From positions 1-64,000 of the IMG/VR virus record IMGVR_UViG_3300029267_003532: a stretch of DNA of 64,000 bases; one strand, given 5' to 3'. Position numbers and translations under genes: made by a program. The stretch comes from a virus. Shown one piece after another: positions 1 through 64,000 of this stretch (positions within the stretch are counted from its first letter, which is position 1; the number at the start of each line of letters is the position of its first letter). The notes under the pieces are model-generated. The model ran no database searches, was not told the DNA's origin, and saw only the letters and a program-made list of their open reading frames with translations.

Positions 1-735
1 CTGGTACACGGCATCGATGCCCACCCCCGGGTACGTCGGCGTGCTCAGTCCCAGCTTGATCTTGAATCGGCTGTCTCCGAGCCGGTCGTAGATTAGCGGG
101 ATCGCCGCCGGGGGAATGCGATCCCACTCGTCAATGATCGCAATGTCCGCCGGAACCTGCGCCAACTGGGCAGCTTTGTCGGGCCGGCCCTGCGGGATGT
201 GCGTCCCTCGCAGGTAGAGCGCGCCGCGTTGAAACGTCTTGAGCCCAACGTTGTCCGTATCGCCGGCGGTCTCACGCAACCGGGGGCTGTGCGCGATCGC
301 TGGGTCTACGCGCGTGTGCGCAAAGTCGCCGGCGATCCCCGAGCCCGGAGGAAGCGCATAGAACACGTTCAGGCCAAACTCGTCGATGCCGTAGAAACCC
401 ACGTTCAGCGCGAACTCGGTCGCGCCTACCTGCGACGACTTGCGCAGGACGAACAGCGGCGCGACGCACGTGCCGGCGTAGGCTTCCAGTAGGACCGTTC
501 CTATGTCGTTGTAAAGGGGCACTAGCCACGGGTACTCGGCCAGGCTGAACGAGCTATACTCCCGCGTCCTTCTATTCTGTATGACCCGGTTCTGTTCTAC
601 CCACTGGAGGAATGTTCTCGTCGGCAGCCGAGTCGCTTGTCCCGGGGGTAAGATCAGCGCCGAGAGTTCGTCTTTCTCTTGCTCGGTCAAGTAAGGCCAC
701 AAGTCGCGCAAGTCGCTGCTCGTCGGTAAGATCAT
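1..735 (-). CDS. Terminase large subunit, N-terminal part (runs off left edge)
   Basis: DNA-packaging ATPase/nuclease. The frame is open to the window edge, so 245 residues are visible. RKSSQVGATE (residues 98-107) is a Walker A-like motif, IIDEWDRIPP (200-209) a Walker B, and STPT (231-234) fits the coupling motif III of large terminases. The nuclease domain lies outside. ATG at 735 was chosen because the protein from there is coherent (MILPTSSDLRDLWPYL); it lies 164 bases inside the small-subunit gene in another frame. A later start is possible, but conserved-looking sequence begins near residue 10. Confidence 0.85.
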   Translation of the reverse strand, partial: MILPTSSDLRDLWPYLTEQEKDELSALILPPGQATRLPTRTFLQWVEQNRVIQNRRTREYSSFSLAEYPWLVPLYNDIGTVLLEAYAGTCVAPLFVLRKSSQVGATEFALNVGFYGIDEFGLNVFYALPPGSGIAGDFAHTRVDPAIAHSPRLRETAGDTDNVGLKTFQRGALYLRGTHIPQGRPDKAAQLAQVPADIAIIDEWDRIPPAAIPLIYDRLGDSRFKIKLGLSTPTYPGVGIDAVYQ

Positions 736-1153
736 CGGAGATCACAATCTCGTGCTCTGGTCCAGTACCCTCATGACGGATGCGAGACGGTTGCTCGGTT
801 CCCAGCAACTTAGCCTCTTGCGCCACGCTGAGACGAATCTCTGTGTAGTCTTTCTCTCCCCAAGCTGCACGCCGAGCCTCGCGCAGTTCGGCCACCTGGC
901 GACCGCGTAGAGTTTCAGTGTCGTCAATGGCCTTTTCCCGCCATTGTTTTCGCAATGCCGTCAAGTCGCGGCTCAGCGTCGACTTATCGTATGGCTTGCC
1001 GTTAACCGGATTGACCAACCCTGCCCCGTGAGGCGATGGCAGAGGCAACCGTTCCTCGATCTCATGCAACGTGAGCCCACGAAGATACAATCGCGCGACC
1101 CACAGTCGTCGATATTCAATTCGCGCCTTGTCGCTTGTCGTCCAACGGGCCAC
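572..1153 (-). CDS. Terminase small subunit-like DNA-binding protein
   Basis: 193 residues. The N-terminal half looks like a helix-turn-helix DNA-recognition region (LYLRGLTLHEIEERL, then DKSTLSRDLTALRKQW). The middle RLSVAQEAKLLGTEQPSR is typical of small terminase or terminase-adjacent phage proteins, and a charged tail follows. In small terminases this part recognises the packaging site and recruits the ATPase. It lies directly upstream of the large subunit, whose start is embedded in this gene. The family call rests on position and general resemblance, so a generic HTH protein is possible. Confidence 0.65.
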   Translation of the reverse strand: MARWTTSDKARIEYRRLWVARLYLRGLTLHEIEERLPLPSPHGAGLVNPVNGKPYDKSTLSRDLTALRKQWREKAIDDTETLRGRQVAELREARRAAWGEKDYTEIRLSVAQEAKLLGTEQPSRIRHEGTGPEHEIVISDDLTDEQRLARLVALLDRARERRTLGADLTPGTSDSAADENIPPVGRTEPGHTE

Positions 1154-1207
1154 TATTGCACTCCATGCGATGCAATCTTAAATCTGCATCAAATTCGAAA
1201 CTGACCC

Positions 1208-1236
1208 TTGACTTCCGGCCAAACCAGAGCTATGAT
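1208..1236 (+). promoter_or_regulatory. Sigma-70-type promoter for the gene at 1286
   Basis: TTGACT (1208-1213), 17 bases, TATGAT (1231-1236). The 15 bases AAACTGACCCTTGAC around the -35 recur at the promoter at 18,116. Confidence 0.7.
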
Positions 1237-1285
1237 GCCGTCCGAAACAAACAATAACACGAATTGCACAATCGGAGACAGTACA

Positions 1286-1534
1286 ATGCAAATCGAACCA
1301 TTTAGCCCCGAATGGCACGTTCGCGAGCAAGCCTGGGCTGACGAATGCAACGCCAACTTTGAAGACGCCGCCGCACAACTAGTCACCCAAGGCTACACGC
1401 GCCACGATCACGATCGCCGGCACTACCCCTCGACCTTTCACAAGGACGGCGAAACCCAAGTTTTGGTCCGAGACCTAGGTTCCAGCAAATGGCGCGCGCG
1501 CACATACAGCGACAGCGAAATGCACTACCTATAG
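1286..1534 (+). CDS. Small acidic protein of unknown function
   Basis: 82 residues, starting at an ATG with GGAG seven bases upstream (1274-1277) and a good promoter further up. It is rich in Asp, Glu, His and Tyr (MQIEPFSPEWHVREQAWADE...), with no recognised motif. It stands alone on the plus strand between two minus-strand genes, and its stop overlaps the end of the convergent methyltransferase by six bases. A dedicated promoter for so small a gene suggests early or lysogenic expression. I do not recognise the family. Confidence 0.55.
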   Translation: MQIEPFSPEWHVREQAWADECNANFEDAAAQLVTQGYTRHDHDRRHYPSTFHKDGETQVLVRDLGSSKWRARTYSDSEMHYL

Positions 1535-2911
1535 GGCCAACTCGCCTTCGACCAGAACAGGCGCCAGACCGAGCCCAACGAGACGCTCCAGAATGACCGC
1601 GACATAGGCCGGTGAAATCTCCATCCCATAGACGAGCCGGCCTGTTTGCTCCCCGGCCACGTGCTGGCTTCCACTCCCCGAAAACGGCTCGTAGCACAGC
1701 TCGCCCATCTTGCAGTGCTGCTCCATCGGAACGGCGAACACCTCGACCGGTTTTGATGTCGGATGCAGTGTGGTTGTACCGGGCGAGATGGTCGGGATTT
1801 CCCACACACTACGTGGGTAATCGTCGGACACCCGAGACGGCTTTTTCCCCTTGACCCACCCGAAAAAGCACGGCTCGTGTTGCCACAGATACCATGATCG
1901 GGTCAACACAGGGCGATCCTTGACCCACACGATTTGTTGATGCACGAACGCGCCAAACTCGGTCCAGACGCCCTCCAGCATCGCCTGGTTGCGAGAAGCG
2001 TGCCAACAATACCAAGCTGCATTGGGCTCGATCGCGTGCTCAACCGCGCAACGGATGAAGCCGCGATATAACTCGCCGTCTGCGTCGCCTTCGTCCCATG
2101 TGATACCATAGGATTCTGACCAGTCCTTGTTCTTGTCCGGCTTGTTCCACTTGTGCGGGTGATTGTCGCCGGTATATCCGACCAGGTAGGGTGGGTCTGT
2201 GGCGAATAGGATCGCGCGCTCGCCGGCCATCAGTCGGGTAACGTCGTCGGGACTGGTGCTATCGCCGCACATGAGACGGTGACTTTTCCCGGGCACACGC
2301 TTGCTTGGAATCTCCCAAATCTGCCCAACTGCTGTTCCCCACTTTTCTTGGAGTTCGGCTGCTTGGTCGATTTGCGGGCCGGGATCCGGAAGCGGAGCCT
2401 CGCCGCCGGCGACCAGTGCACCCCACTCGTCGCCCAGGCTGACCGGCATCTCGCCAGCCTCGGCCAGCCCTCGCAGCACGTCATCGATACCCTCGTTCCA
2501 AAGGCTCATCATCTCGGTAAGGCCGAGGGGGCTGCCGCCCAGCGTCAGATTGTTGTGGTCGATGCCATAGGCTTGGGCGGCAGCCTCGGACGATGCGTCT
2601 ACGCCAAAGAGGACAGGCACGGCCCAGCGGCCGCCTTCAAGGACCTCGACACCACGCGGTGGAGGACTGCTGTCATCGCGCATCGCCGCCAGGGCCTGAA
2701 ATCGTCCGTTCCCTTCGACAATGCCACCCTGGCCGCCGTTTAGCGCTGGCTCGAATTTTGGCGGGTCTTTGAACCCGTGCCGTACGATCGATATGCTGAG
2801 CGCTTCGAGGTCGTGCTTTTTCGGATTCTCCTCCCAGAGCAACGCGATGTCCAGGGGCACGTATTCTAGTCGTAAGCGTTCGGTGTCAGTCAATGTGGTC
2901 TTGGCTCCCAA
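1529..2911 (-). CDS. ParB-like/DNA methyltransferase fusion
   Basis: 460 residues. Residues 1-80 resemble a ParB/sulfiredoxin fold (LRLEYVPLDIALLWEENPKK, then GIVEGNGRFQAL). After a linker comes a beta-class amino-MTase: DPPY (239-242) is the catalytic motif and EPFSGSGS (about 409-416) the SAM-binding motif I. Such phage enzymes usually methylate adenine-N6 or cytosine-N4, protecting DNA or marking packaging substrates. The start is TTG at 2911, because an in-frame stop lies just upstream. It overlaps the preceding gene by 22 bases, suggesting coupling. A dispersed 20-bp palindrome (2917-2936) sits at its start. Confidence 0.88.
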   Translation of the reverse strand: MGAKTTLTDTERLRLEYVPLDIALLWEENPKKHDLEALSISIVRHGFKDPPKFEPALNGGQGGIVEGNGRFQALAAMRDDSSPPPRGVEVLEGGRWAVPVLFGVDASSEAAAQAYGIDHNNLTLGGSPLGLTEMMSLWNEGIDDVLRGLAEAGEMPVSLGDEWGALVAGGEAPLPDPGPQIDQAAELQEKWGTAVGQIWEIPSKRVPGKSHRLMCGDSTSPDDVTRLMAGERAILFATDPPYLVGYTGDNHPHKWNKPDKNKDWSESYGITWDEGDADGELYRGFIRCAVEHAIEPNAAWYCWHASRNQAMLEGVWTEFGAFVHQQIVWVKDRPVLTRSWYLWQHEPCFFGWVKGKKPSRVSDDYPRSVWEIPTISPGTTTLHPTSKPVEVFAVPMEQHCKMGELCYEPFSGSGSQHVAGEQTGRLVYGMEISPAYVAVILERLVGLGLAPVLVEGELAL

Positions 2912-3312
2912 TTATGATTAGGATCATAATCTGAATGGTTCAGCTTGTACGCCCGCGCCATCGCCGATACATTGACCATCCGTTCGACCCGCGCACTCAA
3001 TCCTGGAAATGGGGCCAGGTGCGCCGGTATATCGGCCATAATCGGCGCGCAGCCCTCGGGTAGCTCCACACAATACCGGTCGAGCGGGCCAGCATCTCGC
3101 GCCCGCGCCATCAGCGACCACGGCGTGCCAGCGGCATCCACGCCGGCGAGATAGACCAGATCCCCGCACTGCGCTTCGCCCGACTCGTAAGCCGAAACAG
3201 GCTGCGCGACCCACGGCTCCATCTCAGACAAATCGTAGACCCCGCCGCAGTACAACGGCTGGCCGACGTATAACCCGGCATAGATTGTGGCGACCGCGAG
3301 CAAGAGATCCAT
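2890..3312 (-). CDS. Small secreted or membrane-anchored protein, unknown
   Basis: About 140 residues. An N-terminal hydrophobic segment (MDLLLAVATIYAGLYV) looks like a signal anchor, followed by a compact domain with three or four Cys (YCGGVYDL, CGDLVYLAG, YCVEL, GCAPI) and ARARDAGPLDRYC. That pattern recalls double-psi beta-barrel (RlpA-like) cell-wall proteins, a weak resemblance. It lies in the lysis-type block after the two-TM protein. The alternative start is GTG at 3321, three codons upstream; neither has a strong ribosome site. Confidence 0.6.
   Translation of the reverse strand: MDLLLAVATIYAGLYVGQPLYCGGVYDLSEMEPWVAQPVSAYESGEAQCGDLVYLAGVDAAGTPWSLMARARDAGPLDRYCVELPEGCAPIMADIPAHLAPFPGLSARVERMVNVSAMARAYKLNHSDYDPNHNWEPRPH
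2917..2936 (+). promoter_or_regulatory. Dispersed 20-bp palindrome, site S1
   Basis: ATTAGGAT-CATA-ATCTGAAT at the start of the ParB-methyltransferase gene. An extra ATTATGAT half-site immediately upstream (2911-2918) makes an inverted pair. Confidence 0.6.
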
Positions 3313-3330
3313 AATCCACACAAAACGAAT

Positions 3331-3358
3331 CTAGCCCGGTTCCACCGAACCAGGCTAG
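3331..3358 (-). terminator. Hairpin terminator after the two-TM protein
   Basis: CTAGCC and GGTTC arms pair with GAACC and GGCTAG around a CACC loop. On the minus strand a T-rich tract (ATTCGTTTTG) follows, as in an intrinsic terminator. Confidence 0.6.
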
Positions 3359-3367
3359 ACACGTTCC

Positions 3368-3883
3368 CTACACCCGATTGAGCCCCCGCGCCACACTCGC
3401 AGAGACCTGGCCCTGCACGCCGACGATCTGTCGCCAGCGATCAACGACAAACTTGACGAATACCTCCTCGGGGACAATCGCCAACGGCGTGTCGGCGATG
3501 AACTCCCGATAGACCTGTCGGGCTGCGTCCTCGACCTGCGACTGAGGAAGCTCTCTGAGCCGGTTGCCGGTCTCTTCCTTCAGCGCATCGAGGACCCATC
3601 CGACGAATTCCAGTATCTGATCGAGCAGCTCTTCGTCTGTATCCCCTCGACGCTTCAGCCACATACGGAATGCCCAGGTTACGATGGCGAGGACGATCAC
3701 TGCGATCAGTAAAATCCAGACCCACGACGCGGACGGGTCGAGCCCCAGCGCGTGTGCACCGGGTTGGGTTTGGCCCAGCGCCAAGGTGCCGCCGATACCG
3801 CTGAGGATAGTGAGAATGAAAGAGAGGACTTCGATCAGAATAGACAACCACTGTGGACGGGAACCGGAGTCAAAGGTATGCAT
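3368..3883 (-). CDS. Two-TM membrane protein, holin-like
   Basis: 171 residues. Two membrane segments (about 13-37 and 52-73) are followed by a charged cytoplasmic region. Size and topology fit a class II-like holin or another lysis/membrane protein, and it is the first gene after the late-type promoter at 3966. AGGAG lies six bases before ATG (3883). An 11-bp palindrome (3911-3937) lies between promoter and gene. The holin call is inferred from topology and position only; no endolysin gene is adjacent. Confidence 0.55.
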   Translation of the reverse strand: MHTFDSGSRPQWLSILIEVLSFILTILSGIGGTLALGQTQPGAHALGLDPSASWVWILLIAVIVLAIVTWAFRMWLKRRGDTDEELLDQILEFVGWVLDALKEETGNRLRELPQSQVEDAARQVYREFIADTPLAIVPEEVFVKFVVDRWRQIVGVQGQVSASVARGLNRV

Positions 3884-3910
3884 GCTGTCTCCTCGTATCC
3901 CCCCACCAAG

Positions 3911-3937
3911 TAAAGCTGACAGAAAATGTCAGCTTTA
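3911..3937. promoter_or_regulatory. 11-bp inverted repeat at a late transcription start
   Basis: TAAAGCTGACA and its complement around GAAAA, immediately downstream of the -10 of the minus-strand promoter at 3966. Position suits an operator or a 5' hairpin. Confidence 0.5.
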
Positions 3938-3988
3938 TTATACCAAAAGGTATAGTCTCAAGTCAAGGGGAAATAGAACGGATTTTCT
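3937..3988 (-). promoter_or_regulatory. Late-type promoter P3966 with upstream box and spacer operator
   Basis: Read on the minus strand: box AGAAAATCCGTTCT (3975-3988), 8 bases, TTGACT (3961-3966), 18 bases, TATAAT (3937-3942). The spacer contains the palindrome TATACC-N4-GGTATA (3939-3954). The same arrangement occurs at 4119 and 63148. It drives the two-TM protein and the genes to its left. Confidence 0.75.
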
Positions 3989-4017
3989 AATCCGGGAAGG
4001 AAATCGAGGGGAAAAAC

Positions 4018-4084
4018 AAAGCGCCCTCGACTGGGGGGGGAGGCCGAGGGCGCTGTCCTTGCCGCCTTGCATGGGGTTCGGACA
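4018..4084 (-). ncRNA. Possible short RNA from promoter P4119
   Basis: P4119 should start transcription near 4083. The first feature downstream is a strong hairpin (4020-4054) followed on the minus strand by TTTGTTTTT, so most transcripts would be about 65 bases. No ORF fits inside. It could be a regulatory RNA or a leader awaiting antitermination. Confidence 0.4.
4020..4054 (-). terminator. Intrinsic terminator
   Basis: AGCGCCCTCG pairs with CGAGGGCGCT around a G-rich loop (GGGGGGGAGG). On the minus strand TTTGTTTTT follows directly. Confidence 0.7.
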
Positions 4085-4089
4085 AGCTC

Positions 4090-4141
4090 AGTATAGCACA
4101 AACGTTCTGCGAAAGTCAAGGCGGATTAGAACGGATTTTCT
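4090..4141 (-). promoter_or_regulatory. Late-type promoter P4119
   Basis: Minus strand: box AGAAAATCCGTTCT (4128-4141), 8 bases, TTGACT (4114-4119), 18 bases, TATACT (4090-4095). Its box is identical to that of P3966, but the spacer operator differs. Confidence 0.72.
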
Positions 4142-4211
4142 AGTTTGGGCGGTTCTGAGTAGGAGGGTTAGTAACGAAAGATCACTCTCCTCGGGCAGTC
4201 TATTTCGTGAT

Positions 4212-4240
4212 TTGACACGGGGCTGTTTCAACGATATACT
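4212..4240 (+). promoter_or_regulatory. Sigma-70-type promoter for the excisionase-like gene
   Basis: TTGACA (4212-4217), 17 bases, TATACT (4235-4240), 42 bases upstream of the ATG at 4283. Confidence 0.75.
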
Positions 4241-4282
4241 GTGTCTAATGTGTCTTATATGCCTACCTATGGGGTACAGTAA

Positions 4283-4486
4283 ATGTCAAGCATCCTTACT
4301 GCAGGAGAAGCTGCGAAACGGCTAGGTGTTACGCAACGAACCATAGCGCGGTGGATCAAAAAGGGACGGTTTCCAAACGCCTACAAGCTGGATCCCACCG
4401 AACGAACATCTCCCTACCGTATTCCCGTGACCGACATCGTCGCATTCGAGGAGACGCGAAGGACCAGCATCGCCGTAACCGGCTAG
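4283..4486 (+). CDS. Excisionase-like / MerR-type helix-turn-helix protein
   Basis: 67 residues. A single winged-helix DNA-binding domain (TAGEAAKRLGVTQRTIARWIKKGRFPNA, residues 5-32, split by the recognition helix) with a wing YRIPVTDIVAF is typical of Xis and MerR-like helper proteins. It has its own promoter, converges on the integrase and lies next to the attachment site, so a directionality factor for integration/excision is the natural inference. A transcription regulator is the alternative. Confidence 0.75.
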   Translation: MSSILTAGEAAKRLGVTQRTIARWIKKGRFPNAYKLDPTERTSPYRIPVTDIVAFEETRRTSIAVTG

Positions 4487-4501
4487 TCTCTCCCAAAAAG
4501 A

Positions 4502-4533
4502 AAGGTCACCAGTGCGATAACACTGATGACCTT
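4502..4533 (-). terminator. Intrinsic terminator beyond attP
   Basis: AAGGTCA(C)CAGTG pairs with CACTG(A)TGACCTT around CGATAA. On the minus strand CTTTCTTTTT follows. It lies downstream of the integrase and the tRNA 3' half. A similar hairpin occurs at 17,667-17,692. Confidence 0.7.
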
Positions 4534-4615
4534 AACGCTAGACGCCCAATCTCTCACCCAGAGATATTGCACCTTAACAATTGAATTGTGAAGGCTCTTT
4601 GTTGCGTCTTCGCTG

Positions 4616-4657
4616 TGAGCCACATAGGACTCGAACCTATAACCCGCTGATTAAGAG
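4616..4657 (-). other. Putative attP core: 3' half of tRNA-Lys (CTT)
   Basis: On the minus strand these 42 bases read from anticodon loop CTCTTAA through the 3' anticodon strand TCAGC, variable loop, T-arm (ATAGG-TTCGAGT-CCTAT), acceptor strand GTGGCTC and discriminator A. CCA is not encoded. On the 5' side the sequence does not pair with TCAGC, so there is no complete tRNA. This is what a phage att site looks like when attB is a tRNA 3' end with crossover at the anticodon loop. It lies 63 bases from the integrase stop. Confidence 0.75.
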
Positions 4658-4720
4658 CAACCAGGTGACGTGGTGATACGTATCAACGGGTCATAGCATC
4701 CGACAACTGTCGTACCGGAC

Positions 4721-5581
4721 TCAACTCGAAATGCCGATCCCAAACCTCATCATTCCGAGGATCAGCCGCAGCGTCTGCAGATCCCCGCCCTTACTCACAT
4801 ACAAGCGGGCAAACGTATGTCGCCAAATGTGGCACATCCGTGGCTTACACGCCACGCCGGCCAGCGCCGCCCGTCGGCGCAAAAGCTGATTGAGCCCATT
4901 CGGCGTCAGCCCTCGGCATGTCAACGTCGCCCGGCCACCCACGGCGACAAACACCGTATCGGCGGCCTCGGGGCGAACCTCCAGCCAGGCCGAGAGAACG
5001 TTCGCCGTCTCTGTCCAAAACGGCACCGTGCGATCGGCGTGCGACTTGGAGCCAGCCGCTCGGACTACCACCAGGCCGCGATCCTCGCCGAGATGAACGT
5101 CTCCTGGCTCCAGGCGCACCAGCTCGCCGGCGCGCAGACCCGTATCGAGCAGCAGCATCATGATCGCCCGATCGCGGAGACCGACTGGACTGTCGTTGCA
5201 CGTGTCCAGCAGCGCCTGGACCTCGTCCAGCGACCACGTCTCGGGCAACTGTCGGTCCGGCTTGATCCGGGGCCGGCCAGCCATCGGGTCAACGTCGAGC
5301 CAGCGCTCAGCAACGCAGAATCGAGTAAACGCGCGGATCGCGCGATCATACGCGGCCACCGTGCCGGAGCGAATCTCAGAGCGCTCGACCCGGGCCTGCA
5401 AGTGCGCGAAAAACACTCGCAGGCTGGAACGAGTCAGGCTCGACACGTCACCGGCGCCCTGTTTCTCCAGGAACGCGATCAGGCTGCCGAGTTGCGTCTC
5501 GTAGAACCGGATCGTCGCCGGCCGTCGACCATACGATCGGCGGTCCAATATAAACTCTGTCAGTGCGGCCTGAAGCTCCAT
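4721..5581 (-). CDS. Tyrosine integrase with frameshifted C-terminus
   Basis: 286 residues from ATG 5581 (GGAG six bases upstream). It has a SAM-like core-binding N-terminus and a catalytic domain with TGLRAGEL (Arg I), a beta-hairpin Lys region and HIWRHTFA (His-x-x-Arg). After LRLILG the reading continues as MMRFGIGISS and stops, with no LGH motif or catalytic Tyr. One extra base after this glycine would restore LGH and open the frame to about 4683 (HDEVWDRHFELSP), yet even there a Phe lies about where Tyr is expected. Either a pseudogene, an inactive relative or a sequencing error. It should recombine at the adjacent tRNA-Lys site. Confidence 0.85.
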   Translation of the reverse strand: MELQAALTEFILDRRSYGRRPATIRFYETQLGSLIAFLEKQGAGDVSSLTRSSLRVFFAHLQARVERSEIRSGTVAAYDRAIRAFTRFCVAERWLDVDPMAGRPRIKPDRQLPETWSLDEVQALLDTCNDSPVGLRDRAIMMLLLDTGLRAGELVRLEPGDVHLGEDRGLVVVRAAGSKSHADRTVPFWTETANVLSAWLEVRPEAADTVFVAVGGRATLTCRGLTPNGLNQLLRRRAALAGVACKPRMCHIWRHTFARLYVSKGGDLQTLRLILGMMRFGIGISS

Positions 5582-5621
5582 AGGGTTCTCCAATGGAATC
5601 AAGCCGCCTTGCAGTAGGGCA

Positions 5622-5663
5622 GGCGCGGCGGGGTACGCTTCCCAGGGCAACCCCCGTCGCGCC
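5622..5663. terminator. Hairpin with shared loop, between divergent genes
   Basis: A GC-rich 12-13 bp stem (GGCGCG...CGCGCC) closes the loop ACGCTTCCCAGGGCA. The same loop sits on a different stem at 6909-6943. It lies upstream of the integrase and before the gene at 5719; no T-tract, so its role is uncertain. Confidence 0.45.
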
Positions 5664-5718
5664 AACCATCTTATCATAGATCCAGATCAGGCGCAAACGC
5701 CACACGAAAGGAACGACC

Positions 5719-5910
5719 GTGGAAGACGAAGCCGAGTATGTAACCGAGGAAGACCCCGTTGAAGCAGCGCTCAAGCAACTTGGGATCGAAAGCGGGGCCT
5801 ATGCCGACAAGTTGCGCATCCTAGCCGAAAAACACTACAGATCCATAGCAAACGAACTGAGGTGGATCATCGACCAGGTCTACGGCGAGCAAATCATCGC
5901 CGAGGGCTAG
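5719..5910 (+). CDS. Small acidic helical protein, unknown
   Basis: 63 residues starting at GTG with AAAGGA seven bases upstream. The composition is acidic and helical (DEAEYVTEEDPVEAALKQLG, then YRSIANELRWIIDQVYGEQ), with no recognised motif. It lies between integrase and repressor in the lysogeny region, on the strand opposite both. A small regulatory or host-interaction protein is possible; the family is not recognised. Confidence 0.55.
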   Translation: MEDEAEYVTEEDPVEAALKQLGIESGAYADKLRILAEKHYRSIANELRWIIDQVYGEQIIAEG

Positions 5911-6057
5911 CCTTACCCGATCACCCGGCACCCAACGCGCGGCGCGGGGCGTACCATTGCCCAGCGCCGCCGGCGCCCCCGAAACCAACGACGCGAAACT
6001 ACGAGCCCGCACGCATACACTCGACCAACTAGCACCGACCACAGGGGGAAATACCGG

Positions 6058-6585
6058 CTAATCTGAATCCACCGACAGCGATCCATCCTCGCTCCTCTCC
6101 CCCTCGTCGCCGCGCAGCCGGCGCATCAGATCAAATACTCGAGCCTGATCTTCCGGCGACAACTGGTCCAGATCCTCGACCATGCTGTACGCCAACTGTT
6201 CTTTGAGCGTGCGCGGCCCAGGTTCGCCGTCCACTTCGTCAGGATACTGTGGCCCCACCTTGGCAGCTAGGCTCTGAACAGTGGACACAATCGCATCTTG
6301 AACGGGGCCTGCTAAACGGCGAAACCACGTCAACAGATTTCGTTCTTTTTCCTCCACTGACGGCATTGAGGGCAGCGGGGGCAGCAATCCAGCGCGGCGC
6401 ATCACCGCATCAGGAGGCAAGTCGAGCGCTTTCGCGATATTGGAGCAGAAATCAAAACTGACCTCGCGCTGACCACCCAGGATCATATAGACGGTAGACT
6501 CACTTATGTCGGCCCGGCGTGCCAACTCGCGCCGAGTCCAACCCCGTTTTCCTAGTTCGGCCAACAGCCAGTTGTTGAAATCCAT
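6058..6585 (-). CDS. CI-like XRE family repressor
   Basis: 175 residues. Residues 1-60 form a Cro/CI helix-turn-helix (RRELARRADISESTVYMILG). A helical middle and an acidic tail follow, with no Ser/Lys peptidase domain, so it is not a self-cleaving LexA-type repressor. It diverges from an RHH gene across a short region holding a consensus promoter and a perfect TGTGAGA-N3-TCTCACA palindrome. This is the arrangement of a lysogeny switch, so it is the best candidate for the main phage repressor and possibly for the dispersed palindromes. Confidence 0.8.
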   Translation of the reverse strand: MDFNNWLLAELGKRGWTRRELARRADISESTVYMILGGQREVSFDFCSNIAKALDLPPDAVMRRAGLLPPLPSMPSVEEKERNLLTWFRRLAGPVQDAIVSTVQSLAAKVGPQYPDEVDGEPGPRTLKEQLAYSMVEDLDQLSPEDQARVFDLMRRLRGDEGERSEDGSLSVDSD

Positions 6586-6608
6586 ACATCACCGTCTATA
6601 TTTCACGC

Positions 6609-6637
6609 TTGACACATCTTTTTTTGTGTGATATAAT
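6609..6637 (+). promoter_or_regulatory. Consensus sigma-70 promoter of the lysogeny switch
   Basis: TTGACA (6609-6614), 17 bases, TATAAT (6632-6637), a perfect consensus match. It drives the RHH gene at 6681 away from the repressor. Confidence 0.85.
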
Positions 6638-6646
6638 CATCTTTAG

Positions 6647-6663
6647 TGTGAGACATTCTCACA
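6647..6663. promoter_or_regulatory. Operator-like palindrome
   Basis: TGTGAGA-CAT-TCTCACA lies just downstream of the -10 at 6632-6637, around the transcription start. It is suited to repression by the CI-like or RHH protein. Confidence 0.65.
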
Positions 6664-6680
6664 AGACAGGAGAGGCAAGA

Positions 6681-6899
6681 ATGTCACAAGTCGAGCCCGA
6701 CAACATCAAGCCAAGATCCACCATTATACTGCAACCCATTGATCGCGACATTGCAGCCACTTTGATGAGTCGCTATGGTACAAATCTGTCTGCGACAATT
6801 CGAATGGCTTTACGCGACAAGGCTCGGGCGCTTGGACTACAAATTCCCGGACTACAGATCGACCCGCAATCCGCGCCACCTAGCGTCGCCTTGCGATAA
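6681..6899 (+). CDS. Ribbon-helix-helix DNA-binding protein
   Basis: 72 residues from ATG 6681 (AGGAGA eight bases upstream). STIILQPIDRD forms the ribbon, and IAATLMSRYGTNLSATIRMA the two helices of a CopG/Arc-type fold; the C-terminus is Pro-rich. It is divergent from the CI-like repressor and driven by the strongest promoter of the window, hence a plausible Cro/antirepressor counterpart. An inverted repeat with 17-base loop follows the stop. Confidence 0.65.
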   Translation: MSQVEPDNIKPRSTIILQPIDRDIAATLMSRYGTNLSATIRMALRDKARALGLQIPGLQIDPQSAPPSVALR

Positions 6900-6908
6900 G
6901 GGCACGCG

Positions 6909-6943
6909 GGAGAGAGTACGCTTCCCAGGGCAGAACTCTCTCC
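6909..6943 (+). terminator. Hairpin after the RHH gene
   Basis: GGAGAGAGT pairs with ACTCTCTCC around the loop ACGCTTCCCAGGGCAGA, the same loop as at 5635-5649. There is no clear T-tract, so termination is only probable. Confidence 0.45.
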
Positions 6944-7008
6944 TCTGCTCGCTCCCTAGTATATCACAACTGTAAAGATTTTGTCCACTCTAGTGTAGAG
7001 ACAGGGGG

Positions 7009-7028
7009 ATTCAAATTATGATCACAAC
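7009..7028 (-). promoter_or_regulatory. Dispersed 20-bp palindrome, site S2
   Basis: Minus strand GTTGTGAT-CATA-ATTTGAAT. It covers the ATG of the ParM-like gene and is the only copy in reverse orientation. Confidence 0.55.
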
Positions 7029-8016
7029 CGGAAACACACATAAACCAGACCAGCACATCATCGTAGCCGCTGACATCGGCTATGGCTATACCAAGGCAAC
7101 GTCCATCATCGACGGCGAGACCCTGACCGTCGCGTTTCCCTCGGCCTATGCCCAGGTCGCCCGCCAACTCCACGACGGCAGCAAGCGCAAGCGGATCCAC
7201 ACCTGGGACAACGACTGGTACTTTGGCAAAGACGCGCTCATCTATTCAAAGTCTCCCATCACCAGTCGCGATCGCAACCGCCCACAGGAGATGATCGAGA
7301 TACTCTTCCTCGGCCTGCTCTCCGAGCTTGGGATCTATCATGGTGAGATCGAGCTGCACACCGCCCTGCCCGTCGAATGGCTGGGCGATGCAGATACCCT
7401 GCGCGGCCTGCTCACCGGCCGGCACATCGGGCAGCGCCTTGATCAGAACGACAAGCGCATCGACGTCACCGTAGGTCGTCCCCTGGGCAACGAGCGCGAG
7501 CGTAGCGGAGTCTTTTTCTACCCTCAGCCTCTGGCCTCCTTTCTCAGCCGGGCCGCCCACGACGACACGCTCTGGGAAGACTGGTCCACCGTACTGATCG
7601 TCGACGTTGGCACTGGCACCTTTAACGAGTGCTTGATCGTGGCAGGGGAGTGGATCGACGAGCGCGCGACTTCCAAGCCCCACGGCCTGGGCGTCGTCCT
7701 CGAGGCCGCCCTCCAGGACCAGGAAGCGCAGACTGGACGCCGTGACCTGCTGCACATCGCGAGGGGAAAGCTCTGGGCGCGCAACCGCGAACTGCTCGAC
7801 CTGGCGCAACCGCACATCGACGCTCTGGCCGAAGACGTCATCCAGGCTGCCGCTGACATCGCCGAAAACATCAGCCTGCAGATGGTCATCCTCACCGGTG
7901 GAGGCGCGCACTTTATCCAGTCACACGTCCGCGCCCGTTTCGGAGACATCGTCAGTGTTTCGCAGTATCCCGAACTCGACAACGTCAAGGGCCTGCTCGA
8001 CGCGGCCACAGAATAG
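7018..8016 (+). CDS. ParM/StbA-like actin ATPase
   Basis: 332 residues with the three nucleotide-binding motifs of actin-fold plasmid segregation proteins: ADIGYGYTK (18-26, phosphate 1), LIVDVGTGTFN (about 197-207, phosphate 2) and VILTGGGAHF (about 291-300, adenosine). Such proteins polymerise with ATP and push apart plasmid copies bound by an adaptor on a centromere. The next gene is a small RHH protein and the gap holds two palindromes, matching a parM-parC-parR order. The locus therefore suggests extrachromosomal maintenance. A dispersed palindrome overlaps its start. Confidence 0.85.
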   Translation: MITTGNTHKPDQHIIVAADIGYGYTKATSIIDGETLTVAFPSAYAQVARQLHDGSKRKRIHTWDNDWYFGKDALIYSKSPITSRDRNRPQEMIEILFLGLLSELGIYHGEIELHTALPVEWLGDADTLRGLLTGRHIGQRLDQNDKRIDVTVGRPLGNERERSGVFFYPQPLASFLSRAAHDDTLWEDWSTVLIVDVGTGTFNECLIVAGEWIDERATSKPHGLGVVLEAALQDQEAQTGRRDLLHIARGKLWARNRELLDLAQPHIDALAEDVIQAAADIAENISLQMVILTGGGAHFIQSHVRARFGDIVSVSQYPELDNVKGLLDAATE

Positions 8017-8017
8017 A

Positions 8018-8078
8018 ACCCCATCGAGTGTATACAATGGTATACACTCGATGGGGTGAATGTATACAATGGTATACA
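8018..8078. promoter_or_regulatory. Palindromic operator/centromere-like sites
   Basis: A perfect inverted repeat with 18-bp arms (8018-8035 and 8040-8057) around AATG is followed by a second copy of its core, TGTATAC-AATG-GTATACA (8061-8078). The cores are 31 bp apart, about three helical turns. They separate the ParM-like gene from the RHH gene and fit a ParR-type binding site with autoregulation. Confidence 0.7.
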
Positions 8079-8079
8079 A

Positions 8080-8343
8080 ATGAAACCCATCTCGGCGCGC
8101 ATCACAGACAACCTATATCAGGCCATCCAGGACCAGGTAGACGCCGGCACGTTTGCCTCTCGCTCGCAGGCCGTCGCCTATTATCTGCAGCGCGGTTTCG
8201 ACGCCGATGCCAATAACCACGAGGCACTGCGCCAGATCGTCCGCGAGGAACTGGCCCGCGTCCAACTCCAGCCGGCAGGACAGCCGGCACAAAAGACCGC
8301 TAACCCCAAGCGCGCCGCCATGCTAAACAAAGTTGTCCGATGA
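8080..8343 (+). CDS. ParR-like ribbon-helix-helix protein
   Basis: 87 residues. KPISARITDNLYQAIQDQV and the ASRSQAVAYYLQRGFD segment form a ribbon-helix-helix domain; the C-terminal half is charged with a KRAAML motif near the end. It follows the actin-like ATPase and two palindromes, so the adaptor that couples DNA to the filament is the likely role. The ATG at 8080 lacks a clear ribosome site; GTG at 8056, eight codons upstream, is the alternative and would lie inside the palindromes. Its stop overlaps the next start. Confidence 0.65.
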   Translation: MKPISARITDNLYQAIQDQVDAGTFASRSQAVAYYLQRGFDADANNHEALRQIVREELARVQLQPAGQPAQKTANPKRAAMLNKVVR

Positions 8344-8495
8344 ACGACTACAAAACTGAGATCGGCTGGACAATCGCATTACTTACCCTGATCCTGGGCC
8401 TGCCCGCCTACTACTGGGCGCGGCAGAAACTCGCGGACTACATCCAGCGCCGCAACGCGCCGCCGATCCGCTACAAAGGGAGGAGCACAAAATGA
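8340..8495 (+). CDS. Small single-span membrane protein
   Basis: 51 residues. The ATG at 8340 overlaps the stop of the RHH gene, and its stop overlaps the ATG of the FtsK-like gene (ATGA in both cases). One membrane helix (WTIALLTLILGLPAYYW) is followed by a basic tail (IQRRNAPPIRYKGRSTK). The tight coupling supports a real gene working with the translocase, perhaps as a membrane anchor. Confidence 0.6.
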   Translation: MNDYKTEIGWTIALLTLILGLPAYYWARQKLADYIQRRNAPPIRYKGRSTK

Positions 8496-9835
8496 AAACG
8501 CGACAAGCAGCACCTGCCGCCGATGGGCTCCGTCCGTTTGTCCTCAATTGGGAACGAAGCATCTGGCAAACTATGCGCCGCCAATCCATTCCCTATGCCA
8601 TCGTCGATAAAGCGCGCGCCGCGCAGACGCTGACTTTCCGCCTGCGCCTGGCCGATGCCGGACATCTCAAAAAAGCGCTCGGTATGTCCGAGCAGATCGC
8701 CCTCGACCTGGGCGTCAAGCGCGTGCGCATTGCGCGCAACCTGGGCTACCTGGACGTCGAGATCGGCCTACCACAGGCCTACCACCAAAAACTGAGCGTC
8801 TCGGCACTGCGCCGCAAAGGCGGTACCTGGGTCGCCCTCGGACAGACCTCGATCGGCACCCCGGTCTACGTCAACCTGGCCGGCAACCGCACCTGTCACG
8901 CCCTCGTCACCGGGGCCACCGGCAGCGGCAAAACCGTCGCTGAGCGTTTGATCGCCTGGACCCTCTCCACAGACAACCAGCCCGACCAGGTCCAACTGAT
9001 CCTGATCGACGGCGCGAAAAAGGGCGCGGCCTGGTGGGGCTTCGAGCACGACGCGCACCTCGCGCACCCGATCATTGTCGACAGCAACGAGGCGGTGGGC
9101 GCCTTGGCCTGGGCCGTGGCCGAGCTCGATCGGCGAATGGCCCAGGCTCGCAAAGGCCCGCGCTTGTTTGTGATCATTGACGAGATCCGCGCCCTTCTCA
9201 ACGTCGCCGGCGACCAGGTCGCCCAGGCCGTCGAGTACATTGCCAGCATTGGCCGCGAGTTCGGCGTACACATCATCGTCGCTACCCAGCACGCCCTCAC
9301 CGACGCACTAGGAGGCAGTATCGCCAAAGCGAACCTCGTCATGCGCCTGACCGGTTGGGTGGCCGATGCGACCGCGGCTCACGTCGCAACCGGGATCAAC
9401 AAATCCGGGGCCGAGCACCTCCAGGGCAACGGCGACTTTTTGCTCGTCGTGGCCGGGCAGGCGCACCGCCTCCAGATGGCAATCGTCGAGAACCGCGAAC
9501 TGGGCCGGCTGGCGCGCTGTGAGACCGTGCCCCGCCTCGAGCTGGACCATAACATTGACCGCGTGCTCCAAGTCGCCAAGCCAGCCTCGCCGCGCAAAGA
9601 TCTCGATACCGAGGCCGAGGCCGTCGCTTATGCTTTGGCAACTGAATGTGGCGCGAATGAACTGCGTGCGCGCTATGGCCCGATGGGTACGACCCGCGCG
9701 CGTCGTATCCGTGACTTTGCCCGTACCCTGCGCCGCGTTCTGCCCGGCCTCGGCTACATCTACCCCCTACCACTGACTACCATATCATCTGAAACCGCCC
9801 GCCAGGCCAAAATTCCAGCATCACTGGTAGGGTAG
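8492..9835 (+). CDS. FtsK/SpoIIIE-like DNA translocase
   Basis: 447 residues. The motor domain carries Walker A GATGSGKT (141-148) and Walker B LFVIIDE (225-231), plus IVATQH as in FtsK-HerA ATPases. A C-terminal helical region (about 375-420) may be a winged helix. No membrane segments are present, unlike cellular FtsK. Plasmids and plasmid-like phages use such ATPases in replication, transfer or dimer resolution. It is placed in an operon with partition-type and small membrane proteins, so DNA movement at the membrane is inferred. Confidence 0.85.
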   Translation: MKTRQAAPAADGLRPFVLNWERSIWQTMRRQSIPYAIVDKARAAQTLTFRLRLADAGHLKKALGMSEQIALDLGVKRVRIARNLGYLDVEIGLPQAYHQKLSVSALRRKGGTWVALGQTSIGTPVYVNLAGNRTCHALVTGATGSGKTVAERLIAWTLSTDNQPDQVQLILIDGAKKGAAWWGFEHDAHLAHPIIVDSNEAVGALAWAVAELDRRMAQARKGPRLFVIIDEIRALLNVAGDQVAQAVEYIASIGREFGVHIIVATQHALTDALGGSIAKANLVMRLTGWVADATAAHVATGINKSGAEHLQGNGDFLLVVAGQAHRLQMAIVENRELGRLARCETVPRLELDHNIDRVLQVAKPASPRKDLDTEAEAVAYALATECGANELRARYGPMGTTRARRIRDFARTLRRVLPGLGYIYPLPLTTISSETARQAKIPASLVG

Positions 9836-9877
9836 TAGGGGGTAGGGGCAGGAAATCGAAAGGAAACAGACAGGCAA

Positions 9878-10243
9878 ATGAAAGGCAAATTCTGGATTCA
9901 GATTACTATATCCCTGGTCCTGATCGCCGGGGCCGGCGCGGGCCTCTATGCGCTGATCAAGAGCCTCGACGCCGGCACGCTCAAACTGATCGTGGGCTTT
10001 CTGCTGGCGCTATCGACCATCGTCGTGGTCGGCCTGCTCTATGCCGGAAAGGACGCGCTGCAGGTCTACCTGGTCCGCCGCCACGAGCGCGATGACGACG
10101 TGCGCGATATGCAGCGGGTCGCCCAACTGACCCGCCTAACGCGCGTGCCCCGTGCCACCGAAGCGCCCGCGCTGATGGCCCCGCCCGAGTTCACGGGATC
10201 CTACCGCAACACCATGATCGACGGCAAAGTAGAGATCGAGTAG
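9878..10243 (+). CDS. Two-TM membrane protein, unknown
   Basis: 121 residues. Two membrane helices (about 6-27 and 36-55) and a charged cytoplasmic tail (RRHERDDDVRDMQRVAQLTR). It follows the FtsK-like ATPase by 42 bases in the same direction and is probably part of that operon. The family is not recognised. Confidence 0.65.
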   Translation: MKGKFWIQITISLVLIAGAGAGLYALIKSLDAGTLKLIVGFLLALSTIVVVGLLYAGKDALQVYLVRRHERDDDVRDMQRVAQLTRLTRVPRATEAPALMAPPEFTGSYRNTMIDGKVEIE

Positions 10244-10252
10244 GAGGGTTCA

Positions 10253-10435
10253 ATGATCACCTTGCTGATTGCGCTGATCCTGGCCCTGCTCTGGCGCGTC
10301 TCGCTCGAAACGCGCTTTCGCGTCCCGCGCGCCGTTGGCGAGGCCTTGATGCGTCTCCAGGTCGGCCGGCTGCGCCTGGACCTGATCGTCTATCGACCAC
10401 GCCGCGCCTACGCACACGTGATTGTCGGTCCCTAA
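10253..10435 (+). CDS. Small membrane-anchored protein
   Basis: 60 residues with AGGAGG upstream of ATG 10253. The N-terminal helix ITLLIALILALLWRVS is followed by a basic region rich in Arg. Its stop codon is embedded in the first CCCTAATTT element (10430-10459). Function unknown. Confidence 0.6.
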   Translation: MITLLIALILALLWRVSLETRFRVPRAVGEALMRLQVGRLRLDLIVYRPRRAYAHVIVGP

Positions 10436-10459
10436 TTTTGGGCCGTCTCGTTTGTTATA
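10430..10459 (+). promoter_or_regulatory. Phage promoter-like element C1
   Basis: CCCTAATTT (10430-10438), 12 bases, TTTGTTATA (10451-10459). The next ATG is 36 bases downstream. One of five copies with identical spacing. Confidence 0.65.
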
Positions 10460-10494
10460 GAGACACCACAATCACATTTTTCAGGAGGATTGTT

Positions 10495-10800
10495 ATGGGT
10501 CTAGACATGTATTTCAGGCGAGACATCGCCAACGTTCTGCGAGCCACTGCGTGTGCCAGTGAGGGAGCAGCAGGGTTGGCGATGGACATGGTCGAGGAAG
10601 CAAAACTGCGTGCCCAGTTGAACGCAGAGGGGATTCCTACGGAGCAGTTGCTTCGCATCTACCGTTTAGGTGTGCGCAACACGCTGATCTCGGTTGGCCT
10701 GGCATTTGGTTTGGAGCCAGTAGGACCGAGCGCTCAAGTGAGAACTGGAGCAGCCTCGGCACTAGCCAGCCTACTCTGGGCTGAGACACCGAGAGATTAA
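10495..10800 (+). CDS. Unknown helical protein
   Basis: 101 residues from ATG 10495, with AGGAGG upstream. Mostly helical and moderately hydrophobic (NVLRATACASEGAAGLAMDM; NTLISVGLAFGLEPVG). First gene behind promoter element C1. No recognised domain. Confidence 0.6.
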   Translation: MGLDMYFRRDIANVLRATACASEGAAGLAMDMVEEAKLRAQLNAEGIPTEQLLRIYRLGVRNTLISVGLAFGLEPVGPSAQVRTGAASALASLLWAETPRD

Positions 10801-10817
10801 ACATTTCAGGAGGAAGC

Positions 10818-10982
10818 ATGTCCATCGTCACTGTGATCTTGGGAATGTTTGCAGCCTCTATCTTGATCACCCTCGGTGTAATCGCCTACCGTGCCGGAGG
10901 CTTTGGATACTACTTGATCGGCATTTCTATTTTGTTGATTGGCTGGCTGATCCGTAGCAAGCTAGAAAACAAGGGCAAGTAA
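10818..10982 (+). CDS. Small two-span membrane protein
   Basis: 54 residues with AGGAGG seven bases before ATG 10818. Two membrane helices (VTVILGMFAASILITLGVI and YLIGISILLIGWLI) joined by YRAGGFG, and a short basic tail. It shares the C1 unit with the gene upstream. Function unknown; holin-like size, but position does not support lysis. Confidence 0.6.
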   Translation: MSIVTVILGMFAASILITLGVIAYRAGGFGYYLIGISILLIGWLIRSKLENKGK

Positions 10983-10997
10983 GCTATTGTACCGCAT

Positions 10998-11055
10998 AGA
11001 ACAAGCGTTCTTTAGAACAAAGGTTCTTGACTTGGCAGTCCCCTTTTGGTACAAT
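10998..11055 (+). promoter_or_regulatory. LexA-box promoter P11027
   Basis: Two perfect AGAAC-N4-GTTCT dyads (10998-11011 and 11014-11027) directly precede TTGACT (11027-11032), 17 bases, TACAAT (11050-11055). GAAC-N4-GTTC is the core of the Gram-positive/Cheo LexA box, so SOS control of the gene at 11116 is inferred. The second box is identical to the one upstream of the capsid promoter. Confidence 0.75.
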
Positions 11056-11115
11056 CGGGGTAATCCTGCCAAGAAATGTCAGGTTTAACTGCCATTGGGG
11101 GGCTAGGAGGTCATC

Positions 11116-11502
11116 ATGCCATTCGTTATGCAAGGCACCTTGTTTGGAGGTCCGCCCGTTGTCTCCGGCAACGTCGTCGACCGCCTCGAGTACATCCTCA
11201 CCGAACATCCTGAAGCGCGCGACTCATACAAGGCCGCAATGGCCCTCTACTGGCTAGAGTTCGACGGCCTCGACGCCGCCCTGCGCCAGGCGCTCGCGGA
11301 TGCACTCGACGAACGTCAAGCCGACCACCTTTGCGCCGAACTGGCTGATGCTTTTCAGCAATGGTTTGTCCGCTTTGCCACCTCGCCTAAAACGCTACAG
11401 AACCGTGCGATGGAATTGCAGTCAGACAAGACCGAGCTCGATTCCTCGCCCGATGTCCGTAAATGGCGAGATCGGCAGAGCAGGGCGGGGCGGATCAAGT
11501 AG
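11116..11502 (+). CDS. Probable SOS-controlled protein of unknown function
   Basis: 128 residues from ATG 11116 with AGGAGG upstream. Helical, acidic middle (RLEYILTEHPEARDSYKAAM; LDAALRQALADALDERQADH) and a basic tail (VRKWRDRQSRAGRIK). It resembles small DNA-binding or accessory proteins but no family is recognised. It is the only gene behind the promoter with two LexA-type boxes, so it may act during induction, for example as an antirepressor or late activator. Confidence 0.65.
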   Translation: MPFVMQGTLFGGPPVVSGNVVDRLEYILTEHPEARDSYKAAMALYWLEFDGLDAALRQALADALDERQADHLCAELADAFQQWFVRFATSPKTLQNRAMELQSDKTELDSSPDVRKWRDRQSRAGRIK

Positions 11503-11519
11503 AGGAGAAAAGGATTAGA

Positions 11520-11539
11520 CTTGTGATCATAAATTAAAA
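11520..11539 (+). promoter_or_regulatory. Dispersed 20-bp palindrome, site S3 (weak right half)
   Basis: CTTGTGAT-CATA-AATTAAAA. The left half and centre match the family; the right half is degenerate. Confidence 0.35.
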
Positions 11540-11576
11540 GATCAGACCCTGTACCTGGCGGGGGAGGGTCTGATCT
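11539..11576. terminator. 12-bp hairpin in a 189-base gap
   Basis: AGATCAGACCCT pairs with AGGGTCTGATCT around a loop with CTGGCGGGGG. The only T-tract follows on the minus strand, where no gene needs it, so it may be a processing or insulating hairpin. The rest of 11503-11691 holds site S3 and a TATAAT (11652-11657) with no good -35. Confidence 0.5.
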
Positions 11577-11691
11577 ACACCGGGAGAAAGGCGGCGCCAT
11601 TTACTCAGTTACGAGTTCAATCCTTTTAACACCCCACCTTTCCTACACACACTATAATAGTTTTTTCACCCAAATGCAAGAGAGGCACAAA

Positions 11692-12000
11692 ATGGATCAA
11701 AAAAGGACCCAAAGGTTTGCGCTCTTTGTTCTCGCCGAGCTGGCCTGGGGGACGCTCTTGGCTCTCTTTCTCCAGCACACGCGCCCCGGCCGCTATCTCG
11801 CTCGCAACAACCAGTCCTGGCTCGCCGTTGTCATCGGCGTCGCCGGCACCCTGATCATCGAGCTGATCGTCTCTCCTCTTCGCGCCGTCTGTCATAGCGC
11901 CCTGGCCTTCGCACTCTCTGCTGTCGGCATCGTGGCCCGGTCGCTGATCAACGAGCACAAGCTAGAAAGGACCCTCCACGATGCCGCGCACAGATCCTAG
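11692..12000 (+). CDS. Membrane protein, unknown
   Basis: 102 residues from ATG 11692 (GAGAGG upstream). Three hydrophobic segments (FALFVLAELAWGTLLALFL, LAVVIGVAGTLIIELIV, ALAFALSAVGIVA) suggest a small integral membrane protein. Its end overlaps the next gene by 20 bases. Function unknown. Confidence 0.6.
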   Translation: MDQKRTQRFALFVLAELAWGTLLALFLQHTRPGRYLARNNQSWLAVVIGVAGTLIIELIVSPLRAVCHSALAFALSAVGIVARSLINEHKLERTLHDAAHRS

Positions 12001-12277
12001 ACCCTACACAAAGTGGGCCGCGATCGACGCGATCAAGGCCGTTGACGCGATCAAAAACCTGCACATCCAACTGATCCGCGGCTTGATCCAGGGAGACCGC
12101 GACGACCAGATCGCCGAGTACATCCTGCAAGCTGACCAACTGCTCTCCAGCCTGCGCGACCGCCTGATCACATTCCGAGATGGCCCCAATATTGAGCAGC
12201 TCGTCGACTGGATCATGGGTGACGAGACCTTGCTCTGTCTCATTGTCCATCGCCTGGAAGGAACGGATTCGCGTTAG
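11981..12277 (+). CDS. Helical protein of unknown function
   Basis: 98 residues, entirely helical in appearance (WAAIDAIKAVDAIKNLHIQL; EYILQADQLLSSLRDRLITF). AAAGGA precedes ATG 11981 inside the preceding gene. Probably co-translated with the membrane protein; no recognised domain. Confidence 0.6.
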   Translation: MPRTDPRPYTKWAAIDAIKAVDAIKNLHIQLIRGLIQGDRDDQIAEYILQADQLLSSLRDRLITFRDGPNIEQLVDWIMGDETLLCLIVHRLEGTDSR

Positions 12278-12292
12278 GATCATAATCTGAAA
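12273..12292 (+). promoter_or_regulatory. Dispersed 20-bp palindrome, site S4
   Basis: GTTAGGAT-CATA-ATCTGAAA, overlapping the stop of the gene at 11981-12277 and just ahead of the replication genes. Confidence 0.6.
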
Positions 12293-12301
12293 GAGGACAC
12301 G

Positions 12302-12406
12302 ATGGACAACTCGAATCTCCATACCCATCGCTTGAGACCTCGGTTTGGTTCTTACTATGACATCAATGCCTTTATTCGCGCATTAGAAATGCAAGGTTTG
12401 GTATGA
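12302..12406 (+). CDS. 34-residue leader-like ORF before the initiator
   Basis: MDNSNLHTHRLRPRFGSYYD and 14 more residues, from ATG 12302 with an AGAGGA ribosome site (12292-12297). Its stop overlaps the initiator ATG (ATGA), a sign of translational coupling. Too short to classify. Confidence 0.45.
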   Translation: MDNSNLHTHRLRPRFGSYYDINAFIRALEMQGLV

Positions 12407-13779
12407 CACAAAACACATTTCCGGGTTTTGTCCCCCCAACCGAAAACTGGAGCAAATTGCCCCACGTCCTGATCGAGGCACTGCCCTTGATCGAAACTGT
12501 TGGCGAGCTCAAGATCATCCTCTATGTGCTTCGCCACACCTGGGGCTACCACGAGACAGAAAAGCGTATCTCTCAAGATGAATTCGAGAACGGTCGCAAA
12601 CGCAAAGACGGCACGCGCCTCGACCCTGGCACCGGGCTCTCCCGAAACACCATCAAGGACGGCATCAAACGTGCCGTCGCTCATGGCTTTATCATCGTCG
12701 AAACGGATGACCACGACAAGGCCCGCATCCAACACTGGTATCGCCTCGCGGAACTGGCGCCTTCAGAGGGTCAAAAGTTGCCCCCCACCCACGAGCCGGA
12801 GGATCAAACTTTGACAGGTGGGGGTCAAAGTTTGACCCCCAGAGGGTCAAAAGTTGACCCCCCAACCGCGCCAGAGGGTCAAACTTTGACCGTCGTACAT
12901 GGAAAGAAACCTGTAAACAAGAAACAAACCAACAGAAAGAAAAATACCGGCGCATCCGCGCCGGCCCCAAATCCAGCACAGCAGCAGCTTGCTCGTCTTC
13001 GTTCCAAACTCGGCAGCGATCCCCTTTCTGTAGCGGCTGCATCAGAGCGAGCACAACAAGATGCCGGCGGGAGGATCTGGACCATACCTGTCGAAGCGGG
13101 GGGCACAGATACCGCCGGCGCGCTCATGCTCCGCGCCTGGCTGGAAACCAACCAGCTCGATCCCGATCTCGTGCCGAAAAAGACACACGACAAATACCAG
13201 GCCGCTCTTTCCAGGCTGGCTTCCACATTCGATACCCTTTCCCCCGCGCAGGCAGCCAATGCCGTCGAGATCGTCCTCGATCGCGACAACCCTGAATTCA
13301 GCTACTACACCTATGCTAACCCATCTGTCAAGAAATTCGCCGATGATTGGACCGCCGTTGCTCTGCGCCTGCTCTGCGGCCAGCCCGGCTACCTGACTGT
13401 GACTGGAAAGGTCCCACGCAACTATGACAACCTGATCAACCGTGGCGACACAGAAACCGATTTGATCATACCGGATAGCAATACTGCCGAATGGATCATC
13501 CCTCACGAGCCGCCATCCGAGGCCACCCAACTCTGGCACGCCGTCCAGGACGAGCTCAAACTTCAAATGACCCGCGCCACCTTCAACACCTGGATCAAAC
13601 CTCTGACCTGCCTCAGCCTGGACCGTGACGCCTGCACCGCCACGCTCCAGGCCCCCAACGCCTACATCGCCGAATGGATCACAGAGCGTCTATCCGCGCC
13701 CATCGCGCGCACCCTGGCCGGCGTCGCCGACCTGCCGCCGGATCAATTCTCCTTTACCTGCCAAGCGAGTGAACAATGA
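12403..13779 (+). CDS. Replication initiator with DnaA domain I-like C-terminus
   Basis: 458 residues. The N-terminus (about 1-125) is a winged-helix phage/plasmid initiator type (ELKIILYVLRHTWGYHETEK; SRNTIKDGIKRAVAHGFIIV). A low-complexity linker (about 125-200) is encoded by five iteron-like repeats. Residues about 372-450 (LWHAVQDELKLQMTRATFNT, then NAYIAEWITERLSAPI) match DnaA domain I, the part that binds DnaB helicase. The protein may therefore bind its own coding sequence as origin and recruit helicase directly. The middle has no ATPase motif. Confidence 0.8.
   Translation: MTQNTFPGFVPPTENWSKLPHVLIEALPLIETVGELKIILYVLRHTWGYHETEKRISQDEFENGRKRKDGTRLDPGTGLSRNTIKDGIKRAVAHGFIIVETDDHDKARIQHWYRLAELAPSEGQKLPPTHEPEDQTLTGGGQSLTPRGSKVDPPTAPEGQTLTVVHGKKPVNKKQTNRKKNTGASAPAPNPAQQQLARLRSKLGSDPLSVAAASERAQQDAGGRIWTIPVEAGGTDTAGALMLRAWLETNQLDPDLVPKKTHDKYQAALSRLASTFDTLSPAQAANAVEIVLDRDNPEFSYYTYANPSVKKFADDWTAVALRLLCGQPGYLTVTGKVPRNYDNLINRGDTETDLIIPDSNTAEWIIPHEPPSEATQLWHAVQDELKLQMTRATFNTWIKPLTCLSLDRDACTATLQAPNAYIAEWITERLSAPIARTLAGVADLPPDQFSFTCQASEQ
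12768..12891 (+). repeat. Iterons inside the initiator gene: candidate origin
   Basis: Five copies of GGTCAAA-N-TTTGACC or close variants: 12768-12784, 12803-12816, 12820-12840 (21-bp perfect palindrome), 12844-12860 and 12877-12891. In frame they encode GQKL, DQTLT, GQSLT, GSKVDP and GQTLT. Iterons within the initiator gene are the lambda O arrangement. Confidence 0.7.
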
Positions 13780-14024
13780 AACGTGGAACCATTGGAACCC
13801 TATCTGCATCCAACAAAGCCGTTCTGGCCGGCATCCAAATCTACTGGGACGTCAACGGCATCCCACCCACAGTGCGCGATCTCTGCACGCAACTGCACAT
13901 CGCCTCGACGTCCACCATCCACCACCACCTCGACCGGCTCGAACGCCTGGGCTACATCCAGCGTCGACCCGGTATCCCGCGTTCCATTCGTATCACCCAG
14001 AAAGGCGCCCCCAATGCTGCCTAA
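13776..14024 (+). CDS. LexA-type winged-helix protein without protease domain
   Basis: 82 residues. IQIYWDVNGIPPTVRDLCTQ, the STSTIHHHLDRLERLGYI helix and a RRPGIPRSIRI wing match the LexA DNA-binding domain from end to end. The autoprotease domain is absent. It could compete with host LexA for GAAC-N4-GTTC boxes, which occur at two promoters in this window. It overlaps the initiator stop (ATGA), so it is made with it. Confidence 0.8.
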   Translation: MKRGTIGTLSASNKAVLAGIQIYWDVNGIPPTVRDLCTQLHIASTSTIHHHLDRLERLGYIQRRPGIPRSIRITQKGAPNAA

Positions 14025-14178
14025 CCCAACCCTGACCGCCCTGCTCCGCGAGCAGTGGACCTACACGCTCCGCCTCACTGTCCAGGCCTTCCTCGCCGCT
14101 CTGACCGGCACTTGGCTCGCCCTCACCTGCCCGCCGGTCAGGGCTGACCAAACCGAAGAGGTCAAACTTCCATGGTGA
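14014..14178 (+). CDS. Small secreted or membrane protein
   Basis: 54 residues. The ATG lies inside the LexA-like gene and the stop inside the next gene's start, the compact style of this operon. One hydrophobic segment (LTVQAFLAALTGTWLALTC) is followed by a short charged tail. A signal anchor is likely; function unknown. Confidence 0.5.
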   Translation: MLPNPTLTALLREQWTYTLRLTVQAFLAALTGTWLALTCPPVRADQTEEVKLPW

Positions 14179-14912
14179 GCAGAAGAGGCATCAGACTCTG
14201 GTTTCGCTGGGTTGCCTGTCGCCGGCAGGCCCGCCGCTGGCTGCGCCACAACGACGCCGACAAGATCGTCGCCGCTGTAATGTGGCACCTGAACGTCGCC
14301 GCCGCGCACCTCTCACCGAGCTTCAAATCGAGCGCCATCTATGCACTCAAAAACCGCTTGATCCAGCACTTCTACCAGGCCGGCTACACGAGTGCCGTCC
14401 AGCTCAAAACACAAAAAGCGCTCTGCTGGCGCTGCGAGGGAACGGGCGACTTTTACGGCGAGGAATGCTGGAAATGCGAGGGGACCGGTATCTATCGCAT
14501 ACACCACCTCTATCTGTTCGTCTTTCGCATCGCCGGCCGTACCTATGCCTGGCACCAACCAACCAACCAGGTTGAGTACGACGTCACTCTAACGGATGAC
14601 ATCGTAGGCGCCTATCAGGCGCGGACCCGCGATCGAGGCGCCTTCCTTTTCGGCTATCCAGGCCTGCTTGTGCTTTACTACCTCACCGTGTACGAGTACT
14701 TGCGCCAGCGCGGCTACGAGGTCGCCCCCGACTACGACCTGCGTCCCCGTCTGGGCAAATGCATCGTCGAGGACTGGTCTGCCTGGGCCAGTTCGAAATC
14801 CTGGCTCTGCAAACTGAGCATCCTGACCGACCAGGTGCGTAACTGGCTGCAATCACGACCTCACAAAAACGTCGAGCGTGGCTTTGTCGAAGAAACAGAA
14901 ATCCCGTTCTGA
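14172..14912 (+). CDS. Zinc-binding protein with DnaJ-type Cys repeats
   Basis: 246 residues. CWRCEGTGDFYGEECWKCEG (about 89-108) is a pair of CxxCxGxG repeats as in the DnaJ zinc-finger module. The N-terminus is basic and Trp/Arg-rich (RLWFRWVACRRQARRWL), suited to nucleic-acid contact. No J-domain is present. It lies in the replication operon, so a DNA- or RNA-binding role is possible. Confidence 0.65.
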   Translation: MVSRRGIRLWFRWVACRRQARRWLRHNDADKIVAAVMWHLNVAAAHLSPSFKSSAIYALKNRLIQHFYQAGYTSAVQLKTQKALCWRCEGTGDFYGEECWKCEGTGIYRIHHLYLFVFRIAGRTYAWHQPTNQVEYDVTLTDDIVGAYQARTRDRGAFLFGYPGLLVLYYLTVYEYLRQRGYEVAPDYDLRPRLGKCIVEDWSAWASSKSWLCKLSILTDQVRNWLQSRPHKNVERGFVEETEIPF

Positions 14913-14924
14913 AAGAGAGGATCA

Positions 14925-15461
14925 ATGAAATACGCCGAGAAATCGCCCTACTGGGTCACAACGGTCAACCCGTACAAATCCCAAGCCGAGATCATGGTCC
15001 TCCTCGAGGACTTCGGCGCAACCAACAGCATGGTCGCTCAGGGCCAGGCTGACGGCAAACTGGCTTGGCTCGTCCGCTTCGAGTACGAGGGCGTCGCGCA
15101 CCGCTTCGCCTTCACTCCGCTCGAATGCGAGTACCCGGACAAGGTCTCCAGCTTTGGCGGCACGCGCCGCAAGCACTCGGACCAGGCCCGGTTCCAGATG
15201 GGCCGCACCGCCGCCCATTTCACCAAAGCGATCCTGACTGCAGCCGAGTCCCAGCCGCACGCTCTCTTTGGCTTTGTCGAGCTGCCCGAGGCTGGCTACC
15301 ACGCCGGCGGCATTCCGGTCACAGCCGGCGAGCTCAACATAGACGGTCTGGTGGGCCAGCTACCCGAACTCTCATTCGGAGACATCGGCTCACGTCAGGT
15401 CCTGCTACAAGCCGAGACCCCGGACATCCGCGTCGAGTACGTTGGTGAGGTGGTCCAATGA
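14925..15461 (+). CDS. Unknown protein
   Basis: 178 residues, alpha/beta in appearance (WVTTVNPYKSQAEIMVLLED; AWLVRFEYEGVAHRFAFTPL). The DQARFQMGRTAAHFTKAIL part suggests a conserved helix. GAGAGGA lies before ATG 14925. It overlaps the radical SAM gene by four bases (ATGA), suggesting a joint role, but the family is not recognised. Confidence 0.6.
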   Translation: MKYAEKSPYWVTTVNPYKSQAEIMVLLEDFGATNSMVAQGQADGKLAWLVRFEYEGVAHRFAFTPLECEYPDKVSSFGGTRRKHSDQARFQMGRTAAHFTKAILTAAESQPHALFGFVELPEAGYHAGGIPVTAGELNIDGLVGQLPELSFGDIGSRQVLLQAETPDIRVEYVGEVVQ

Positions 15462-16231
15462 CCACCCCCAAACGCTATGACTGCATCTACCAACCGGCCG
15501 GCCGCGCACGCGAATACGCCCCCTGGGCGCTCAACCTCTACCGCGGCTGTGATCACGGCTGCACCTACTGCTACGCGCCGGCCATCGTTCGCATAGACCG
15601 CGCCGAATTCCACGCACACCCGACCCCATACCGCGACATCCTGCACCGCGTCGAACGCGCCGCCAAGCGAGCCAGTGGCCACGTCGAGCGGGTCCTGCTC
15701 TGCTTTACCAGCGATCCACACCAGCACCTCGACAGCCAGACCGGCCTCACCGGCCAGGCCATCGAGATACTGCACTGCAACGGCATCAAGGTCACGCTCC
15801 TGAGCAAAGGCGGCTGGCGCTCGATGATCGATATTGAGCGGCTTGGCCCCGGCGACGCCTACGCGACCACCCTGGCTTGCCCGCAATCCAGGGTGGCCGA
15901 ATGGGAGCCCAACGCCGCGCCCATCTCCCAACGGCTCGACGCGCTCGAACACGCCCGCTATCACGGCGCGGACACGTGGATATCTTTCGAGCCGGTGATC
16001 TGGCCCTGGGCAACCCTCGAGCTGCTCTCCCTGGCCCAAGGCCTGATCACCCACTGCAAGGTTGGACCGCTGAACTATGCCAACCGCCTGCCGGCGCACC
16101 TGCGCGCCCAGGTCCCCGAGGTAGACTGGGTGCAGTTCGCCGATAGCTTCCAGGCGCTATGTGATCGGTACAGGGTCGTGTGCCAGTTCAAGGAAGAACT
16201 TTATACCCGGATCGAGGCTGCTATCAAGTAA
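15458..16231 (+). CDS. Radical SAM protein, SPL/Rv2578c-like
   Basis: 257 residues. RGCDHGCTYCYAP carries the CxxxCxxC [4Fe-4S] motif (C31, C35, C38). The rest fits the TIM-barrel half of spore photoproduct lyase-like radical SAM proteins: FTSDPHQ, KVTLLSKGG and WISFEPV strands. Phage members exist but substrates are mostly unknown; nucleic-acid modification or repair is plausible. It is in the replication operon, coupled to the gene before it. A second radical SAM gene lies at 20917. Confidence 0.8.
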   Translation: MTTPKRYDCIYQPAGRAREYAPWALNLYRGCDHGCTYCYAPAIVRIDRAEFHAHPTPYRDILHRVERAAKRASGHVERVLLCFTSDPHQHLDSQTGLTGQAIEILHCNGIKVTLLSKGGWRSMIDIERLGPGDAYATTLACPQSRVAEWEPNAAPISQRLDALEHARYHGADTWISFEPVIWPWATLELLSLAQGLITHCKVGPLNYANRLPAHLRAQVPEVDWVQFADSFQALCDRYRVVCQFKEELYTRIEAAIK

Positions 16232-16248
16232 ACGGAGTGATTCCCATT

Positions 16249-16533
16249 ATGAACACAATCACAATCGTTCCCACTCGCACCTACAACCAAGCCTACACCG
16301 GCTATCACCTCTGCTTGCTCTCTATCTTCAAACGCGCCCGCCTGGACTGCGAAAAAGCCTCGCGCAAACACGCCGTCGATGCGCTCTGCTTTCTCTGCAG
16401 CGACCGCGCCGAGACTCTCAGCCAATACCTCAACATCACCACCGACGACCTCACCGGCCTGACCCGCCGCTGCTGGCAGCAGGTACGCGAACGCTTCGGC
16501 CTCACCCTGGACGATCTGGACAGACCGGACTAG
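16249..16533 (+). CDS. Unknown Cys-rich helical protein
   Basis: 94 residues from ATG 16249 (CGGAG upstream). Helical with five Cys (CLLSIFKRARLDC; ALCFLCSD; RRCWQQV). It ends the plus-strand replication operon and converges on a minus-strand gene eight bases away. The family is not recognised. Confidence 0.55.
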   Translation: MNTITIVPTRTYNQAYTGYHLCLLSIFKRARLDCEKASRKHAVDALCFLCSDRAETLSQYLNITTDDLTGLTRRCWQQVRERFGLTLDDLDRPD

Positions 16534-16540
16534 TGGCAGG

Positions 16541-16720
16541 TCACTCTTCCTGAGATCGAATAACGCGAAAGCGGCGTGTAACTGTCTCCAGTGCACGCCG
16601 CAATATCAGAGCGACCGCGCCGATGATGATGAATAGTCGACGGCGCTTTTTGTTTTTGGGCTTGGACTCTGAGGAATCTTCGGATACTGGGATGCTGTTG
16701 GGTTCCGGCTGGTCTGTCAT
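16541..16720 (-). CDS. Small single-span membrane protein
   Basis: 59 residues from ATG 16720 with AGGAGG (AGGAGGAGC) ten or so bases upstream on the minus strand. An acidic Ser-rich N-terminus (TDQPEPNSIPVSEDSSESKP) is followed by a basic KNKKRRR stretch and one membrane helix LFIIIGAVALIL. It follows the lipoprotein gene by 36 bases and is probably co-transcribed, hence perhaps a surface accessory. Confidence 0.55.
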   Translation of the reverse strand: MTDQPEPNSIPVSEDSSESKPKNKKRRRLFIIIGAVALILRRALETVTRRFRVIRSQEE

Positions 16721-16756
16721 GATGGATGCTCCTCCTGTTATGAATCAAGTCGCTTA

Positions 16757-17557
16757 TCAGTAACAATACCGCGAGACCTCAGCCCCGCCGGCATCGTACA
16801 AATACCCACAGTCGCCCTTGTTATTCCACAGGGCTTGCTCGTTCCCAAAACTCAACCCGCAAGACTCCGGGTGGCCCTCGTTCGTATACACCCGACACAC
16901 CTGTCCCGGCTGCAGCTCGATCCCCGGAAACACAAAGTCCTGCCCCGGCGCGCCGGCGTTCAGACGCCAACCGCCCAGGTTCACCGACGAGCCGCCCTGG
17001 TTGGCGATCTCGGCATATTCGTCGCTCTCGACCCGCTTGACCACTCCATCGTAAAAGATGAACGAGATCACGACCTTGCCGGGGGCTGCTTGTGGCTCCG
17101 GGGTGTTTGTCGGCACGGGCGTCGCAGTCGGTATCGCCGTCGCCGTTGCCGCAATCGTCGGTACAGGTGTGGCCGTGGGCGGCGGCGTGTTGGTCGGGAC
17201 CAGCGTCGCGGTGGGCACACTCGTGGGCGTCGACGTCGCAGTTGGCGCCGGCGTGTTCGTGGGGACGGGCGTCGAGGTGGTTGTCGCTGTAGCAGTCGCA
17301 GTGCTGGTTGCCGTCTGGGTGTCCGGGGGCGAGGGCGTAACGGTTGACGTGGCTGTGCTGACCGGCGTTGGACTGGGCGACGCTGTCGCGGTCTCGGTCG
17401 GGATCGGCGTCGACGTCGGCGCGCTCGTGGGCGTCGCTGGCAGCGCGTCCGCATCCACAGGTAGTGGGGGCAGGGTGGCGATCCGGTTCGCTGTCGGCGA
17501 CGCGCAGCTGGCCAGCAGGACCAGGGAGAGGGCGAGTAGGGCGAGTGTGCGCTTCAT
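16757..17557 (-). CDS. Lipoprotein with Thr/Pro linker and lamin-tail domain
   Basis: 266 residues. The signal peptide ends in a lipobox LLASC (14-18), so the protein should be lipidated and displayed outside the cell. Residues about 38-160 are a TPTxTP low-complexity stalk. The C-terminus ([38 protein letters not shown]) is a lamin-tail domain, an Ig-like fold. Such proteins are common in Chloroflexota. On a temperate phage this looks like a lysogenic conversion gene altering the host surface, for example in superinfection exclusion. Confidence 0.8.
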
Positions 17558-17648
17558 GGTTAGAGCAGCCTTTGCACTAGATATCGAACGCCACTATTTT
17601 CATTCTACCCTAACTCGTGAAAAAGCACAAAGTCAGCGATCTATTGAG

Positions 17649-17668
17649 ATTATGATCATAATGGAAAA
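17649..17668 (+). promoter_or_regulatory. Dispersed 20-bp palindrome, site S5
   Basis: ATTATGAT-CATA-ATGGAAAA. Its core ATTATGA-TCATAAT is a perfect 14-bp palindrome; the right flank is degenerate. Confidence 0.45.
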
Positions 17669-17692
17669 GGTCACCGCGACAACGGTGGCCTT
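17667..17692 (-). terminator. Terminator after the second XRE gene
   Basis: AAGGTCACCG pairs with CGGTGGCCTT around CGACAA; TTTT follows on the minus strand. Closely related to the hairpin at 4502-4533. Confidence 0.65.
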
Positions 17693-17744
17693 CAGATCAA
17701 GGACACTCTCGCTGGCGGGGGAGGCCGGCAGCCTGGGGCAGGGT

Positions 17745-17999
17745 CTACTCTCGCTCGCTCTCAGGCATCTCGTCGGGGTGATCGACCCAGAGCAGGTCGT
17801 TCGGGGTGCAGCCGAGGGCATTGCAGATACGGGTGAGGACAGCCAAAGAGATCATCTGTTGCTCGTTGGTAGCCATCCGAGAGAGAGTACTGGTTGACAC
17901 ATTGGCTTCTTCGCTGAGCATTCGATAGGTCATTCTGACCCCGCGCCGATCGCCGGCTAGGGCCATCCTAGAACGTAGTTGAAACCGTGCTTGCCCCAT
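17745..17999 (-). CDS. XRE/Cro-like regulator
   Basis: 84 residues from ATG 17999 (GGAGG five bases upstream, so preferred to the ATG at 18011). A complete Cro/CI HTH (YRMLSEEANVSTSTLSRMA) with TRICNALGCTPNDLLW closing helices, and a short acidic tail. It diverges from the phage sigma-like operon, with its own promoter, so it probably controls that switch and itself. Confidence 0.8.
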   Translation of the reverse strand: MGQARFQLRSRMALAGDRRGVRMTYRMLSEEANVSTSTLSRMATNEQQMISLAVLTRICNALGCTPNDLLWVDHPDEMPESERE

Positions 18000-18034
18000 T
18001 GTTCCCTCCATAAATCATTTACTATGCTGCGTAT

Positions 18035-18064
18035 AGTATACCACGGAAGACGTTACGATGTCAA
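18035..18064 (-). promoter_or_regulatory. Promoter of the second XRE regulator
   Basis: Minus strand TTGACA (18059-18064), 18 bases, TATACT (18035-18040). The -10 lies in the near-palindrome GTATAGTATAC. Confidence 0.7.
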
Positions 18065-18115
18065 TACGCTACGCCGTCTAATTGTACGGATTTTCCACAT
18101 TTAGCAAACTGACCC

Positions 18116-18144
18116 TTGACAGAAAGACCAAGATCGAGTATACT
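18116..18144 (+). promoter_or_regulatory. Promoter of the sigma-factor operon
   Basis: TTGACA (18116-18121), 17 bases, TATACT (18139-18144). AAACTGACCCTTGAC here is shared with the promoter at 1208, and ACGGATTTTC upstream (18086-18095) matches the boxes at 3975 and 4128. Confidence 0.75.
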
Positions 18145-18181
18145 TATATTGAGTAATTGATACAACGAAGGAAAACGAAGA

Positions 18182-18206
18182 GGCGAGGTGCTACGAACAC
18201 CTCGCC
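18182..18206 (+). other. Leader hairpin of the sigma-factor operon
   Basis: GGCGAGGTG pairs with CACCTCGCC around CTACGAA, about 30 bases into the predicted transcript. No T-tract; a stabilising 5' hairpin or a regulatory leader. The remaining leader to 18300 shows nothing else. Confidence 0.45.
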
Positions 18207-18300
18207 CCGAATGCCAAAACCTACACTCGCGAAAGTCAGGACTCTGGCAGCCTCATGATACCACGAGAGGCGGTCAGGGTCAAACAACAGGAGGACCCGA

Positions 18301-18843
18301 ATGCTGACCACAGGCCAGCCGCTGACCGCCAATCAGCAAGCAACGCTAGTTGCCCTGCAACCCTATCTGACCCGCATTGCGCACAACATCGTGCGCACCC
18401 ACTACCCCGAGCAAGACGCCGACGAACTGCTCCAAACAATGAACGAAGCCATCTGCGAGCGAGCCGCCCAGGACCCGACCTTCCTCGACCAGACCCCGGG
18501 CTACATCACCCGCGCAGCCGCCTGGGCAGCCCGCAACTACTGCCAGCGCGAGCGCTTTGGCCACAACCTGGTCCCCCAGTCCCTGGACGCCGAAACCGGC
18601 GACGATCACACCCTGGCCGAGACGATCCCCGCGCCCCTCGCCGACCTCGATCTGCCCCTCGACGTCGCTCGCGCCCTGGCCAGGCTCAGTCGCAAGCGCC
18701 AACAGATCGTCGCAATGCTGGCCCAGGGTTTCCAGCGCAAAGAGATCGCCGAGCGCTTTGGCGTCAAATCGCCCAGCCTCACCTGGGACTTGAACAAGAT
18801 CAAGACCGTGCTGCAGCCGGTCTACGCAGCGGTGAGGAGGTAA
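18301..18843 (+). CDS. Phage-encoded sigma-70-like factor
   Basis: 180 residues, AGGAGG before ATG 18301. Residues about 20-90 resemble sigma region 2 (YLTRIAHNIVRTHYPEQDAD, then GYITRAAAWAARNYCQRERF) and residues 125-175 region 4 (LARLSRKRQQIVAMLAQGFQ, EIAERFGVKSPSL). ECF-like two-domain length. It would bind host core polymerase and direct it to special promoters; the CCCTAATTT-N12-TTTGTTATA elements just downstream are the obvious candidates. A non-sigma HTH paralogue is the alternative. Confidence 0.75.
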   Translation: MLTTGQPLTANQQATLVALQPYLTRIAHNIVRTHYPEQDADELLQTMNEAICERAAQDPTFLDQTPGYITRAAAWAARNYCQRERFGHNLVPQSLDAETGDDHTLAETIPAPLADLDLPLDVARALARLSRKRQQIVAMLAQGFQRKEIAERFGVKSPSLTWDLNKIKTVLQPVYAAVRR

Positions 18844-18847
18844 CACG

Positions 18848-19621
18848 ATGGATCAAGTCTACACGTTCACCTTTACATTCAAGGCCAACGGCCAGATTCG
18901 CAAGCAGACCCGCCGCGTGCCCATCGCCGAACTTTGGCAGAAATTTAACCTCGCCGCAGACTGGCGCCGCGAGGGCGTGCCCGAGGAGAACCGCAGGTCA
19001 GAGGTGTATGGCCCCGGTCTCTCCAAGGTCATCTGCGACGAATACGCGCGCCGGCGGCTGCGCGAAATCCTCGAACCGCTGGGCCTCGTGCCGATCGAGC
19101 CAGAGATCATCGGTCTGCTCTGGGCGCGCCTGGCCGGTGAGGATCGCTATCAGCTTTACAAAATTCGCAAAGAAACCGTCGAGCTCGAGGGCTACGAGCG
19201 CCCGCACCTGATCCACCACGGACTGATTCCCGTCTCCGACGACAAGGTCGACGCGGCATTCTGGTGGTCCACCGAGAAATGCTGGCGCGACCTGGGGATC
19301 TGGATCAACGATAGCCCTGGACTGATCATCATGTCGTACGTGAACACAGTCAAGGTCGCGCTTCAGGACATCCCTCACATTGTGCCCCAGTTGGCCGACG
19401 GACAGGTAATCCGCGCATCCGTCCGCTTTGACTACAAGGGCCGGGCCAATCGCTACCCATATATGGTTCCTACCCGGATCAAAACGCGGATCAACGATTT
19501 ACGCGGCCGCTACCCCAACGCGACTGAGGATCTCGCCGTCGTGCCGACATCGATCCTGCATGCGTCGTATGGCTATGGATTGCCCTCGGCATTGAGTCCC
19601 ACACCGGCATTCGCAGGATGA
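18848..19621 (+). CDS. Unknown protein co-expressed with the sigma factor
   Basis: 257 residues, four bases after the sigma gene. The start reads YTFTFTFKANGQIRKQTRRV, a beta-hairpin, then mixed alpha/beta (WWSTEKCWRDLGIWINDSPG; RASVRFDYKGRANRYPYMVP). No known motif. Its placement suggests an anti-sigma, co-activator or replication protein, which the sequence cannot decide. Confidence 0.6.
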   Translation: MDQVYTFTFTFKANGQIRKQTRRVPIAELWQKFNLAADWRREGVPEENRRSEVYGPGLSKVICDEYARRRLREILEPLGLVPIEPEIIGLLWARLAGEDRYQLYKIRKETVELEGYERPHLIHHGLIPVSDDKVDAAFWWSTEKCWRDLGIWINDSPGLIIMSYVNTVKVALQDIPHIVPQLADGQVIRASVRFDYKGRANRYPYMVPTRIKTRINDLRGRYPNATEDLAVVPTSILHASYGYGLPSALSPTPAFAG

Positions 19622-19628
19622 TATATGG

Positions 19629-19648
19629 ATTCGGATCATAATCCAAAT
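19629..19648 (+). promoter_or_regulatory. Dispersed 20-bp palindrome, site S6
   Basis: ATTCGGAT-CATA-ATCCAAAT, one of the most symmetric copies, five bases upstream of the -35 at 19653. Confidence 0.65.
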
Positions 19649-19652
19649 GCCC

Positions 19653-19681
19653 TTGCTCTATCTTGCCGTTTTTGGTAAGAT
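19653..19681 (+). promoter_or_regulatory. Promoter of the gene at 19711
   Basis: TTGCTC (19653-19658), 17 bases, TAAGAT (19676-19681). Site S6 adjoins it. Confidence 0.6.
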
Positions 19682-19710
19682 AGAGTCACAAACAGAACGG
19701 ATGTGCTACT

Positions 19711-20424
19711 ATGACAAAACTACTGATCACCAAACTGCAAAAGCGGCCCGATGGCAACGTCGATCTCTTTGGCCGCGGTCATCGCTACAAAGACACGACC
19801 CTATTTGACGTGTCCGATCTCTTTGAGGTGGGCATTGACCCCGCCGATCTCCAGGTCGGTGTCGAGACGCCATGCCGGTTTTATGCGCACTGTGTCGCGT
19901 CTTCAAAACTGAACAAGAGCGGAAATCCTTACCTAAACGTCGAATACCTGGAGGCTGTTTCCAACGGCAACGGCAACGGCAACGGCCACCAGGCCGCGCC
20001 CGCCGGCGAACTGAACAGCGCCATTTTGGATGAGCTGCGCGCTGTTCACGGCGAACTGACTCAAATGCGCCGGCTGCTCAACCGTGCGTTTGTGGGGCAG
20101 GTCATCGACCCGCCGCTCGTAACGGATGACGACCCAACCGAACCGCCCACGGGTGAGGGAGATAACGACCTCGACGATCCTGACGACGTCCCACGCCCAC
20201 CTGCTACCAGTGCCCAGCCACTCAGCGACGATCAGGCGCGACGCAACTTTTCCAGCCTGGCCGGGCCGGCGATCCGCGAGGGCCAAGTCACGTCGGAGGA
20301 GGTCAATGAACTGGTCAAAGGTGCTATCGCCACAGGTTGGCGCGACGCGCTCGTCGAACTGCAGGCGCTGATTGCGCAGGCTGAGAGTGAGCAGGAACGC
20401 GAACTCGTTGCAGTTTATCCCTAA
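19711..20424 (+). CDS. Possible ssDNA-binding/recombination accessory protein
   Basis: 237 residues. The N-terminus (1-80) has an OB-like beta pattern (LLITKLQKRPDGNVDLFGRG; GVETPCRFYAHCVASSKL). An (NG)n linker (about 87-95) precedes a helix, an acidic Asp-rich region (TDDDPTEPPTGEGDNDLDDP) and a C-terminal helical domain. That layout resembles phage single-strand binding proteins, but no signature motif is clear. Its stop lies inside element C2. Confidence 0.55.
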   Translation: MTKLLITKLQKRPDGNVDLFGRGHRYKDTTLFDVSDLFEVGIDPADLQVGVETPCRFYAHCVASSKLNKSGNPYLNVEYLEAVSNGNGNGNGHQAAPAGELNSAILDELRAVHGELTQMRRLLNRAFVGQVIDPPLVTDDDPTEPPTGEGDNDLDDPDDVPRPPATSAQPLSDDQARRNFSSLAGPAIREGQVTSEEVNELVKGAIATGWRDALVELQALIAQAESEQERELVAVYP

Positions 20425-20448
20425 TTTTCATCGCCCTCATTTGTTATA
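20419..20448 (+). promoter_or_regulatory. Phage promoter-like element C2
   Basis: CCCTAATTT (20419-20427), 12 bases, TTTGTTATA (20440-20448), overlapping the upstream stop codon. A transcript would begin just before the closed RNA at 20460. Confidence 0.65.
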
Positions 20449-20459
20449 TAGACACAACA

Positions 20460-20602
20460 CCTACCCGGTCCGAGACGCGGACTGACCACCGAATCCCCCA
20501 GGGTGGGACCGAGGTACAAGCCAGCAAACGCTGGACAACCTGACTGGCCACGAGCGCGGATTGGACGGCGAGATGACGGAGACCAACGACGGACCGGGTA
20601 GG
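20460..20602 (+). ncRNA. Candidate structured RNA / leader of 143 bases
   Basis: A 13-bp perfect stem joins CCTACCCGGTCCG (20460-20472) to CGGACCGGGTAGG (20590-20602), enclosing 117 bases. Inside, CCACC/GGTGG and CCAGC-AAAC-GCTGG form further hairpins, giving a multibranched fold. No ORF fits. It begins about 12 bases after promoter element C2 and ends at the GGGG-rich ribosome site of the gene at 20617. Either a free RNA or a regulatory leader; no known class is recognised by eye. Confidence 0.55.
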
Positions 20603-20616
20603 GGAAAGGGGCTTCA

Positions 20617-20907
20617 ATGCTCATCATCCAATCTGCATGTGCCGAACTGATTGTTAACGTCAAAGACGATGGCTTGACCGACATCGACATGGGTCAGGCT
20701 ATCACGGCCGCAACCGACTACGTCGCCCAACAATTTCCCGGCGAGGATTGGAAACCAGTCGACGTCCAACTCGTCAACTATGATCGCGTTCGGGTCTACT
20801 ATCGTCGTCCGTTTACCGGAGAGTCCGACCTGGATGAAATCAACGCCCACTATGCCCGACTGGCTCGTGTGGGCGACTGCTGCCCGCCCGCTCTGGAGCC
20901 TGCATAG
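20617..20907 (+). CDS. Unknown protein after the structured leader
   Basis: 96 residues. GGGGAAAGGGG lies upstream of ATG 20617. Alpha/beta: AELIVNVKDDGLTDIDMGQA, YDRVRVYYRRPF, with a CC near the end. No family recognised. It precedes the NrdG-like gene by nine bases and may be its partner. Confidence 0.6.
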   Translation: MLIIQSACAELIVNVKDDGLTDIDMGQAITAATDYVAQQFPGEDWKPVDVQLVNYDRVRVYYRRPFTGESDLDEINAHYARLARVGDCCPPALEPA

Positions 20908-20916
20908 GAGATTCCA

Positions 20917-21552
20917 ATGAAACTTCAAGTTGCACACATCAATCCATCCTCCTACGTCGACGGCCCCGGCCAGCGTGCCGTCCTCTACCTGGCCGGCTGC
21001 CCGATCCGCTGCCCTGGCTGCCAGTCCCCGTATCTCTGGGACGAGAATGCCGGCGCCGCAACGGACGTCGACCAAGTGGCCGCCTGCCTGCTCGACACCG
21101 GTCTGCCGATCACCATCTCCGGCGGCGAGCCCTTCGCCCAGGCACCCGCCGTGGCCGAGTTACTCGTCGATCTGCGCATCCAGCAGCCCGACCTGCACAT
21201 CATCGTCTACACCGGCTTTGTGGTCGAAGACATTCTCGACGCCATAGCTCCCGCGATGCCCGAAGCGTGGGTTATCCTCCACGCCGCCAACGTCCTCGTC
21301 GACGGTCCGTTCCAACCCGAGGACGACCACGACCAGGTGCAGTGGCGCGGCTCCAGTAACCAGCGTCCCATCGACCTGCGCGCGACGTGGGAGCGAGCCT
21401 GGCGTTCCCTGGCCCTACTGGACTGGGATGCGCAGACCCTGACGATCACCGCAGACGGCGACCTGCTCGGCGCCGCCGGCACGATGGACGACCTATTCGG
21501 ATCACCAGCCCTGGTCCCCACGCGTATGTGCGGCCAGGTCAGAACAATCTAG
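20917..21552 (+). CDS. NrdG-like radical SAM activase
   Basis: 211 residues. YVDGPGQRAVLYLAGCPIRC and CPGCQSPYLWD carry CxxxCxxC (C28, C32, C35), exactly the pattern of anaerobic ribonucleotide reductase activating proteins. ISGGEPFAQ (about 68-76) is the SAM-binding GGE motif. NrdG makes the glycyl radical on NrdD, but no NrdD is in this window, so it may serve the host enzyme or an unseen gene. The C-terminal 60 residues are extra relative to NrdG. Confidence 0.8.
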   Translation: MKLQVAHINPSSYVDGPGQRAVLYLAGCPIRCPGCQSPYLWDENAGAATDVDQVAACLLDTGLPITISGGEPFAQAPAVAELLVDLRIQQPDLHIIVYTGFVVEDILDAIAPAMPEAWVILHAANVLVDGPFQPEDDHDQVQWRGSSNQRPIDLRATWERAWRSLALLDWDAQTLTITADGDLLGAAGTMDDLFGSPALVPTRMCGQVRTI

Positions 21553-21620
21553 CTGTTTCTCCTCCTGTTGGGGGTGCCGGGGGTGGTGTGGCAGCCATTC
21601 CCGGCCCCTCGTATTTTGGC

Positions 21621-21650
21621 CCCTAATTTTGGGGCCGCTCATTTGTTATA
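21621..21650 (+). promoter_or_regulatory. Phage promoter-like element C3
   Basis: CCCTAATTT (21621-21629), 12 bases, TTTGTTATA (21642-21650), 60 bases before the GTG at 21710. Confidence 0.65.
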
Positions 21651-21657
21651 GATATAG

Positions 21658-21677
21658 ATTGTGAACCTAATCTGAAT
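21658..21677 (+). promoter_or_regulatory. Dispersed 20-bp palindrome, site S7 (CCTA variant)
   Basis: ATTGTGAA-CCTA-ATCTGAAT, eight bases downstream of element C3, at the expected transcription start. Confidence 0.55.
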
Positions 21678-21709
21678 GAGCAACCGAACAGGCCAAACAG
21701 GAGAACAAC

Positions 21710-23008
21710 GTGAGCGTCAAAATCGAGGACAACCCGATGGACACAGCCCAAGTTATTGCCGAAGCCAAGAGCATTATCAACCAGCGCCGCCGCGAGGCCG
21801 CCGAGCGGATGGGGGTGGACGAAAGCAAGGTCCAAACGCACCGCATCGAGCTACGTCGGCTCCGCGAGGCCGGTCTCCTGATTGACCTCGACATCCACGG
21901 CGTCTCGATGTTCAGCGTTCGCACGACCTACGCAGAGCTGGGCATCGGCGCAGAGGACGTCCGTGCCAAGCGGATGCGGGCAGGTACCAAGGACCTCTTT
22001 CCAGAATACAGCAAAAAGCTGCGCTCCCTCGAGGGCCGCGCGCGCCAGAACCTCGCCAAGCATTCACACTCGATCCCGGCCTTCGGCCAGTACCGGTGGC
22101 TTCCGTGGACAGCTTACCAGGCTTACTCGGACAAACACACCCAGATACTCGCCGAGCTCGATGCGACCAAGGCGGAATTGCTCGCCAAGTACGACGAGTT
22201 GCGCGAGGAAAACCGCGCCTACTTTGAGCAGGTCGCCCTGCGCGCCTGGCAGGACCTGCGCGCCGGATTCTCATATCCGGACAGCGGCATGATCGTTACC
22301 ACCGATCATACCGAGTTTGGCCCCGGCGAAGAGGGCAAGTTCGTCGAATACGTGGTTCAAAAAGTCCTTGGCCGGATGCCTCTCCCGGACGAAATCCGCG
22401 ACGGCGTGCGCATCGACTACAAGACCTCGATTCTCTACTCCGAGGCCGAGATCGCCGCCGACCAGTCCGCGCTCGAACAGGCTGAGGCCGAGTACGCGCA
22501 GGCCCGGTTTCAGCACGCGCAAGCCGAACAGGCTGCCTTCGACGTCCACCTCCAAGAGCGCGAGGCCGAGGGCCAAGTCCAAGCTCGCATCGCTGCCTAT
22601 CGCCGGGCCGAGCTCGAGCACGCGCGCCAACAGCTCGCCGAGATGGGCAGCCCCATCCAGGACGCCCTCGACGGCCTGCGTGCCAACTTGTACGACGCTG
22701 TACGCACGCTGCTGGCCGGCCTGCGCAAGAACACCACGTTTCGCGGCAAAGCCGGCTCCAAGGCCGCCGACCTGTATGCGTACTGGCACAAGTTGAACGG
22801 GGGACTGCTCCACGATGCCGACTTGGAGCAAGCCCTGGCCGCCTTGGACGGCGAGATGAAGTCCTACCAGGTCGCCGACAAAGACGCCCGGCAGACGCAG
22901 ATCGGCGACATCGAGACCCAACTCGCCGAGATCGCCGCCCTGACCGCCGAATCCGCGCGCAAGATTCGCAGCGAGTCGGGCAGCAGAGCTTCGGTCCTGG
23001 AATTGTAG
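21710..23008 (+). CDS. Coiled-coil protein of the AAA+/WGR cluster
   Basis: 432 residues from GTG 21710 (AGGAGA upstream). The first 110 residues are basic and helical; 115-150 hold an aromatic patch (IPAFGQYRWLPWTAYQAY); 150-320 are long heptad-rich coiled coils; the last third is helical. It ends in GSRASVLEL, the tail shared with two other proteins of this cluster. First gene behind element C3, so it is likely a structural scaffold for the AAA+ complex. Family not recognised. Confidence 0.7.
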   Translation: MSVKIEDNPMDTAQVIAEAKSIINQRRREAAERMGVDESKVQTHRIELRRLREAGLLIDLDIHGVSMFSVRTTYAELGIGAEDVRAKRMRAGTKDLFPEYSKKLRSLEGRARQNLAKHSHSIPAFGQYRWLPWTAYQAYSDKHTQILAELDATKAELLAKYDELREENRAYFEQVALRAWQDLRAGFSYPDSGMIVTTDHTEFGPGEEGKFVEYVVQKVLGRMPLPDEIRDGVRIDYKTSILYSEAEIAADQSALEQAEAEYAQARFQHAQAEQAAFDVHLQEREAEGQVQARIAAYRRAELEHARQQLAEMGSPIQDALDGLRANLYDAVRTLLAGLRKNTTFRGKAGSKAADLYAYWHKLNGGLLHDADLEQALAALDGEMKSYQVADKDARQTQIGDIETQLAEIAALTAESARKIRSESGSRASVLEL

Positions 23009-23010
23009 CG

Positions 23011-23331
23011 ATGATGATCGTATTACGCAACACGACCAGCCGCAAGGACGCGGTGTACATCATTGAGGTGGACGAGGACAACCAAAAGGTGGCCGGTTGG
23101 TGGGGGCGCTGGGACACGTACCAAGCCCACGGCCTGGCTGGCCTGCGCAGTCAGATGAAATGGGACGGGCCATCCTATCAGAACGCGGCGGACAAGCTGC
23201 TGCGCCAAAAGCTAGAAAAAGGATATGTCCCCGTCGATCAACTGCCGGCATCTGTGTCGACGCCCGCGGCGCCCGATCCTAACCCGCCATCGCCCCGCCC
23301 GCGTTCACGGGCGGCAATGCTGGAGCTATAG
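23011..23331 (+). CDS. WGR-domain-like protein
   Basis: 106 residues. VYIIEVDEDNQKVAGWWGRW followed by a helix and ADKLLRQKLEKGY is the pattern of a WGR domain, a small nucleic-acid-associated fold known from PARPs and bacterial AAA+-linked systems. A Pro-rich linker leads to RSRAAMLEL at the C-terminus, the same tail as in the genes at 21710 and 24147. It starts two bases after the coiled-coil gene. Likely a DNA/RNA-sensing or adaptor subunit. Confidence 0.7.
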   Translation: MMIVLRNTTSRKDAVYIIEVDEDNQKVAGWWGRWDTYQAHGLAGLRSQMKWDGPSYQNAADKLLRQKLEKGYVPVDQLPASVSTPAAPDPNPPSPRPRSRAAMLEL

Positions 23332-23877
23332 ATGTCAAACCTGGTACAGCTTGATTTCCTGACAATGATCCACTTGCCTCCTGTATGGACAGCGCCAATT
23401 CCCAGTGGATACGGACATTGGTGCTGTCCTCATTGTCACGATGCCGCCAGGGGATTTGAAGCCCCTTTATCGTTCCCTGCCACAAACAATCGCCAAATAG
23501 GTCAGTGCCGAACCTGTAACTATGAACATCACTTCAGCCTGCTTTATGGTCAAACTCCAAACGGGTATCCTGAGACGCGCATGGATTTAGAGCAGGCCCA
23601 TATCGCAGCTCACATTCGAACCGGGTTCCCCAAGATTTGCCCGGCTGGTCACGCGAATCCCGTTTGTATGGCAAATTGTGAGTCGTGTCCGCACCATCAA
23701 GCTGACGCGCGCTTGCACTGGCGCTGTAACCATCCGGCTTATCAAAAAGCGATTGGTGTACATTGGTGTCTAGGTTGTGGTATGGAACTTGGCCCTTGGG
23801 CAGAGGCTCATAATTGGCATTACTGCGGTGGGCCAACCAACCAATGCATGAGAGATTGGGAGATAACAAATGGATGA
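23332..23877 (+). CDS. Multi-zinc-finger protein
   Basis: 181 residues immediately after the WGR gene. Several Cys/His clusters: WCCPHCH (about 31-37), CRTCNYEHH, CPAGH, CMANCESCPHH, CLGCG and YCGG, enough for three or four zinc sites. This suggests nucleic-acid or protein binding. Overlaps the next gene by eight bases. No named family recognised. Confidence 0.65.
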   Translation: MSNLVQLDFLTMIHLPPVWTAPIPSGYGHWCCPHCHDAARGFEAPLSFPATNNRQIGQCRTCNYEHHFSLLYGQTPNGYPETRMDLEQAHIAAHIRTGFPKICPAGHANPVCMANCESCPHHQADARLHWRCNHPAYQKAIGVHWCLGCGMELGPWAEAHNWHYCGGPTNQCMRDWEITNG

Positions 23878-24070
23878 ACGCACTCGCAACCGATTTGCCG
23901 CCAAGTTTGGTCTGCCTGCTGGACAGGTCCGAACGTTCGACGCGTTGACCGCGCACGAAAAAGAGGACGTGCGCCGCTACTACTCCCTCTACAATGCACG
24001 ACACTATGTCTACGCCATCAAGCGCGCTGGCGGATTGGTCGTGAAACGGTTCCGGCTCAATACCGCTTAG
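23870..24070 (+). CDS. Small basic protein, unknown
   Basis: 66 residues overlapping the zinc-finger gene. RNRFAAKFGLPAGQVRTFDA and EDVRRYYSLYNARHYVYAIK are helical and rich in Arg and Tyr. Last gene of the C3 unit before site S8 and element C4. Function unknown. Confidence 0.55.
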   Translation: MDERTRNRFAAKFGLPAGQVRTFDALTAHEKEDVRRYYSLYNARHYVYAIKRAGGLVVKRFRLNTA

Positions 24071-24085
24071 GATCATAATCCAAAT
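24066..24085 (+). promoter_or_regulatory. Dispersed 20-bp palindrome, site S8
   Basis: CTTAGGAT-CATA-ATCCAAAT, four bases upstream of element C4. Confidence 0.62.
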
Positions 24086-24089
24086 CTAT

Positions 24090-24119
24090 CCCTAATTTCT
24101 AGCCTTCCCGTTTGTTATA
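24090..24119 (+). promoter_or_regulatory. Phage promoter-like element C4
   Basis: CCCTAATTT (24090-24098), 12 bases, TTTGTTATA (24111-24119), 28 bases before the ATG at 24147. Confidence 0.68.
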
Positions 24120-24146
24120 TAGGTACAACTACAGGAGGGACAAACG

Positions 24147-25721
24147 ATGAACGTGAACAAACTGACCGCCATTCAACAAGCTGACGTCTTTATCCGCGCT
24201 CGCTACCCTGGGCTCTTTATCCGCTCGCAAGAGGAAGCGCGGGTCGAATCGGCCATTCGCGGCCTACTCGCGACCGGCAAGCACGCCCACAAGGAGGTCT
24301 TGACCTGGACCATCAGCCGGGGTGTGCGCCTGGCCGACGCGCCGGCAGAGGAATACGGGCCAACCGATCCGATCAGCGCCCTGCAGTGGTTCGCCGGTTA
24401 TGGCGTCACCGAGGAAAAGCCCGCCGGCACACCGGCGGTCGCCATCTTCAAGGACCTCGATCCCTATTTCCAAGACCCCCGCGTTGTTCGCGCTCTGCGC
24501 GACCTGATCGCCGACATCACCAGCACCCAGCGCACGCTGATCGTCATTTCCCCAACACCCAACGTGCCCGAATCCTGCAAGCGCCAGGTTGCCATGATCG
24601 ACTGGGCGCTTCCCACGGTCGACGAGCTGGCCGGCATGCTGGGCGACTTTATCGCCGACCTGCCTGACCGCGTACAATGCGACCTGAACGGCGACAAGGA
24701 GCAGGTTGCCAAGGCACTCTGCGGCCTCACCTGGTTTCAGGCCCAGTCGGTACTCGCCACCGCCGTGATTGCCACCGGCAAGCTGGACGGGGCTGCAATC
24801 GAGTTCATCATTTCGGAAAAAGCGCGCCTTGTCCGTGAATCCGGGCTCCTCGAGTTCTACCTGCCCGACAACCTGCCCGACATCGGCGGCCTGGATGAAC
24901 TCAAAACCTACATCTCGCGTAGGCGCCGCTCTTTCACGGACAAGGCCCGCGACTATGGCGTACCCACGCCCAAGGGCTTGCTCCTTGTCGGCGTGCCCGG
25001 CTGCGGCAAATCGCTGGCCTGCAAGTCACTCTCCAAGCTCTGGCGGCTGCCCCTGGTCCGCCTCGACGTCGGCGCGCTAATGGGCTCCCTGGTCGGCCAG
25101 TCAGAGGCCAACCTCCGCCAGGCGCTGCAAGTCGCCGAGTCATCCAGCCCCTGTATCCTCTGGCTGGACGAGATTGAAAAGGGCCTCGCCGGCGTCAAGT
25201 CGAGTGGGCAAACCGATGGCGGGACCACCGCCCGCGTTTTTGGCGCGCTGCTCACCTGGCTCCAGGAAAAGACCGCGCCGGTTTACATGGTCGCAACCAG
25301 CAACGACATCAGCGCGCTGCCGGCAGAGCTGCTGCGCGCCGGACGTTTCGACGAGACCTTTTTCGTAGACCTGCCCAACACGCAGGAACGCCGAGAGATT
25401 TGGACCATCCACGTCGCCAAAGCCGGCCGCAATCCGGCCAACTTTGACCTCGAGGCCTTGGTCCAGGCCAGCGACGGCTATACAGGTGCAGAGATCGAAG
25501 CCGCAGTCGGCGACGCTTTGATCGCCGGTTTTGACCAGGATCGCGAGATCACTACCGGCGACCTGGTCACAGCCATTGCGGGCCGCGTGCCCCTGACCGA
25601 GACGATGGACACGCAGATCAACGCCCTGCGCAAATGGGCTGCCCGGCGCGCCAAGCCGGCCAGCAGCGCCCAAGCCGGCCAGGCCGAGTCCAAGAGCCGC
25701 GCCGCGACACTCGACTTATAG
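24147..25721 (+). CDS. Ycf46-like AAA+ ATPase
   Basis: 524 residues. Residues 1-235 form a degenerate N-terminal domain as in Ycf46 (AVAIFKDLDPYFQDPRVVRA; TLIVISPTPNVP). The AAA+ core has Walker A GVPGCGKS (282-289), Walker B CILWLDEIEK (336-345), sensor VATSND (382-387) and the Arg finger in RAGRFD. It ends in KSRAATLDL, the shared cluster tail. The DUF1257 and DUF2997 genes follow, the usual partners of Ycf46-type ATPases in bacteria and phages. Biochemical role unknown; remodelling of a protein complex is the general AAA+ activity. Confidence 0.85.
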   Translation: MNVNKLTAIQQADVFIRARYPGLFIRSQEEARVESAIRGLLATGKHAHKEVLTWTISRGVRLADAPAEEYGPTDPISALQWFAGYGVTEEKPAGTPAVAIFKDLDPYFQDPRVVRALRDLIADITSTQRTLIVISPTPNVPESCKRQVAMIDWALPTVDELAGMLGDFIADLPDRVQCDLNGDKEQVAKALCGLTWFQAQSVLATAVIATGKLDGAAIEFIISEKARLVRESGLLEFYLPDNLPDIGGLDELKTYISRRRRSFTDKARDYGVPTPKGLLLVGVPGCGKSLACKSLSKLWRLPLVRLDVGALMGSLVGQSEANLRQALQVAESSSPCILWLDEIEKGLAGVKSSGQTDGGTTARVFGALLTWLQEKTAPVYMVATSNDISALPAELLRAGRFDETFFVDLPNTQERREIWTIHVAKAGRNPANFDLEALVQASDGYTGAEIEAAVGDALIAGFDQDREITTGDLVTAIAGRVPLTETMDTQINALRKWAARRAKPASSAQAGQAESKSRAATLDL

Positions 25722-25725
25722 AAAT

Positions 25726-25755
25726 CCCTAATTTTTGGTCTGCCCATTTGTTATA
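25726..25755 (+). promoter_or_regulatory. Phage promoter-like element C5
   Basis: CCCTAATTT (25726-25734), 12 bases, TTTGTTATA (25747-25755), 28 bases before GTG 25783. In this copy GGTCTGCCCA and TGGGCAGACC flank the second block as an inverted repeat. Confidence 0.68.
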
Positions 25756-25782
25756 TGGGCAGACCAAACCAAGGAGGATAAC

Positions 25783-26190
25783 GTGAGCAAATATCGGAAA
25801 CTCAAGACCAAATTCACCAGCCGCGTGCACCTGCGCGAGGCGCTCCAAGCCACCGGCTTGCCTTTCGAAGAGGCCCGGCCTGGTCAGGCCCTGACCCTCA
25901 ACGGATACGGCGGGCAGCGGCGCGAAGCGACCTTTGTAGTCCGCAAGCGGGCGCTGGGCGCACGATACGGCGACTTTGGCTGGCAGTGGGATCCCGCGAC
26001 CAAGGGTTTTACTCAGATTGAGGATGATCTCGACGCCGGCCATCTGCCCGTTCAGCAGAACCTGCAGGCCATCAAGCGCGAGTATGCCTACGCTGCGACC
26101 GTGACACAGGCGAGGGTAAAGGGCTACCAGATTCGTCGCATCGACCTGCCGTCAGGCGAGATTCAAATCCAGGTTACAGGGAGGATCTAA
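25783..26190 (+). CDS. DUF1257 (Ycf35-like) protein
   Basis: 135 residues from GTG 25783 (AAGGAGG upstream). The N-terminal KYRKLKTKFTSRVHLREALQ, the NGYGGQRREATFVVR strand and the REYAYAATVTQARVKGYQI helix match DUF1257/Ycf35, found next to Ycf46-like ATPases. Function unknown in all hosts. Overlaps the DUF2997 start by one base. Confidence 0.78.
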   Translation: MSKYRKLKTKFTSRVHLREALQATGLPFEEARPGQALTLNGYGGQRREATFVVRKRALGARYGDFGWQWDPATKGFTQIEDDLDAGHLPVQQNLQAIKREYAYAATVTQARVKGYQIRRIDLPSGEIQIQVTGRI

Positions 26191-26411
26191 TGCAGGCATT
26201 CACATTGACGATCACCATCAGCGTTGACGGCGAGACCGTTGTGGGCGAGGTCTCTGGGATCAAAGGCAAGCGTTGCTCTGACATCGCGGCACTGCTCGAC
26301 AAAGTCGGCGACGAGACCGAACATCGGCACACTGCGGACTATGACGCAGTCGAGCCGGTTCAGATCAATGCCGGCATCGGCAGCACCTTGTCCTTGGATC
26401 GTAACGGATAG
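26190..26411 (+). CDS. DUF2997-like protein
   Basis: 73 residues. ISVDGETVVGEVSGIKGKRC followed by SDIAALLDKVGDETEHR matches the short DUF2997 pattern (a beta-hairpin, GxKGxxC and a helix) encoded beside DUF1257 genes. Probably a small subunit of the AAA+ complex. Confidence 0.72.
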   Translation: MQAFTLTITISVDGETVVGEVSGIKGKRCSDIAALLDKVGDETEHRHTADYDAVEPVQINAGIGSTLSLDRNG

Positions 26412-26419
26412 GCGGGTGA

Positions 26420-26447
26420 GCCGGGATATGGTAGCGTATATCCCGGC
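26420..26447 (+). terminator. Perfect 10-bp hairpin closing the AAA+ unit
   Basis: GCCGGGATAT pairs with ATATCCCGGC around an 8-base loop, followed by TTAG. A weak intrinsic terminator or an operator for the next gene. Confidence 0.5.
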
Positions 26448-26465
26448 TTAGTTGGAGCACACGCA

Positions 26466-26705
26466 ATGGCTACACCTACGGTTCGAGAAATCCGAGAGAT
26501 AACCCTCACTGTCGACAAGTACACCGACGAGGTTGTCTCGCGCGCCTACGAGGTCGTTCATCACTACATGTACGACAGCTATCGTGGCTTCGACAAAGAC
26601 TATCTGACCAGCATCGTGATGCAGGTTGAAGTGGCTGCCGTCGCCCGCGCCCTGGACGAGTGGACCGAGTATCTCAAGCAGCTCCATCAAGCGAGGTTGT
26701 TCTGA
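26466..26705 (+). CDS. Unknown helical protein
   Basis: 79 residues (ITLTVDKYTDEVVSRAYEVV; VEVAAVARALDEWTEYLKQL). GGAG precedes ATG 26466, and the stop overlaps the next start. First gene of a tightly packed recombination/methylation operon. No family recognised. Confidence 0.55.
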   Translation: MATPTVREIREITLTVDKYTDEVVSRAYEVVHHYMYDSYRGFDKDYLTSIVMQVEVAAVARALDEWTEYLKQLHQARLF

Positions 26706-27115
26706 TGCAGACACAAACCATCGTCCTACCGCACTGGCTCACGCCAGCCTTCGCCCGCACCTGGCTCAAAACGTTGGACGCTGCCTCCCCGGGCCGGCAG
26801 CGCGACCAGATCGAACGCTACCGCGCCATCGCTCGAGGCGAGGACTGGAACGAACGCCGCGACTACCGTCTCTCCTGGCGCGAGCCCTACACCGATCACC
26901 ACCTCGCTGACCAGGTCGCCACCGCGAAACACGCTACTGGCGACGAGGAGGCCAGTACCAACTATGAGATGCGCCTCGCGTTCTGGCAGATCGCCAAGCG
27001 GACGATCGACGATGGTGTGCTGAGTCCCGAAACCATCAACGCCCTCGCCGAGCGGGGCCGGCGGAACGGGTGGGAGAGTGCGCTGCACGACCTCAACGAA
27101 GCGAGGACACAATGA
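26705..27115 (+). CDS. Unknown protein
   Basis: 136 residues, helical and charged, with a Trp/Arg-rich middle (RGEDWNERRDYRLSWREPYT). Overlaps the flanking genes by 1-4 bases, typical of a co-translated operon. Function unknown. Confidence 0.58.
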   Translation: MQTQTIVLPHWLTPAFARTWLKTLDAASPGRQRDQIERYRAIARGEDWNERRDYRLSWREPYTDHHLADQVATAKHATGDEEASTNYEMRLAFWQIAKRTIDDGVLSPETINALAERGRRNGWESALHDLNEARTQ

Positions 27116-27405
27116 GTGACGTATCTGCGACCATCAATCGACCGCTGCGCGCGATCCCCATGTCCGACTTTGGCGAAGAGAAACCCGATCGCGCTGTTCA
27201 CGCCTGGCTCAAGCGGCACAGCGAGGGCCGGATCTGTCCGGTCTGCCTGGAGCCTATCAGCAATCAAGCCACAACCTGCGGACCATGCTCGCATCAATGG
27301 CGGCAAATCAAGCGCGCCCCGCACTTGCTCGCCGAGTGGATCGTCGACGTCGCGCAGCACGAGCGCGAGGGCATCGCGCACCTACACCTCTGGGAGAGAT
27401 CATGA
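27112..27405 (+). CDS. Small zinc-ribbon protein
   Basis: 97 residues. CPVCLEPISNQATTCGPCSH gives a CxxC...CxxC zinc ribbon (about 44-61) flanked by helices. Overlaps RusA by four bases (ATGA). Possibly an accessory to recombination; family not recognised. Confidence 0.6.
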   Translation: MSDVSATINRPLRAIPMSDFGEEKPDRAVHAWLKRHSEGRICPVCLEPISNQATTCGPCSHQWRQIKRAPHLLAEWIVDVAQHEREGIAHLHLWERS

Positions 27406-27776
27406 ACCCGATTCGATTGCACCTGACCGGCCAGCCGCCGCGCAAGTCCAACAGCCGGCGCATCGTTCGCACTCGCGAAGGACGTCCGCGCGTCATCAAG
27501 AGCGAAAACGCGCTGGCCTGGACAAAAGCCGCCCTGGCACAGATCCCCGCCGAGGCGCGCGCAGGCGTGGGCAGCCCCGATCAGCCGCTCGCGATCACGT
27601 TCTGGATTCGCTATGGCACACGCCGGCCCGATCTCTCGGTCGAGCTGATCCTCGACACATTACAAAAGGCCGGGGTCATTGCTGACGATCGCTATGTATT
27701 CGAGACGCACGCATTCAAAGAGATCGACGCCGAAGCCCCAGGCGTCGAAATCTTGATCGAGGAGGCAGACCTGTGA
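27402..27776 (+). CDS. rusA: RusA-like Holliday junction resolvase
   Basis: 124 residues, the usual RusA length. LTGQPPRKSNSRRIV matches the N-terminal strand and Lys, and RRPDLSVELILDTLQKAGVI followed by ADDRYV is the acidic active-site region (Asp residues that bind Mg). RusA resolves branched DNA after recombination or before packaging. The symbol reflects the family; activity is untested. Confidence 0.82.
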   Translation: MNPIRLHLTGQPPRKSNSRRIVRTREGRPRVIKSENALAWTKAALAQIPAEARAGVGSPDQPLAITFWIRYGTRRPDLSVELILDTLQKAGVIADDRYVFETHAFKEIDAEAPGVEILIEEADL

Positions 27777-27892
27777 TCGAAACTTTGGCCCGTTGGATTG
27801 ACTGGCTCTACCAGTGGCAAGAACGCCGGCGACTGCGCCGGTTTGAGCGGGATCTGGATGGGTGGATCGCGGAGATGGGGATCGAGGACTGA
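27773..27892 (+). CDS. 39-residue charged peptide
   Basis: GTG 27773 overlaps the RusA stop (GTGA), and the TGA overlaps the next ATG. IETLARWIDWLYQWQERRRL is amphipathic, followed by RFERDLDGWIAEMGIED. Tight coupling on both sides argues for a real gene. Function unknown. Confidence 0.5.
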   Translation: MIETLARWIDWLYQWQERRRLRRFERDLDGWIAEMGIED

Positions 27893-29430
27893 TGAGTACC
27901 TACATCACCGTAACCGATATGTTCTGCGGCGCGGGAGGCAGCTCTCAAGGCGCCTTCTCTGCCGGCGCTGAAGTCAAGATGGCCGCCAATCACTGGCAGC
28001 TTGCCATCGAGACGCACAACACAAACTACCCGACCGTCGATCATGACTGCGCCGATGTCAACCAGGTCATGCCCAGTCGCTGGCCCACCACGACAATGCT
28101 GTGGGCCTCGCCGGAATGTCCGCATCACTCCATCGCCTCTGGGCGCAAGCGAGCCAGCAAGCAGCGTTCCTTTTTCGACAAGTCGAACGATCCCGCCGCC
28201 GTGCGATCCCGTGCCACAATGTGGGATGTGCCACGATTCGCCGAATACCACGACTATCAGGCCATCATCGTCGAGAATGTCGTCGAGGTCCGCAAGTGGA
28301 GGCTCTTTGACGCCTGGCTCCATGCAATGCGCCTCCTGGACTATGACTACAAACTATGCTATTTCAACAGCCAATTCTTTGGCGTGCCGCAGAGCCGCGA
28401 CCGCTTCTACGGTGTGTTCTGGAAAACAGGCGGCAAGGCACCGGATCTCGACTATCGCCCCAAGGCCTGGTGCGCACAGTGCGAGCGTGAAGTCGAGGCC
28501 GTGCAAGCCTGGAAGAAAATCGACTATCATTGGGGCCGCTATGGTCCACGCCGGCAGTACCTTTACCGCTGTCCGATCTGCGCCGAGGTCATCCAACCGT
28601 TCTACGCCCCGGCCTTTGTTGCCATCGACTGGCAGGACCAAGGCACACGTATCGGTGATCGCAAGCGACCGCTCAAGCCACGCACGATGGAGCGGATCCA
28701 ACGAGGCATCGAGGAATACGGCCACCAGTACCTGATGATCGAGACGGCCTACACTAACTCCCAATCCCGGCGTGCGCATCCGGCCTCTGAGCCCCTGGTC
28801 ACACAAACCGCGCGTCAAACCCTCGGCGTTACGATGCCGCTTGTGACCTCAGTCAACTACTACGATGACCGGGCCAGGCCGGCCAGCGACCCGTTGCCCA
28901 CGCAGACCACTGCCGAAAAGCAAGCCATCACTATCCCGCCCTCGGCCATCGTCGTCCTGCGCCAACACACCGATCACAGGTCTCCAGCAGAGCCACTGAC
29001 TACCATCACGGCCGGCGGGAACAATCACGCCTTGCTACGCATGCCCTTCTTGGCTGTCAACTATAGCCCTGGCCACTGTCGATCGATCACCCAGGAACTG
29101 AGCTGTATCACTACTATAGATCATCACGCTCTGGTTGTCCCAGAGCCGTTCATTGTCAATTACTACGGCCGGAGTTTTACCATACCGGTAGGCCAGGCGC
29201 TGTCTACCATCCCGACCATAGCGCACCACGGCTTGGTGCAATACGAGACGCCGCGCGTGGAAGACTGCTGCTTTCGAATGCTTCGCCCGGACGAAATCGG
29301 CAGGGGCATGGCATTTGATCACGACTACATTGTTCTGGGCAACAAACGGCAGCAGGTGCGCCAATACGGTAACGCTGTCACGCCGCCGGTTGCGCAGTTT
29401 CTATTCAAGAAGGTAATGGAGGTCCTGTAG
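27892..29430 (+). CDS. C5-cytosine DNA methyltransferase
   Basis: 512 residues. Motifs in order: I TDMFCGAGGSSQG, IV SPECPHHS with the catalytic Cys, VI VENVVEV, VIII QSRDRFY and X YGNAVTPPVAQF. A zinc ribbon (CAQCEREV, CPICAEV) is inserted at about 190-245. The target region has four or five repeats of a Pro-Leu-Pro-Thr/Thr-Ile type unit (about 295-455). No nuclease gene is adjacent, so it is an orphan methylase guarding phage DNA against restriction. Confidence 0.88.
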   Translation: MSTYITVTDMFCGAGGSSQGAFSAGAEVKMAANHWQLAIETHNTNYPTVDHDCADVNQVMPSRWPTTTMLWASPECPHHSIASGRKRASKQRSFFDKSNDPAAVRSRATMWDVPRFAEYHDYQAIIVENVVEVRKWRLFDAWLHAMRLLDYDYKLCYFNSQFFGVPQSRDRFYGVFWKTGGKAPDLDYRPKAWCAQCEREVEAVQAWKKIDYHWGRYGPRRQYLYRCPICAEVIQPFYAPAFVAIDWQDQGTRIGDRKRPLKPRTMERIQRGIEEYGHQYLMIETAYTNSQSRRAHPASEPLVTQTARQTLGVTMPLVTSVNYYDDRARPASDPLPTQTTAEKQAITIPPSAIVVLRQHTDHRSPAEPLTTITAGGNNHALLRMPFLAVNYSPGHCRSITQELSCITTIDHHALVVPEPFIVNYYGRSFTIPVGQALSTIPTIAHHGLVQYETPRVEDCCFRMLRPDEIGRGMAFDHDYIVLGNKRQQVRQYGNAVTPPVAQFLFKKVMEVL

Positions 29431-29467
29431 GGGCTCCTATAATGTGGATACGCGGAAAAGGTAAACT

Positions 29468-29932
29468 GTGGACGAACAGATTGGAATCGATATGAGAGAG
29501 GCCCTGGCCGCCTATGCCCACGAAGCGTGGTCCAAGTGGATGAAGCACATTTTCCTGAAAGGCTACACGGTCTATGGAGGGGCACACGCTATCCCGGCAC
29601 AACTCAAGAGCCGATGGTGGAGACAGTCCAGAACGCCCTATCAGGATTTGCCAGAAGAGGAAAAAGAGAGCGATCGAAAAGAAGCCGATACGATATTGGC
29701 AATCATTCGCACGGCGCGAATCATCAAGCCGGGTTGGTCGTTACCCCAGCGCAAGTGCTCGGATTGCGGAGCCGAGATGATTGCGGTTGCGGCTATCGTT
29801 GATGAGGGCATCGGGCTTTGGTTTGAATGCCCTGAGTGCCTAAACGACGGAGAATCGATCGACGAGTGGCCGTTTATCATCGATGTGGTTTCGCTGGATG
29901 AATTAGAACGCGCTGGCTTTGAGCGCCGCTAA
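29468..29932 (+). CDS. Phage protein with CxxC pair
   Basis: 154 residues from GTG 29468 (AAAGG upstream). AYAHEAWSKWMKHIF and TPYQDLPEEEKESDRKEAD are found in a widespread phage family (RyR-like accessory proteins), and a C-terminal zinc ribbon follows (CSDCGAEM, CPECLND). Function unknown; often beside phage methylases and ASCH genes, as here. Confidence 0.65.
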   Translation: MDEQIGIDMREALAAYAHEAWSKWMKHIFLKGYTVYGGAHAIPAQLKSRWWRQSRTPYQDLPEEEKESDRKEADTILAIIRTARIIKPGWSLPQRKCSDCGAEMIAVAAIVDEGIGLWFECPECLNDGESIDEWPFIIDVVSLDELERAGFERR

Positions 29933-29958
29933 GAAAGATACTCAGAAGGGAGATTGAA

Positions 29959-30153
29959 ATGTATGTGTTTAAGCGCTACTTTGACGAAGATGACACGCAT
30001 ATGATCAGCGGGACCCAGGCGCAGGCTGAATTGGCACACTACTATGAGGATGTCGATGCCATAAGGGACGAACTGATGGACGGCGGAACCGTACGCACGC
30101 CGTATGCGCTGTACTCTGAATCTGAAGCTGAATTGCTCGATTCCGATAAGTAG
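29959..30153 (+). CDS. Small acidic protein
   Basis: 64 residues with AGGGAG before ATG 29959. YVFKRYFDEDDTHMISGTQA and a Glu/Asp-rich C-terminus. Acidic small phage proteins sometimes mimic DNA or bind host enzymes, but nothing specific is seen here. Confidence 0.55.
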   Translation: MYVFKRYFDEDDTHMISGTQAQAELAHYYEDVDAIRDELMDGGTVRTPYALYSESEAELLDSDK

Positions 30154-30188
30154 AATACTCGGCGCTGCTGAGCATTCGGGAGGATACT

Positions 30189-30536
30189 ATGGCTACAAAA
30201 TGGCTGTGCAACACGTGTGGAGAGGTCACGTCTCATGGTGGAGCGTGTCCGGTCTGTGCATCGACTGATGTTGAGCCGCTCGACTCTGAGCGAGATGTTG
30301 TGCTCCGTCGCAAGCGCGATCTTGATGCAGGGCTATATCGCAAATATATCGTCTTTGATACGGACACAGAGGTCGAAACAGACGGCTTTTGCTTTGTGCT
30401 CAAGCCGGAGACAGATTCGGCCGCGTGGGATGCGTTGCAGGCATACGCGCTGTCGACCACGAATCCCCAGTTGGGTGCTGATCTGATGCGTTGGTTGAAT
30501 CAGAATCTTCGTTCGGTTGAAGTGATCGAATTTTAG
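30189..30536 (+). CDS. Zinc-ribbon phage protein
   Basis: 115 residues. CNTCGEVTSHGGACPVC is an N-terminal zinc ribbon. The rest (RKYIVFDTDTEV, then FCFVLKPETDSAAWDALQAY) resembles a small phage family of unknown function in which a protein ends in a regularly spaced helix. Preceded by GGGAGG. Confidence 0.6.
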   Translation: MATKWLCNTCGEVTSHGGACPVCASTDVEPLDSERDVVLRRKRDLDAGLYRKYIVFDTDTEVETDGFCFVLKPETDSAAWDALQAYALSTTNPQLGADLMRWLNQNLRSVEVIEF

Positions 30537-30546
30537 GGAGGACAGT

Positions 30547-30930
30547 ATGCCAGCGTTGAGTTTCAAGGCGCAGTTTGCGCCGTTGGTCGAGAGTGGACAG
30601 AAAAGGCAGACGATCCGGGCCTGGCGCAAGAGGCCGATCAAGGTTGGCCAGCGGCTGTATTTGTATGCGGGTATGAGGACGAAAGCCTGCAGGAAGCTCG
30701 GCGAGAGCGAGTGCACAGAAGCGATCCCGATTGAGATTCAAGGGTATAGCTGGGATGCTCGGCTCGGTCAGGTTGTGCTGTGGCACGAGTTTCTGCTTTG
30801 GCAGTATGAGGTGAGACAGATTGCCGTAGCGGATGGGTTCGAGACGGTTGAGGAGTTTTTCAAGTTTTTCTCACCGGATGGAGAGAAGTTTGAAGGCCAG
30901 CTCATCAAGTGGGGAGATCCGATAAGTTGA
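30547..30930 (+). CDS. ASCH-domain protein
   Basis: 127 residues. PALSFKAQFAPLVESGQKRQ, RAWRKRPIKVGQRLYLYAGM and KLGESECTEAIPIEIQG are diagnostic of phage ASCH proteins, a PUA-like fold that binds RNA or modified nucleotides. AGGA precedes ATG 30547. Role in phage growth is unknown. Confidence 0.78.
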   Translation: MPALSFKAQFAPLVESGQKRQTIRAWRKRPIKVGQRLYLYAGMRTKACRKLGESECTEAIPIEIQGYSWDARLGQVVLWHEFLLWQYEVRQIAVADGFETVEEFFKFFSPDGEKFEGQLIKWGDPIS

Positions 30931-30955
30931 CTACTCGGAATACGGAAAGAGACCG

Positions 30956-31387
30956 ATGACTGAGCATCCAGAAAACGTACTTTCAATCCCACCTACATCA
31001 GACGGCTTTTACTTTTGCTTATGGGAAGCCATCCGCGTTGACATGGGCGTTGTCTATGAAGACGCGGTAGGGCTCGGAAAGGTTACAGAGCGGTACCGCT
31101 TGGCACGTGCAGGCCGGCAGCCCTGTCCACTGGCCGAGACCTGCAAGACCCGCGCGCGCCATCTCGCACGCATCTCCAATCGCCAAACATCCACAATCTG
31201 GGCAACATTGACCAAGTCGGAACGCAAGCGACTCTCCAATAAAACCCAGGATCTTGTATTCGAGGCCGAGTCTCGTATCGGCGCATACATCCTAGGCCCG
31301 ATGATCAAAACCTGGTTGGAGCAAAACACGGGCACCTTGCTGGGGGTCCGAATACGTCATTTGTTGGACAGCCACACGGTACACTAA
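30956..31387 (+). CDS. Unknown basic protein
   Basis: 143 residues. A helical, Arg-rich centre with two Cys (GRQPCPLAETCKTRARHLAR) and a hydrophobic C-terminal helix. No family recognised; in the accessory operon after ASCH. Confidence 0.52.
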   Translation: MTEHPENVLSIPPTSDGFYFCLWEAIRVDMGVVYEDAVGLGKVTERYRLARAGRQPCPLAETCKTRARHLARISNRQTSTIWATLTKSERKRLSNKTQDLVFEAESRIGAYILGPMIKTWLEQNTGTLLGVRIRHLLDSHTVH

Positions 31388-31402
31388 TCTGGGAGAACGC
31401 CA

Positions 31403-31777
31403 ATGCCCTGGTGGAACGACACACAAACCTACTATCAATGGCCGGCGCTGCACTTCCCGATCCACACGCGCCAAATGGAAATCGAGTACCTTGCGATCAA
31501 GTGCGCCGGTTGCGGCAAACCCATCCGCTACCTGCACGGCCAAGGCACAGAGCATTCACAATGCACAACCGTGCGCTGCGCCGGCCTCTGTCCGTCCTGC
31601 AAACTGATCACCTACGCCCAATTTCGTGTGTACGCAGACCACATTCTCTGGGAAAGCAGCCGTGGCTGGCGCTGGCTTGCAATGCGAAAAGAACCACCGG
31701 TCCGGGCATGGTGGGCGCTAGGGCTGCTAATACTGGCCCTGCTGCTAGGAATGCTGTGCACCCGCCTGGGTGTCTAG
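31403..31777 (+). CDS. Membrane-anchored zinc-ribbon protein
   Basis: 124 residues. KCAGCGKPIRYLHGQG and LCPSCKL form a zinc ribbon; a C-terminal membrane helix (AWWALGLLILALLLGMLC) anchors it with the ribbon in the cytoplasm. Possibly a membrane-tethered host-interaction protein. Confidence 0.58.
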   Translation: MPWWNDTQTYYQWPALHFPIHTRQMEIEYLAIKCAGCGKPIRYLHGQGTEHSQCTTVRCAGLCPSCKLITYAQFRVYADHILWESSRGWRWLAMRKEPPVRAWWALGLLILALLLGMLCTRLGV

Positions 31778-31802
31778 CTACACATAATCAACGGAGGATT
31801 GT

Positions 31803-32087
31803 ATGTCCGAGTACCTGGAGACCCACCCAGACGTACCCGTCTGGCCGGTCGTCATTCGTGACGGCAAAGTCTACGTCAACACCGATGGCCTACTGCGTCA
31901 CATGGTAGACCTGGACAAAGCCACACCGCAAACGTGGCAGCGCATCTACACGATCTCTATCGCGCCACGCGCCGTGCACCTGATGACCGCGCGCCTCAAA
32001 AGCGGCGACTCGATGCAGATACGCCGAGAAATGTACAAACTGATCGACCGTGCTGCTCAAACAGAATATCATCCAGAGACAGAGTAG
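31803..32087 (+). CDS. Unknown protein
   Basis: 94 residues with GGAGG before ATG 31803. VWPVVIRDGKVYVNTDGLL suggests an N-terminal beta-hairpin, then helices. Its stop codon is the first base pairs of the closed RNA element at 32086-32197. Function unknown. Confidence 0.55.
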   Translation: MSEYLETHPDVPVWPVVIRDGKVYVNTDGLLRHMVDLDKATPQTWQRIYTISIAPRAVHLMTARLKSGDSMQIRREMYKLIDRAAQTEYHPETE

Positions 32088-32197
32088 GGGAGTACACTAC
32101 GACACACAAGCCCGCTCTTTATATCTCTATGTCTTATAAGCGACCTTATGCGACATAGACAAAATGCTCCCAAACTGGGACCGGTGACTACTCCCCT
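32086..32197 (+). other. Structured leader upstream of a methyltransferase
   Basis: AGGGGAGTA (32086-32094) pairs with TACTCCCCT (32189-32197). Inside, TCTATGTC and GACATAGA (32126-32159) enclose a second stem ATAAG-CGAC-CTTAT. The region 32088-32226 has no ORF. It ends 29 bases before the methylase start and may regulate it. Confidence 0.5.
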
Positions 32198-32226
32198 GCC
32201 CCAAAATCACACAAACAGGTAGGCCA

Positions 32227-33684
32227 ATGAACCCGTTCTGGCAAACCGACAACATCACACTCTACTGCGGCCACGTCCTCGACGTCCTCCAGGCCCTGCA
32301 GGCAGAATCTGTACACAGCATCATAACCAGTCCGCCGTACTGGGCATTGCGTGACTATGCGCTGCCGCCTGTGGAATGGACTGCCGTTTCCTACGTACCC
32401 ATCGTCGGCCTGCCTGAAATTAACGTACCGGCTTGGCGCGGCTCCTTCGGCCTCGAACCCATACCCGAAATGTTCATCGGTCACCTGGTCCTCATCTGGC
32501 GTGAGCTGCACCGCGTCCTGCGCGCTGACGGCACCTGCTGGCTCAACCTGGGAGACACCTACTCCCAAGACACAAAGTGGGGCGGCAAATCCAGCCACAA
32601 GAACGCCCACTCGTGCGCCGGCGGTTATGCGACCGCGCGAAACCTACGAACGCAAACCAGACTCAAATCAAAAAACCTCTGTGCCATCCCCTGGCGCGTC
32701 GCCCTGGCGCTCCAGGCAGACGGCTGGTATCTCCGCAGCGCCCCGCCGTGGATCAAACCCAACTGCCAGCCAGAGAGCGTCACCGACCGCGCCACCACCG
32801 CGCACGAATACTGGTTCCAGTTCTCCAAATCCAAGCGTTACTACTGGGACCCCACCGCCGTGCGCGTCCAATCCGGCAATGGCTGGCATGGCGGGACATT
32901 CACAAACGAGCGCAAGCAGCAAACCCAGCCCGGCCTCGGCCACGGTCCCCGTAACGAGCGCCCAGGCCGCAATCGTCGCACCTCCGATACCTGGAATGAA
33001 AGTCTCGATGCCCGGATCGCCGACTACCGCGCCTACCTTGCGCACCTCGAACACATTCGCGACCATGGCGGCCTGCTCCTCGACGAGGTCGGCGATCCCC
33101 TGGGGTTGATGTTTTCCACGCGTGGCTACAAAGGCACCCACTTTGCCACATTCAACGGCGCACTGATCGAGCCAATGATCAAGGCCAGTACTTCGGGCCG
33201 TGGCTGCTGCCCCCAATGCGGCGCGCCCTGGGAGAGGGTAACAGACCGCGAGTTTATCCCGCAGCCTGACGTCAGTGTCGCAAAGGGCATAAAAGGCAAC
33301 AGTTCGCAAAAACCAATGGATCAATCCAGCAATTGGGACGGCTTTCCTCGAGGCACGGTGGCAATCACCACCATCGGCTTCCGCCCTACCTGCGCCTGCT
33401 ACGACCACCTCTACCGTGCTCTACCCCAGGCCCACTCCCCGCGCAAGCGTCACCAGCGCCAAATCTCTGGCAACTGGTGGAAGCGCGCTCGTCGCCACCC
33501 TGGACTGAGCGACTGGCCCGTTGAACCCTGCATCGTCCTCGATCCCTTTGCTGGCGCGGGTACAACCGGACTAGAATGCATCCGCCTTGGTCGGCGTGTC
33601 GTCCTGATCGACCTCAGCGAGGAATATTGCCGTGATCACATTGTACCCCGCCTTTCCGCCCCCATTCAGCCCATCCTCTTCTAA
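32227..33684 (+). CDS. Beta-class DNA methyltransferase (N4-C or N6-A)
   Basis: 485 residues. TSPPYW (34-39) is the catalytic motif, and DPFAGAGTTG (about 439-448) the SAM-binding motif at the C-terminal end, hence circularly permuted beta class. A large insert between carries a CxxC pair (GRGCCPQCGAPWERV, then TCACYDHLY). Orphan enzyme ending the plus-strand accessory operon; protection against restriction is likely. Confidence 0.85.
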   Translation: MNPFWQTDNITLYCGHVLDVLQALQAESVHSIITSPPYWALRDYALPPVEWTAVSYVPIVGLPEINVPAWRGSFGLEPIPEMFIGHLVLIWRELHRVLRADGTCWLNLGDTYSQDTKWGGKSSHKNAHSCAGGYATARNLRTQTRLKSKNLCAIPWRVALALQADGWYLRSAPPWIKPNCQPESVTDRATTAHEYWFQFSKSKRYYWDPTAVRVQSGNGWHGGTFTNERKQQTQPGLGHGPRNERPGRNRRTSDTWNESLDARIADYRAYLAHLEHIRDHGGLLLDEVGDPLGLMFSTRGYKGTHFATFNGALIEPMIKASTSGRGCCPQCGAPWERVTDREFIPQPDVSVAKGIKGNSSQKPMDQSSNWDGFPRGTVAITTIGFRPTCACYDHLYRALPQAHSPRKRHQRQISGNWWKRARRHPGLSDWPVEPCIVLDPFAGAGTTGLECIRLGRRVVLIDLSEEYCRDHIVPRLSAPIQPILF

Positions 33685-33692
33685 CACAAAAA

Positions 33693-33736
33693 CGCCCCTT
33701 CATTGCCATTAGGATCATAATCACAATGGAGGGGCG
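33693..33736 (-). terminator. Terminator of the long late (minus) operon
   Basis: A 13-bp stem CGCCCCT-T-CATTG with CAATG-G-AGGGGCG (one G-U) encloses site S9; on the minus strand TTTTTGTG follows. It separates the convergent methyltransferase and glycoside hydrolase genes. Confidence 0.75.
33708..33727 (+). promoter_or_regulatory. Dispersed 20-bp palindrome, site S9
   Basis: ATTAGGAT-CATA-ATCACAAT, placed in and beside the loop of the 33693-33736 terminator. Confidence 0.6.
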
Positions 33737-33759
33737 CACCATGTATCACGCAACACGCA

Positions 33760-35514
33760 TCAGTACCTGTGTCGCCAGAATACCTGGCGGATCAACCACC
33801 GCAGCCACGCCGGTACCTCGTCCCACGGCGGTAGCATGTCAAACGGCCAGTCATCCACGATCTCTAGCTGCGTCTCAGACGCATAGCTAGTGGCACTCGC
33901 CACCGGAAAAAACGAGATACCCTGTATCTCTACGGCGAACGGCGCATCGACCACCTGCTGGCCGTTCAGCAGCACGGTGACCGTATGGTCGCCGCTGGGT
34001 ACTGGTGTCGGGGTCGGTGTAGGCGAGGGCGTATCCTCGATCACCTCCAGATCAGCCTCGCCAAAGAACACATCATTCCAGCCCACCGCCCATTCCCAGG
34101 TCGTGCGCGTAAAGATCGTTACCTGGTTGGCCAGTGCAACCGCCTCGACCTCGATCAATGTCCACTCGTCATACACCCGATCCATCACCTCTGACCAGAC
34201 GACGCTCGCCGAGGTGAGATCCGTCCCACCGAACGGATCGATTCCGATCCACGTCCGCCCGTTCCCTTTGCGATCTGGGTTATCTTTGGTACCACTGCCC
34301 ATCTTGACCTGAAACCATACTCGCAGCCGCTGCCCCGGCTGAGCCTCGGCCACCTGGTAAATCCCGCCTTCCCAGGTCGTGAACACATGAAAGACTTTTT
34401 GGCACTGTCCGTGCCCTGACAGCGCGTGTTCCACATTCGACGTGAACTCTGGCCGCGTTTCTTCCTTGTTCCACCATGGTACCCAAGGCCGGATCACCTT
34501 TAGCGCACTGATCCCATCCACCTCACGCACCGCGCCTGTAAACGTACCATCAAAACCGGTCACGTTATCCTCCTCTGGCCTGGCCTCGGGCCGCTCGTAT
34601 CCCTCTGCCAGCGCCACCTTAAAATCGGCCACCACGCCGGCCTTGTCCAGCCAATGCCACGTGTCACAATGCGCCGATCGAAACAACGCCAAGCACCAGA
34701 TCGTCTGGCGCTCTGGGTCAGCGTTCCACTCGTCGATCTCCCGATAAGCTGCCTGTACCCAGCCGCTGTTCACGTCCGCCCATTCGACGTCCGGATCTGT
34801 CTCGGTGATATAGACCGGTACATCCTGTAGATGATCGGGAATCGCGTGCATAAAGTCCTGGTAGGCGCGAAAGTGGAATCTGCGGTCCGTGTACGGTGCA
34901 TCCATCGTCGCCTCGGACGTGACCAGCGCGGGGTCTGTGCCGTGCGTATAGGTGTGGAGAGTGATACCATCCACAGTACCACCTCGTTCCTCAATGAGCC
35001 TCAGCACATCCTGGAAATAGACCAGCCAGTCACCGGACTCATTTCCCGGATAGCCCGTGTCGACATTCCACGGCGCAACCGCGCCGACAATCACCTGATG
35101 CTCTGCGCCAGCCCGCGCCTTGATCTCGCGTTGGCACGCCACAAAGCATGCCGCGTAATCTGCCGGCGTGATAGGTTGCCCGTGAGGCCACTCCTGCTGG
35201 TGATTGGTCTCGTTAGCGATGATCCAATGAGAACAGCCCACACTCGCGGCCGCAAATCGGCCAGCTTTGACCGAGAATGCCGGCACGTACTCGTGCTCGG
35301 GGATTGTGCCGTCCGGGTTCCAGCCGTTGTTCAGCCGTACCATAGCCACCAGACCCTGCTCTGCCAAGTGCAGGTACTGCCCTCCGGTCACGATGTCTGG
35401 GTCATTGTGGCCGATAGCTTCTGCAATCACAACCCAGCCTTCACGCCCAGCCTCGACGATCAGGTAGGCGCCGTCTCTGTCATGGACGCCATAGATAGAA
35501 TCTGTAGGAAACAT
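33760..35514 (-). CDS. Glycoside hydrolase-like virion protein
   Basis: 584 residues. Residues 1-290 look like a (beta/alpha)8 glycosidase of the GH-A kind, with HWIIANETNHQQE as the Asn-Glu acid/base and YITETDPDVEW as the nucleophile strand. A beta-sandwich (about 305-500) is followed by a SPTPTPTPVPSGD linker and a small C-terminal domain. Placed at the end of the tail operon, it could be the endolysin or a tail depolymerase. No signal peptide. Confidence 0.68.
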   Translation of the reverse strand: MFPTDSIYGVHDRDGAYLIVEAGREGWVVIAEAIGHNDPDIVTGGQYLHLAEQGLVAMVRLNNGWNPDGTIPEHEYVPAFSVKAGRFAAASVGCSHWIIANETNHQQEWPHGQPITPADYAACFVACQREIKARAGAEHQVIVGAVAPWNVDTGYPGNESGDWLVYFQDVLRLIEERGGTVDGITLHTYTHGTDPALVTSEATMDAPYTDRRFHFRAYQDFMHAIPDHLQDVPVYITETDPDVEWADVNSGWVQAAYREIDEWNADPERQTIWCLALFRSAHCDTWHWLDKAGVVADFKVALAEGYERPEARPEEDNVTGFDGTFTGAVREVDGISALKVIRPWVPWWNKEETRPEFTSNVEHALSGHGQCQKVFHVFTTWEGGIYQVAEAQPGQRLRVWFQVKMGSGTKDNPDRKGNGRTWIGIDPFGGTDLTSASVVWSEVMDRVYDEWTLIEVEAVALANQVTIFTRTTWEWAVGWNDVFFGEADLEVIEDTPSPTPTPTPVPSGDHTVTVLLNGQQVVDAPFAVEIQGISFFPVASATSYASETQLEIVDDWPFDMLPPWDEVPAWLRWLIRQVFWRHRY

Positions 35515-35527
35515 TCAGCCAGCCTTT

Positions 35528-35851
35528 CTACGTCTCGGCTATGATAATGAAATAGTCCTCAAACGTGTTCCCTCCAACCGTGTATTGAATCTCAACTCGA
35601 TATCGATGACTGGCGGTCAACGATCCAATACGCGGCAGCGTGATCACATCGCCAACAACCGATGCAGCACCATCCTCTAGGACTTCATCCGTAACATCCA
35701 CCCAATCATCCACAGATGTTTTAAGCATGTCGTACACGACAACGGTTATATTCGTCGGAGATGACCCGTTTGCTGTTGTTGTGTCAGAGTATGCGAGTGA
35801 TTCATCTATGCCCTGACGAACCTTGTCTAAAAGTCGAATTCCACCACTCAT
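35528..35851 (-). CDS. Small virion-type protein
   Basis: 107 residues from ATG 35851 (GGAGGA upstream), overlapping the fibre gene stop. Beta-rich (ITVVVYDMLKTSVDDWVDVT; HRYRVEIQYTVGGNTFEDYF), an Ig-like or baseplate-type fold. Common length for tail-tip accessory proteins; no family named. Confidence 0.6.
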   Translation of the reverse strand: MSGGIRLLDKVRQGIDESLAYSDTTTANGSSPTNITVVVYDMLKTSVDDWVDVTDEVLEDGAASVVGDVITLPRIGSLTASHRYRVEIQYTVGGNTFEDYFIIIAET

Positions 35852-37671
35852 GCTTCCTCCGAAACAAATGTCAGCACGCGCGCTTTGGACGTCCATCCCA
35901 ATGTTCGCGCAGTTGATACAAAACTCAACGTCCGCGCCTTGGATACAAACGCCTTCGCCACAGGAATCGTACCAATGTAGACAAGTGCGGTCCCAAATCC
36001 AGAATCTGACGCGATTCCGCTCGGTAGAATCGCGACGATACCGACAAGCAGGGAGATCACGCCAAAGTCACCCGCACTCACGATACCGACCGGAGAAATT
36101 TGCAGGTCTAGCGACGATAACCCAAATACTTCGGAGCTTTCCAATCCGCTTGGCGTCAATATTCGTGTGCCCGGCAGAACCTGACTTGTCCCAAAGCCCC
36201 CGCTCGTTTCTATTCCACTTGGCTGGAGCAGCGTTATCCCTATACCTACTGTCACGGACCCAAACGTAGCCCCACTGAGGATGCCAGAAGGAAGTAGCGA
36301 TACTACACCGGGTGACAATACAGTCGACCCAAACTCAGCGCCCGCCGCAATCCCGCTTGGTTGGAGCAGCGCTGCACCTGTACTTATTATTGCAGACCCA
36401 AATGCAGCTCCACTGAGGATGCCAGAAGGAAGTAGCGATACTACACCGGGTGACAATACAGTCGACCCAAACTCCGCGCCCGCCGCAATCCCGCTTGGTT
36501 GGAGCAGCGCTGCACCTGTACTTATTATTGCAGACCCAAATGCAGCTCCACTGAGGATGCCAGAAGGAAGCAATGATACAGCGCCGGGCGATAAGACTGT
36601 TGATCCAACGTTTTCCGCACTGGGCAGACCAGCTACAGCCAGCCATAGCCCCAGCGTCGCCGAACCAAACGTCTCCGCACTTACTATCCCTGACGGCGAC
36701 AACGATACTGCCCCAGGGGCCAGCGTCGCCGCCCCGATGCCCTCTTCGCTCGTTACGCTTGACGCCATCAGGCTTACAGATCCAGGAGACGCAGTATGCG
36801 ATCCTACGATCTCGCTACTGACAATACCATTACTCAGAAGGGCTACCGCACCGGGTGACACGATCCCCGCCCCGAACGTCTCGCCTGTGGCCACCCCGCT
36901 CGCCACCAGCGTTTGTCCCCCTGTCCCTGCTGCGTACCACACCCGCCTCCGTGGCCACGCGTACAATTCCCACCGCGTCTCCGGTGCATACATCGACCGA
37001 ATCACAGTCGCAGGCAATGCGCGGTTGTATAAGCGAGGCTCTGCCATATAAGCCGTGTTCAGCGCATTTCCACCACCGTACATTGCCCCGAGTGTAATAC
37101 CCGTATTTCCGTTATCAAATGAACTGCTGTATGTAGCTGAATTGATCTCTTCTCCATTCACGTACAACCGGCTTGTTACCCCGTCATATGTTGCTGACAG
37201 CAACGTCCATGCGCTGGAAGGCACTGCATTCGCAGCATCCAAGTTCTGTACTCCACCGGATGTGTCAACTTTCCATCTCACTCCGTATGGAGCTACCGCA
37301 TCCGTCGCCCACTGTAGGCATGTGCTCCAATTCCCATTGGACATCATCACGTCAAAATTCGCCCTGGTACCTGGCTGATACAGCCACACTGACATGGTGA
37401 TTTCGAGCAGCCCAGACAACGATATGTCCGCCTCAAAGTACCGTGAATTGTTAAATGCAGGTACCTGCCCGAGCGAGGTAGACGTCCATGCCGGCGAGTT
37501 ATACCCCGCCAAGTGCCGGCCACGACCGGACACATCACGGAGCCTGCTGGCCCCGGCACTCAGCAGCGTTGGCCACCACCCCGCCAACCCAGCCGCCTGT
37601 GGCGACTCCCAATTGACTCCCATCCACACATTCGGTGGATGCCGGAACGGCCACCCGCCCCGAATCGACAC
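35848..37671 (-). CDS. LamG-like fibre with tandem 23-residue repeats
   Basis: 607 residues from GTG 37671, which overlaps the upstream stop (TAGTG). Residues about 1-200 are a concanavalin/LamG sandwich (VNWESPQAAGLAGWWPTLLS; YFEADISLSGLLEITMSVWL). From about 225 on there are a dozen units of the pattern LxPSGIxSxxxFGSxxxSxG, two pairs of which are nearly identical in DNA (period 138). This is a fibre or adhesin with adjustable shaft length. An upstream ATG at 37797 would lie inside the previous gene. Confidence 0.75.
   Translation of the reverse strand: MSIRGGWPFRHPPNVWMGVNWESPQAAGLAGWWPTLLSAGASRLRDVSGRGRHLAGYNSPAWTSTSLGQVPAFNNSRYFEADISLSGLLEITMSVWLYQPGTRANFDVMMSNGNWSTCLQWATDAVAPYGVRWKVDTSGGVQNLDAANAVPSSAWTLLSATYDGVTSRLYVNGEEINSATYSSSFDNGNTGITLGAMYGGGNALNTAYMAEPRLYNRALPATVIRSMYAPETRWELYAWPRRRVWYAAGTGGQTLVASGVATGETFGAGIVSPGAVALLSNGIVSSEIVGSHTASPGSVSLMASSVTSEEGIGAATLAPGAVSLSPSGIVSAETFGSATLGLWLAVAGLPSAENVGSTVLSPGAVSLLPSGILSGAAFGSAIISTGAALLQPSGIAAGAEFGSTVLSPGVVSLLPSGILSGAAFGSAIISTGAALLQPSGIAAGAEFGSTVLSPGVVSLLPSGILSGATFGSVTVGIGITLLQPSGIETSGGFGTSQVLPGTRILTPSGLESSEVFGLSSLDLQISPVGIVSAGDFGVISLLVGIVAILPSGIASDSGFGTALVYIGTIPVAKAFVSKARTLSFVSTARTLGWTSKARVLTFVSEEA
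36273..36548 (-). repeat. Two tandem 138-bp repeats in the fibre gene
   Basis: 36273-36410 and 36411-36548 are nearly identical (46 residues each, two 23-residue units); a third, diverged copy starts at 36549. Near identity points to recent duplication by slippage or recombination. Confidence 0.85.
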
Positions 37672-38153
37672 TACTGCACCTCGTCGATCAACGGCGTCAC
37701 GGTCAAAACCTGATCTGTGCCTGTCGCCGTTAACGCCTGACCACTCTGGTTTATCACTACCGGAAGGCCATAGCGCGCCGGTAGCGGAAATATCCAACTT
37801 GCCCGCTGAGGGTCGGTGTCATTTGATGCCACCAGTGACCCAACATAGTGGAGTCGCTTGGCGTCATCCTCGCTGTTATAGGCTGCGTCACTCCCGGAGC
37901 ATTCACCGTCATAGTCGGTGCCGTCGTGCGAGCTGGACCAGTAGACGTCCACAACCTCGCCTGCAGCGGGAGCTGCGTCAAAATCGACCTCTAGGCTGAT
38001 CCGCGCGCGGGCAGCGTGTGTGGATTCGAAATCGTGCTCGTCTCCAGCGCGTCCATTGCCGTCCGCCAGGCTCGTTAGCGTCAATGTCTCGTCGCCGCCC
38101 GCGCTCGTCCACACGATATCGGTGCCTTGTTTCTGCAGGACCTCATTAGTCAT
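37671..38153 (-). CDS. Virion structural protein, unknown
   Basis: 160 residues, beta-rich (TDIVWTSAGGDETLTLTSLA; ARARISLEVDFDAAPAAGEV; RYGLPVVINQSGQALTA). It has the look of a small jelly-roll or Ig-like tail protein. Conserved in Chloroflexota phages by impression only. GTG of the fibre gene overlaps its stop. Confidence 0.62.
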   Translation of the reverse strand: MTNEVLQKQGTDIVWTSAGGDETLTLTSLADGNGRAGDEHDFESTHAARARISLEVDFDAAPAAGEVVDVYWSSSHDGTDYDGECSGSDAAYNSEDDAKRLHYVGSLVASNDTDPQRASWIFPLPARYGLPVVINQSGQALTATGTDQVLTVTPLIDEVQ

Positions 38154-38166
38154 AGATTACCTACCT

Positions 38167-38376
38167 CTATGCGGACGTATCCACGCCCGCAGCGAAATTA
38201 ACCAGGTCGTTGACCACGAATTGGATCTCGTTGTCTGTACTGGACTCTCCACTATTCTGGATTGTCGCGTTTTGCAAGAACATCCACATCAACCGGCGCG
38301 CCACGGCCTCATTACGTATCGCCTCGGTTGCTGCAGCCACCGCCATCCGATTACGCAGACTACTACTGCTGCGCAC
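38167..38376 (-). CDS. Small helical protein of the tail operon
   Basis: 69 residues from a GTG start. Helical (AAATEAIRNEAVARRLMWMF, then NEIQFVVNDLVNFAAGVD). It fills the gap between two clear genes on the same strand with normal spacing, which is the main support. Ribosome site weak. Confidence 0.5.
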   Translation of the reverse strand: MRSSSSLRNRMAVAAATEAIRNEAVARRLMWMFLQNATIQNSGESSTDNEIQFVVNDLVNFAAGVDTSA

Positions 38377-38403
38377 TGCACCTGCAGACTACAACCGCCA
38401 TTA

Positions 38404-38637
38404 TCACAACACCTCATTCAACCGCCGCAGCTCAATCTCATCCAACCGCACCACCCCCTCCTGCAGCGCCCATACAGCTAGCTGCACTCGGTTCTCCAAC
38501 CGGACCTTGCGCAGAATGTTCGTCATGTGATTCTTGACCGTGTGATACCGGATACCTAGCCGTGCAGCCAACTGGCGATTATCCAGACCCCTCACAACTA
38601 ACCGCACGATCTCGGACTCGCGCAGCGTCAGGGTCAT
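38404..38637 (-). CDS. Stand-alone LuxR/NarL-type HTH regulator
   Basis: 77 residues from ATG 38637, which overlaps the stop of the preceding gene (ATGA). LTLRESEIVRLVVRGLDNRQ followed by LAARLGIRYHTVKNHMTNIL is a full LuxR-type tetrahelical HTH with no receiver or ligand domain. A transcription factor embedded in a tail operon is unusual; it may control late genes or a host promoter, or be carried with the exported protein it is coupled to. Confidence 0.78.
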   Translation of the reverse strand: MTLTLRESEIVRLVVRGLDNRQLAARLGIRYHTVKNHMTNILRKVRLENRVQLAVWALQEGVVRLDEIELRRLNEVL

Positions 38638-39101
38638 TGCATCGGCGCCCGCCACGCTGTCGGCTGAGGAGGATATGCTGGCTGCTGCGGATACGCCGTC
38701 GCAGTAGGATATGGCGACTCTGTTGGATACGCTGTGGGCAGCGCAGGGCATTCCACTGGCCTACACGTAGGAAGCGGTCGAGGTGTCAGCGTTGGTCGAG
38801 GTGTCAGCGTTGGTTGAGACGTCAGCGTTGGAGCTGGCGTCCATGTTGCCGAGCAGTCGATCTGCCCTGGACAATCGTGAAACCATGGAGTAGCCAGACT
38901 TGTTGTCGCAGTCGGTTCCGCAGAAGGCACGGTCGACGTAGGCATTGCCGCCGACGTGCAAGTCGGCGTCCCGATAGGCGAGATGGGAGAATCGCTCTGC
39001 GCAAGCAGCGACCCCGCATTTCGCTCACACACAGTAACCAGTGTTAGCACAACCGTTAACGCCAATAGTGTTGCGCCTAAGGCCCAAGATTTGATAGACA
39101 T
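38634..39101 (-). CDS. Exported Thr/Pro-rich stalk protein
   Basis: 155 residues. N-terminal signal segment (WALGATLLALTVVLTLVTVC), then low-complexity Thr/Pro/Ser sequence (PTLTSQPTLTPRPTLTPRPL) with five Cys and C-terminal PxYP repeats. It resembles Chloroflexota surface stalks. AAAGGAGAAAG precedes ATG 39101. As a late gene it might modify the cell surface at the end of infection. Confidence 0.65.
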   Translation of the reverse strand: MSIKSWALGATLLALTVVLTLVTVCERNAGSLLAQSDSPISPIGTPTCTSAAMPTSTVPSAEPTATTSLATPWFHDCPGQIDCSATWTPAPTLTSQPTLTPRPTLTPRPLPTCRPVECPALPTAYPTESPYPTATAYPQQPAYPPQPTAWRAPMQ

Positions 39102-39161
39102 TCTTTCTCCTTTACTGAGACCAGGACTATCCCAGTTTGTCGATCATTGAATCAACACACT

Positions 39162-39404
39162 TTACCCGATTTCCCCGAAATCTTCCTGGCTCGCCACGCT
39201 CTGTGCGGTCAGAACCTGAGCCAGATCTGACCGCTCTTGTAAAGACAAGCTATCTACCAAAGCATGGATCTTTTGCTTGCCCTCTCGTCTCTCGATTTCG
39301 GCAGTGATTTCACGCTGCTCTGCACGAATTTGTTTCACGTGTTGAGTCCGGTCACACAGCATAGAATACAGTTCGTCCAACGAAGACTTGCTCAAATCAT
39401 CCAT
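39162..39404 (-). CDS. Small coiled-coil protein
   Basis: 80 residues, helical with heptads (LDELYSMLCDRTQHVKQIRA; REITAEIERREGKQKIHALV). Ends one base before the next gene's region; in the tail operon. Function unknown. Confidence 0.58.
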   Translation of the reverse strand: MDDLSKSSLDELYSMLCDRTQHVKQIRAEQREITAEIERREGKQKIHALVDSLSLQERSDLAQVLTAQSVASQEDFGEIG

Positions 39405-39405
39405 G

Positions 39406-39783
39406 TTAGTCTCCTGTCTTGTGTCGTATCACGCGTGGCGTGCCAAACACTGCTTGGCTTGCGATGCCAAGTGCTTTGCTTAGCGGAATATACCGCCGCA
39501 GCTTGCTATTCCAAGCAGCCTCGTTGCATGCCTCTTTAAGTAAATCAGGCCGGTTCGTTAGGCCGATCGGCACACCAAGGCGCGTCAAAATTGCCTGATC
39601 GACAATGATCCGCGTCGCCTCGGCTTCTTCCTCTGCCTGCTTGCTCTGAACATAGAGAGCCTTGGCGAGCGCCTGCGCTGCATCGTGTTCTAGATCCAAT
39701 AGCTTTCGGCCATTGTGCAGCACGAGCACTCGCGTGCCCTCACGCCGCACAGTAACAGTACTAAGCTTCGGAATGAATAGCAC
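39406..39783 (-). CDS. Unknown tail-operon protein
   Basis: 125 residues. Beta N-terminus (STVTVRREGTRVLVLHNGRK) then helices (AAQALAKALYVQSKQAEEEA). It lies one base from the small coiled-coil gene. Family not recognised. Confidence 0.58.
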   Translation of the reverse strand: MLFIPKLSTVTVRREGTRVLVLHNGRKLLDLEHDAAQALAKALYVQSKQAEEEAEATRIIVDQAILTRLGVPIGLTNRPDLLKEACNEAAWNSKLRRYIPLSKALGIASQAVFGTPRVIRHKTGD

Positions 39784-39792
39784 TTTTCCTCC

Positions 39793-40200
39793 TTACAACT
39801 TAAAGATTCTGTTGTCGCCGCTATCCCACTGCACAGTGATATCCCCACCATTGGGGGTAACAGGCAATCCTGTCGCCGTATCAATGTTGGCAATCAATCG
39901 ACTCGACGCCTCTACGCCAGTATCCTGGTAGACATCGACCGACTCGCTAACATCTCCCGTGACGGACGTTAGTGTCACGTCTTCAGCGTCTGCCACACCG
40001 GCAGTTTCAGTCTTGCTGCTCAAGTTTTCAGACGTGGACACACGACTTGCAGCATCTCGATCTGCCAAGTCTTCATCTGTGCTAAGATTTGGTGTATCAT
40101 CTGCTTCATCGATCAGAACAATCTTGATGTTGTCGCCGCCCCAATCGATCTCTCCCGCAAGAAAACCCTCACGCCCCTTATCGTACAATGCATTCGCCAT
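39793..40200 (-). CDS. Siphovirus tail protein (small, beta-rich)
   Basis: 135 residues from ATG 40200 (AGGAG upstream). NALYDKGREGFLAGEIDWGG, then IKIVLIDEADDTPNL and DITVQWDSGDNRIFKL are hallmarks of a family frequent in siphovirus tail regions, probably a tail-tip or fibre accessory protein. Confidence 0.7.
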   Translation of the reverse strand: MANALYDKGREGFLAGEIDWGGDNIKIVLIDEADDTPNLSTDEDLADRDAASRVSTSENLSSKTETAGVADAEDVTLTSVTGDVSESVDVYQDTGVEASSRLIANIDTATGLPVTPNGGDITVQWDSGDNRIFKL

Positions 40201-40225
40201 GTCAGTCTCCTGTTGTTGAGAGGAA

Positions 40226-41806
40226 CTAGACTCCCTCTTGTTGATCCTGTAGTAGCCGTGCCAATTTGCGCTCAAATGTATTTCCTGCCCCAGCAGGAAT
40301 CAAGCGCGCTGTTCGCCCATTCAGGTCTATCTCGGCGCCAACTAGCTGATGCGTCGTCCATTGATCGCGCAGATCAGAATCTCCGGATAGTAACGTTTCT
40401 CCGGCACGAAAATCTGTTACGACGATGATCCCGCGCGCCATGATCTCGTCGACCGCCTTTGCCTTTCCTGTCGCCGAATATACATGGTCGCGCACAGAGA
40501 TGTTGCTCGATGCACTGGGCTTCCTTTGCTCAACCACGCGCAAAGCCGCGATAGCGGTTGCAGTCTCTGCGTCAATCGTGCCAGATACCTTGTACGCAAT
40601 CTGGCGATAGAGCCCACCAAGTTGTCCAATCGTGTCGTCGTCCGAGGCCACAGCCGTGCGCTGAACTTGGCCTTGCGCATCAGTGTAGACGACATAGACC
40701 TTTTGCGCACTGTCCGTGATCGAACCTCGGACAGAGACCTCGCGCCCGGGCTGTCGACGCACATAGTATTGTACTGTCTCTTGGTCTTGCTCTTCGATGT
40801 ATAGTCGACCATCCTCATCAATTCCCCAGGCGAGAATTGTGTTTGCGTTAATTCCCGCAGTCTTGACGCACCAAGTCATAATGTCTTTAGGCGTCTGGTC
40901 GTTCTCAAAGGCGACTGTTCCGGGTAGCTCCAGATCTTCAGCCGTAAGTTGTGTGAAATCCTGCACGATCCCCCAGGGCTCCATCGCCTCAATCAAGTCA
41001 CGCGCTACGCGGCCAATGGTGACTGTCTGCTCATCTGTACCAACGACACGCACGTCCGCAAACCGCCCGTACACCGAACCATCACTGGCTGTGTTTTCGC
41101 CCCACTCAGTCAACTCAAATTGCAGATCGATATAGGTCGTGTTGGGATTGGTCTTAATTGTCTGCACACCACTATAGGACGCAGTCTTGGACCACAGCAA
41201 TCCTGTATCGTCGTATATCGCAACCTTACCCGGCCAATCAAATGGCAACTCAACGACTGTTGAAAATGCTATACGCTCAACACCGCCGCCAAAAGGCATC
41301 TCGTACCGCGCATAGACATACTCGCCTGATCGATACTGCGTCCCGCGCCGAGGCTGCAGGACCAACGCGTCTTCATCGTTGTTCACAGAAAACTTGTTGG
41401 GCACAAACGAACCTGACACTTCAGACGGAGTGACCCATTTGCCTACGCGCTGGTCCTGATATACCCGGTTGTATGGTACGAAATCTAAAAGCGCCCCCTT
41501 CCCAACGGCTGTGACCGTGATGGCTTGGCTTGTTGAGCCGGAGCTTTCGCTGATGTCGACAATCACGCCAACAAAGAGCTTGTTGCACAGTCCTTTGCGC
41601 AGGATTACCTCATGCAAGAAGCCCAAGTCTGAATAGTCCGGCCCAATCATTCGATCTTCCTGCCATGAGAGCGTGCCATAGCCTCCACCATCCTCACTGT
41701 AGAATGAGGACCACCGGATGCCATATGCGTTTAGGTGCCTGTGCTGGACGTCATCGTGGTCATAGGTCTCCAGCACGGGCGACGTTGTCACAATGCGCGA
41801 TCTCAT
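40226..41806 (-). CDS. Tail-tip/minor tail protein
   Basis: 526 residues. Beta-rich with a central hub-like part (RIVTTSPVLETYDHDDVQHR; GRVARDLIEAMEPWGIVQDF; TPKDIMTWCVKTAGINANTI) as in siphovirus hub proteins that follow the distal tail protein. Overlaps the next gene by four bases. Exact hub identity is inferred from position and pattern. Confidence 0.68.
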   Translation of the reverse strand: MRSRIVTTSPVLETYDHDDVQHRHLNAYGIRWSSFYSEDGGGYGTLSWQEDRMIGPDYSDLGFLHEVILRKGLCNKLFVGVIVDISESSGSTSQAITVTAVGKGALLDFVPYNRVYQDQRVGKWVTPSEVSGSFVPNKFSVNNDEDALVLQPRRGTQYRSGEYVYARYEMPFGGGVERIAFSTVVELPFDWPGKVAIYDDTGLLWSKTASYSGVQTIKTNPNTTYIDLQFELTEWGENTASDGSVYGRFADVRVVGTDEQTVTIGRVARDLIEAMEPWGIVQDFTQLTAEDLELPGTVAFENDQTPKDIMTWCVKTAGINANTILAWGIDEDGRLYIEEQDQETVQYYVRRQPGREVSVRGSITDSAQKVYVVYTDAQGQVQRTAVASDDDTIGQLGGLYRQIAYKVSGTIDAETATAIAALRVVEQRKPSASSNISVRDHVYSATGKAKAVDEIMARGIIVVTDFRAGETLLSGDSDLRDQWTTHQLVGAEIDLNGRTARLIPAGAGNTFERKLARLLQDQQEGV

Positions 41807-42030
41807 TCTGATTCCTTGCTATCAGACCTCAAGCTCAGGTATACGTGTTCTCCGCGCTGTTCTATACTGTACGGCCCATCAGGCAAACCTTCAGCCTTCG
41901 CATATGCAGCCATGACTGCATTCAAGCCCTGGCGCAATGCGCGCAGTTCGTTTTGCAATGTCTGTTGTTTTTCCTGCAGTACCATGATTGGCACAAGTTG
42001 TGCTTCTGTTAGTTGAACTTGACCTGTCAA
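41803..42030 (-). CDS. Small coiled-coil protein
   Basis: 75 residues: a single helix (VLQEKQQTLQNELRALRQGL) followed by a short beta end. Overlaps both neighbours by four bases; probably a trimerising accessory of the fibre genes. Confidence 0.58.
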   Translation of the reverse strand: MTGQVQLTEAQLVPIMVLQEKQQTLQNELRALRQGLNAVMAAYAKAEGLPDGPYSIEQRGEHVYLSLRSDSKESE

Positions 42031-43268
42031 GATGCCTCCAGCACAGCTACGCGCTCAGCCAACATTCGCACTTGCTCAAATTGGTCATTCATACTCGCAA
42101 GCAACTTCTTTTGACGCGCGCCAATCTGGCGAAACGCGCCCAGCATCAGTGCCTGCAAGCCTTTTCGACGCAAATACACGTCATCCCCAGGCGTGACGAT
42201 CTTCATCGTAGCCAGTCTACTGTGATCGTACTTCACGATCCGGTCTTGCTGGCCAGCCATTAGATGGTACAGATCGTCGAGCGCCTGTACATCATCTTCC
42301 TCGTCGAATGTCTCTAGAGCCCCTCTATATTTCAGGTCTCCGTCTTCGTCAATGATCAGGCAATTCTGCCACGACCCACTGACGCGCGCGAAAAAACCAA
42401 AGCAATTTCCGTCTACACGGACGTTAGCCCAGTCCGTACCAGACAACTGCCCGGCGTAGAATTCCATGATACTACGCGCCGTCGTGTTGGATCCCACCTC
42501 GACGTTAGCAGCCAGGCCTGCGCGTAGCACCAAGGCCGCGCCCTCCTCACCGCTGGCCACGCTGCTATCTTTGAGGCCTGTGATCTGCAACCCGCCGGCT
42601 CCACTTTCATTCAGCCCCATCTCACCATACACACTAGAGAGATCAATAACATCCGTTGCGCCGTGTGCAACACTGTCATCCATAAACCACTGGTTGCCAT
42701 CTATCGTAAAGCGAATCATCTCGATTGCGTCAAGAAACGTTTTGCCTCCACGAAAGATAGAGAGATAAGGGTTAGTGCCCAGATCTTCAACCTCATTGTT
42801 TGCGTCAATGAAGAATCCGATACTGTGATCCGCGGCAATGCCGCCGCGGTCGTTGCAGTACAGATCCGGTGAAATATGGTAGGATCCGCCAGATCGGGTG
42901 AGCCAGCGCTTGGCCACGCCAGCCTGGTCATAGATGGCTACAGATTCAAGGTCAATGGTCATCGCTACAACACCGCCAACCTTGATCACAACGCGATCAT
43001 CATCGCTTGCGTAGATCGTGGTATCGCCGTTTTCATCCAGAATGATTCCATCAGTCGCGCCGGCCAAATTGAGCTTGATATAGCCTTTGGAGACTAAAAG
43101 GTAGGCCTGACCTGTATCATCCAGGTCTGCGCCGGCAGCAAGCCCCCACTCATCAGATGTCAAACCCAACAATCCGTTGAGATTTCCAATTCGCACGTGC
43201 GGTGTCAGATCGTCCCCTTCCCACGGCTCGTCACCGATTGTACAAATCTCGAAAGCTCGATCAGTCAT
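42027..43268 (-). CDS. Tail fibre/spike protein with C-terminal coiled coil
   Basis: 413 residues. Repeating beta strands typical of fibres (GYIKLNLAGATDGIILDENG; VVIKVGGVVAMTIDLESVAI) and a final helical region (MLGAFRQIGARQKKLLASMN) like an intramolecular chaperone or trimerisation domain. Overlaps the genes on both sides. Confidence 0.7.
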   Translation of the reverse strand: MTDRAFEICTIGDEPWEGDDLTPHVRIGNLNGLLGLTSDEWGLAAGADLDDTGQAYLLVSKGYIKLNLAGATDGIILDENGDTTIYASDDDRVVIKVGGVVAMTIDLESVAIYDQAGVAKRWLTRSGGSYHISPDLYCNDRGGIAADHSIGFFIDANNEVEDLGTNPYLSIFRGGKTFLDAIEMIRFTIDGNQWFMDDSVAHGATDVIDLSSVYGEMGLNESGAGGLQITGLKDSSVASGEEGAALVLRAGLAANVEVGSNTTARSIMEFYAGQLSGTDWANVRVDGNCFGFFARVSGSWQNCLIIDEDGDLKYRGALETFDEEDDVQALDDLYHLMAGQQDRIVKYDHSRLATMKIVTPGDDVYLRRKGLQALMLGAFRQIGARQKKLLASMNDQFEQVRMLAERVAVLEAS

Positions 43269-44340
43269 CGTCGCCTACCAATCGCACCAGCCCAGCCCCA
43301 GAGGGGCCAAACACAGTCGCCGTGACGCCCTCGGGAAGCGTAGCGGAATCTCCAGACTTGCGCTCTACGCTGTACTCATAGTAAGCGTACTCGGACCCCG
43401 GATTCGTGACACTCAGGATCTCTACCCAAATCTCGGTGACATCCGCACCATTGTGACATGTCAACAGCAGCCGATCGCCGACACTGGCACAAGGCGCGTG
43501 ACCAGCAGGGCCGTCGTACAGCTTGATAGTCGTAGGAGGCAGCGTCGTGGTCGTATCTGTTGTCGTTGTTGTGTCCGTAGTCGTGGTCGTGGTCGACGTC
43601 GACGTCGACGACACAGTGATCGTCGATGTCGACCCAGAGCCGGTCTGTGTCGTCGTCGACGCACCGGTTGTGGTCGTGCCACCGGTCGTAGTCGTCGAAG
43701 TAGTTGTTGAGTTTGGCCCGATTTGCGTGCTATCATCCCGGATGACCAATTCATCCAGGTAGAGATCACCATACGTGGTTGTTTCAGAATACAGGCATCC
43801 GATTCGACACAATGTCGTGTTGTCGAACCGGGTGTCATTGTCCAACGAGCTGTGGGTCGCCTGCAAGGAGCCATCTATCCAGAGCTTGTTCTCGCCGGTT
43901 CCCGCACCACGCGATATGTGGATCTCAATATAGTGCTCCGCGTCCGTGACAGCAACGTATGTGCCAACCGAGCCGCCGTCGTCTTCGTACGAAAGCAAAC
44001 GGACACGAAAGGTTGACCCGTTCCAATTCAAGTTGACTTGAGCCGCGATCTGCGTTGAATTGGTAAAGACCAGAAACGCGAACTCGTCCCCCGATGACAT
44101 TGTGAGCGAGTTCGGGTCGATGTAGACACGCGCTCGAACATCGCTTGCACCAGGCGTAAAAGCCACTTGCCCATAAAGAGAAACCACTGAGCCCGACTGC
44201 GGCTGAACCCTCATGCCATATGAAGATTGACCACACGCTGCATTGGCATATGCCTGGACATAGGATGTCTCGGAAGGTAAGACGGAATCTAATTCCGAGA
44301 GATTGCCAGCATCAAAGTCAATGTCTGTGATGATAGACAT
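43261..44340 (-). CDS. LamG-like adhesin with Ser/Thr linker
   Basis: 359 residues from ATG 44340, overlapping the upstream stop (TGATG). Residues 1-210 form a concanavalin-like sandwich (VVSLYGQVAFTPGASDVRAR; HYIEIHISRGAGTGENKLWI). Residues about 215-290 are almost pure Thr/Ser (TTTT, STST runs) and a C-terminal Ig-like domain follows. Likely a receptor-binding or capsule-binding tail protein. Confidence 0.7.
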   Translation of the reverse strand: MSIITDIDFDAGNLSELDSVLPSETSYVQAYANAACGQSSYGMRVQPQSGSVVSLYGQVAFTPGASDVRARVYIDPNSLTMSSGDEFAFLVFTNSTQIAAQVNLNWNGSTFRVRLLSYEDDGGSVGTYVAVTDAEHYIEIHISRGAGTGENKLWIDGSLQATHSSLDNDTRFDNTTLCRIGCLYSETTTYGDLYLDELVIRDDSTQIGPNSTTTSTTTTGGTTTTGASTTTQTGSGSTSTITVSSTSTSTTTTTTDTTTTTDTTTTLPPTTIKLYDGPAGHAPCASVGDRLLLTCHNGADVTEIWVEILSVTNPGSEYAYYEYSVERKSGDSATLPEGVTATVFGPSGAGLVRLVGDDD

Positions 44341-45920
44341 CAGTCTTTCTCCGCATAGACCCAGGATATGTTTTCTGTGCCCGGCATCACAGTGAATGAA
44401 AAACTGTTCGAGCTTGCAGTTGGCGTCTCGGTCGCTTGAACTGAGTTCGTGTCCCAGGCGATAACCTTCACAGTCCAAGCGCCATCAGTTACATTACTCA
44501 CTGTGACCGTCTTCTGTACAGTACTTGTCCACCTAATAGTCATTACCAAGTGATCGCCGTCGCCGGTGCACAAGAGCTTGTCCATCCCGGTGCTGCTCAC
44601 ATAGTCTGACCAGTCCACTGCACCCAACCAATCTTTCCAGTTGACGAGTGCGGTTCCGGTCGATGTCGAGCCGCCAATAGAGTAGAAATCTGGGTCGCCT
44701 GGATTCCCATTTGTCCACACATTGTGCGAAGATTCAACCAAGCCTGGCCAGCGACCTGCCCCTATTCCCCACTTGAGTGTGATGCCCAACCACTCGATCT
44801 GTTTTGAGTTTGTATATGGAGCGTATTCAACCCTCAGTGGGGACCCGGTCCCGAGTATCCAGGGCTCTGGCCAGTATTGATGTATGATCAGCTTTTTGGG
44901 CTCGATCTTTTCCCTGCACGCATTCAGATGATCGACAAATTTGCCGAACACTCCGTGGTAAAGGTTAGTCGCAACCGCGTCAATCGGGTACTCTAAAAAC
45001 GGCTCCATGATCACATTGGCATAGTGATCTGCAGAGTCCGGCCATGTAAAGTCCGGGCGCGTTCTCATAACAGACGCGACGATAGGACGGTTGTACATAT
45101 CCTCGCTGCGAATATGTTGTCCAATTTCAGAGACCCATGGCACGACATAGTCTCGGATATTGGAGACCATAGTCGCGTTCCATTCAGTCTCTCCCCAGTA
45201 ATCCTGGTTGAACGTCCAATTCTGTTCGTCCCAGAGCCCCCACATACAGACTGCCGGGCTACTACCCACCACGCCGATGATGAATGAAATACGATCCTTC
45301 ATTGCCTGGATCGCATCGCTGCTTGTGTAGATCTCGTATGGCTCAGCCAGAAATCCTCGATCCTGGGACTCGCAGCGATCGCCGGTTATCAGGTAGTAGT
45401 TGTTATAGTTCCACGCATGGTAGCGCCATGCGTTGGCCTTAAAGCTATGAAAGCCCTCCAGCGCCCACCACACCTTGAGCCCGGATGCCTCGCAGGCATC
45501 CAGAAACTGCTTAATGTTGCTATTGTCCCACTTGTCTTGGGAAAAGTTCGCCCCACCGAGAGTGCCCGAGACCTGCGCAGCCCGGAACGTTGCCAGATTG
45601 GTGTCGTCAAGCGCTGTATCCCACACGTTATAGGTTCCGTGTGGTGGTGGTTCCAAGCCGTATGTCGGTTCGCCTTGCGGATAGTTGCATCCCGTAGCAC
45701 GTACGCGCACCAACTTGATACCGGCCGCGACCACCGCGCTGCACCAATCACTGTACGTCACGAATGTCCCGCTGTTGAACGGATTCTCTAGTGTATCCGC
45801 AGGGAACGGCCCGCCACGAACGTGGTTTGTGCTTTTCTGCAGGATGTCATTCGCATTGATGTATCCGCTGTAGCCCGGATAGAGCCCGTAACCCGGGTAC
45901 TGTTCGACGACGTATACCAC
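44340..45920 (-). CDS. Glycoside hydrolase-like tail protein (GH-A type)
   Basis: 526 residues. A TIM-barrel with cellulase-like features: VWWALEGFHSFKANAWRYHA, CMWGLWDEQNW with a Glu after Asp as acid/base candidate, and LIIHQYWPEPW near the end. The C-terminal 90 residues form a beta-sandwich. Situated among fibres and glycosyltransferases, it is probably a virion enzyme degrading host surface polysaccharide. Confidence 0.72.
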   Translation of the reverse strand: MVYVVEQYPGYGLYPGYSGYINANDILQKSTNHVRGGPFPADTLENPFNSGTFVTYSDWCSAVVAAGIKLVRVRATGCNYPQGEPTYGLEPPPHGTYNVWDTALDDTNLATFRAAQVSGTLGGANFSQDKWDNSNIKQFLDACEASGLKVWWALEGFHSFKANAWRYHAWNYNNYYLITGDRCESQDRGFLAEPYEIYTSSDAIQAMKDRISFIIGVVGSSPAVCMWGLWDEQNWTFNQDYWGETEWNATMVSNIRDYVVPWVSEIGQHIRSEDMYNRPIVASVMRTRPDFTWPDSADHYANVIMEPFLEYPIDAVATNLYHGVFGKFVDHLNACREKIEPKKLIIHQYWPEPWILGTGSPLRVEYAPYTNSKQIEWLGITLKWGIGAGRWPGLVESSHNVWTNGNPGDPDFYSIGGSTSTGTALVNWKDWLGAVDWSDYVSSTGMDKLLCTGDGDHLVMTIRWTSTVQKTVTVSNVTDGAWTVKVIAWDTNSVQATETPTASSNSFSFTVMPGTENISWVYAEKD

Positions 45921-47833
45921 TAGCTCACCTCAATCTGCTCGTGTAATCGGGGCGGCTTACGTCGCAATTTCAATCGACGAGGATGCAGCTTGTTGTATCT
46001 GTCCAGAAGCCGCTGCGTCTCATTCACATTATGAACACAACCGAAATAGAACGCGCCTGGGCGCAGATCGCTTTGCCAGTCATCTCTACGCGAGACGCGA
46101 AAGTCCCCGGTCCACGTCGTCTCATTCTCTGGGCTGCACCGGACAACCTTTCCGTCCACCGTGATCGCGGTTCCGTAATGTCGGCACAAACGCCTGGCCT
46201 CGGCCCAACGCACCGTCTCGTCGGACGTGCCATCTGGCATCCATAGTAAGATAGAATAGGGGTTTGGATAGCCCTTGAGCGGTTTATCCAGCTTGCGCGC
46301 GTAGAGCGACTTGTGTGCCAGCTTGATCATCGCCGAGGTCTCTTCAACCTCGCCGGCACGCACTACGACCGTGAGCCACGGTTCGCCGCGCTGATCGCCA
46401 AGGTCGAACTGGGGATAGTCCTGCTGATTCATGATGCAGCGCATCTCGTACACGCTGCCATACTCCCAGGGAGAGAGCCCCGTCTGTCTCCGGATCCTCG
46501 CCCACGAGCCTGCCTTGCGCCTGTACGGATGCACCCCACCGCCGACGTGTTTGCCCTTATAGAACGGTAGCTTACACCCGCACGTCACGACGTGGATAAC
46601 CTTGCCTGCCTCCAACCACTTGTACATCATGCGGTTATCGTCCGCGCCCCAACCAGGTAAGCCGAACGGCCCCTCCTCACAGAAGCGGAATCCGTCGAAA
46701 GCATCTTTATAGAATAGCCCGTACCCGGTATGGGACAAGCACCGATTCTGATAGGCCCGCTCGATCCAGTCCGGCCAGCGCACCCAAGCCTCGTCTTCGT
46801 CGATACGCATATCGGGGATCTCAACCCCAATCCCGATCAGGCCTGGGCGGGGGCTGAGATAGTCGAGCATCTTTTCCACGCCGCCGTGGAGTGGCACCAC
46901 ACCGCCGTCGAGCATCAGTACGTGGCTATACCCGCCGTCACATTCTGCCGCATTCAATCCGGCATTGCGCCCTGGGCCAGCGCCCGTGTTCTCTCGATGA
47001 ATCACCGTCAAGCCGCTCTGTTCATTCAGCCAGGCCATTGTGCCGTCGTGGCTGCCATTGTTGACGATTATGATCTCGTCAACCGGCTCCTTGTCCAGTA
47101 CGTCGAGCTGACGCTTCAGAACGTCGCAGTTGTCCAACGTCGTGATGACCGCCTTGACCACATAGCTTTTGGTCAGCAGCGGGGCCTCTGGCCACTGGTA
47201 GCCATAGTCAGAGGCAATGTCCTGCAACATCGTGCGCACGCCATCGTCATGAAGCATATTCGGATGAAAGACGGTTTGATATTGCGCGTGCTTGTTGTGT
47301 TTTCGGTTGAGGTACAGCGCATCACGCGGCTTGACTGTATCCAGCAGGCCCTGCTTGTGGAGAATCTCAACCAACTCGACCGGATCACGCGCAATATCAA
47401 ACCGCACGTGCGCCCGGTCCTCGCATGCATACTCAATCATGTGATTCCACACTACATAGCGGTAGGCGTACCGATCGAGAGGGTACTCGTACTCGGCAAC
47501 CTCGGGGAAACGCTTTTCAAAAAAGTGCCAGTAGATGGGTGAGAGATGTGTCGGCTCACGTATCCAGCTTTCCATCACCTGCTTGGGGTGACGAATCAGA
47601 TGGATAACAAATGCCTCAGCCAAGGGCGCCGTGTACAGCCACGGCGCGGCCAGCCAACTCGATTCGCCTCGCACGCGCAGGCGCACCTTGAGTCGCTCTA
47701 GAGAGGCAAGATAGCCCCAGTAGGAGAACACATCCTCGTGCCCTGTCTCAATGCCGGCAGTGGTCAAGAGCCGGGCGACCATGCCTGTTCCACAGCGGCC
47801 TGTTCCTGTCGCTATCACGTCGATCTTACGCAT
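45920..47833 (-). CDS. Sulfotransferase-like/glycosyltransferase fusion
   Basis: 637 residues from ATG 47833. Residues 1-200: DVIATGTGRCGTGMVARLL is the PAPS-binding P-loop of sulfotransferases, with a helical body. Residues 205-460: GT2 fold with KAVITTLDNCDVLKRQLDVL, EIIIVNNGSHDGTMAW and a DGG in place of the DxD. The C-terminus (about 500-637) is unassigned. A phage protein joining sulfation-like and glycosyl-transfer modules next to fibres suggests glycan decoration of virions or host. Confidence 0.75.
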   Translation of the reverse strand: MRKIDVIATGTGRCGTGMVARLLTTAGIETGHEDVFSYWGYLASLERLKVRLRVRGESSWLAAPWLYTAPLAEAFVIHLIRHPKQVMESWIREPTHLSPIYWHFFEKRFPEVAEYEYPLDRYAYRYVVWNHMIEYACEDRAHVRFDIARDPVELVEILHKQGLLDTVKPRDALYLNRKHNKHAQYQTVFHPNMLHDDGVRTMLQDIASDYGYQWPEAPLLTKSYVVKAVITTLDNCDVLKRQLDVLDKEPVDEIIIVNNGSHDGTMAWLNEQSGLTVIHRENTGAGPGRNAGLNAAECDGGYSHVLMLDGGVVPLHGGVEKMLDYLSPRPGLIGIGVEIPDMRIDEDEAWVRWPDWIERAYQNRCLSHTGYGLFYKDAFDGFRFCEEGPFGLPGWGADDNRMMYKWLEAGKVIHVVTCGCKLPFYKGKHVGGGVHPYRRKAGSWARIRRQTGLSPWEYGSVYEMRCIMNQQDYPQFDLGDQRGEPWLTVVVRAGEVEETSAMIKLAHKSLYARKLDKPLKGYPNPYSILLWMPDGTSDETVRWAEARRLCRHYGTAITVDGKVVRCSPENETTWTGDFRVSRRDDWQSDLRPGAFYFGCVHNVNETQRLLDRYNKLHPRRLKLRRKPPRLHEQIEVS

Positions 47834-49235
47834 TTGGCGGAGGCTCCTTGGTTGTCTCATTCGGCCACCATGGACCGGGATGTCCCTCCAATGGATCAAG
47901 GTAGAGCAATGGTTCAAACTTGCACCACCCCTGACGCAGGCTCCATTCTTTACGCATCTGCGTTCTGGCCCACAGCGCCCGGTTGTGGAGGGTCAACTCG
48001 GTGATCAGCCGCTTGCCCTCGATCTTCCACTGCGCGATCTCGCGCTGCCGGTGTTTCGGCTTCCATTTGCGCTGAATCTCCATTGAGCCAAAATCGAAAT
48101 AGATCGCATAGTCCTTGAATTTCTCCAAGTGCACGCGCAGGTCAAAGTTCAGGGCAAGCAAATTTCCGCCCAGCACTGCGGCCTCGATCACTGTAAGCCC
48201 ACACGTCTCCGAGATGGATGGATGTGCATAGACGTTGGTCAGGTAGAATAGCTCGCCGACCACGCGTGGGTCGACGCCGGCGACAAAGCGGTCGTCGATC
48301 TCGGACGCAAAGTGCAGCCACGAGCGGATATTCAACTTCTCGGCCAAGTCACAGCAATATCGCTTGTACTCCATAAACTCTTCGCCGAGGCTCTGCCAAT
48401 CGACGCCGATCAAGCAGCCCGTATAACCAGAATCCTTGACGCCAGCCAGCAACATAATGATCTTGTGGATCTGCTTGGAACGCCCCATCCGTGCCGGGTA
48501 GATCATCCCGACGTCGGCCTCCAACAGGCCGGTCGCACGCGCGATCTTGAGCGTCTCTGGTCGAAACTGCCACTTGTGCAGCAGATCCACGGCGTGGGCG
48601 GAATCACAGCACACCGAGCGCCAGGGCTCGCCGGCCAGGCGATAGGACCGGTCTACGTATGCCTTCTCTGAGTAGTTTGGATAGACAAAGTATCCCGGCG
48701 CAGCCAGCCCCCGGCACATCTCTGGGTAGGTCATTGGTGTGACCTGGGTCGGCGTGGAATGCACCCAGTGCAGCCATACCAGACCCGGCAGCCGCTGGGC
48801 CACGCGTCGCATAGCGACGTTGTGTTCGTGGTACACGTCGAGCAGTACAATGTCGTGCGTGATGCACACGTTCACATCCTGGAGATTCTCATAGAGAACC
48901 TCTTCAATCTGGGCGACGCGCTTCTCAAAATCATCAGCTATGCCCTGCACGAGGTGCAGGGGAGGGATCACCGGACGGAGATCGATTTTGGCCCGGTCCC
49001 ACACACCCGGGGGGGACGCAGTCTGGAATGGGACCAATGTGTCTGGCCCAGACGTCTGGCGAACCGGCATACCCTCTTGCACCAGCACACGCACCGGGTT
49101 GTAGCCATGCTCCATCAGCATGCGGATTTGGTTGGTCGCAACTGTGACAATGCTGTAGCCGGTATCCGTCGTATAAAATGTGGTCAGGAGAGCAACTTGT
49201 GGCCTTGACTTTCGACGTCTAACTTGTATCTGCAT
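47826..49235 (-). CDS. GT-B family glycosyltransferase
   Basis: 469 residues. LLTTFYTTDTGYSIVTVATN begins a Rossmann-like N-domain, and SISETCGLTVIEAAVLGGNL in the C-domain is the nucleotide-sugar motif of GT4-type enzymes (ExxGLxxxEA). Overlaps the fusion gene by eight bases. Together with the GT2 at the right edge it forms a virion-linked glycosylation set. Confidence 0.8.
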   Translation of the reverse strand: MQIQVRRRKSRPQVALLTTFYTTDTGYSIVTVATNQIRMLMEHGYNPVRVLVQEGMPVRQTSGPDTLVPFQTASPPGVWDRAKIDLRPVIPPLHLVQGIADDFEKRVAQIEEVLYENLQDVNVCITHDIVLLDVYHEHNVAMRRVAQRLPGLVWLHWVHSTPTQVTPMTYPEMCRGLAAPGYFVYPNYSEKAYVDRSYRLAGEPWRSVCCDSAHAVDLLHKWQFRPETLKIARATGLLEADVGMIYPARMGRSKQIHKIIMLLAGVKDSGYTGCLIGVDWQSLGEEFMEYKRYCCDLAEKLNIRSWLHFASEIDDRFVAGVDPRVVGELFYLTNVYAHPSISETCGLTVIEAAVLGGNLLALNFDLRVHLEKFKDYAIYFDFGSMEIQRKWKPKHRQREIAQWKIEGKRLITELTLHNRALWARTQMRKEWSLRQGWCKFEPLLYLDPLEGHPGPWWPNETTKEPPPNA

Positions 49236-49244
49236 ACAATCTTC

Positions 49245-49997
49245 CTAGTTGATCGTGACCTCTTCGGCCACGCGCGCCGCCGGCGCGATGTAGAGTGTTC
49301 CAGCCACAGCATGTGCCAGGCCCGGGGCAAAGTGAACAGAGCGCAGCTCTCCACGAACAATCGCGTTTTCTAGCTGTGCATGTCCATCGTCGTCCAAGCG
49401 CCAGCCCTGCCGCGCATCCACGTGCTCCGAACTACGAATATGACTGCTCCACGCCACCAAGCCAACCTCGCCCGTATCCGGCACGCTACTGAATGCAAAT
49501 CGCCCGCCAGCCTCACTTCGCCCCACCCACGCGCCGTCACTGGCCTGCAGGCCCTCCGCAAAGCCAATGGTCTTGGTTAGTGTCTTGCCCCATGCGGGCG
49601 CATATGGATTGGCTCCGGCAACCTGTATTTCGCCTTCCTCATCCGGACCGGGCGACAATTTCCAATCAGAACCATCAGGAGAGGCAATCGTATCATTCTC
49701 TCCACTGGGTGAGAGTAGCTCATCCAGATTGACCACTGCAAGGTCTCGCTCGACCCCGTTCTCGTCGAGTGCGTACAGGTGTCCGTTCTCCAGCGCATAG
49801 ACTCTGACGCTGCCCACGCGTGGCGTGCTGGGTCGCTCAATCACCGCAAACTGCAACAAGTCGCCCAAATCGATCTGCCCATCCACGGCCCCGCCGGCTG
49901 TGGACAGCACATACGCAAACATCTGCCTGAGACGCTCAAGCTCAGCTCTCAGATCAGCGATATTCTGTTCGGCCTGCGAGAGTTGCTGTTTTTGCAT
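49245..49997 (-). CDS. Tail fibre-like protein
   Basis: 250 residues. An N-terminal coiled coil (AEQNIADLRAELERLRQMFA) is followed by beta segments (GSVRVYALENGHLYALDENG) ending in a compact beta domain. Trimeric fibre organisation is likely. It lies between the distal tail protein and the glycosyltransferases. Confidence 0.65.
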   Translation of the reverse strand: MQKQQLSQAEQNIADLRAELERLRQMFAYVLSTAGGAVDGQIDLGDLLQFAVIERPSTPRVGSVRVYALENGHLYALDENGVERDLAVVNLDELLSPSGENDTIASPDGSDWKLSPGPDEEGEIQVAGANPYAPAWGKTLTKTIGFAEGLQASDGAWVGRSEAGGRFAFSSVPDTGEVGLVAWSSHIRSSEHVDARQGWRLDDDGHAQLENAIVRGELRSVHFAPGLAHAVAGTLYIAPAARVAEEVTIN

Positions 49998-50000
49998 GAT

Positions 50001-52517
50001 CTACTCATAGAACGGATAGATAGTCCGGAAGAGCGCGTGTGCCTGAATAGACGTCGAGTCGCCGGGCACATGCTGGTCTTTGATCTCATGTACTTCAAAA
50101 TGTGAAATGCGCGTACCTTCGTTTGAGACCGAAAGGCCGCATTTACTACCCGTATGTGTTGAATCTGTGGTCTCACAAACCAATGTCTCAGGGCGGAACA
50201 GGTCCTCCTTGGTCCGGCTGACAAACAGGTACAGATTGCCTCCGTGAGCAATCGCACCAATCCAGAACCATTGACGAGAGGGAACCTGATACACAACAGT
50301 ATCCAAATCTGTAGCAAAACTCGCCGTGTGCTCTTGGATCGTCACAACAGGCTGGGAAAAGGAAAACAAGTACCCGTCTTCGCTGCCATAGGTCAGATCG
50401 CTGGCTCTCAACCAGATGCCAGCATGCATAAATGAGGCATTGTCCACCCATACTTTGGCCCATGCCATCATATCGGTGAACCCCAACGCCGACGCCCACT
50501 CTAGCGGCACAGGAATGACGTCCGCTTGCATTTCGCCAAACTCTTCGACTGAGTAATAGTAGGTCTCGCCGCTCTGTGTAGCAATATGCCCTCGCGTGAC
50601 GGCATCGCCATTCCAAGCTATACCTGTCTCATTGAACTCACCTGCATCATCTGGATCCGCCTTACAGGCCCGTAGGTCGTCCAAATAGAGCACATGCTGT
50701 GATCCGCTTGTATACGTGCCAATGATTCGCACACTCTGGATGTTGGACCAACTCGGTGTCTCATGTTCGCTGAAACTAGACAACGTTGCCTTTAGAATCT
50801 GCCAGGGACCTGCTTTGATGGTGGGCGAAAACGTGTAGCTGAAATAGGAATCGTCAGAGCTATACAATCTCAGCTCTACAGACAGCGCTGAGGGTAGAGA
50901 ATAGTACGCAAGATTGCACGCCAGGGCGATGTAATCTCCTGACTCGAACGCTCCCAGATTGATCGGCGTGGGTAGCGTACCAACCATATCGCCCGCGCCG
51001 CCAGAAAACGTCATTGATTGCGACGCAGCTCCATCCTGACAAATATACTCGTACGCGTCTGTGTTTGCCGTCGAGCCGATCCACGATTCGTCGCCCTCGA
51101 ATATGGCAATTTGTTCCCAGAAATGGTCATAGTCTTCAAACGTCTCTTTGATGGTTGTAGCCTTGTAGCGATGCCACATTACATCAAGCCGATTGTTTTG
51201 ACCCGGCAAAAACGCCGGCACATTGCCATACGCGGACACGAGATGAGTCATTTTATTGCTGCCATCGATGACGTGCAGCACCTCGCTGTCCGAGAGATGT
51301 TCGAGCAGCAGCGTTTCGCTGTCTGACACTCCCTCTCCTAAAGGTAGAAACGCCTCGATCGCGGCTTCATCTGTGTAGAGCAATTTGACGCCATCGATGT
51401 CTAGCTTGGACGTACCGCGCTTGCGCTTGACGTACACATCGACGTAGAGATTGATGTCCTCCACATCGCTCATCTCGGTGTCAGGCAGATCAAATTCGCC
51501 AAGCAGACGCGCCTCCCATTGATGCGTCTGCGACACACGCTTGATAGAGCCATAGCTAACCTGGGCGCCGTAGGGCCAGCCGTAGCGAATGTCCCAGTCC
51601 AACTCACTATGCGCATTGCTGCGCGTGATAACGGCGACTGCCGCGCGCCCCCGGTGATCGCTCCAATTGGAGAGGGTAAAACGTCGCCCGTACTCGGTCT
51701 CATTGTGCTCCGGCACACAGCGCATGTAGCTGCCGCCGCAGCGATCGGCGTCGACGACCGTTGACCAGGCACTGGATGTATTGATGTACGCACTGTCAGA
51801 TGAAGGGTAGGTCGTCGCCAAGTTGTCGAGGCCTTCTGTTCGTCGAGCCAGCCAGAACCGCTCAATAGAGGCCGCACCTCCAGCGCTTGGCGTGACTTGG
51901 TAGCGCATCAGCGCAGGCAGGCTGCCTTTAATGTCGTCGCCGTCGACGGTGACATAATCCTGACTACCGTCCCCCACATTGTGCAGCGTGGTCGCGGACA
52001 GCACCTCGACCAGGCTGTCCGGGTCACTGGTCGCTATAGGCCACGTGCGCAGCGTGACGTCCACCTCTAGCCGAAACAATCCGCTGCTGTTCGCGCCACG
52101 ATCCGGGCGATTCTTGGCGCGCTGCCTCAGCGCCGGCACCGGACTTTGCACGTAATGGTAAAACGTCGAGCGCGTCCCCGCCGCCGCCCCTTCCGGTTTG
52201 TATTCAAGCGTTCCACCTGCCACATTGCGCACGGCAAGCTGGAACGCTTCCAGCTTACCCATCATCCCCGCCCACGTCGCGCTGCTGATAATTGCCGTGA
52301 ACGTCACATCTGCCAGGTTCGATGTCTCGTCGACAGCGACAGGAAACTCGCCCCCCTCTCCGCCGTAAACGACCTCGATTCGCTTCTCTTCGCTAAAACG
52401 CAGCGTTCCAACGTTGACGGTATAGCCCTCGCTCGCGCCGGTCTGCAAGGACAGATCAAACGTGATGTCGTCGCGCCCGTCTGGGTGGAGGATCAGGGTT
52501 GTATTGCTTCCACTCAC
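50001..52517 (-). CDS. Large tail protein (distal tail/baseplate-like)
   Basis: 838 residues. The start (LILHPDGRDDITFDLSLQTG; GKLEAFQLAVRNVAGGTLEY) resembles siphovirus distal tail proteins; several beta-sandwich domains follow, including a carbohydrate-binding-like stretch (WQILKATLSSFSEHETPSWS). It follows the tape measure and small TM gene, the place of distal tail/hub proteins. Confidence 0.7.
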   Translation of the reverse strand: MSGSNTTLILHPDGRDDITFDLSLQTGASEGYTVNVGTLRFSEEKRIEVVYGGEGGEFPVAVDETSNLADVTFTAIISSATWAGMMGKLEAFQLAVRNVAGGTLEYKPEGAAAGTRSTFYHYVQSPVPALRQRAKNRPDRGANSSGLFRLEVDVTLRTWPIATSDPDSLVEVLSATTLHNVGDGSQDYVTVDGDDIKGSLPALMRYQVTPSAGGAASIERFWLARRTEGLDNLATTYPSSDSAYINTSSAWSTVVDADRCGGSYMRCVPEHNETEYGRRFTLSNWSDHRGRAAVAVITRSNAHSELDWDIRYGWPYGAQVSYGSIKRVSQTHQWEARLLGEFDLPDTEMSDVEDINLYVDVYVKRKRGTSKLDIDGVKLLYTDEAAIEAFLPLGEGVSDSETLLLEHLSDSEVLHVIDGSNKMTHLVSAYGNVPAFLPGQNNRLDVMWHRYKATTIKETFEDYDHFWEQIAIFEGDESWIGSTANTDAYEYICQDGAASQSMTFSGGAGDMVGTLPTPINLGAFESGDYIALACNLAYYSLPSALSVELRLYSSDDSYFSYTFSPTIKAGPWQILKATLSSFSEHETPSWSNIQSVRIIGTYTSGSQHVLYLDDLRACKADPDDAGEFNETGIAWNGDAVTRGHIATQSGETYYYSVEEFGEMQADVIPVPLEWASALGFTDMMAWAKVWVDNASFMHAGIWLRASDLTYGSEDGYLFSFSQPVVTIQEHTASFATDLDTVVYQVPSRQWFWIGAIAHGGNLYLFVSRTKEDLFRPETLVCETTDSTHTGSKCGLSVSNEGTRISHFEVHEIKDQHVPGDSTSIQAHALFRTIYPFYE

Positions 52518-52954
52518 GATTTCACCTTTGGATCATAATCCAAATGCATCAAGCGGCCCTCGATGCGTGCTACGGTCTCGCTGATCGCCTCTTCTCGCAG
52601 CGCCAACCGTTCCAGCACGCGCGCGGTCTGCTCATTGCTCTCTGCCATCTTTTCGATAGCCCGTGTCATGCTCGACCGCACGTACCACACAGGCGCACCG
52701 TCCTCATCCACACGGCTGTGCCACTCGTGCAAATCGCCGATCTGCGCTTCTATCTTGCGCAAATCGACATCACTCGGCACACAGCGCCGCGGCGCCTTGC
52801 TTTCGGCCTCCTCTGGAGCAGACTGTCCCACGGTTGTGTCGTGAGAGCCCTTGTCTATCAGAGGAGAGACCATTTTCCATACTCGTTCCAGCAACAAGAT
52901 CACCGCGATCAATCCGCCTACAAACCCGCCAATTTGAAGCAGTTCAGGGTCCAT
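52514..52954 (-). CDS. TM plus coiled-coil protein near the tape measure
   Basis: 146 residues from ATG 52954 (GAGG six bases upstream; the longer frame to 53098 runs into the tape measure gene and is not preferred). One membrane helix (GGFVGGLIAVILLLERVW) and a helical C-terminus with coiled-coil character (MAESNEQTARVLERLALREE). Site S10 lies at its end. Possibly a holin-like or channel-type virion protein; unproven. Confidence 0.6.
   Translation of the reverse strand: MDPELLQIGGFVGGLIAVILLLERVWKMVSPLIDKGSHDTTVGQSAPEEAESKAPRRCVPSDVDLRKIEAQIGDLHEWHSRVDEDGAPVWYVRSSMTRAIEKMAESNEQTARVLERLALREEAISETVARIEGRLMHLDYDPKVKS
52526..52545 (+). promoter_or_regulatory. Dispersed 20-bp palindrome, site S10
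   Basis: CTTTGGAT-CATA-ATCCAAAT, the most symmetric copy, lying in the end of the TM-protein gene just before the 50001-52517 gene. Confidence 0.65.
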
Positions 52955-52976
52955 TGAATCCTCGATGTAATTGCTA

Positions 52977-55900
52977 CTATACCCCACCCGGGACAATGCT
53001 GTGCAACCCGGCGCTTTGCGTGACCTCGTCGAGCAGTTCGCGCAAGAACCCGCCGGCGTCGCGTCCATCGCGCACGTTCGGGAACGATTGCTCGCCAATC
53101 TGAATCACAACGACCGGGCTGTTCTCGAGCTGCCCGCCTGTAGTCGCCGACGCTGGTACAAGATCCGATATACCCAACTGAAAATTCAGCGCGCGCTGCA
53201 TTGCCGGCAGCAATCCGGTCAGCCGCTTTACGTTCTCCGCTGCACCCGCAAACGTCATTTCAATCGGAGAGGGGGAATTGTGCTGTGCCCACTTTGGAAG
53301 CGTCCAGCCTTCAAACTTTTCTTTTAACCTGACGATGTAATCCAGCCAGTTTTTAGCCGACTGGGTCAGATTGTCGAATACAAGCAGCACTGGATCTAGG
53401 ATATTCAATTTGGCGTTGCTCAACGCGTCTATCAATGTATTCCAGCTCTCGAGGAGCGTTGTGCCTAGCCATGAATCCAGTGCCTCGATTGCCTTGACAA
53501 AGTTGTCATTGATAAAAGTGACAATCTCGTCAAAGATGGGCTTGATGTCTTCCTCGACAAAATCCCACACATCTTGCAGTGCAGGAAGAAGCGTTTCGCT
53601 CCATGCTCCGGCCAGCAGTTCGGCGGCCTTGAGAACCGTGACTTCGAGCAGCTCGCGCAGGGCGTCGAAGAGGGGATGAAGATCCTCCTCAAGGAATCGC
53701 CTTCCTCGTTCCCACATCGGAATCAGCGTCTCATCCCACACGGTTTGCAGTGTGGCGATTCCTTCGGGTATCTTTGTCTCCAGGAACTCGAGCAACGTGC
53801 CCAGGATCGGAACTTCTTTGAGGTCTTCCCACCATTCGCCGAACTTTTGGGCGACCAAGCGTTTGCCCTCGTCGAACCAAGTCGCGATCTTTGTCTTGGC
53901 CGTGTTCAGGTATCCCTGTGCCTTTTGAGGCAGCGTAGAGAAAAAGCCCTCGACCTCTCCACGAATTCCCTGAAACTCTTCAGAGAACCCGCCGAACTCG
54001 AGATCTAGTCCAACCTTGGCCCCCTCGCCGCCAACCTGGAGGTTACTCAACGCGGACAGCGCATCGCTGACGCCGCTGACCTTGTCGGCCAGCTCAGACA
54101 TCGCGTCAACCATCTCGCGTTGGATGTCTGCCCCATCCTGGAGCGCCGCCAGGTATTCCTGCTGCCACGAAACTGCATCCTCAGCGGCCTGGGCCTCTCC
54201 CTCGGCAGATTCCAACTTTTGGCGCAGTGCGTCAGGAATAAACCCCGCCGCTTCAGCATCGGCGACCTCGGACTGCACTGCCTGGAGGTTCTTCATCGCC
54301 TTCTGATGTTCGAGCGTCAAGCGAATATACTTGGTGTATTCTTCGCCGCCCTCGCCCAGGCGTTCGGCAATTCCAGAGAGCACTTCCTCGTTGACCTGGC
54401 CTGTCTCTCGGAATCCGGCGATTACCTGGGCCACCTCTGCGCGCACCTCGCGGAACGTGCCGAGCATTTCGTCCTGGTCCATATCGCCCAATGAGACCGC
54501 CGTCTCCAGCGCCGACCGGATCGGGGCCAGCGTGTCGCGCAAGATGCCAAAATCCGCAAGCGCGAACGACTGGAGGTACGTGTCCATCAGGTTCTTGCCC
54601 CACTTGACGATGGAGGCAAGCGGACCTTCTTTCGGCGGTGAGAACGAGGCGAGGAAACGAGAGATCATCGTGCCGATGAACGTCACGGCTTGCTTGAGCA
54701 CTGTCCGGCCGGCATTGACGATGCCCTGTCCGAACGATACGATCAAGTTCCAGCCCCACTGAAGCGCACCTTTGACATGCTTGCGCCACACGAGCACGAT
54801 CATGGTCACGACGTTGAGCGCGGCGTCGCGCAGAGGGACCATCGCCTGATCGGCGCGACCCTCGAGGAGCAGTCGTAGAGATTCGAGTAGAGACTGAAAC
54901 GTGCTCAGCACGACCGCGGCGGCATCGTTGATCGTGAGCAGAAACTCGCGGATACCGACCCCGCCCTGGAACAGACCGCGCAGTCGGGCAAAGAAGGGCT
55001 CAATCGTGTTGCGCACGAGACCCTGGAAGGTCTCTTTCAGCGCCGCAAAAGACTGCTTGATCTGGTTGGCCCAGAACCGGATCGTCTGCATGATCTGATC
55101 GAGCGTGGGCTTGACGTAGGCAATCACGCCCTCGACCGTGGTGCGCAGTCCGCCCCAGTCTTCTTTCCACCCGCGCGCAAGCATCTTGCCCACGGCAGCC
55201 AGGGCGACAATCGCCGCCACGACCCCCGCAATGATCGGAAGGATCGGCCCCAGGCTAGCCGCGCCCGAGATACCCAGCATCTTGAGCCCGGCGCTCACCG
55301 ACCCAAGCATCGCCTTCAACTTGGGCAGCATGCCGATGACCGTGATCACCGGCCCAGCCACCGCGCCCAGCCCAGCGCCTGCCACGGCGATGCTCGCCAC
55401 GGCTCGCTTGATCGGTTCAGGGATACGATCCCACAGCCCGATCAGCGACGTCAGCAGGTCAGCCATCCTGCCAGCAGCCGGGGCAAACAGCTTTTTGATG
55501 TCGTTGCCCATGTTGCGAATACTGGCCCGCGCGCGTGCGATCTTGGTCGCATTCGTCTCAGTAACTTCGCCAAAGAATTCGCTCTGACGTGCAGCCGCTT
55601 CTCTGGTGGCCGTCAGGATCGCAAGCTGTTGTTGCTCGCGTGAAAGTTGGTTTGCCTCCACGCCAATGCTCTTAGCATAACGTTCCTTAGCCTCGGCCTC
55701 AGAGACGATCAGGCCCAGATCGTCCAAGCGCGCGGCGGACCCACGCGCCAGGCCCAGCGCCAACTGCTCATAGAGTTCAGAAAAGCCCTTGCCAGTTGCC
55801 TCTGCAGCCGTCGCCACAGAGTTGAGCATCCAGCCCATTTCTTTCATCGGGTCGATGCCGGCCAGGGCCAAGGCGTTGGCTTTGCTCATCAACTCGGCTT

Positions 55901-56180
55901 CGTCTACGACACCCCGGCTGGCTTCCTGCCAATCTCCGAGCATCTCACCAGCATTCTTGCCGAATGCCTTGGTCATGCGCGCGAACTTGCGCTCGATGCC
56001 CTCGAGGGCGGCGCCGCCCTCGCCCAACTTGAACATCGCAGCAAGGCCTGATGCCGAGGTCGCCGTCAATGCAGCGCCGAATGTGGCCAGTCGCTTTTGC
56101 ATTTTACTCAGCGTAGCCTCGCCGCTCGCGGACTTGCCTATAATTTCAAAGACGATTTTTTCAATGTTGCCAAAAGACAT
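52977..56180 (-). CDS. Tail tape measure protein
   Basis: 1067 residues, the longest gene, as usual for the protein that sets siphovirus tail length. Predominantly helical with hydrophobic segments in the middle (AIAVAGAGLGAVAGPVITVI; ILPIIAGVVAAIVALAAV). N-terminus KIVFEIIGKSASGEATLSKM. It starts 20 bases inside the frameshifted chaperone gene, the canonical position. Confidence 0.92.
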   Translation of the reverse strand: MSFGNIEKIVFEIIGKSASGEATLSKMQKRLATFGAALTATSASGLAAMFKLGEGGAALEGIERKFARMTKAFGKNAGEMLGDWQEASRGVVDEAELMSKANALALAGIDPMKEMGWMLNSVATAAEATGKGFSELYEQLALGLARGSAARLDDLGLIVSEAEAKERYAKSIGVEANQLSREQQQLAILTATREAAARQSEFFGEVTETNATKIARARASIRNMGNDIKKLFAPAAGRMADLLTSLIGLWDRIPEPIKRAVASIAVAGAGLGAVAGPVITVIGMLPKLKAMLGSVSAGLKMLGISGAASLGPILPIIAGVVAAIVALAAVGKMLARGWKEDWGGLRTTVEGVIAYVKPTLDQIMQTIRFWANQIKQSFAALKETFQGLVRNTIEPFFARLRGLFQGGVGIREFLLTINDAAAVVLSTFQSLLESLRLLLEGRADQAMVPLRDAALNVVTMIVLVWRKHVKGALQWGWNLIVSFGQGIVNAGRTVLKQAVTFIGTMISRFLASFSPPKEGPLASIVKWGKNLMDTYLQSFALADFGILRDTLAPIRSALETAVSLGDMDQDEMLGTFREVRAEVAQVIAGFRETGQVNEEVLSGIAERLGEGGEEYTKYIRLTLEHQKAMKNLQAVQSEVADAEAAGFIPDALRQKLESAEGEAQAAEDAVSWQQEYLAALQDGADIQREMVDAMSELADKVSGVSDALSALSNLQVGGEGAKVGLDLEFGGFSEEFQGIRGEVEGFFSTLPQKAQGYLNTAKTKIATWFDEGKRLVAQKFGEWWEDLKEVPILGTLLEFLETKIPEGIATLQTVWDETLIPMWERGRRFLEEDLHPLFDALRELLEVTVLKAAELLAGAWSETLLPALQDVWDFVEEDIKPIFDEIVTFINDNFVKAIEALDSWLGTTLLESWNTLIDALSNAKLNILDPVLLVFDNLTQSAKNWLDYIVRLKEKFEGWTLPKWAQHNSPSPIEMTFAGAAENVKRLTGLLPAMQRALNFQLGISDLVPASATTGGQLENSPVVVIQIGEQSFPNVRDGRDAGGFLRELLDEVTQSAGLHSIVPGGV

Positions 56181-57125
56181 CTTTGATGTCCTGCTCCTCT
56201 ATTGCGTTAGGATCATAATTCGTATATCTACCGAGTCTGTTTGCGTACTCAAACCGTTCTCGAAATTCCGATGAGCCACTCAACTGCGCCGGCTCAGATT
56301 CATCTGTCACATCGTCAAACGAAGGCAGGTCAGGCAGCCGCTTTGCCTTCTTGGACAACATCGGCGCCAGCGCGCGCGACATGCCTACTTCTATCGACGA
56401 GACCTGCGCCATTCGATCGTTCCACTTGGCCCGCGCTACATATTCGTATTGCGAAAGCAGCCAGCTACCGGACCGAGCATAGATGTATTCATCGGTGAGG
56501 CCACGGTAACTGGCTACGTCAAAGACCAGAGCGTCGATCAGTTTGAGGGCACGCTGAAACTGCCCCGCAAGCGTTACAGTGTCATGCCTCCCAGCAGCCC
56601 GTCCACGCTGCCCAAACCGGCGAAAAAATGGGAGATACTATCCCGCAGGTCCTGAGACTGGCTGAGGTTGAGAAAAAACGCTTTGACCAAGGGAGCCAGT
56701 TCCAATTCAATCGAGTTCAGCCACTTTCGTCCCGCTTTGATGTCGTCAAACTGGAGCACGGCAGCGCCCAACCAGACTAGGTCAGACTCGCTCAGTGCAG
56801 CGATCGTGCCAAAGAGCACCACACGGTTGGACAGCGACGGATTGCGGGTCACGGCTTGCAGCGAGCGCTGCGCAACCTTTTCGCCCCGCACGGCCAGCCC
56901 GCCGAGCACCTTTAGAATCTGAATGATCGTGCCGAGTTTGGGCTCCTCGATGACGAACGTTCGCCCGGCCAGCGTGATCTCGTTCGACTCGTAGCCAGCA
57001 GGGGCTTCCGTTTCGTCCAGAACGGCGGTTTCCTTTTCGAATTCCTCCTCCACGATGGTTTCCAGCAAAACCGACTCTTCCCCTTCATTGAACTCCATCT
57101 CGTCGTCTACCTGGCTCATGCTCAT
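56161..57125 (-). CDS. Tail chaperone frameshift product (gpGT-like)
   Basis: Reading of 57125 down to the slippery site T-TTT-TTC (56622-56628), then -1 frame to 56161. The -1 frame is open across the junction and codes for a sensible domain (LAGQFQRALKLIDALVFDVA; RSGSWLLSQYEYVARAKWND) joined to the segment starting at ATG 56412. About 320 residues. Programmed -1 frameshifting to make gpG and gpGT chaperones is the rule in siphoviruses; the extended form recruits tape measure to tail tube subunits. Confidence 0.8.
56206..56225 (+). promoter_or_regulatory. Dispersed 20-bp palindrome, site S11
   Basis: GTTAGGAT-CATA-ATTCGTAT, just upstream of the tape measure start, inside the chaperone extension. 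Confidence 0.5.
56574..57125 (-). CDS. Tail assembly chaperone (gpG-like)
   Basis: 183 residues. Acidic N-terminus (DEMEFNEGEESVLLETIVEE), then a strand ITLAGRTFVIEEPKLG and a helical domain, as in siphovirus chaperones. Lies between tail tube and tape measure. Most ribosomes should end at 56574; a few shift at 56622-56628. Confidence 0.82.
   Translation of the reverse strand: MSMSQVDDEMEFNEGEESVLLETIVEEEFEKETAVLDETEAPAGYESNEITLAGRTFVIEEPKLGTIIQILKVLGGLAVRGEKVAQRSLQAVTRNPSLSNRVVLFGTIAALSESDLVWLGAAVLQFDDIKAGRKWLNSIELELAPLVKAFFLNLSQSQDLRDSISHFFAGLGSVDGLLGGMTL
56622..56628 (-). other. Slippery site for programmed -1 frameshift
   Basis: T-TTT-TTC on the minus strand in the 0 frame Ser-His-Phe-Phe; fits X-XXY-YYZ. 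It lies 16 codons before the 0-frame stop. Confidence 0.78.
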
Positions 57126-57742
57126 GAAGCCTCGTCCTCTTCAAAGATAAATCCATACGGTCCATGGTGATCGGCCAGGGTCGTGTCGGCCCGCAGCTTG
57201 AACGACGTCGGCAGTCCGGTCGCCTCGGTGCGTTGGATATTGAGTTCGGCGTCCACGTTGGGCACGGCCTTGCGGAACGCAAAAACCCGCATCAGGCCGG
57301 TCTTGGCATCCTCCTGGATCACATAGAGTTCGCGTTCCGTCCACGACGCCGGCGCGTTGAGAGGCAGCCGAGCCTGGTCGACCACAGACCCGGTTACACC
57401 CACCGGTGCGGGCGTGCCCCACACGATTTGCAGCACGTCGACCGTAGAATCGAGCAACGTCGTGCCCATCTCCATCGTGGTCGAACCTGGCTCACCTTCA
57501 TCAAGGTTATAGTTTTTCTGATCGATCGATATGCCGTCCTCAGACTCGGTCGCGCGTCTGATGGTCACACCGTCCTCAGTCGTAGGCGCGAGCGCAGTCA
57601 AACCTGCCGCCAGGGCATAGGTCGTCGGATTGATCACCGATTCGAGCTCGCCCGGAAACGACGCCAAGTTCCCGTAGGCCAGATACGACGCGCCTTTCCA
57701 AACATCATCACGGTCGATTGTAATTTGAGATACCAGTCCCAT
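57122..57742 (-). CDS. Major tail tube protein
   Basis: 206 residues. LVSQITIDRDDVWKGASYLA, beta-rich core and a loop-like N-terminus match tail tube subunits of siphoviruses. It lies directly upstream of the frameshifted chaperone, with ATGA overlap. Confidence 0.82.
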   Translation of the reverse strand: MGLVSQITIDRDDVWKGASYLAYGNLASFPGELESVINPTTYALAAGLTALAPTTEDGVTIRRATESEDGISIDQKNYNLDEGEPGSTTMEMGTTLLDSTVDVLQIVWGTPAPVGVTGSVVDQARLPLNAPASWTERELYVIQEDAKTGLMRVFAFRKAVPNVDAELNIQRTEATGLPTSFKLRADTTLADHHGPYGFIFEEDEAS

Positions 57743-57748
57743 CTCTAT

Positions 57749-58117
57749 CTACCTCCCGCCGAACTGTCTCGCAAACACAGCCTCGGCGCGTGTTGCCCGG
57801 CTTCGCCTACGCCGGGCCTTGACGATTTGCTTGAGCGCTGCCAGATACTCGTTCACGGTCAGGCCATCCGGCAGCAGCGGCACGACCCATTCCTGAAACG
57901 AAACGTCGTCAGGGGACTTGTCTATGCGCACGACGGTCACGTGTTGTTCGGACGAGAATGACGTGATCAGCGCCTTGATCCACACCGCTTTGTCGAAATA
58001 GACCCGGCACCCGTCCGGATCGCAAAAGAACTCTGTGTCGTCGACCTCGCTCTTGCGCCGGATATAGAGTGCTTGGCATGGTGACCGCGTTGTCTTTCGC
58101 TTGCGTTGGCGGGTCAT
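57749..58117 (-). CDS. Small head-tail or tail protein
   Basis: 122 residues. Two Cys (FFCDPDGCRVYF) and a basic C-terminus (KQIVKARRRRSRATRAEAVF). Situated between the gp10-like and tail tube genes. No family recognised. Confidence 0.58.
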   Translation of the reverse strand: MTRQRKRKTTRSPCQALYIRRKSEVDDTEFFCDPDGCRVYFDKAVWIKALITSFSSEQHVTVVRIDKSPDDVSFQEWVVPLLPDGLTVNEYLAALKQIVKARRRRSRATRAEAVFARQFGGR

Positions 58118-58677
58118 CTGCGTCGGACTCCTGTCCCAGCACGAACGATCTCGAGGCCGAACTCACGGAATTGTCGCTGTGCATCCGGTCGCCAGCGATG
58201 CAAAGCACGATCCGGGAATGGATTAGCCGCAGTACCTGGATGTTGCACGCTCCAAAAATGATACAGGCCGGCTCCGTTTGGACCATTCTCCCAATAGAAA
58301 GAGAGCGGATACCCCTTGGCAAGCTGGGCAGCTGCGCCACCGGTCGGGATCTCGTGCGGCGACGTGCCCTTGGTTATCAGGTTCCACAAGGACAGTCCAT
58401 CGCCCACGATGGCCGTCGAGTGAATCTCGAACTGATCCCAATGTCCACCCTTGTTGCGCACGGGCTGACGAACCTGGATGCCTTCTGAAAACTCGCCCGA
58501 CTGCTTTGGCGCTTCTTCTACCAGCTTGTCGCGCAGGTCCTCGGCAAGCCGGCGCGCCAAAGCAAGTCGGCCGGCAGCCACCTGGCGCTGCTTCATATCC
58601 AAGCGACGAGCTACCGCGGACGCACTTTGCCCCCGGCGTTGGCGTATAGTTAGGCCGATAAAGTGTACTCTGGACAT
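58114..58677 (-). CDS. HK97 gp10-like head-tail protein
   Basis: 187 residues. ALARRLAEDLRDKLVEEAPK, SGEFSEGIQVRQP and a C-terminal HRWRPDAQRQFREFGLEIVR fit the gp10 family of head-tail joining proteins. The order with capsid and tail genes supports it. Confidence 0.72.
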   Translation of the reverse strand: MSRVHFIGLTIRQRRGQSASAVARRLDMKQRQVAAGRLALARRLAEDLRDKLVEEAPKQSGEFSEGIQVRQPVRNKGGHWDQFEIHSTAIVGDGLSLWNLITKGTSPHEIPTGGAAAQLAKGYPLSFYWENGPNGAGLYHFWSVQHPGTAANPFPDRALHRWRPDAQRQFREFGLEIVRAGTGVRRR

Positions 58678-59213
58678 CAGTCCTCCAGATATTGTGTAAT
58701 CTGGATCATTCTCAGATAATCGACGTCGTCCTCGTTCTGCTGGTCGCCAGACACGCCGTCGTTCAGATGCACCACGTTCTCGGAAAAGATACGCACCGCC
58801 GGCTTTTGATCGCGCTGCTGTCGACCGGCGATTTCCGGGTTAGCCTGCAACACGTCAACGATGGCCTCGCCATAGCGGTGGCAGAGATCGACAACCTCGT
58901 CTTCCGTGTCCGCGACCACCCACGCGGTATAGATCAACTGGTACGTGGCGTTCTGCGCAGCCAGCCGACCCGCCTGGCCCTGCGGGTCCATCCGTTCCAC
59001 GATGGTCAGGATATACGGATAGTACGCGCTGGGCAGCTCCAGCATAAACGCACGATAACCCCGACTCCAGTTTTCAGGCTCAGGCAGCGTCAGCGCGTCG
59101 ATCTCTTCCCAACGCACCTCGACCGTATCCAGTGCATCGCCGAGATTGTCTTGCAGCAGCGTCTCCGCCGCCCGCTCGACTGTCTCCCCTTCGTACCCAT
59201 CGCGATAGCTCAC
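58677..59213 (-). CDS. Tail terminator-like protein
   Basis: 178 residues from GTG 59213, whose last two bases overlap the upstream stop (GTGA). LPSAYYPYILTIVERM and the ATYQLIYTAWVVADTEDEVV strand with following helix resemble tail terminator/completion proteins. The role is inferred from order. Confidence 0.65.
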   Translation of the reverse strand: MSYRDGYEGETVERAAETLLQDNLGDALDTVEVRWEEIDALTLPEPENWSRGYRAFMLELPSAYYPYILTIVERMDPQGQAGRLAAQNATYQLIYTAWVVADTEDEVVDLCHRYGEAIVDVLQANPEIAGRQQRDQKPAVRIFSENVVHLNDGVSGDQQNEDDVDYLRMIQITQYLED

Positions 59214-59683
59214 GGCAGCCCCCTGGCCAGCGCCCTGGTCGTCGCATCCAGCATTGCGCCTTCGTGCGATACCACCGGCACGCCCACCGGCGACGCGCTT
59301 TTGCCGATCAACGCTTCCACCTCGGGCCACGCCTGCGCGCACTCGGCCTCGAGCTCTGCCTTGAGGCCATCCAGCATTTGCAGCAGGTCATAGTTGGACA
59401 GTGTGTCCCCTGCCCGGTTGTTTTTGGAACGATAGCGATTGATCGCGCACCATTCCCGTCCAATCGGAATCAGCCGCACGGTCGCCTTGTCCACGATCCA
59501 CTCGGCAACGATGTCCGGAATATCGGCCTCTGCCGGCACCGTCGCCGTGCCATAGGCGTCACGCTTGGCCGCCGCAATTGCCGCCGCCTTGATCGTCACA
59601 TAGTCGATCCCGGTGTCAGCTTCGAGTAGCGCCTCGGTACTGGGCCAGTTATTCGTGACGTACTGGCTGATGTCGATGGACAC
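59210..59683 (-). CDS. Head-tail connector-like protein
   Basis: 157 residues. Helical (STEALLEADTGIDYVTIKAA; DIPDIVAEWIVDKATVRLIP) as in gp6/gp15-like adaptors that follow the capsid gene. Site S12 lies between it and the capsid gene. Confidence 0.68.
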   Translation of the reverse strand: MSIDISQYVTNNWPSTEALLEADTGIDYVTIKAAAIAAAKRDAYGTATVPAEADIPDIVAEWIVDKATVRLIPIGREWCAINRYRSKNNRAGDTLSNYDLLQMLDGLKAELEAECAQAWPEVEALIGKSASPVGVPVVSHEGAMLDATTRALARGLP

Positions 59684-59697
59684 ACTGCGCCTTTCCC

Positions 59698-59717
59698 GTT
59701 AGGAACCTAAACCGAAT
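59698..59717 (+). promoter_or_regulatory. Dispersed 20-bp palindrome, site S12 (CCTA variant)
   Basis: GTTAGGAA-CCTA-AACCGAAT in the 45-base gap between capsid and connector genes. Confidence 0.5.
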
Positions 59718-59728
59718 AGATGACTATC

Positions 59729-60805
59729 CTACGGCTCAATGTCCGCGTACACGAACGCCGCAGGATAGTTCATTTGCGGCAAACGGCTGGTCTGTACGCG
59801 CACGTTCTCAGTTACAGCCTCGGCATTGATATAGGTCTCGGCCAGCGCGCCGGGATTCTCGGCTACGACGATCTGTCCGTTGACCACACGGGCGACCGGA
59901 CCGTCCTTCATTTCCATAATCGGCACACCTGCGACCGTATCCGGCCCGGTAAAGAGCACGTGCCCGGTATCCAGGAAGTAGTTGCGCGTGTCGACTTGGT
60001 CAGCCGAGGTGATATAGAACCCGTTCTCGATCCGGATCTCGCCGATGCCGAGAATCTCGACCACTTCGGACATCTTGGGCGTGATGACGCGTGGGTCCGT
60101 ACCCGAAAGTTCGTTCTTGATCCCCGTGTTCTTTTTCAGGTATCGCCAGACCCCGGTTCGGCAGTACATTGCAATCTCAGACTGGTCGACGCCCAGGTCA
60201 TCGGCGATCAACTTGGACCAGTTGTACACGTCCTCGATGACGTCCGTGTCCGCCGCGCTCCAGGCTGCCGCGGCAGTCGGCTGGTGGGTCGACGTGAACC
60301 AACTGTTTTGCTCGTCGCCGTCCAGATCATAGTTCACCGCGATGGTCGTGCCGTTAAGATACGCAACCGACAGGTTGTCCTTGGCGGCTTCCCACGCCAT
60401 CCACTTGGTCCGGTTTACGTTGCGCCGTCGCAGGCGCAGCGCCTTGCGTAGCAGGTCTTCAGCCGCAGACCGGGCGATCGCCTCGTCCGGACTGTGCAGG
60501 TTGATCATGTCGCTCGCCTTGAGGATGTCCTTTTCAGCGATCAGGAAGAGCTCCATAAAGAGTTCGGTCTGATCGCCGGACCCCGACACGACCGGCGTAT
60601 CGGCGTTGTCCGCCTTGAAACTGGCGAGGCCCGCGCCGTCGATGTGTCGCACGCGGAGTTTGATCCGGCGTGACATCGTCGTCGACAACGGGGCGAACGG
60701 AACGTCGTAAATCTCGCTCTCGTTGATCCGTCGCTCCACGACCCGCGTCAGGACGTGCGCGTCCTTGATGTCGACTGGCGACAGATAGTAGTCATTGGTT
60801 GCCAT
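59729..60805 (-). CDS. Major capsid protein (lambda gpE-like)
   Basis: 358 residues, the gpE-family length. N-terminal PVDIKDAHVLTRVVERRINE, then IKLRVRHIDGAGLASFKADN and a C-terminal VRVQTSRLPQMNYPAAFVYA strand match lambda-type capsid proteins. Follows a decoration-protein gene, the D-E order of lambda. Confidence 0.85.
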   Translation of the reverse strand: MATNDYYLSPVDIKDAHVLTRVVERRINESEIYDVPFAPLSTTMSRRIKLRVRHIDGAGLASFKADNADTPVVSGSGDQTELFMELFLIAEKDILKASDMINLHSPDEAIARSAAEDLLRKALRLRRRNVNRTKWMAWEAAKDNLSVAYLNGTTIAVNYDLDGDEQNSWFTSTHQPTAAAAWSAADTDVIEDVYNWSKLIADDLGVDQSEIAMYCRTGVWRYLKKNTGIKNELSGTDPRVITPKMSEVVEILGIGEIRIENGFYITSADQVDTRNYFLDTGHVLFTGPDTVAGVPIMEMKDGPVARVVNGQIVVAENPGALAETYINAEAVTENVRVQTSRLPQMNYPAAFVYADIEP

Positions 60806-60845
60806 GATGCTTTTCCTCCGTATAGCTGTCTAGCCGCCTGGCGAC

Positions 60846-61265
60846 CTAGTCGTCGAAGACGCACGAAGGGAAGTACGTCTTGAGGTTGGTCAGAGACGTG
60901 CCGTGCAGCGAGTACCCGCCCATCGTCAATTCGCTCTTGTCGAACACGCATTGGGCATAGAGACCTGCCACCGCACGATCTCCCAACGTCACGTCGTGCG
61001 CTTCCCAGGTGAATACGACCTCGCCCTCGGCCGGTGTCTGTCGGCCATCGGTCGCGGTCTTGAGATAAGGACCGTATTTGCCCGCGCCCGTCCCCGTGTC
61101 GATCTTGACCAGAAACGTGCCGGGACTCAAGCGCCGGCGGCTCTTGGTGTCCGCGACTACGGTGCTGGCATAGATGAGCACGGTCGTTTTGCGCTCGTTT
61201 CCGACCACGCTCTTGAGCGGGCTTTTGTTGGCCCAGGTGTTGGTTTCATAGTACGGCTGTGCCAT
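60846..61265 (-). CDS. Head decoration protein (gpD-like)
   Basis: 139 residues. GTFLVKIDTGTGAGKYGPYL and AVAGLYAQCVFDKSELTMGG fit gpD-like capsid-stabilising proteins. ATG 61265 has GGAGG upstream. Lies just before the capsid gene. Confidence 0.75.
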   Translation of the reverse strand: MAQPYYETNTWANKSPLKSVVGNERKTTVLIYASTVVADTKSRRRLSPGTFLVKIDTGTGAGKYGPYLKTATDGRQTPAEGEVVFTWEAHDVTLGDRAVAGLYAQCVFDKSELTMGGYSLHGTSLTNLKTYFPSCVFDD

Positions 61266-61300
61266 GGTGCTTTTCCTCCGTTCAGAATTCTCTGAGCCCG

Positions 61301-62983
61301 CTACCCGCCGAGGCTCTTGTCAAATGCGTCGATCGCCTCGTCCGGCAAAGCGCGCGCCGTTTCGGCGTCAATCGGCGCGGTTCGGTGACCTGGCTCTCGC
61401 CCTGGCCCGCTCACGTCCGCCATCGACCGATCTGGACGCACCGGCGCGTTCAGCGAAAAACGCGCTTCCTTGGGCAGCGCGTTGACGATTGCCAGCACGA
61501 TACCGTCGACCGGCGACGTACCGTCATCCGCGATGTCAAAGCCCAACCCATCGGGCTGCAGCGCGGCCTGGACGGCCTGCACGACCACCGGATAGTGGCG
61601 CGTTCCCTCGATTACCGTGACGTCGTCGCGCTGCACGCGACCTTCCATCGCGGCCACGATGCTGGAGACCTCAAGCCCTCGCGCTTTGGCTCGAAGCTGT
61701 ACTTGGCGCTCCAGCGCCCCGTCCAGCGCAAACCCTTGTGCTCGCAGCACTCTGGCTTGTTCGAGCAATACGACGTCCTCCGGGCTCAGCGCGGGAGTCT
61801 GGTCTCGATTCTGCTCCTTAGTCATAAGTTCCTCCCTATACTGCGTGAATTGGACCCCGGAGAACGAAGCCGCCACCGCGGTCGGCGCGACCCCGAACCC
61901 TTGCAGGTCCGGCAACTGTGGATAGTTGGTCAAAAGCAAGTGGACGAGCGCCCACGGCCAAACCGTATCTGGATGGCTGCGGTCGTGAAAGTCAGCCCAG
62001 ATGTACACGCTGCAATCGCGGATCAGCCCCTTATCGAGCTGTTCTCGCGTATCCTCGTCGCGTACATCCAAGCCGCCATACAGGTGCTGGCCCACCTTGA
62101 CCAACCTGTCAACAAAACCGACCGTTTCACTGGCCGGCACAATCCCATCCGTCTCTACATGATGCGTGCTCGCCGTAATCGCGACGTGGTTGAGCGCGCG
62201 CCCCTCGAACGCTTCGTACATAGCGTCGATCATCGACTGGTCGACGGCTAAAGATGTGCCTGTCTGTGGCCGGAACGTCGTCGAGACGCGAAAGATTTCC
62301 TTCCAGATCAGGCCGTTGTCGTCCGCGCCAATATCCGCGGGCAGCGAGACCGGGTCGCGCAGCGCCATGCTGAACACGCGGGGTGTGCCGCCCATGTCGG
62401 CAGCAAGAGAGGTATCCTCTGGCTGTGCCACTGGCTGCCAGACGCGCATCACCTCTTGTAGTTCTCCGAACGAGACCTCGTTCGCGTCGTCGATGATGTA
62501 GGGCAATTTGTGATAGCGCTCGCCGAGCTGGATGATGCAGTAATCCACGAACACGTCAGTCAGCCATGGATAGCGATAGGACCCGTCCGGCATCGTGACG
62601 TGTGCGTTTTCCAATGCTTCGCACAGCAACCCGCGAATGTCCTCAAACGACACATCCTCGATGGCTGTGACAACCGATACGCCGCCGGCCAGCATAAACG
62701 TAGGTCGGTTCCGGGCTTGAGGTAGCCCAGCCTGCACTGACAGATTGACCCCCGTATCTTTGACCTCGCGGACCCACTCCTGTGCTTTGTCCTCGGTGAA
62801 CGTGCCACGGCTGAACACGAATGCGACGATGGTCTCGTCTTCGTCGCTGTAGAGCGCCTGCACACCCTGCTCTAGCTCACTGTCCAACAAGCGAAGGTCG
62901 CCGTAAGACTCCAGGCTGGTTACTCCACTCGCCTCAACGACGATACTGCGTTCTTTCAACTGACCAAGGTTCACGTCTGCCAA
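61301..62983 (-). CDS. Prohead protease/scaffold-like protein
   Basis: 560 residues from TTG 62983 (GAGGAG upstream; a further TTG at 62998 is the alternative). The middle has HVAITASTHHVE and a serine-rich region, as in head maturation proteases; the last 160 residues are helical and charged with scaffold-like features (LLEQARVLRAQGFALDGALE). It lies upstream of decoration and capsid genes, the place of protease-scaffold proteins. Family assignment is by position and general pattern. Confidence 0.62.
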   Translation of the reverse strand: MADVNLGQLKERSIVVEASGVTSLESYGDLRLLDSELEQGVQALYSDEDETIVAFVFSRGTFTEDKAQEWVREVKDTGVNLSVQAGLPQARNRPTFMLAGGVSVVTAIEDVSFEDIRGLLCEALENAHVTMPDGSYRYPWLTDVFVDYCIIQLGERYHKLPYIIDDANEVSFGELQEVMRVWQPVAQPEDTSLAADMGGTPRVFSMALRDPVSLPADIGADDNGLIWKEIFRVSTTFRPQTGTSLAVDQSMIDAMYEAFEGRALNHVAITASTHHVETDGIVPASETVGFVDRLVKVGQHLYGGLDVRDEDTREQLDKGLIRDCSVYIWADFHDRSHPDTVWPWALVHLLLTNYPQLPDLQGFGVAPTAVAASFSGVQFTQYREELMTKEQNRDQTPALSPEDVVLLEQARVLRAQGFALDGALERQVQLRAKARGLEVSSIVAAMEGRVQRDDVTVIEGTRHYPVVVQAVQAALQPDGLGFDIADDGTSPVDGIVLAIVNALPKEARFSLNAPVRPDRSMADVSGPGREPGHRTAPIDAETARALPDEAIDAFDKSLGG

Positions 62984-63005
62984 TGGTCTGCTCCTCAAAC
63001 AAAAA

Positions 63006-63055
63006 CAGGGGCCGGGACTGCGTCACAATTTCTGTGAACGCAATCCCGGCCCCTG
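63006..63055 (-). terminator. Strong hairpin terminator before the head genes
   Basis: CAGGGGCCGGGA pairs with TCCCGGCCCCTG, continued by TGCGT/ACGCA. On the minus strand TTTTTGTTTG follows. It lies between promoter P63148 and the protease gene, so late transcription must read through or be antiterminated. Confidence 0.75.
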
Positions 63056-63118
63056 TGGGACGGCTGGTGCGTCTATTCAATCTCGCCGTGTTTTCACGTC
63101 GTTTTAGACTATGGCTTC

Positions 63119-63170
63119 ATTATACCATACGGTATAGTTCACTGTCAAGCCGGTTTAGAACCTTTGTTCT
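63119..63170 (-). promoter_or_regulatory. Late-type promoter P63148 with box and spacer operator
   Basis: Minus strand: box AGAACAAAGGTTCT (63157-63170), 8 bases, TTGACA (63143-63148), 18 bases, TATAAT (63119-63124); operator TATACC-N4-GGTATA (63121-63136) in the spacer. It should drive the head and tail genes. Confidence 0.8.
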
Positions 63171-63384
63171 GTTTGGCTGGCTTTGCACGTGGCGCGGGCG
63201 CTTTATCTTCCTCGTCAATCATAGATGCGATCTTTTCCGGCTGGGCCACCGTCGCCACGCGTGTCACTTCCCAGTTATGTATCCAGACAATATAACATCC
63301 AAATCGAACCGCGCGCAGTTTGTCCAGTAACGCCTGAAAGGTATTTGATTTGCGAACGGTCACATTTGCGCCAAGCTGGCTCAT
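63145..63384 (-). CDS. Small basic protein, unknown
   Basis: 79 residues from ATG 63384 (AGGAG upstream), overlapping the previous stop (ATGA). VRFGCYIVWIHNWEVTRVAT, an acidic middle and a Lys/Pro-rich tail. Its end overlaps the -35 of P63148. Function unknown. Confidence 0.58.
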   Translation of the reverse strand: MSQLGANVTVRKSNTFQALLDKLRAVRFGCYIVWIHNWEVTRVATVAQPEKIASMIDEEDKAPAPRAKPAKQNKGSKPA

Positions 63385-64000
63385 AGGCATTCTCCTAATA
63401 CTCGCCGGTCACCCCACGCCCCGGACTGACTGACATAGTAATTGTCCTGGATCTGGCTGACCATCCCCCGTCGTTGGTTGTAGAGCGGTCTCAGTCGAGC
63501 AATGTGTTTGTCTCTTGATTCGCCTCTGTGCCCCGAGCTATCGAGCGAGTTCTTGCGCTGGATATTGTGCAGATGGACCCGCAGATCCACCGCGCACTTG
63601 AACCCGCACACCGAGGCGCGATGCGCCATAAGCAGGTCCTCGAACCCATAAAGGTGGTCCTCAGCCAGCACATCAAAGTAGCCAGTCTCGTCCAAAAACC
63701 AGCCAGTGTGAATCACACAATGCCCGACCACCGGGAAATACTCGTGCCAGTACCCATGCGCCTGGATCAACCGGCCTTGATTGGAGGTCTCCAATTCCTC
63801 ATACCAGGGAGAGGCAATAGCTATCCCTGGGTTTGTTTCCAGCAAGTTGCACAGGAACGGAATCCACCCCTCGGTTTCCAGCTCGACGTCGTTATCGACC
63901 TTGATAAAGTGCTGCCCTGGCTTGCGCCTGGCTAACACCTGGTTTAGCGCGCGCGGACATCCAATGTTTTCAGAATTGCAGATCCAGTCAATTGGCCAGC
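63381..64000 (-). CDS. GT2-type glycosyltransferase (runs off right edge)
   Basis: At least 206 residues; the frame is open past the right edge. NIGCPRALNQVLARRKPGQH, FIKVDNDVEL with an Asp-Asn-Asp in place of DxD, and GYFDVLAEDHLYGFEDLLMA with an ED motif fit the GT2 catalytic domain. The start lies outside. Confidence 0.78.
   Translation of the reverse strand, partial: WPIDWICNSENIGCPRALNQVLARRKPGQHFIKVDNDVELETEGWIPFLCNLLETNPGIAIASPWYEELETSNQGRLIQAHGYWHEYFPVVGHCVIHTGWFLDETGYFDVLAEDHLYGFEDLLMAHRASVCGFKCAVDLRVHLHNIQRKNSLDSSGHRGESRDKHIARLRPLYNQRRGMVSQIQDNYYVSQSGAWGDRRVLGECL

Follow-up and report, generated by a model that had tools for sequence, protein, structure and literature searches.

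A C-terminal tail shared by non-homologous proteins around a phage Ycf46-type AAA+ ATPase: a putative docking motif

The window analysed here is a 64,000-nucleotide stretch of an 80-kb virus record (IMGVR_UViG_3300029267_003532). It contains a block of genes on the plus strand that surrounds an AAA+ ATPase gene, and three of the encoded proteins end in similar nine-residue tails:

20419..20448, plus strand: promoter-like element preceding the radical-SAM side of the block
20917..21552, plus strand: radical-SAM protein of the NrdG-like minimal type (CxxxCxxC), without tail (PF13353, 3.9e-28)
21621..21650, plus strand: promoter-like element preceding the DUF3150-like gene
21710..23008, plus strand: divergent DUF3150-like helical (coiled-coil) protein, 432 aa (iterative family; AF2 pLDDT 79)
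22979..23005, plus strand: C-terminal tail GSRASVLEL of the 21710-23008 gene (pLDDT <50 in the AF2 model)
23011..23331, plus strand: WGR-like protein, 106 aa (sub-threshold PF05406 match, E 0.12; parallel with locus L050)
23302..23328, plus strand: C-terminal tail RSRAAMLEL of the 23011-23331 gene
23332..23877, plus strand: Cys-rich (zinc-finger-like) protein, without tail, known from the window and locus L002 only
23870..24070, plus strand: small protein, without tail, known from the window and L002 only
24090..24119, plus strand: promoter-like element preceding the ATPase gene
24147..25721, plus strand: Cdc48/p97-like tandem AAA+ ATPase, Ycf46-type (PF00004, 5.6e-28; phrog_8638, 2.3e-138)
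25692..25718, plus strand: C-terminal tail KSRAATLDL of the 24147-25721 gene (ATPase residues 510-524, pLDDT <50)
25726..25755, plus strand: promoter-like element preceding the DUF1257 gene
25783..26190, plus strand: DUF1257 (Ycf35-like) protein, without tail (PF06868, 2.6e-9; 37.7 against a cut-off of 22.2 bits)
26190..26411, plus strand: DUF2997 protein, without tail, with one invariant Cys in GxxGxxC (PF11211, 1.1e-5; 25.7 against a cut-off of 24.1 bits)

The first-pass annotation had described this block as a coiled-coil, a WGR-like and an ATPase gene followed by DUF1257 and DUF2997 genes, and the last two families are confirmed by matches above their cut-offs. The coiled-coil protein is indeed helical and can be placed further: it has no direct match to PF11348 (DUF3150), and its relatives from the iterative family in L091, L004, L011, L037 and L005 match this domain at 1e-24 to 2e-11. 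A Foldseek search with its model retrieved generic helical bundles only, none at E <0.001. The WGR label is weak from the window protein alone (13 bits against a gathering score of 22 over residues 6-76), yet plausible, as the corresponding protein of L050 matches WGR at 2.6e-10 and also ends in the tail. Neither the DUF1257 nor the DUF2997 profile gave a credible match in sequence searches of the PDB. The DUF1257 ORF is open from TTG 25735, and the start is probably GTG 25783, which is preceded by a Shine-Dalgarno sequence AGGAGG at 25773-25778. The promoter elements proposed for the block are real as sequence repeats: CCCTAATTT-N12-TTTGTTATA occurs in five exact copies in the window (10430, 20419, 21621, 24090 and 25726; zero expected), the last three of them at the block.

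The radical-SAM gene had been left out of the cluster. Its relatives adjoin the same ATPase family in 18 loci and, judging from this gene neighbourhood, it is part of the ATPase module in many relatives; none of the 16 family members has the tail. An assignment as NrdG activase was rejected, since TIGR02491 matches at 8.2e-30 but with 103.8 bits against an equivalog cut-off of 126.1, and no NrdD partner was found in the whole record.

The proposed Ycf46-like AAA+ ATPase was recovered by both family profiles. By comparison of its full-length AF2 model with known structures, it is a Cdc48/p97-like tandem AAA+ protein with two stacked AAA domains (Foldseek against p97/Cdc48 D1-D2: about 570 columns, E 4e-23, TM 0.67-0.70). 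D1 (about residues 1-235) is degenerate, without an intact Walker A, and D2 is the predicted active AAA domain, showing the Walker A/B and Arg-finger features of classical AAA domains in its conserved Walker A GVPGCGKS, WLDEIEK and R397/R400. Three closer assignments were discarded, namely Cdc48/p97 proper (TIGR01243, 97.6 against a cut-off of 802.65 bits; N domain absent), a MoxR-VWA system (AAA_5 at 15.7 bits, below the cut-off of 22, and none of the cluster proteins matching VWA) and the IetA anti-phage ATPase (NF042959, 93 against a cut-off of 510 bits).

The three tails lie exactly where they had been noted. Pairwise they agree at 5-6 of nine amino acids and at just 1-2 of nine third codon positions, so the likeness is at the protein level, as had been argued from the differing codons, and the bodies of the three proteins show no homology between them. 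Among the 5050 gene pairs of the record, equally high tail scores were otherwise found in two true paralogue pairs alone, and in random resampling the third-best pair attained the observed score in 0 of 300 trials. Neither the rest of the window nor the 16 kb of the record beyond it contains a further convincing tail bearer. Both in the DUF3150-like protein and in the ATPase, the tail is predicted to be disordered in AF2 models.

Across relatives, the tail follows the consensus [S/T/N]-R-[F/A]-x-x-[L/I/V]-[E/D]-[L/I/V/F]-COOH, with a shorter form R-x-[L/I]-[D/E]-[L/I/V]. It is conserved in homologous clusters, the opposite of one outcome that the first-pass annotation had named as refuting: 13 of 19 DUF3150-like family members carry it (0.27 expected), as do 10 of 11 SWIM zinc-finger proteins (0.14 expected) and 23 of 70 non-redundant ATPases (about 0.8 expected). 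It is present in 0 of 91 DUF1257, 1 of 43 DUF2997 and 0 of 32 p107 proteins. Around the 70 non-redundant loci, 23 of 544 neighbour genes on the ATPase strand have the tail (2.7 expected, P 2e-14), and 5 of 628 distant or opposite-strand genes do; among the seven phage records examined, it is nearly restricted to the ATPase cluster. Some ATPases of the family end in an acidic tail or have none; acidic tails of the EEDEEL type were left out of the tail similarity scoring. In D280-type phages, the ATPase tail is kept and the downstream partner is tailed in only 3 of 31 cases. These partners and the ATPases with an acidic or no tail count against the docking model proposed below. Homology of D280 to DUF3150 was no more than suggestive in hhalign (probability 4%), and relationships of p107 to DUF2997 or of D280 to DUF1257 found no support.

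Tails from the same locus resemble each other more than permuted pairs do, in tests that ignore phylogeny, both for DUF3150-like versus SWIM proteins (n=9, P 5e-5) and for the ATPase versus DUF3150-like (n=19, P 5e-5) or SWIM proteins (n=11, P 0.009). Such sharing of one tail variant by non-homologous partners in a genome is expected if a single receptor reads both. Partner tails in L024, L039 and L025 are closer to each other than to the ATPase tail, which could reflect two binding sites or a separate hub. The proteins bearing the tail change more readily than the tail itself: beside the same ATPase, it is found on WGR (window, L050), SWIM, helix-hairpin-helix HHH_3 (L032, L173, L177) and SLOG proteins (L005, L010), in loci hosted by phages and plasmids. 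The coiled-coil gene co-occurs with the ATPase as expected, whereas the WGR gene is rare, limited to the window and L050, and SWIM fills its slot in other phages.

We consider it fairly probable from these sequence patterns that the tail acts as a docking motif at the C-terminus. Through it, the DUF3150-like subunit and nucleic-acid-binding modules that can replace one another would be held on the ATPase machine. This reading agrees with the docking peptide first suggested, since the tail is conserved, disordered, nearly confined to the cluster and co-varying between non-homologous partners. Carried on a flexible linker and common to the subunits of one machine around the p97-like ATPase, it would attach the DUF3150-like helical protein together with a small exchangeable module that binds nucleic acid or protein, which would be WGR in the window and SWIM, helix-hairpin-helix or SLOG at other loci. 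The ATPase, which bears the same tail, would remodel or unfold a nucleoprotein or protein client picked by the module, the output being ATP-driven client remodelling. All tails may bind one receptor, most likely the ATPase ring, where partner tails and those of adjacent subunits would compete for one site; DUF1257/DUF2997 would be the second likeliest receptor. The choice of the ring is a guess, because in the AF2 monomer the tail is not docked onto the ATPase body.

Several known systems resemble parts of this arrangement. Cdc48/p97 (VCP) has the same tandem AAA fold and likewise a disordered C-terminal tail whose last residues are conserved, but the phage ATPase has no N domain, has lost the D1 Walker A and shares its tail with non-ATPase partners. 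The p97 tail is bound by PUB/PUL cofactors (PMC5389986), and Pfam scans of the phage cluster proteins gave no PUB/PUL match. The XB peptide of the adaptor SspB tethers it to the ClpX AAA+ ring (PMC12373786); it is also a short linker-borne peptide, and tethering to an AAA+ ring is what we propose here, although ClpX belongs to another ATPase class and here several unrelated proteins plus the ATPase itself are tailed. In cyanobacteria, the genes for Ycf46, Ycf35 (DUF1257), DUF2997 and ferredoxin are companions (PMC4284462); the ATPase family and companions are the same, whereas the phages add the tailed DUF3150-like protein, WGR/SWIM modules and often a radical-SAM gene. The E. coli yeh locus (MoxR ATPase YehL, VWA protein YehP, SWIM protein YehQ and WGR-family YehF) also combines an AAA+ protein with SWIM and WGR partners, but its ATPase is MoxR-type with a VWA partner, and the shared tail is absent. 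Our literature search found no paper describing a tail shared by WGR, SWIM and ATPase proteins, and none on DUF3150.

The main competing account, which we regard as somewhat unlikely, is that DUF1257, with DUF2997, would be a hub receptor holding the ATPase and partner tails by analogy with the PUB/PUL cofactors that bind the disordered C-terminal tail of p97 (PMC5389986). Both families are nearly never tailed though they accompany many tail-bearers, and two ORFs (L019 and L027) match both of them, suggesting DUF1257-DUF2997 fusions. However, 15 whole D280-type records keep the ATPase tail and lack both genes, the complete phage Smooch lacks DUF1257, and in L090, also without either gene, the ATPase and SWIM proteins both end in RRVLD[IL]; very divergent members could go undetected. 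These phages argue against the proposal that the tailed proteins need DUF1257 or DUF2997 as their common partner, and the zinc-finger protein, the other candidate, occurs too narrowly to be a general receptor. Much less probable is a chance likeness or a recent duplication of a 3' segment: the sharing is limited to nine residues per protein, but this account is refuted by the neighbour-gene enrichment, the within-locus co-variation, the family counts and the codon differences between unrelated bodies.

Two further alternatives draw on jumbo phages, where tails of the same class were found, unexpectedly, on 32 of 503 genes in a 350-kb genome and on 12 of 288 in a second. These bearers, dozens of proteins outside the ATPase cluster, count against the docking model. 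The 32 are mostly small and unrelated, more client-like than subunit-like, and, together with the disordered C-terminal position and the p97-like unfoldase fold, would fit a client or degron tag by which the ATPase grips C-termini, its own included, to unfold or recycle proteins. We think this improbable, because the tail is a specific, co-varying 8-mer of fixed pattern, more constrained than pore engagement requires, and in window-type phages hardly occurs outside a single operon-like cluster. This confinement also weighs against the tail binding some hub beyond the cluster, of host or phage origin, for instance the sliding clamp; such binding would localise many jumbo-phage accessory proteins to replication sites. 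Many jumbo bearers do surround split Pol III alpha genes, and RFDILDL is an acidic-hydrophobic C-terminus with a loose resemblance to known clamp-binding C-termini. The bacterial sliding-clamp consensus is QL(S/D)LF; the tail alignments depart from it, as Gln is absent and the terminal aromatic is missing in most phage tails, and the jumbo Pol III alpha proteins end in TIDIFG or ADIFG, without the tail. A sliding-clamp motif was thus rejected, and an outside hub in general seems quite improbable.

Returning to docking, the tail may, as a tentative and less likely extension, be a transferable C-terminal address tag, so that any protein gaining [S]RFxxL[DE]L would be drawn to the p97-like ATPase machine, a few subunits in small phages and dozens of proteins in some jumbo phages. 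If the jumbo-phage tag belongs to the same system, viruses would have an address code for proteins that spans the genome. Ycf46, Ycf35/DUF1257 and DUF2997 occur as conserved proteins across cyanobacteria, plastids, plasmids and phages, and our literature search found no established mechanism for them; the shared tail offers a testable handle on the assembly and membership of the machine, by which new subunits or clients can be found from sequence alone. The design appears modular, with DNA-binding-type modules (WGR, SWIM, HHH) exchanged and the connector constant. The recurrence of the tail in phages, plasmids and bacterial chromosomes suggests a plug-in tag gathering different proteins on one machine: plasmid L177 has the tails GGRQIDF and SRRLDL, plasmid L179 has YRRISH, SRVIHF and KRVIRL, and chromosomal Ycf46-type proteins end in YQR[LM]EF.

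Three proteins of the window carry the short C-terminal motif, exactly as read in the first-pass annotation:

21710-23008, DUF3150-like protein, tail GSRASVLEL
23011-23331, WGR-like protein, tail RSRAAMLEL
24147-25721, AAA+ ATPase, tail KSRAATLDL

Because nearly all codons differ (third positions are identical at 1-2 of 9) and the bodies of the three proteins are mutually unrelated, the likeness lies at the protein level, as had been claimed, and not in duplicated DNA. The remaining 16 kb of the full phage record (79,955 bases) yielded no convincing further tail-bearers.

The ATPase falls into phrog_8638 and PF00004. In a Foldseek comparison, its AlphaFold model (pLDDT 84) matches the two AAA rings of p97/Cdc48 (E 4e-23, TM 0.67-0.70): residues 1-235 form a degenerate first AAA domain (D1), in which Walker A is not intact, followed by an active second one (D2). 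The 21710-23008 protein, earlier described as a coiled-coil protein, has no Pfam match of its own and groups in iterative searches with DUF3150 matchers (up to 1e-24); it is modelled as a helical bundle, with the final nine residues among the least confident. The WGR assignment of the 106-aa protein stands as a resemblance, its match being below threshold, whereas both DUF1257 and DUF2997, the latter with an invariant cysteine in GxxGxxC, match above threshold and do accompany the ATPase. The radical-SAM gene at 20917-21552 should also be counted as part of the module, since its relatives adjoin related ATPases in 18 loci, including bacterial chromosomes; its product is NrdG-like, and no NrdD was found in the phage record. 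A promoter-like element, CCCTAATTT-N12-TTTGTTATA, has five exact copies in the window (10430, 20419, 21621, 24090 and 25726), with 0 expected by chance.

The comparison covered loci that contain a related ATPase: 80 from viruses, 80 from chromosomes and others from plasmids. In many phages, and in plasmids, the ATPase ends in R-x-[LIM]-[DE]-[LIVF] after a variable linker; the ending is LRQMEL in Anaerolineales, ARRIEL in an archaeon and YQR[LM]EF in cyanobacterial Ycf46-type proteins. With motif patterns refined during inspection and counts approximate owing to greedy gene calling, the tail proved conserved in homologous clusters, occurring on 23 of 70 non-redundant ATPases (strict pattern, ~0.8 expected), 13/19 DUF3150-like proteins (0.27 expected) and 10/11 SWIM zinc-finger proteins (0.14 expected), and on 0/91 DUF1257, 1/43 DUF2997 and 0/16 radical-SAM proteins. 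Same-strand neighbours of the ATPase bear it in 23 of 544 cases (2.7 expected), distant or opposite-strand genes in 5/628, and in seven phage records scanned (nearly) full length the matches are almost confined to the ATPase cluster. Other phages have the SWIM protein in the slot of the window WGR protein, with the tail retained, and further module types also bear it.

Tails of proteins from other loci
SWIM protein, L024: SRFSFLE
SWIM protein, L039: SRFSLVKL
SWIM protein, L025: NRFAAIEV
SWIM protein, L017: SRTAFIEF
SWIM protein, L011: GRVIELD
SWIM protein, L010: KRIVEL
SWIM protein, L090: KRRVLDL
Helix-hairpin-helix protein, L032: ERNIDI/L
Helix-hairpin-helix protein, L173: NERTIDL
Helix-hairpin-helix protein, Arthrobacter plasmid L177: SRRLDL

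A clear WGR protein (2.6e-10) of phage L050 ends in NRALEL, SLOG proteins of L005 and L010 are tailed, and in Paenibacillus plasmid L179 tails SRVIHF and KRVIRL adjoin an ATPase ending in YRRISH.

Tails also co-vary within genomes. With families set by HMM and not by tails, hence independently of the motif refinement, same-genome pairs were more alike than permuted ones, phylogeny being uncorrected, for DUF3150-like and SWIM (n=9, P 5e-5), DUF3150-like and ATPase (n=19, P 5e-5) and SWIM and ATPase tails (n=11, P 0.009). Reading by one receptor would predict such likeness. DUF1257 or DUF2997 had been suggested as a possible common partner, and their near-absence of tails would suit a receptor, but neither was found in 15 records with tail-bearing ATPases from phages of the D280 type, although incomplete records or divergent DUF1257 could hide them. 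The complete phage Smooch lacks DUF1257, and record L090, where ATPase (VRRVLDI) and SWIM protein share the tail, lacks both, which argues against the proposal. What these loci share is the ATPase itself, and we infer that it would be the simplest choice of receptor; tail docking was not seen in its monomer model.

We propose that the cluster encodes a remodelling machine of the p97 type, in which a C-terminal linear motif would tether the adaptor subunits; the nature of the modules suggests that its clients are nucleoproteins. Comparable are SspB, which uses its XB peptide as a tether to ClpX (PMC12373786), and the cofactors that meet the p97 tail (PMC5389986). A counterpart in E. coli, the yeh locus with its MoxR ATPase and SWIM, WGR and VWA proteins, has no common tail.

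In two jumbo phages, [RK]F[DE][IM][LM]D[LI]-type tails stand on proteins that for the most part are not related to one another, and many of these are encoded around split Pol III alpha genes: 32/503 genes (0.04 expected) in 26 groups without detectable similarity between groups in the 350-kb phage L089 (350,866 bp; L204-L221), and 12/288 in the 219-kb phage L069 (L222-L232). Both have DUF1257 and the ATPase, its own tail being KDLDL, and in a related 298-kb phage the ATPase occurs along with a protein closely related to one of the tail-bearers. The pattern is of the 8-mer class SRFxxLDL, as in the ATPase cluster, and one recognition system may serve both.

About 32 phages (L034, L043-L093) have the 250-330 aa D280 family in place of DUF1257/DUF2997, together with a small Cys/His-rich protein ending in GxHSHDGGxTW. 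In another phage group (L036, L038, L041, L044, L064) the ATPases have acidic EEDEEL-type tails instead; the checked records (L038, L041, L044 and two relatives) lack DUF1257/DUF2997 except L041. Single ORFs in L019 (7185-7766) and L027 (9410-10051) match both DUF1257 and DUF2997 profiles, suggesting natural fusions. A two-gene cassette, comprising a 108-aa protein and a convergent ParB/methyltransferase-like protein, is duplicated with high protein identity near both record ends (window 1208-2911, record 76789-78474). Pseudanabaena plasmid L175 (2589-8533) groups GrpE, an Hsp70-family protein, DUF1257, DUF2997 and a related ATPase, a chaperone link also seen near Chloroflexi loci, and in Treponema plasmid L176 a related ATPase and a radical-SAM-like 4Fe-4S gene lie within a contractile injection system-like locus.
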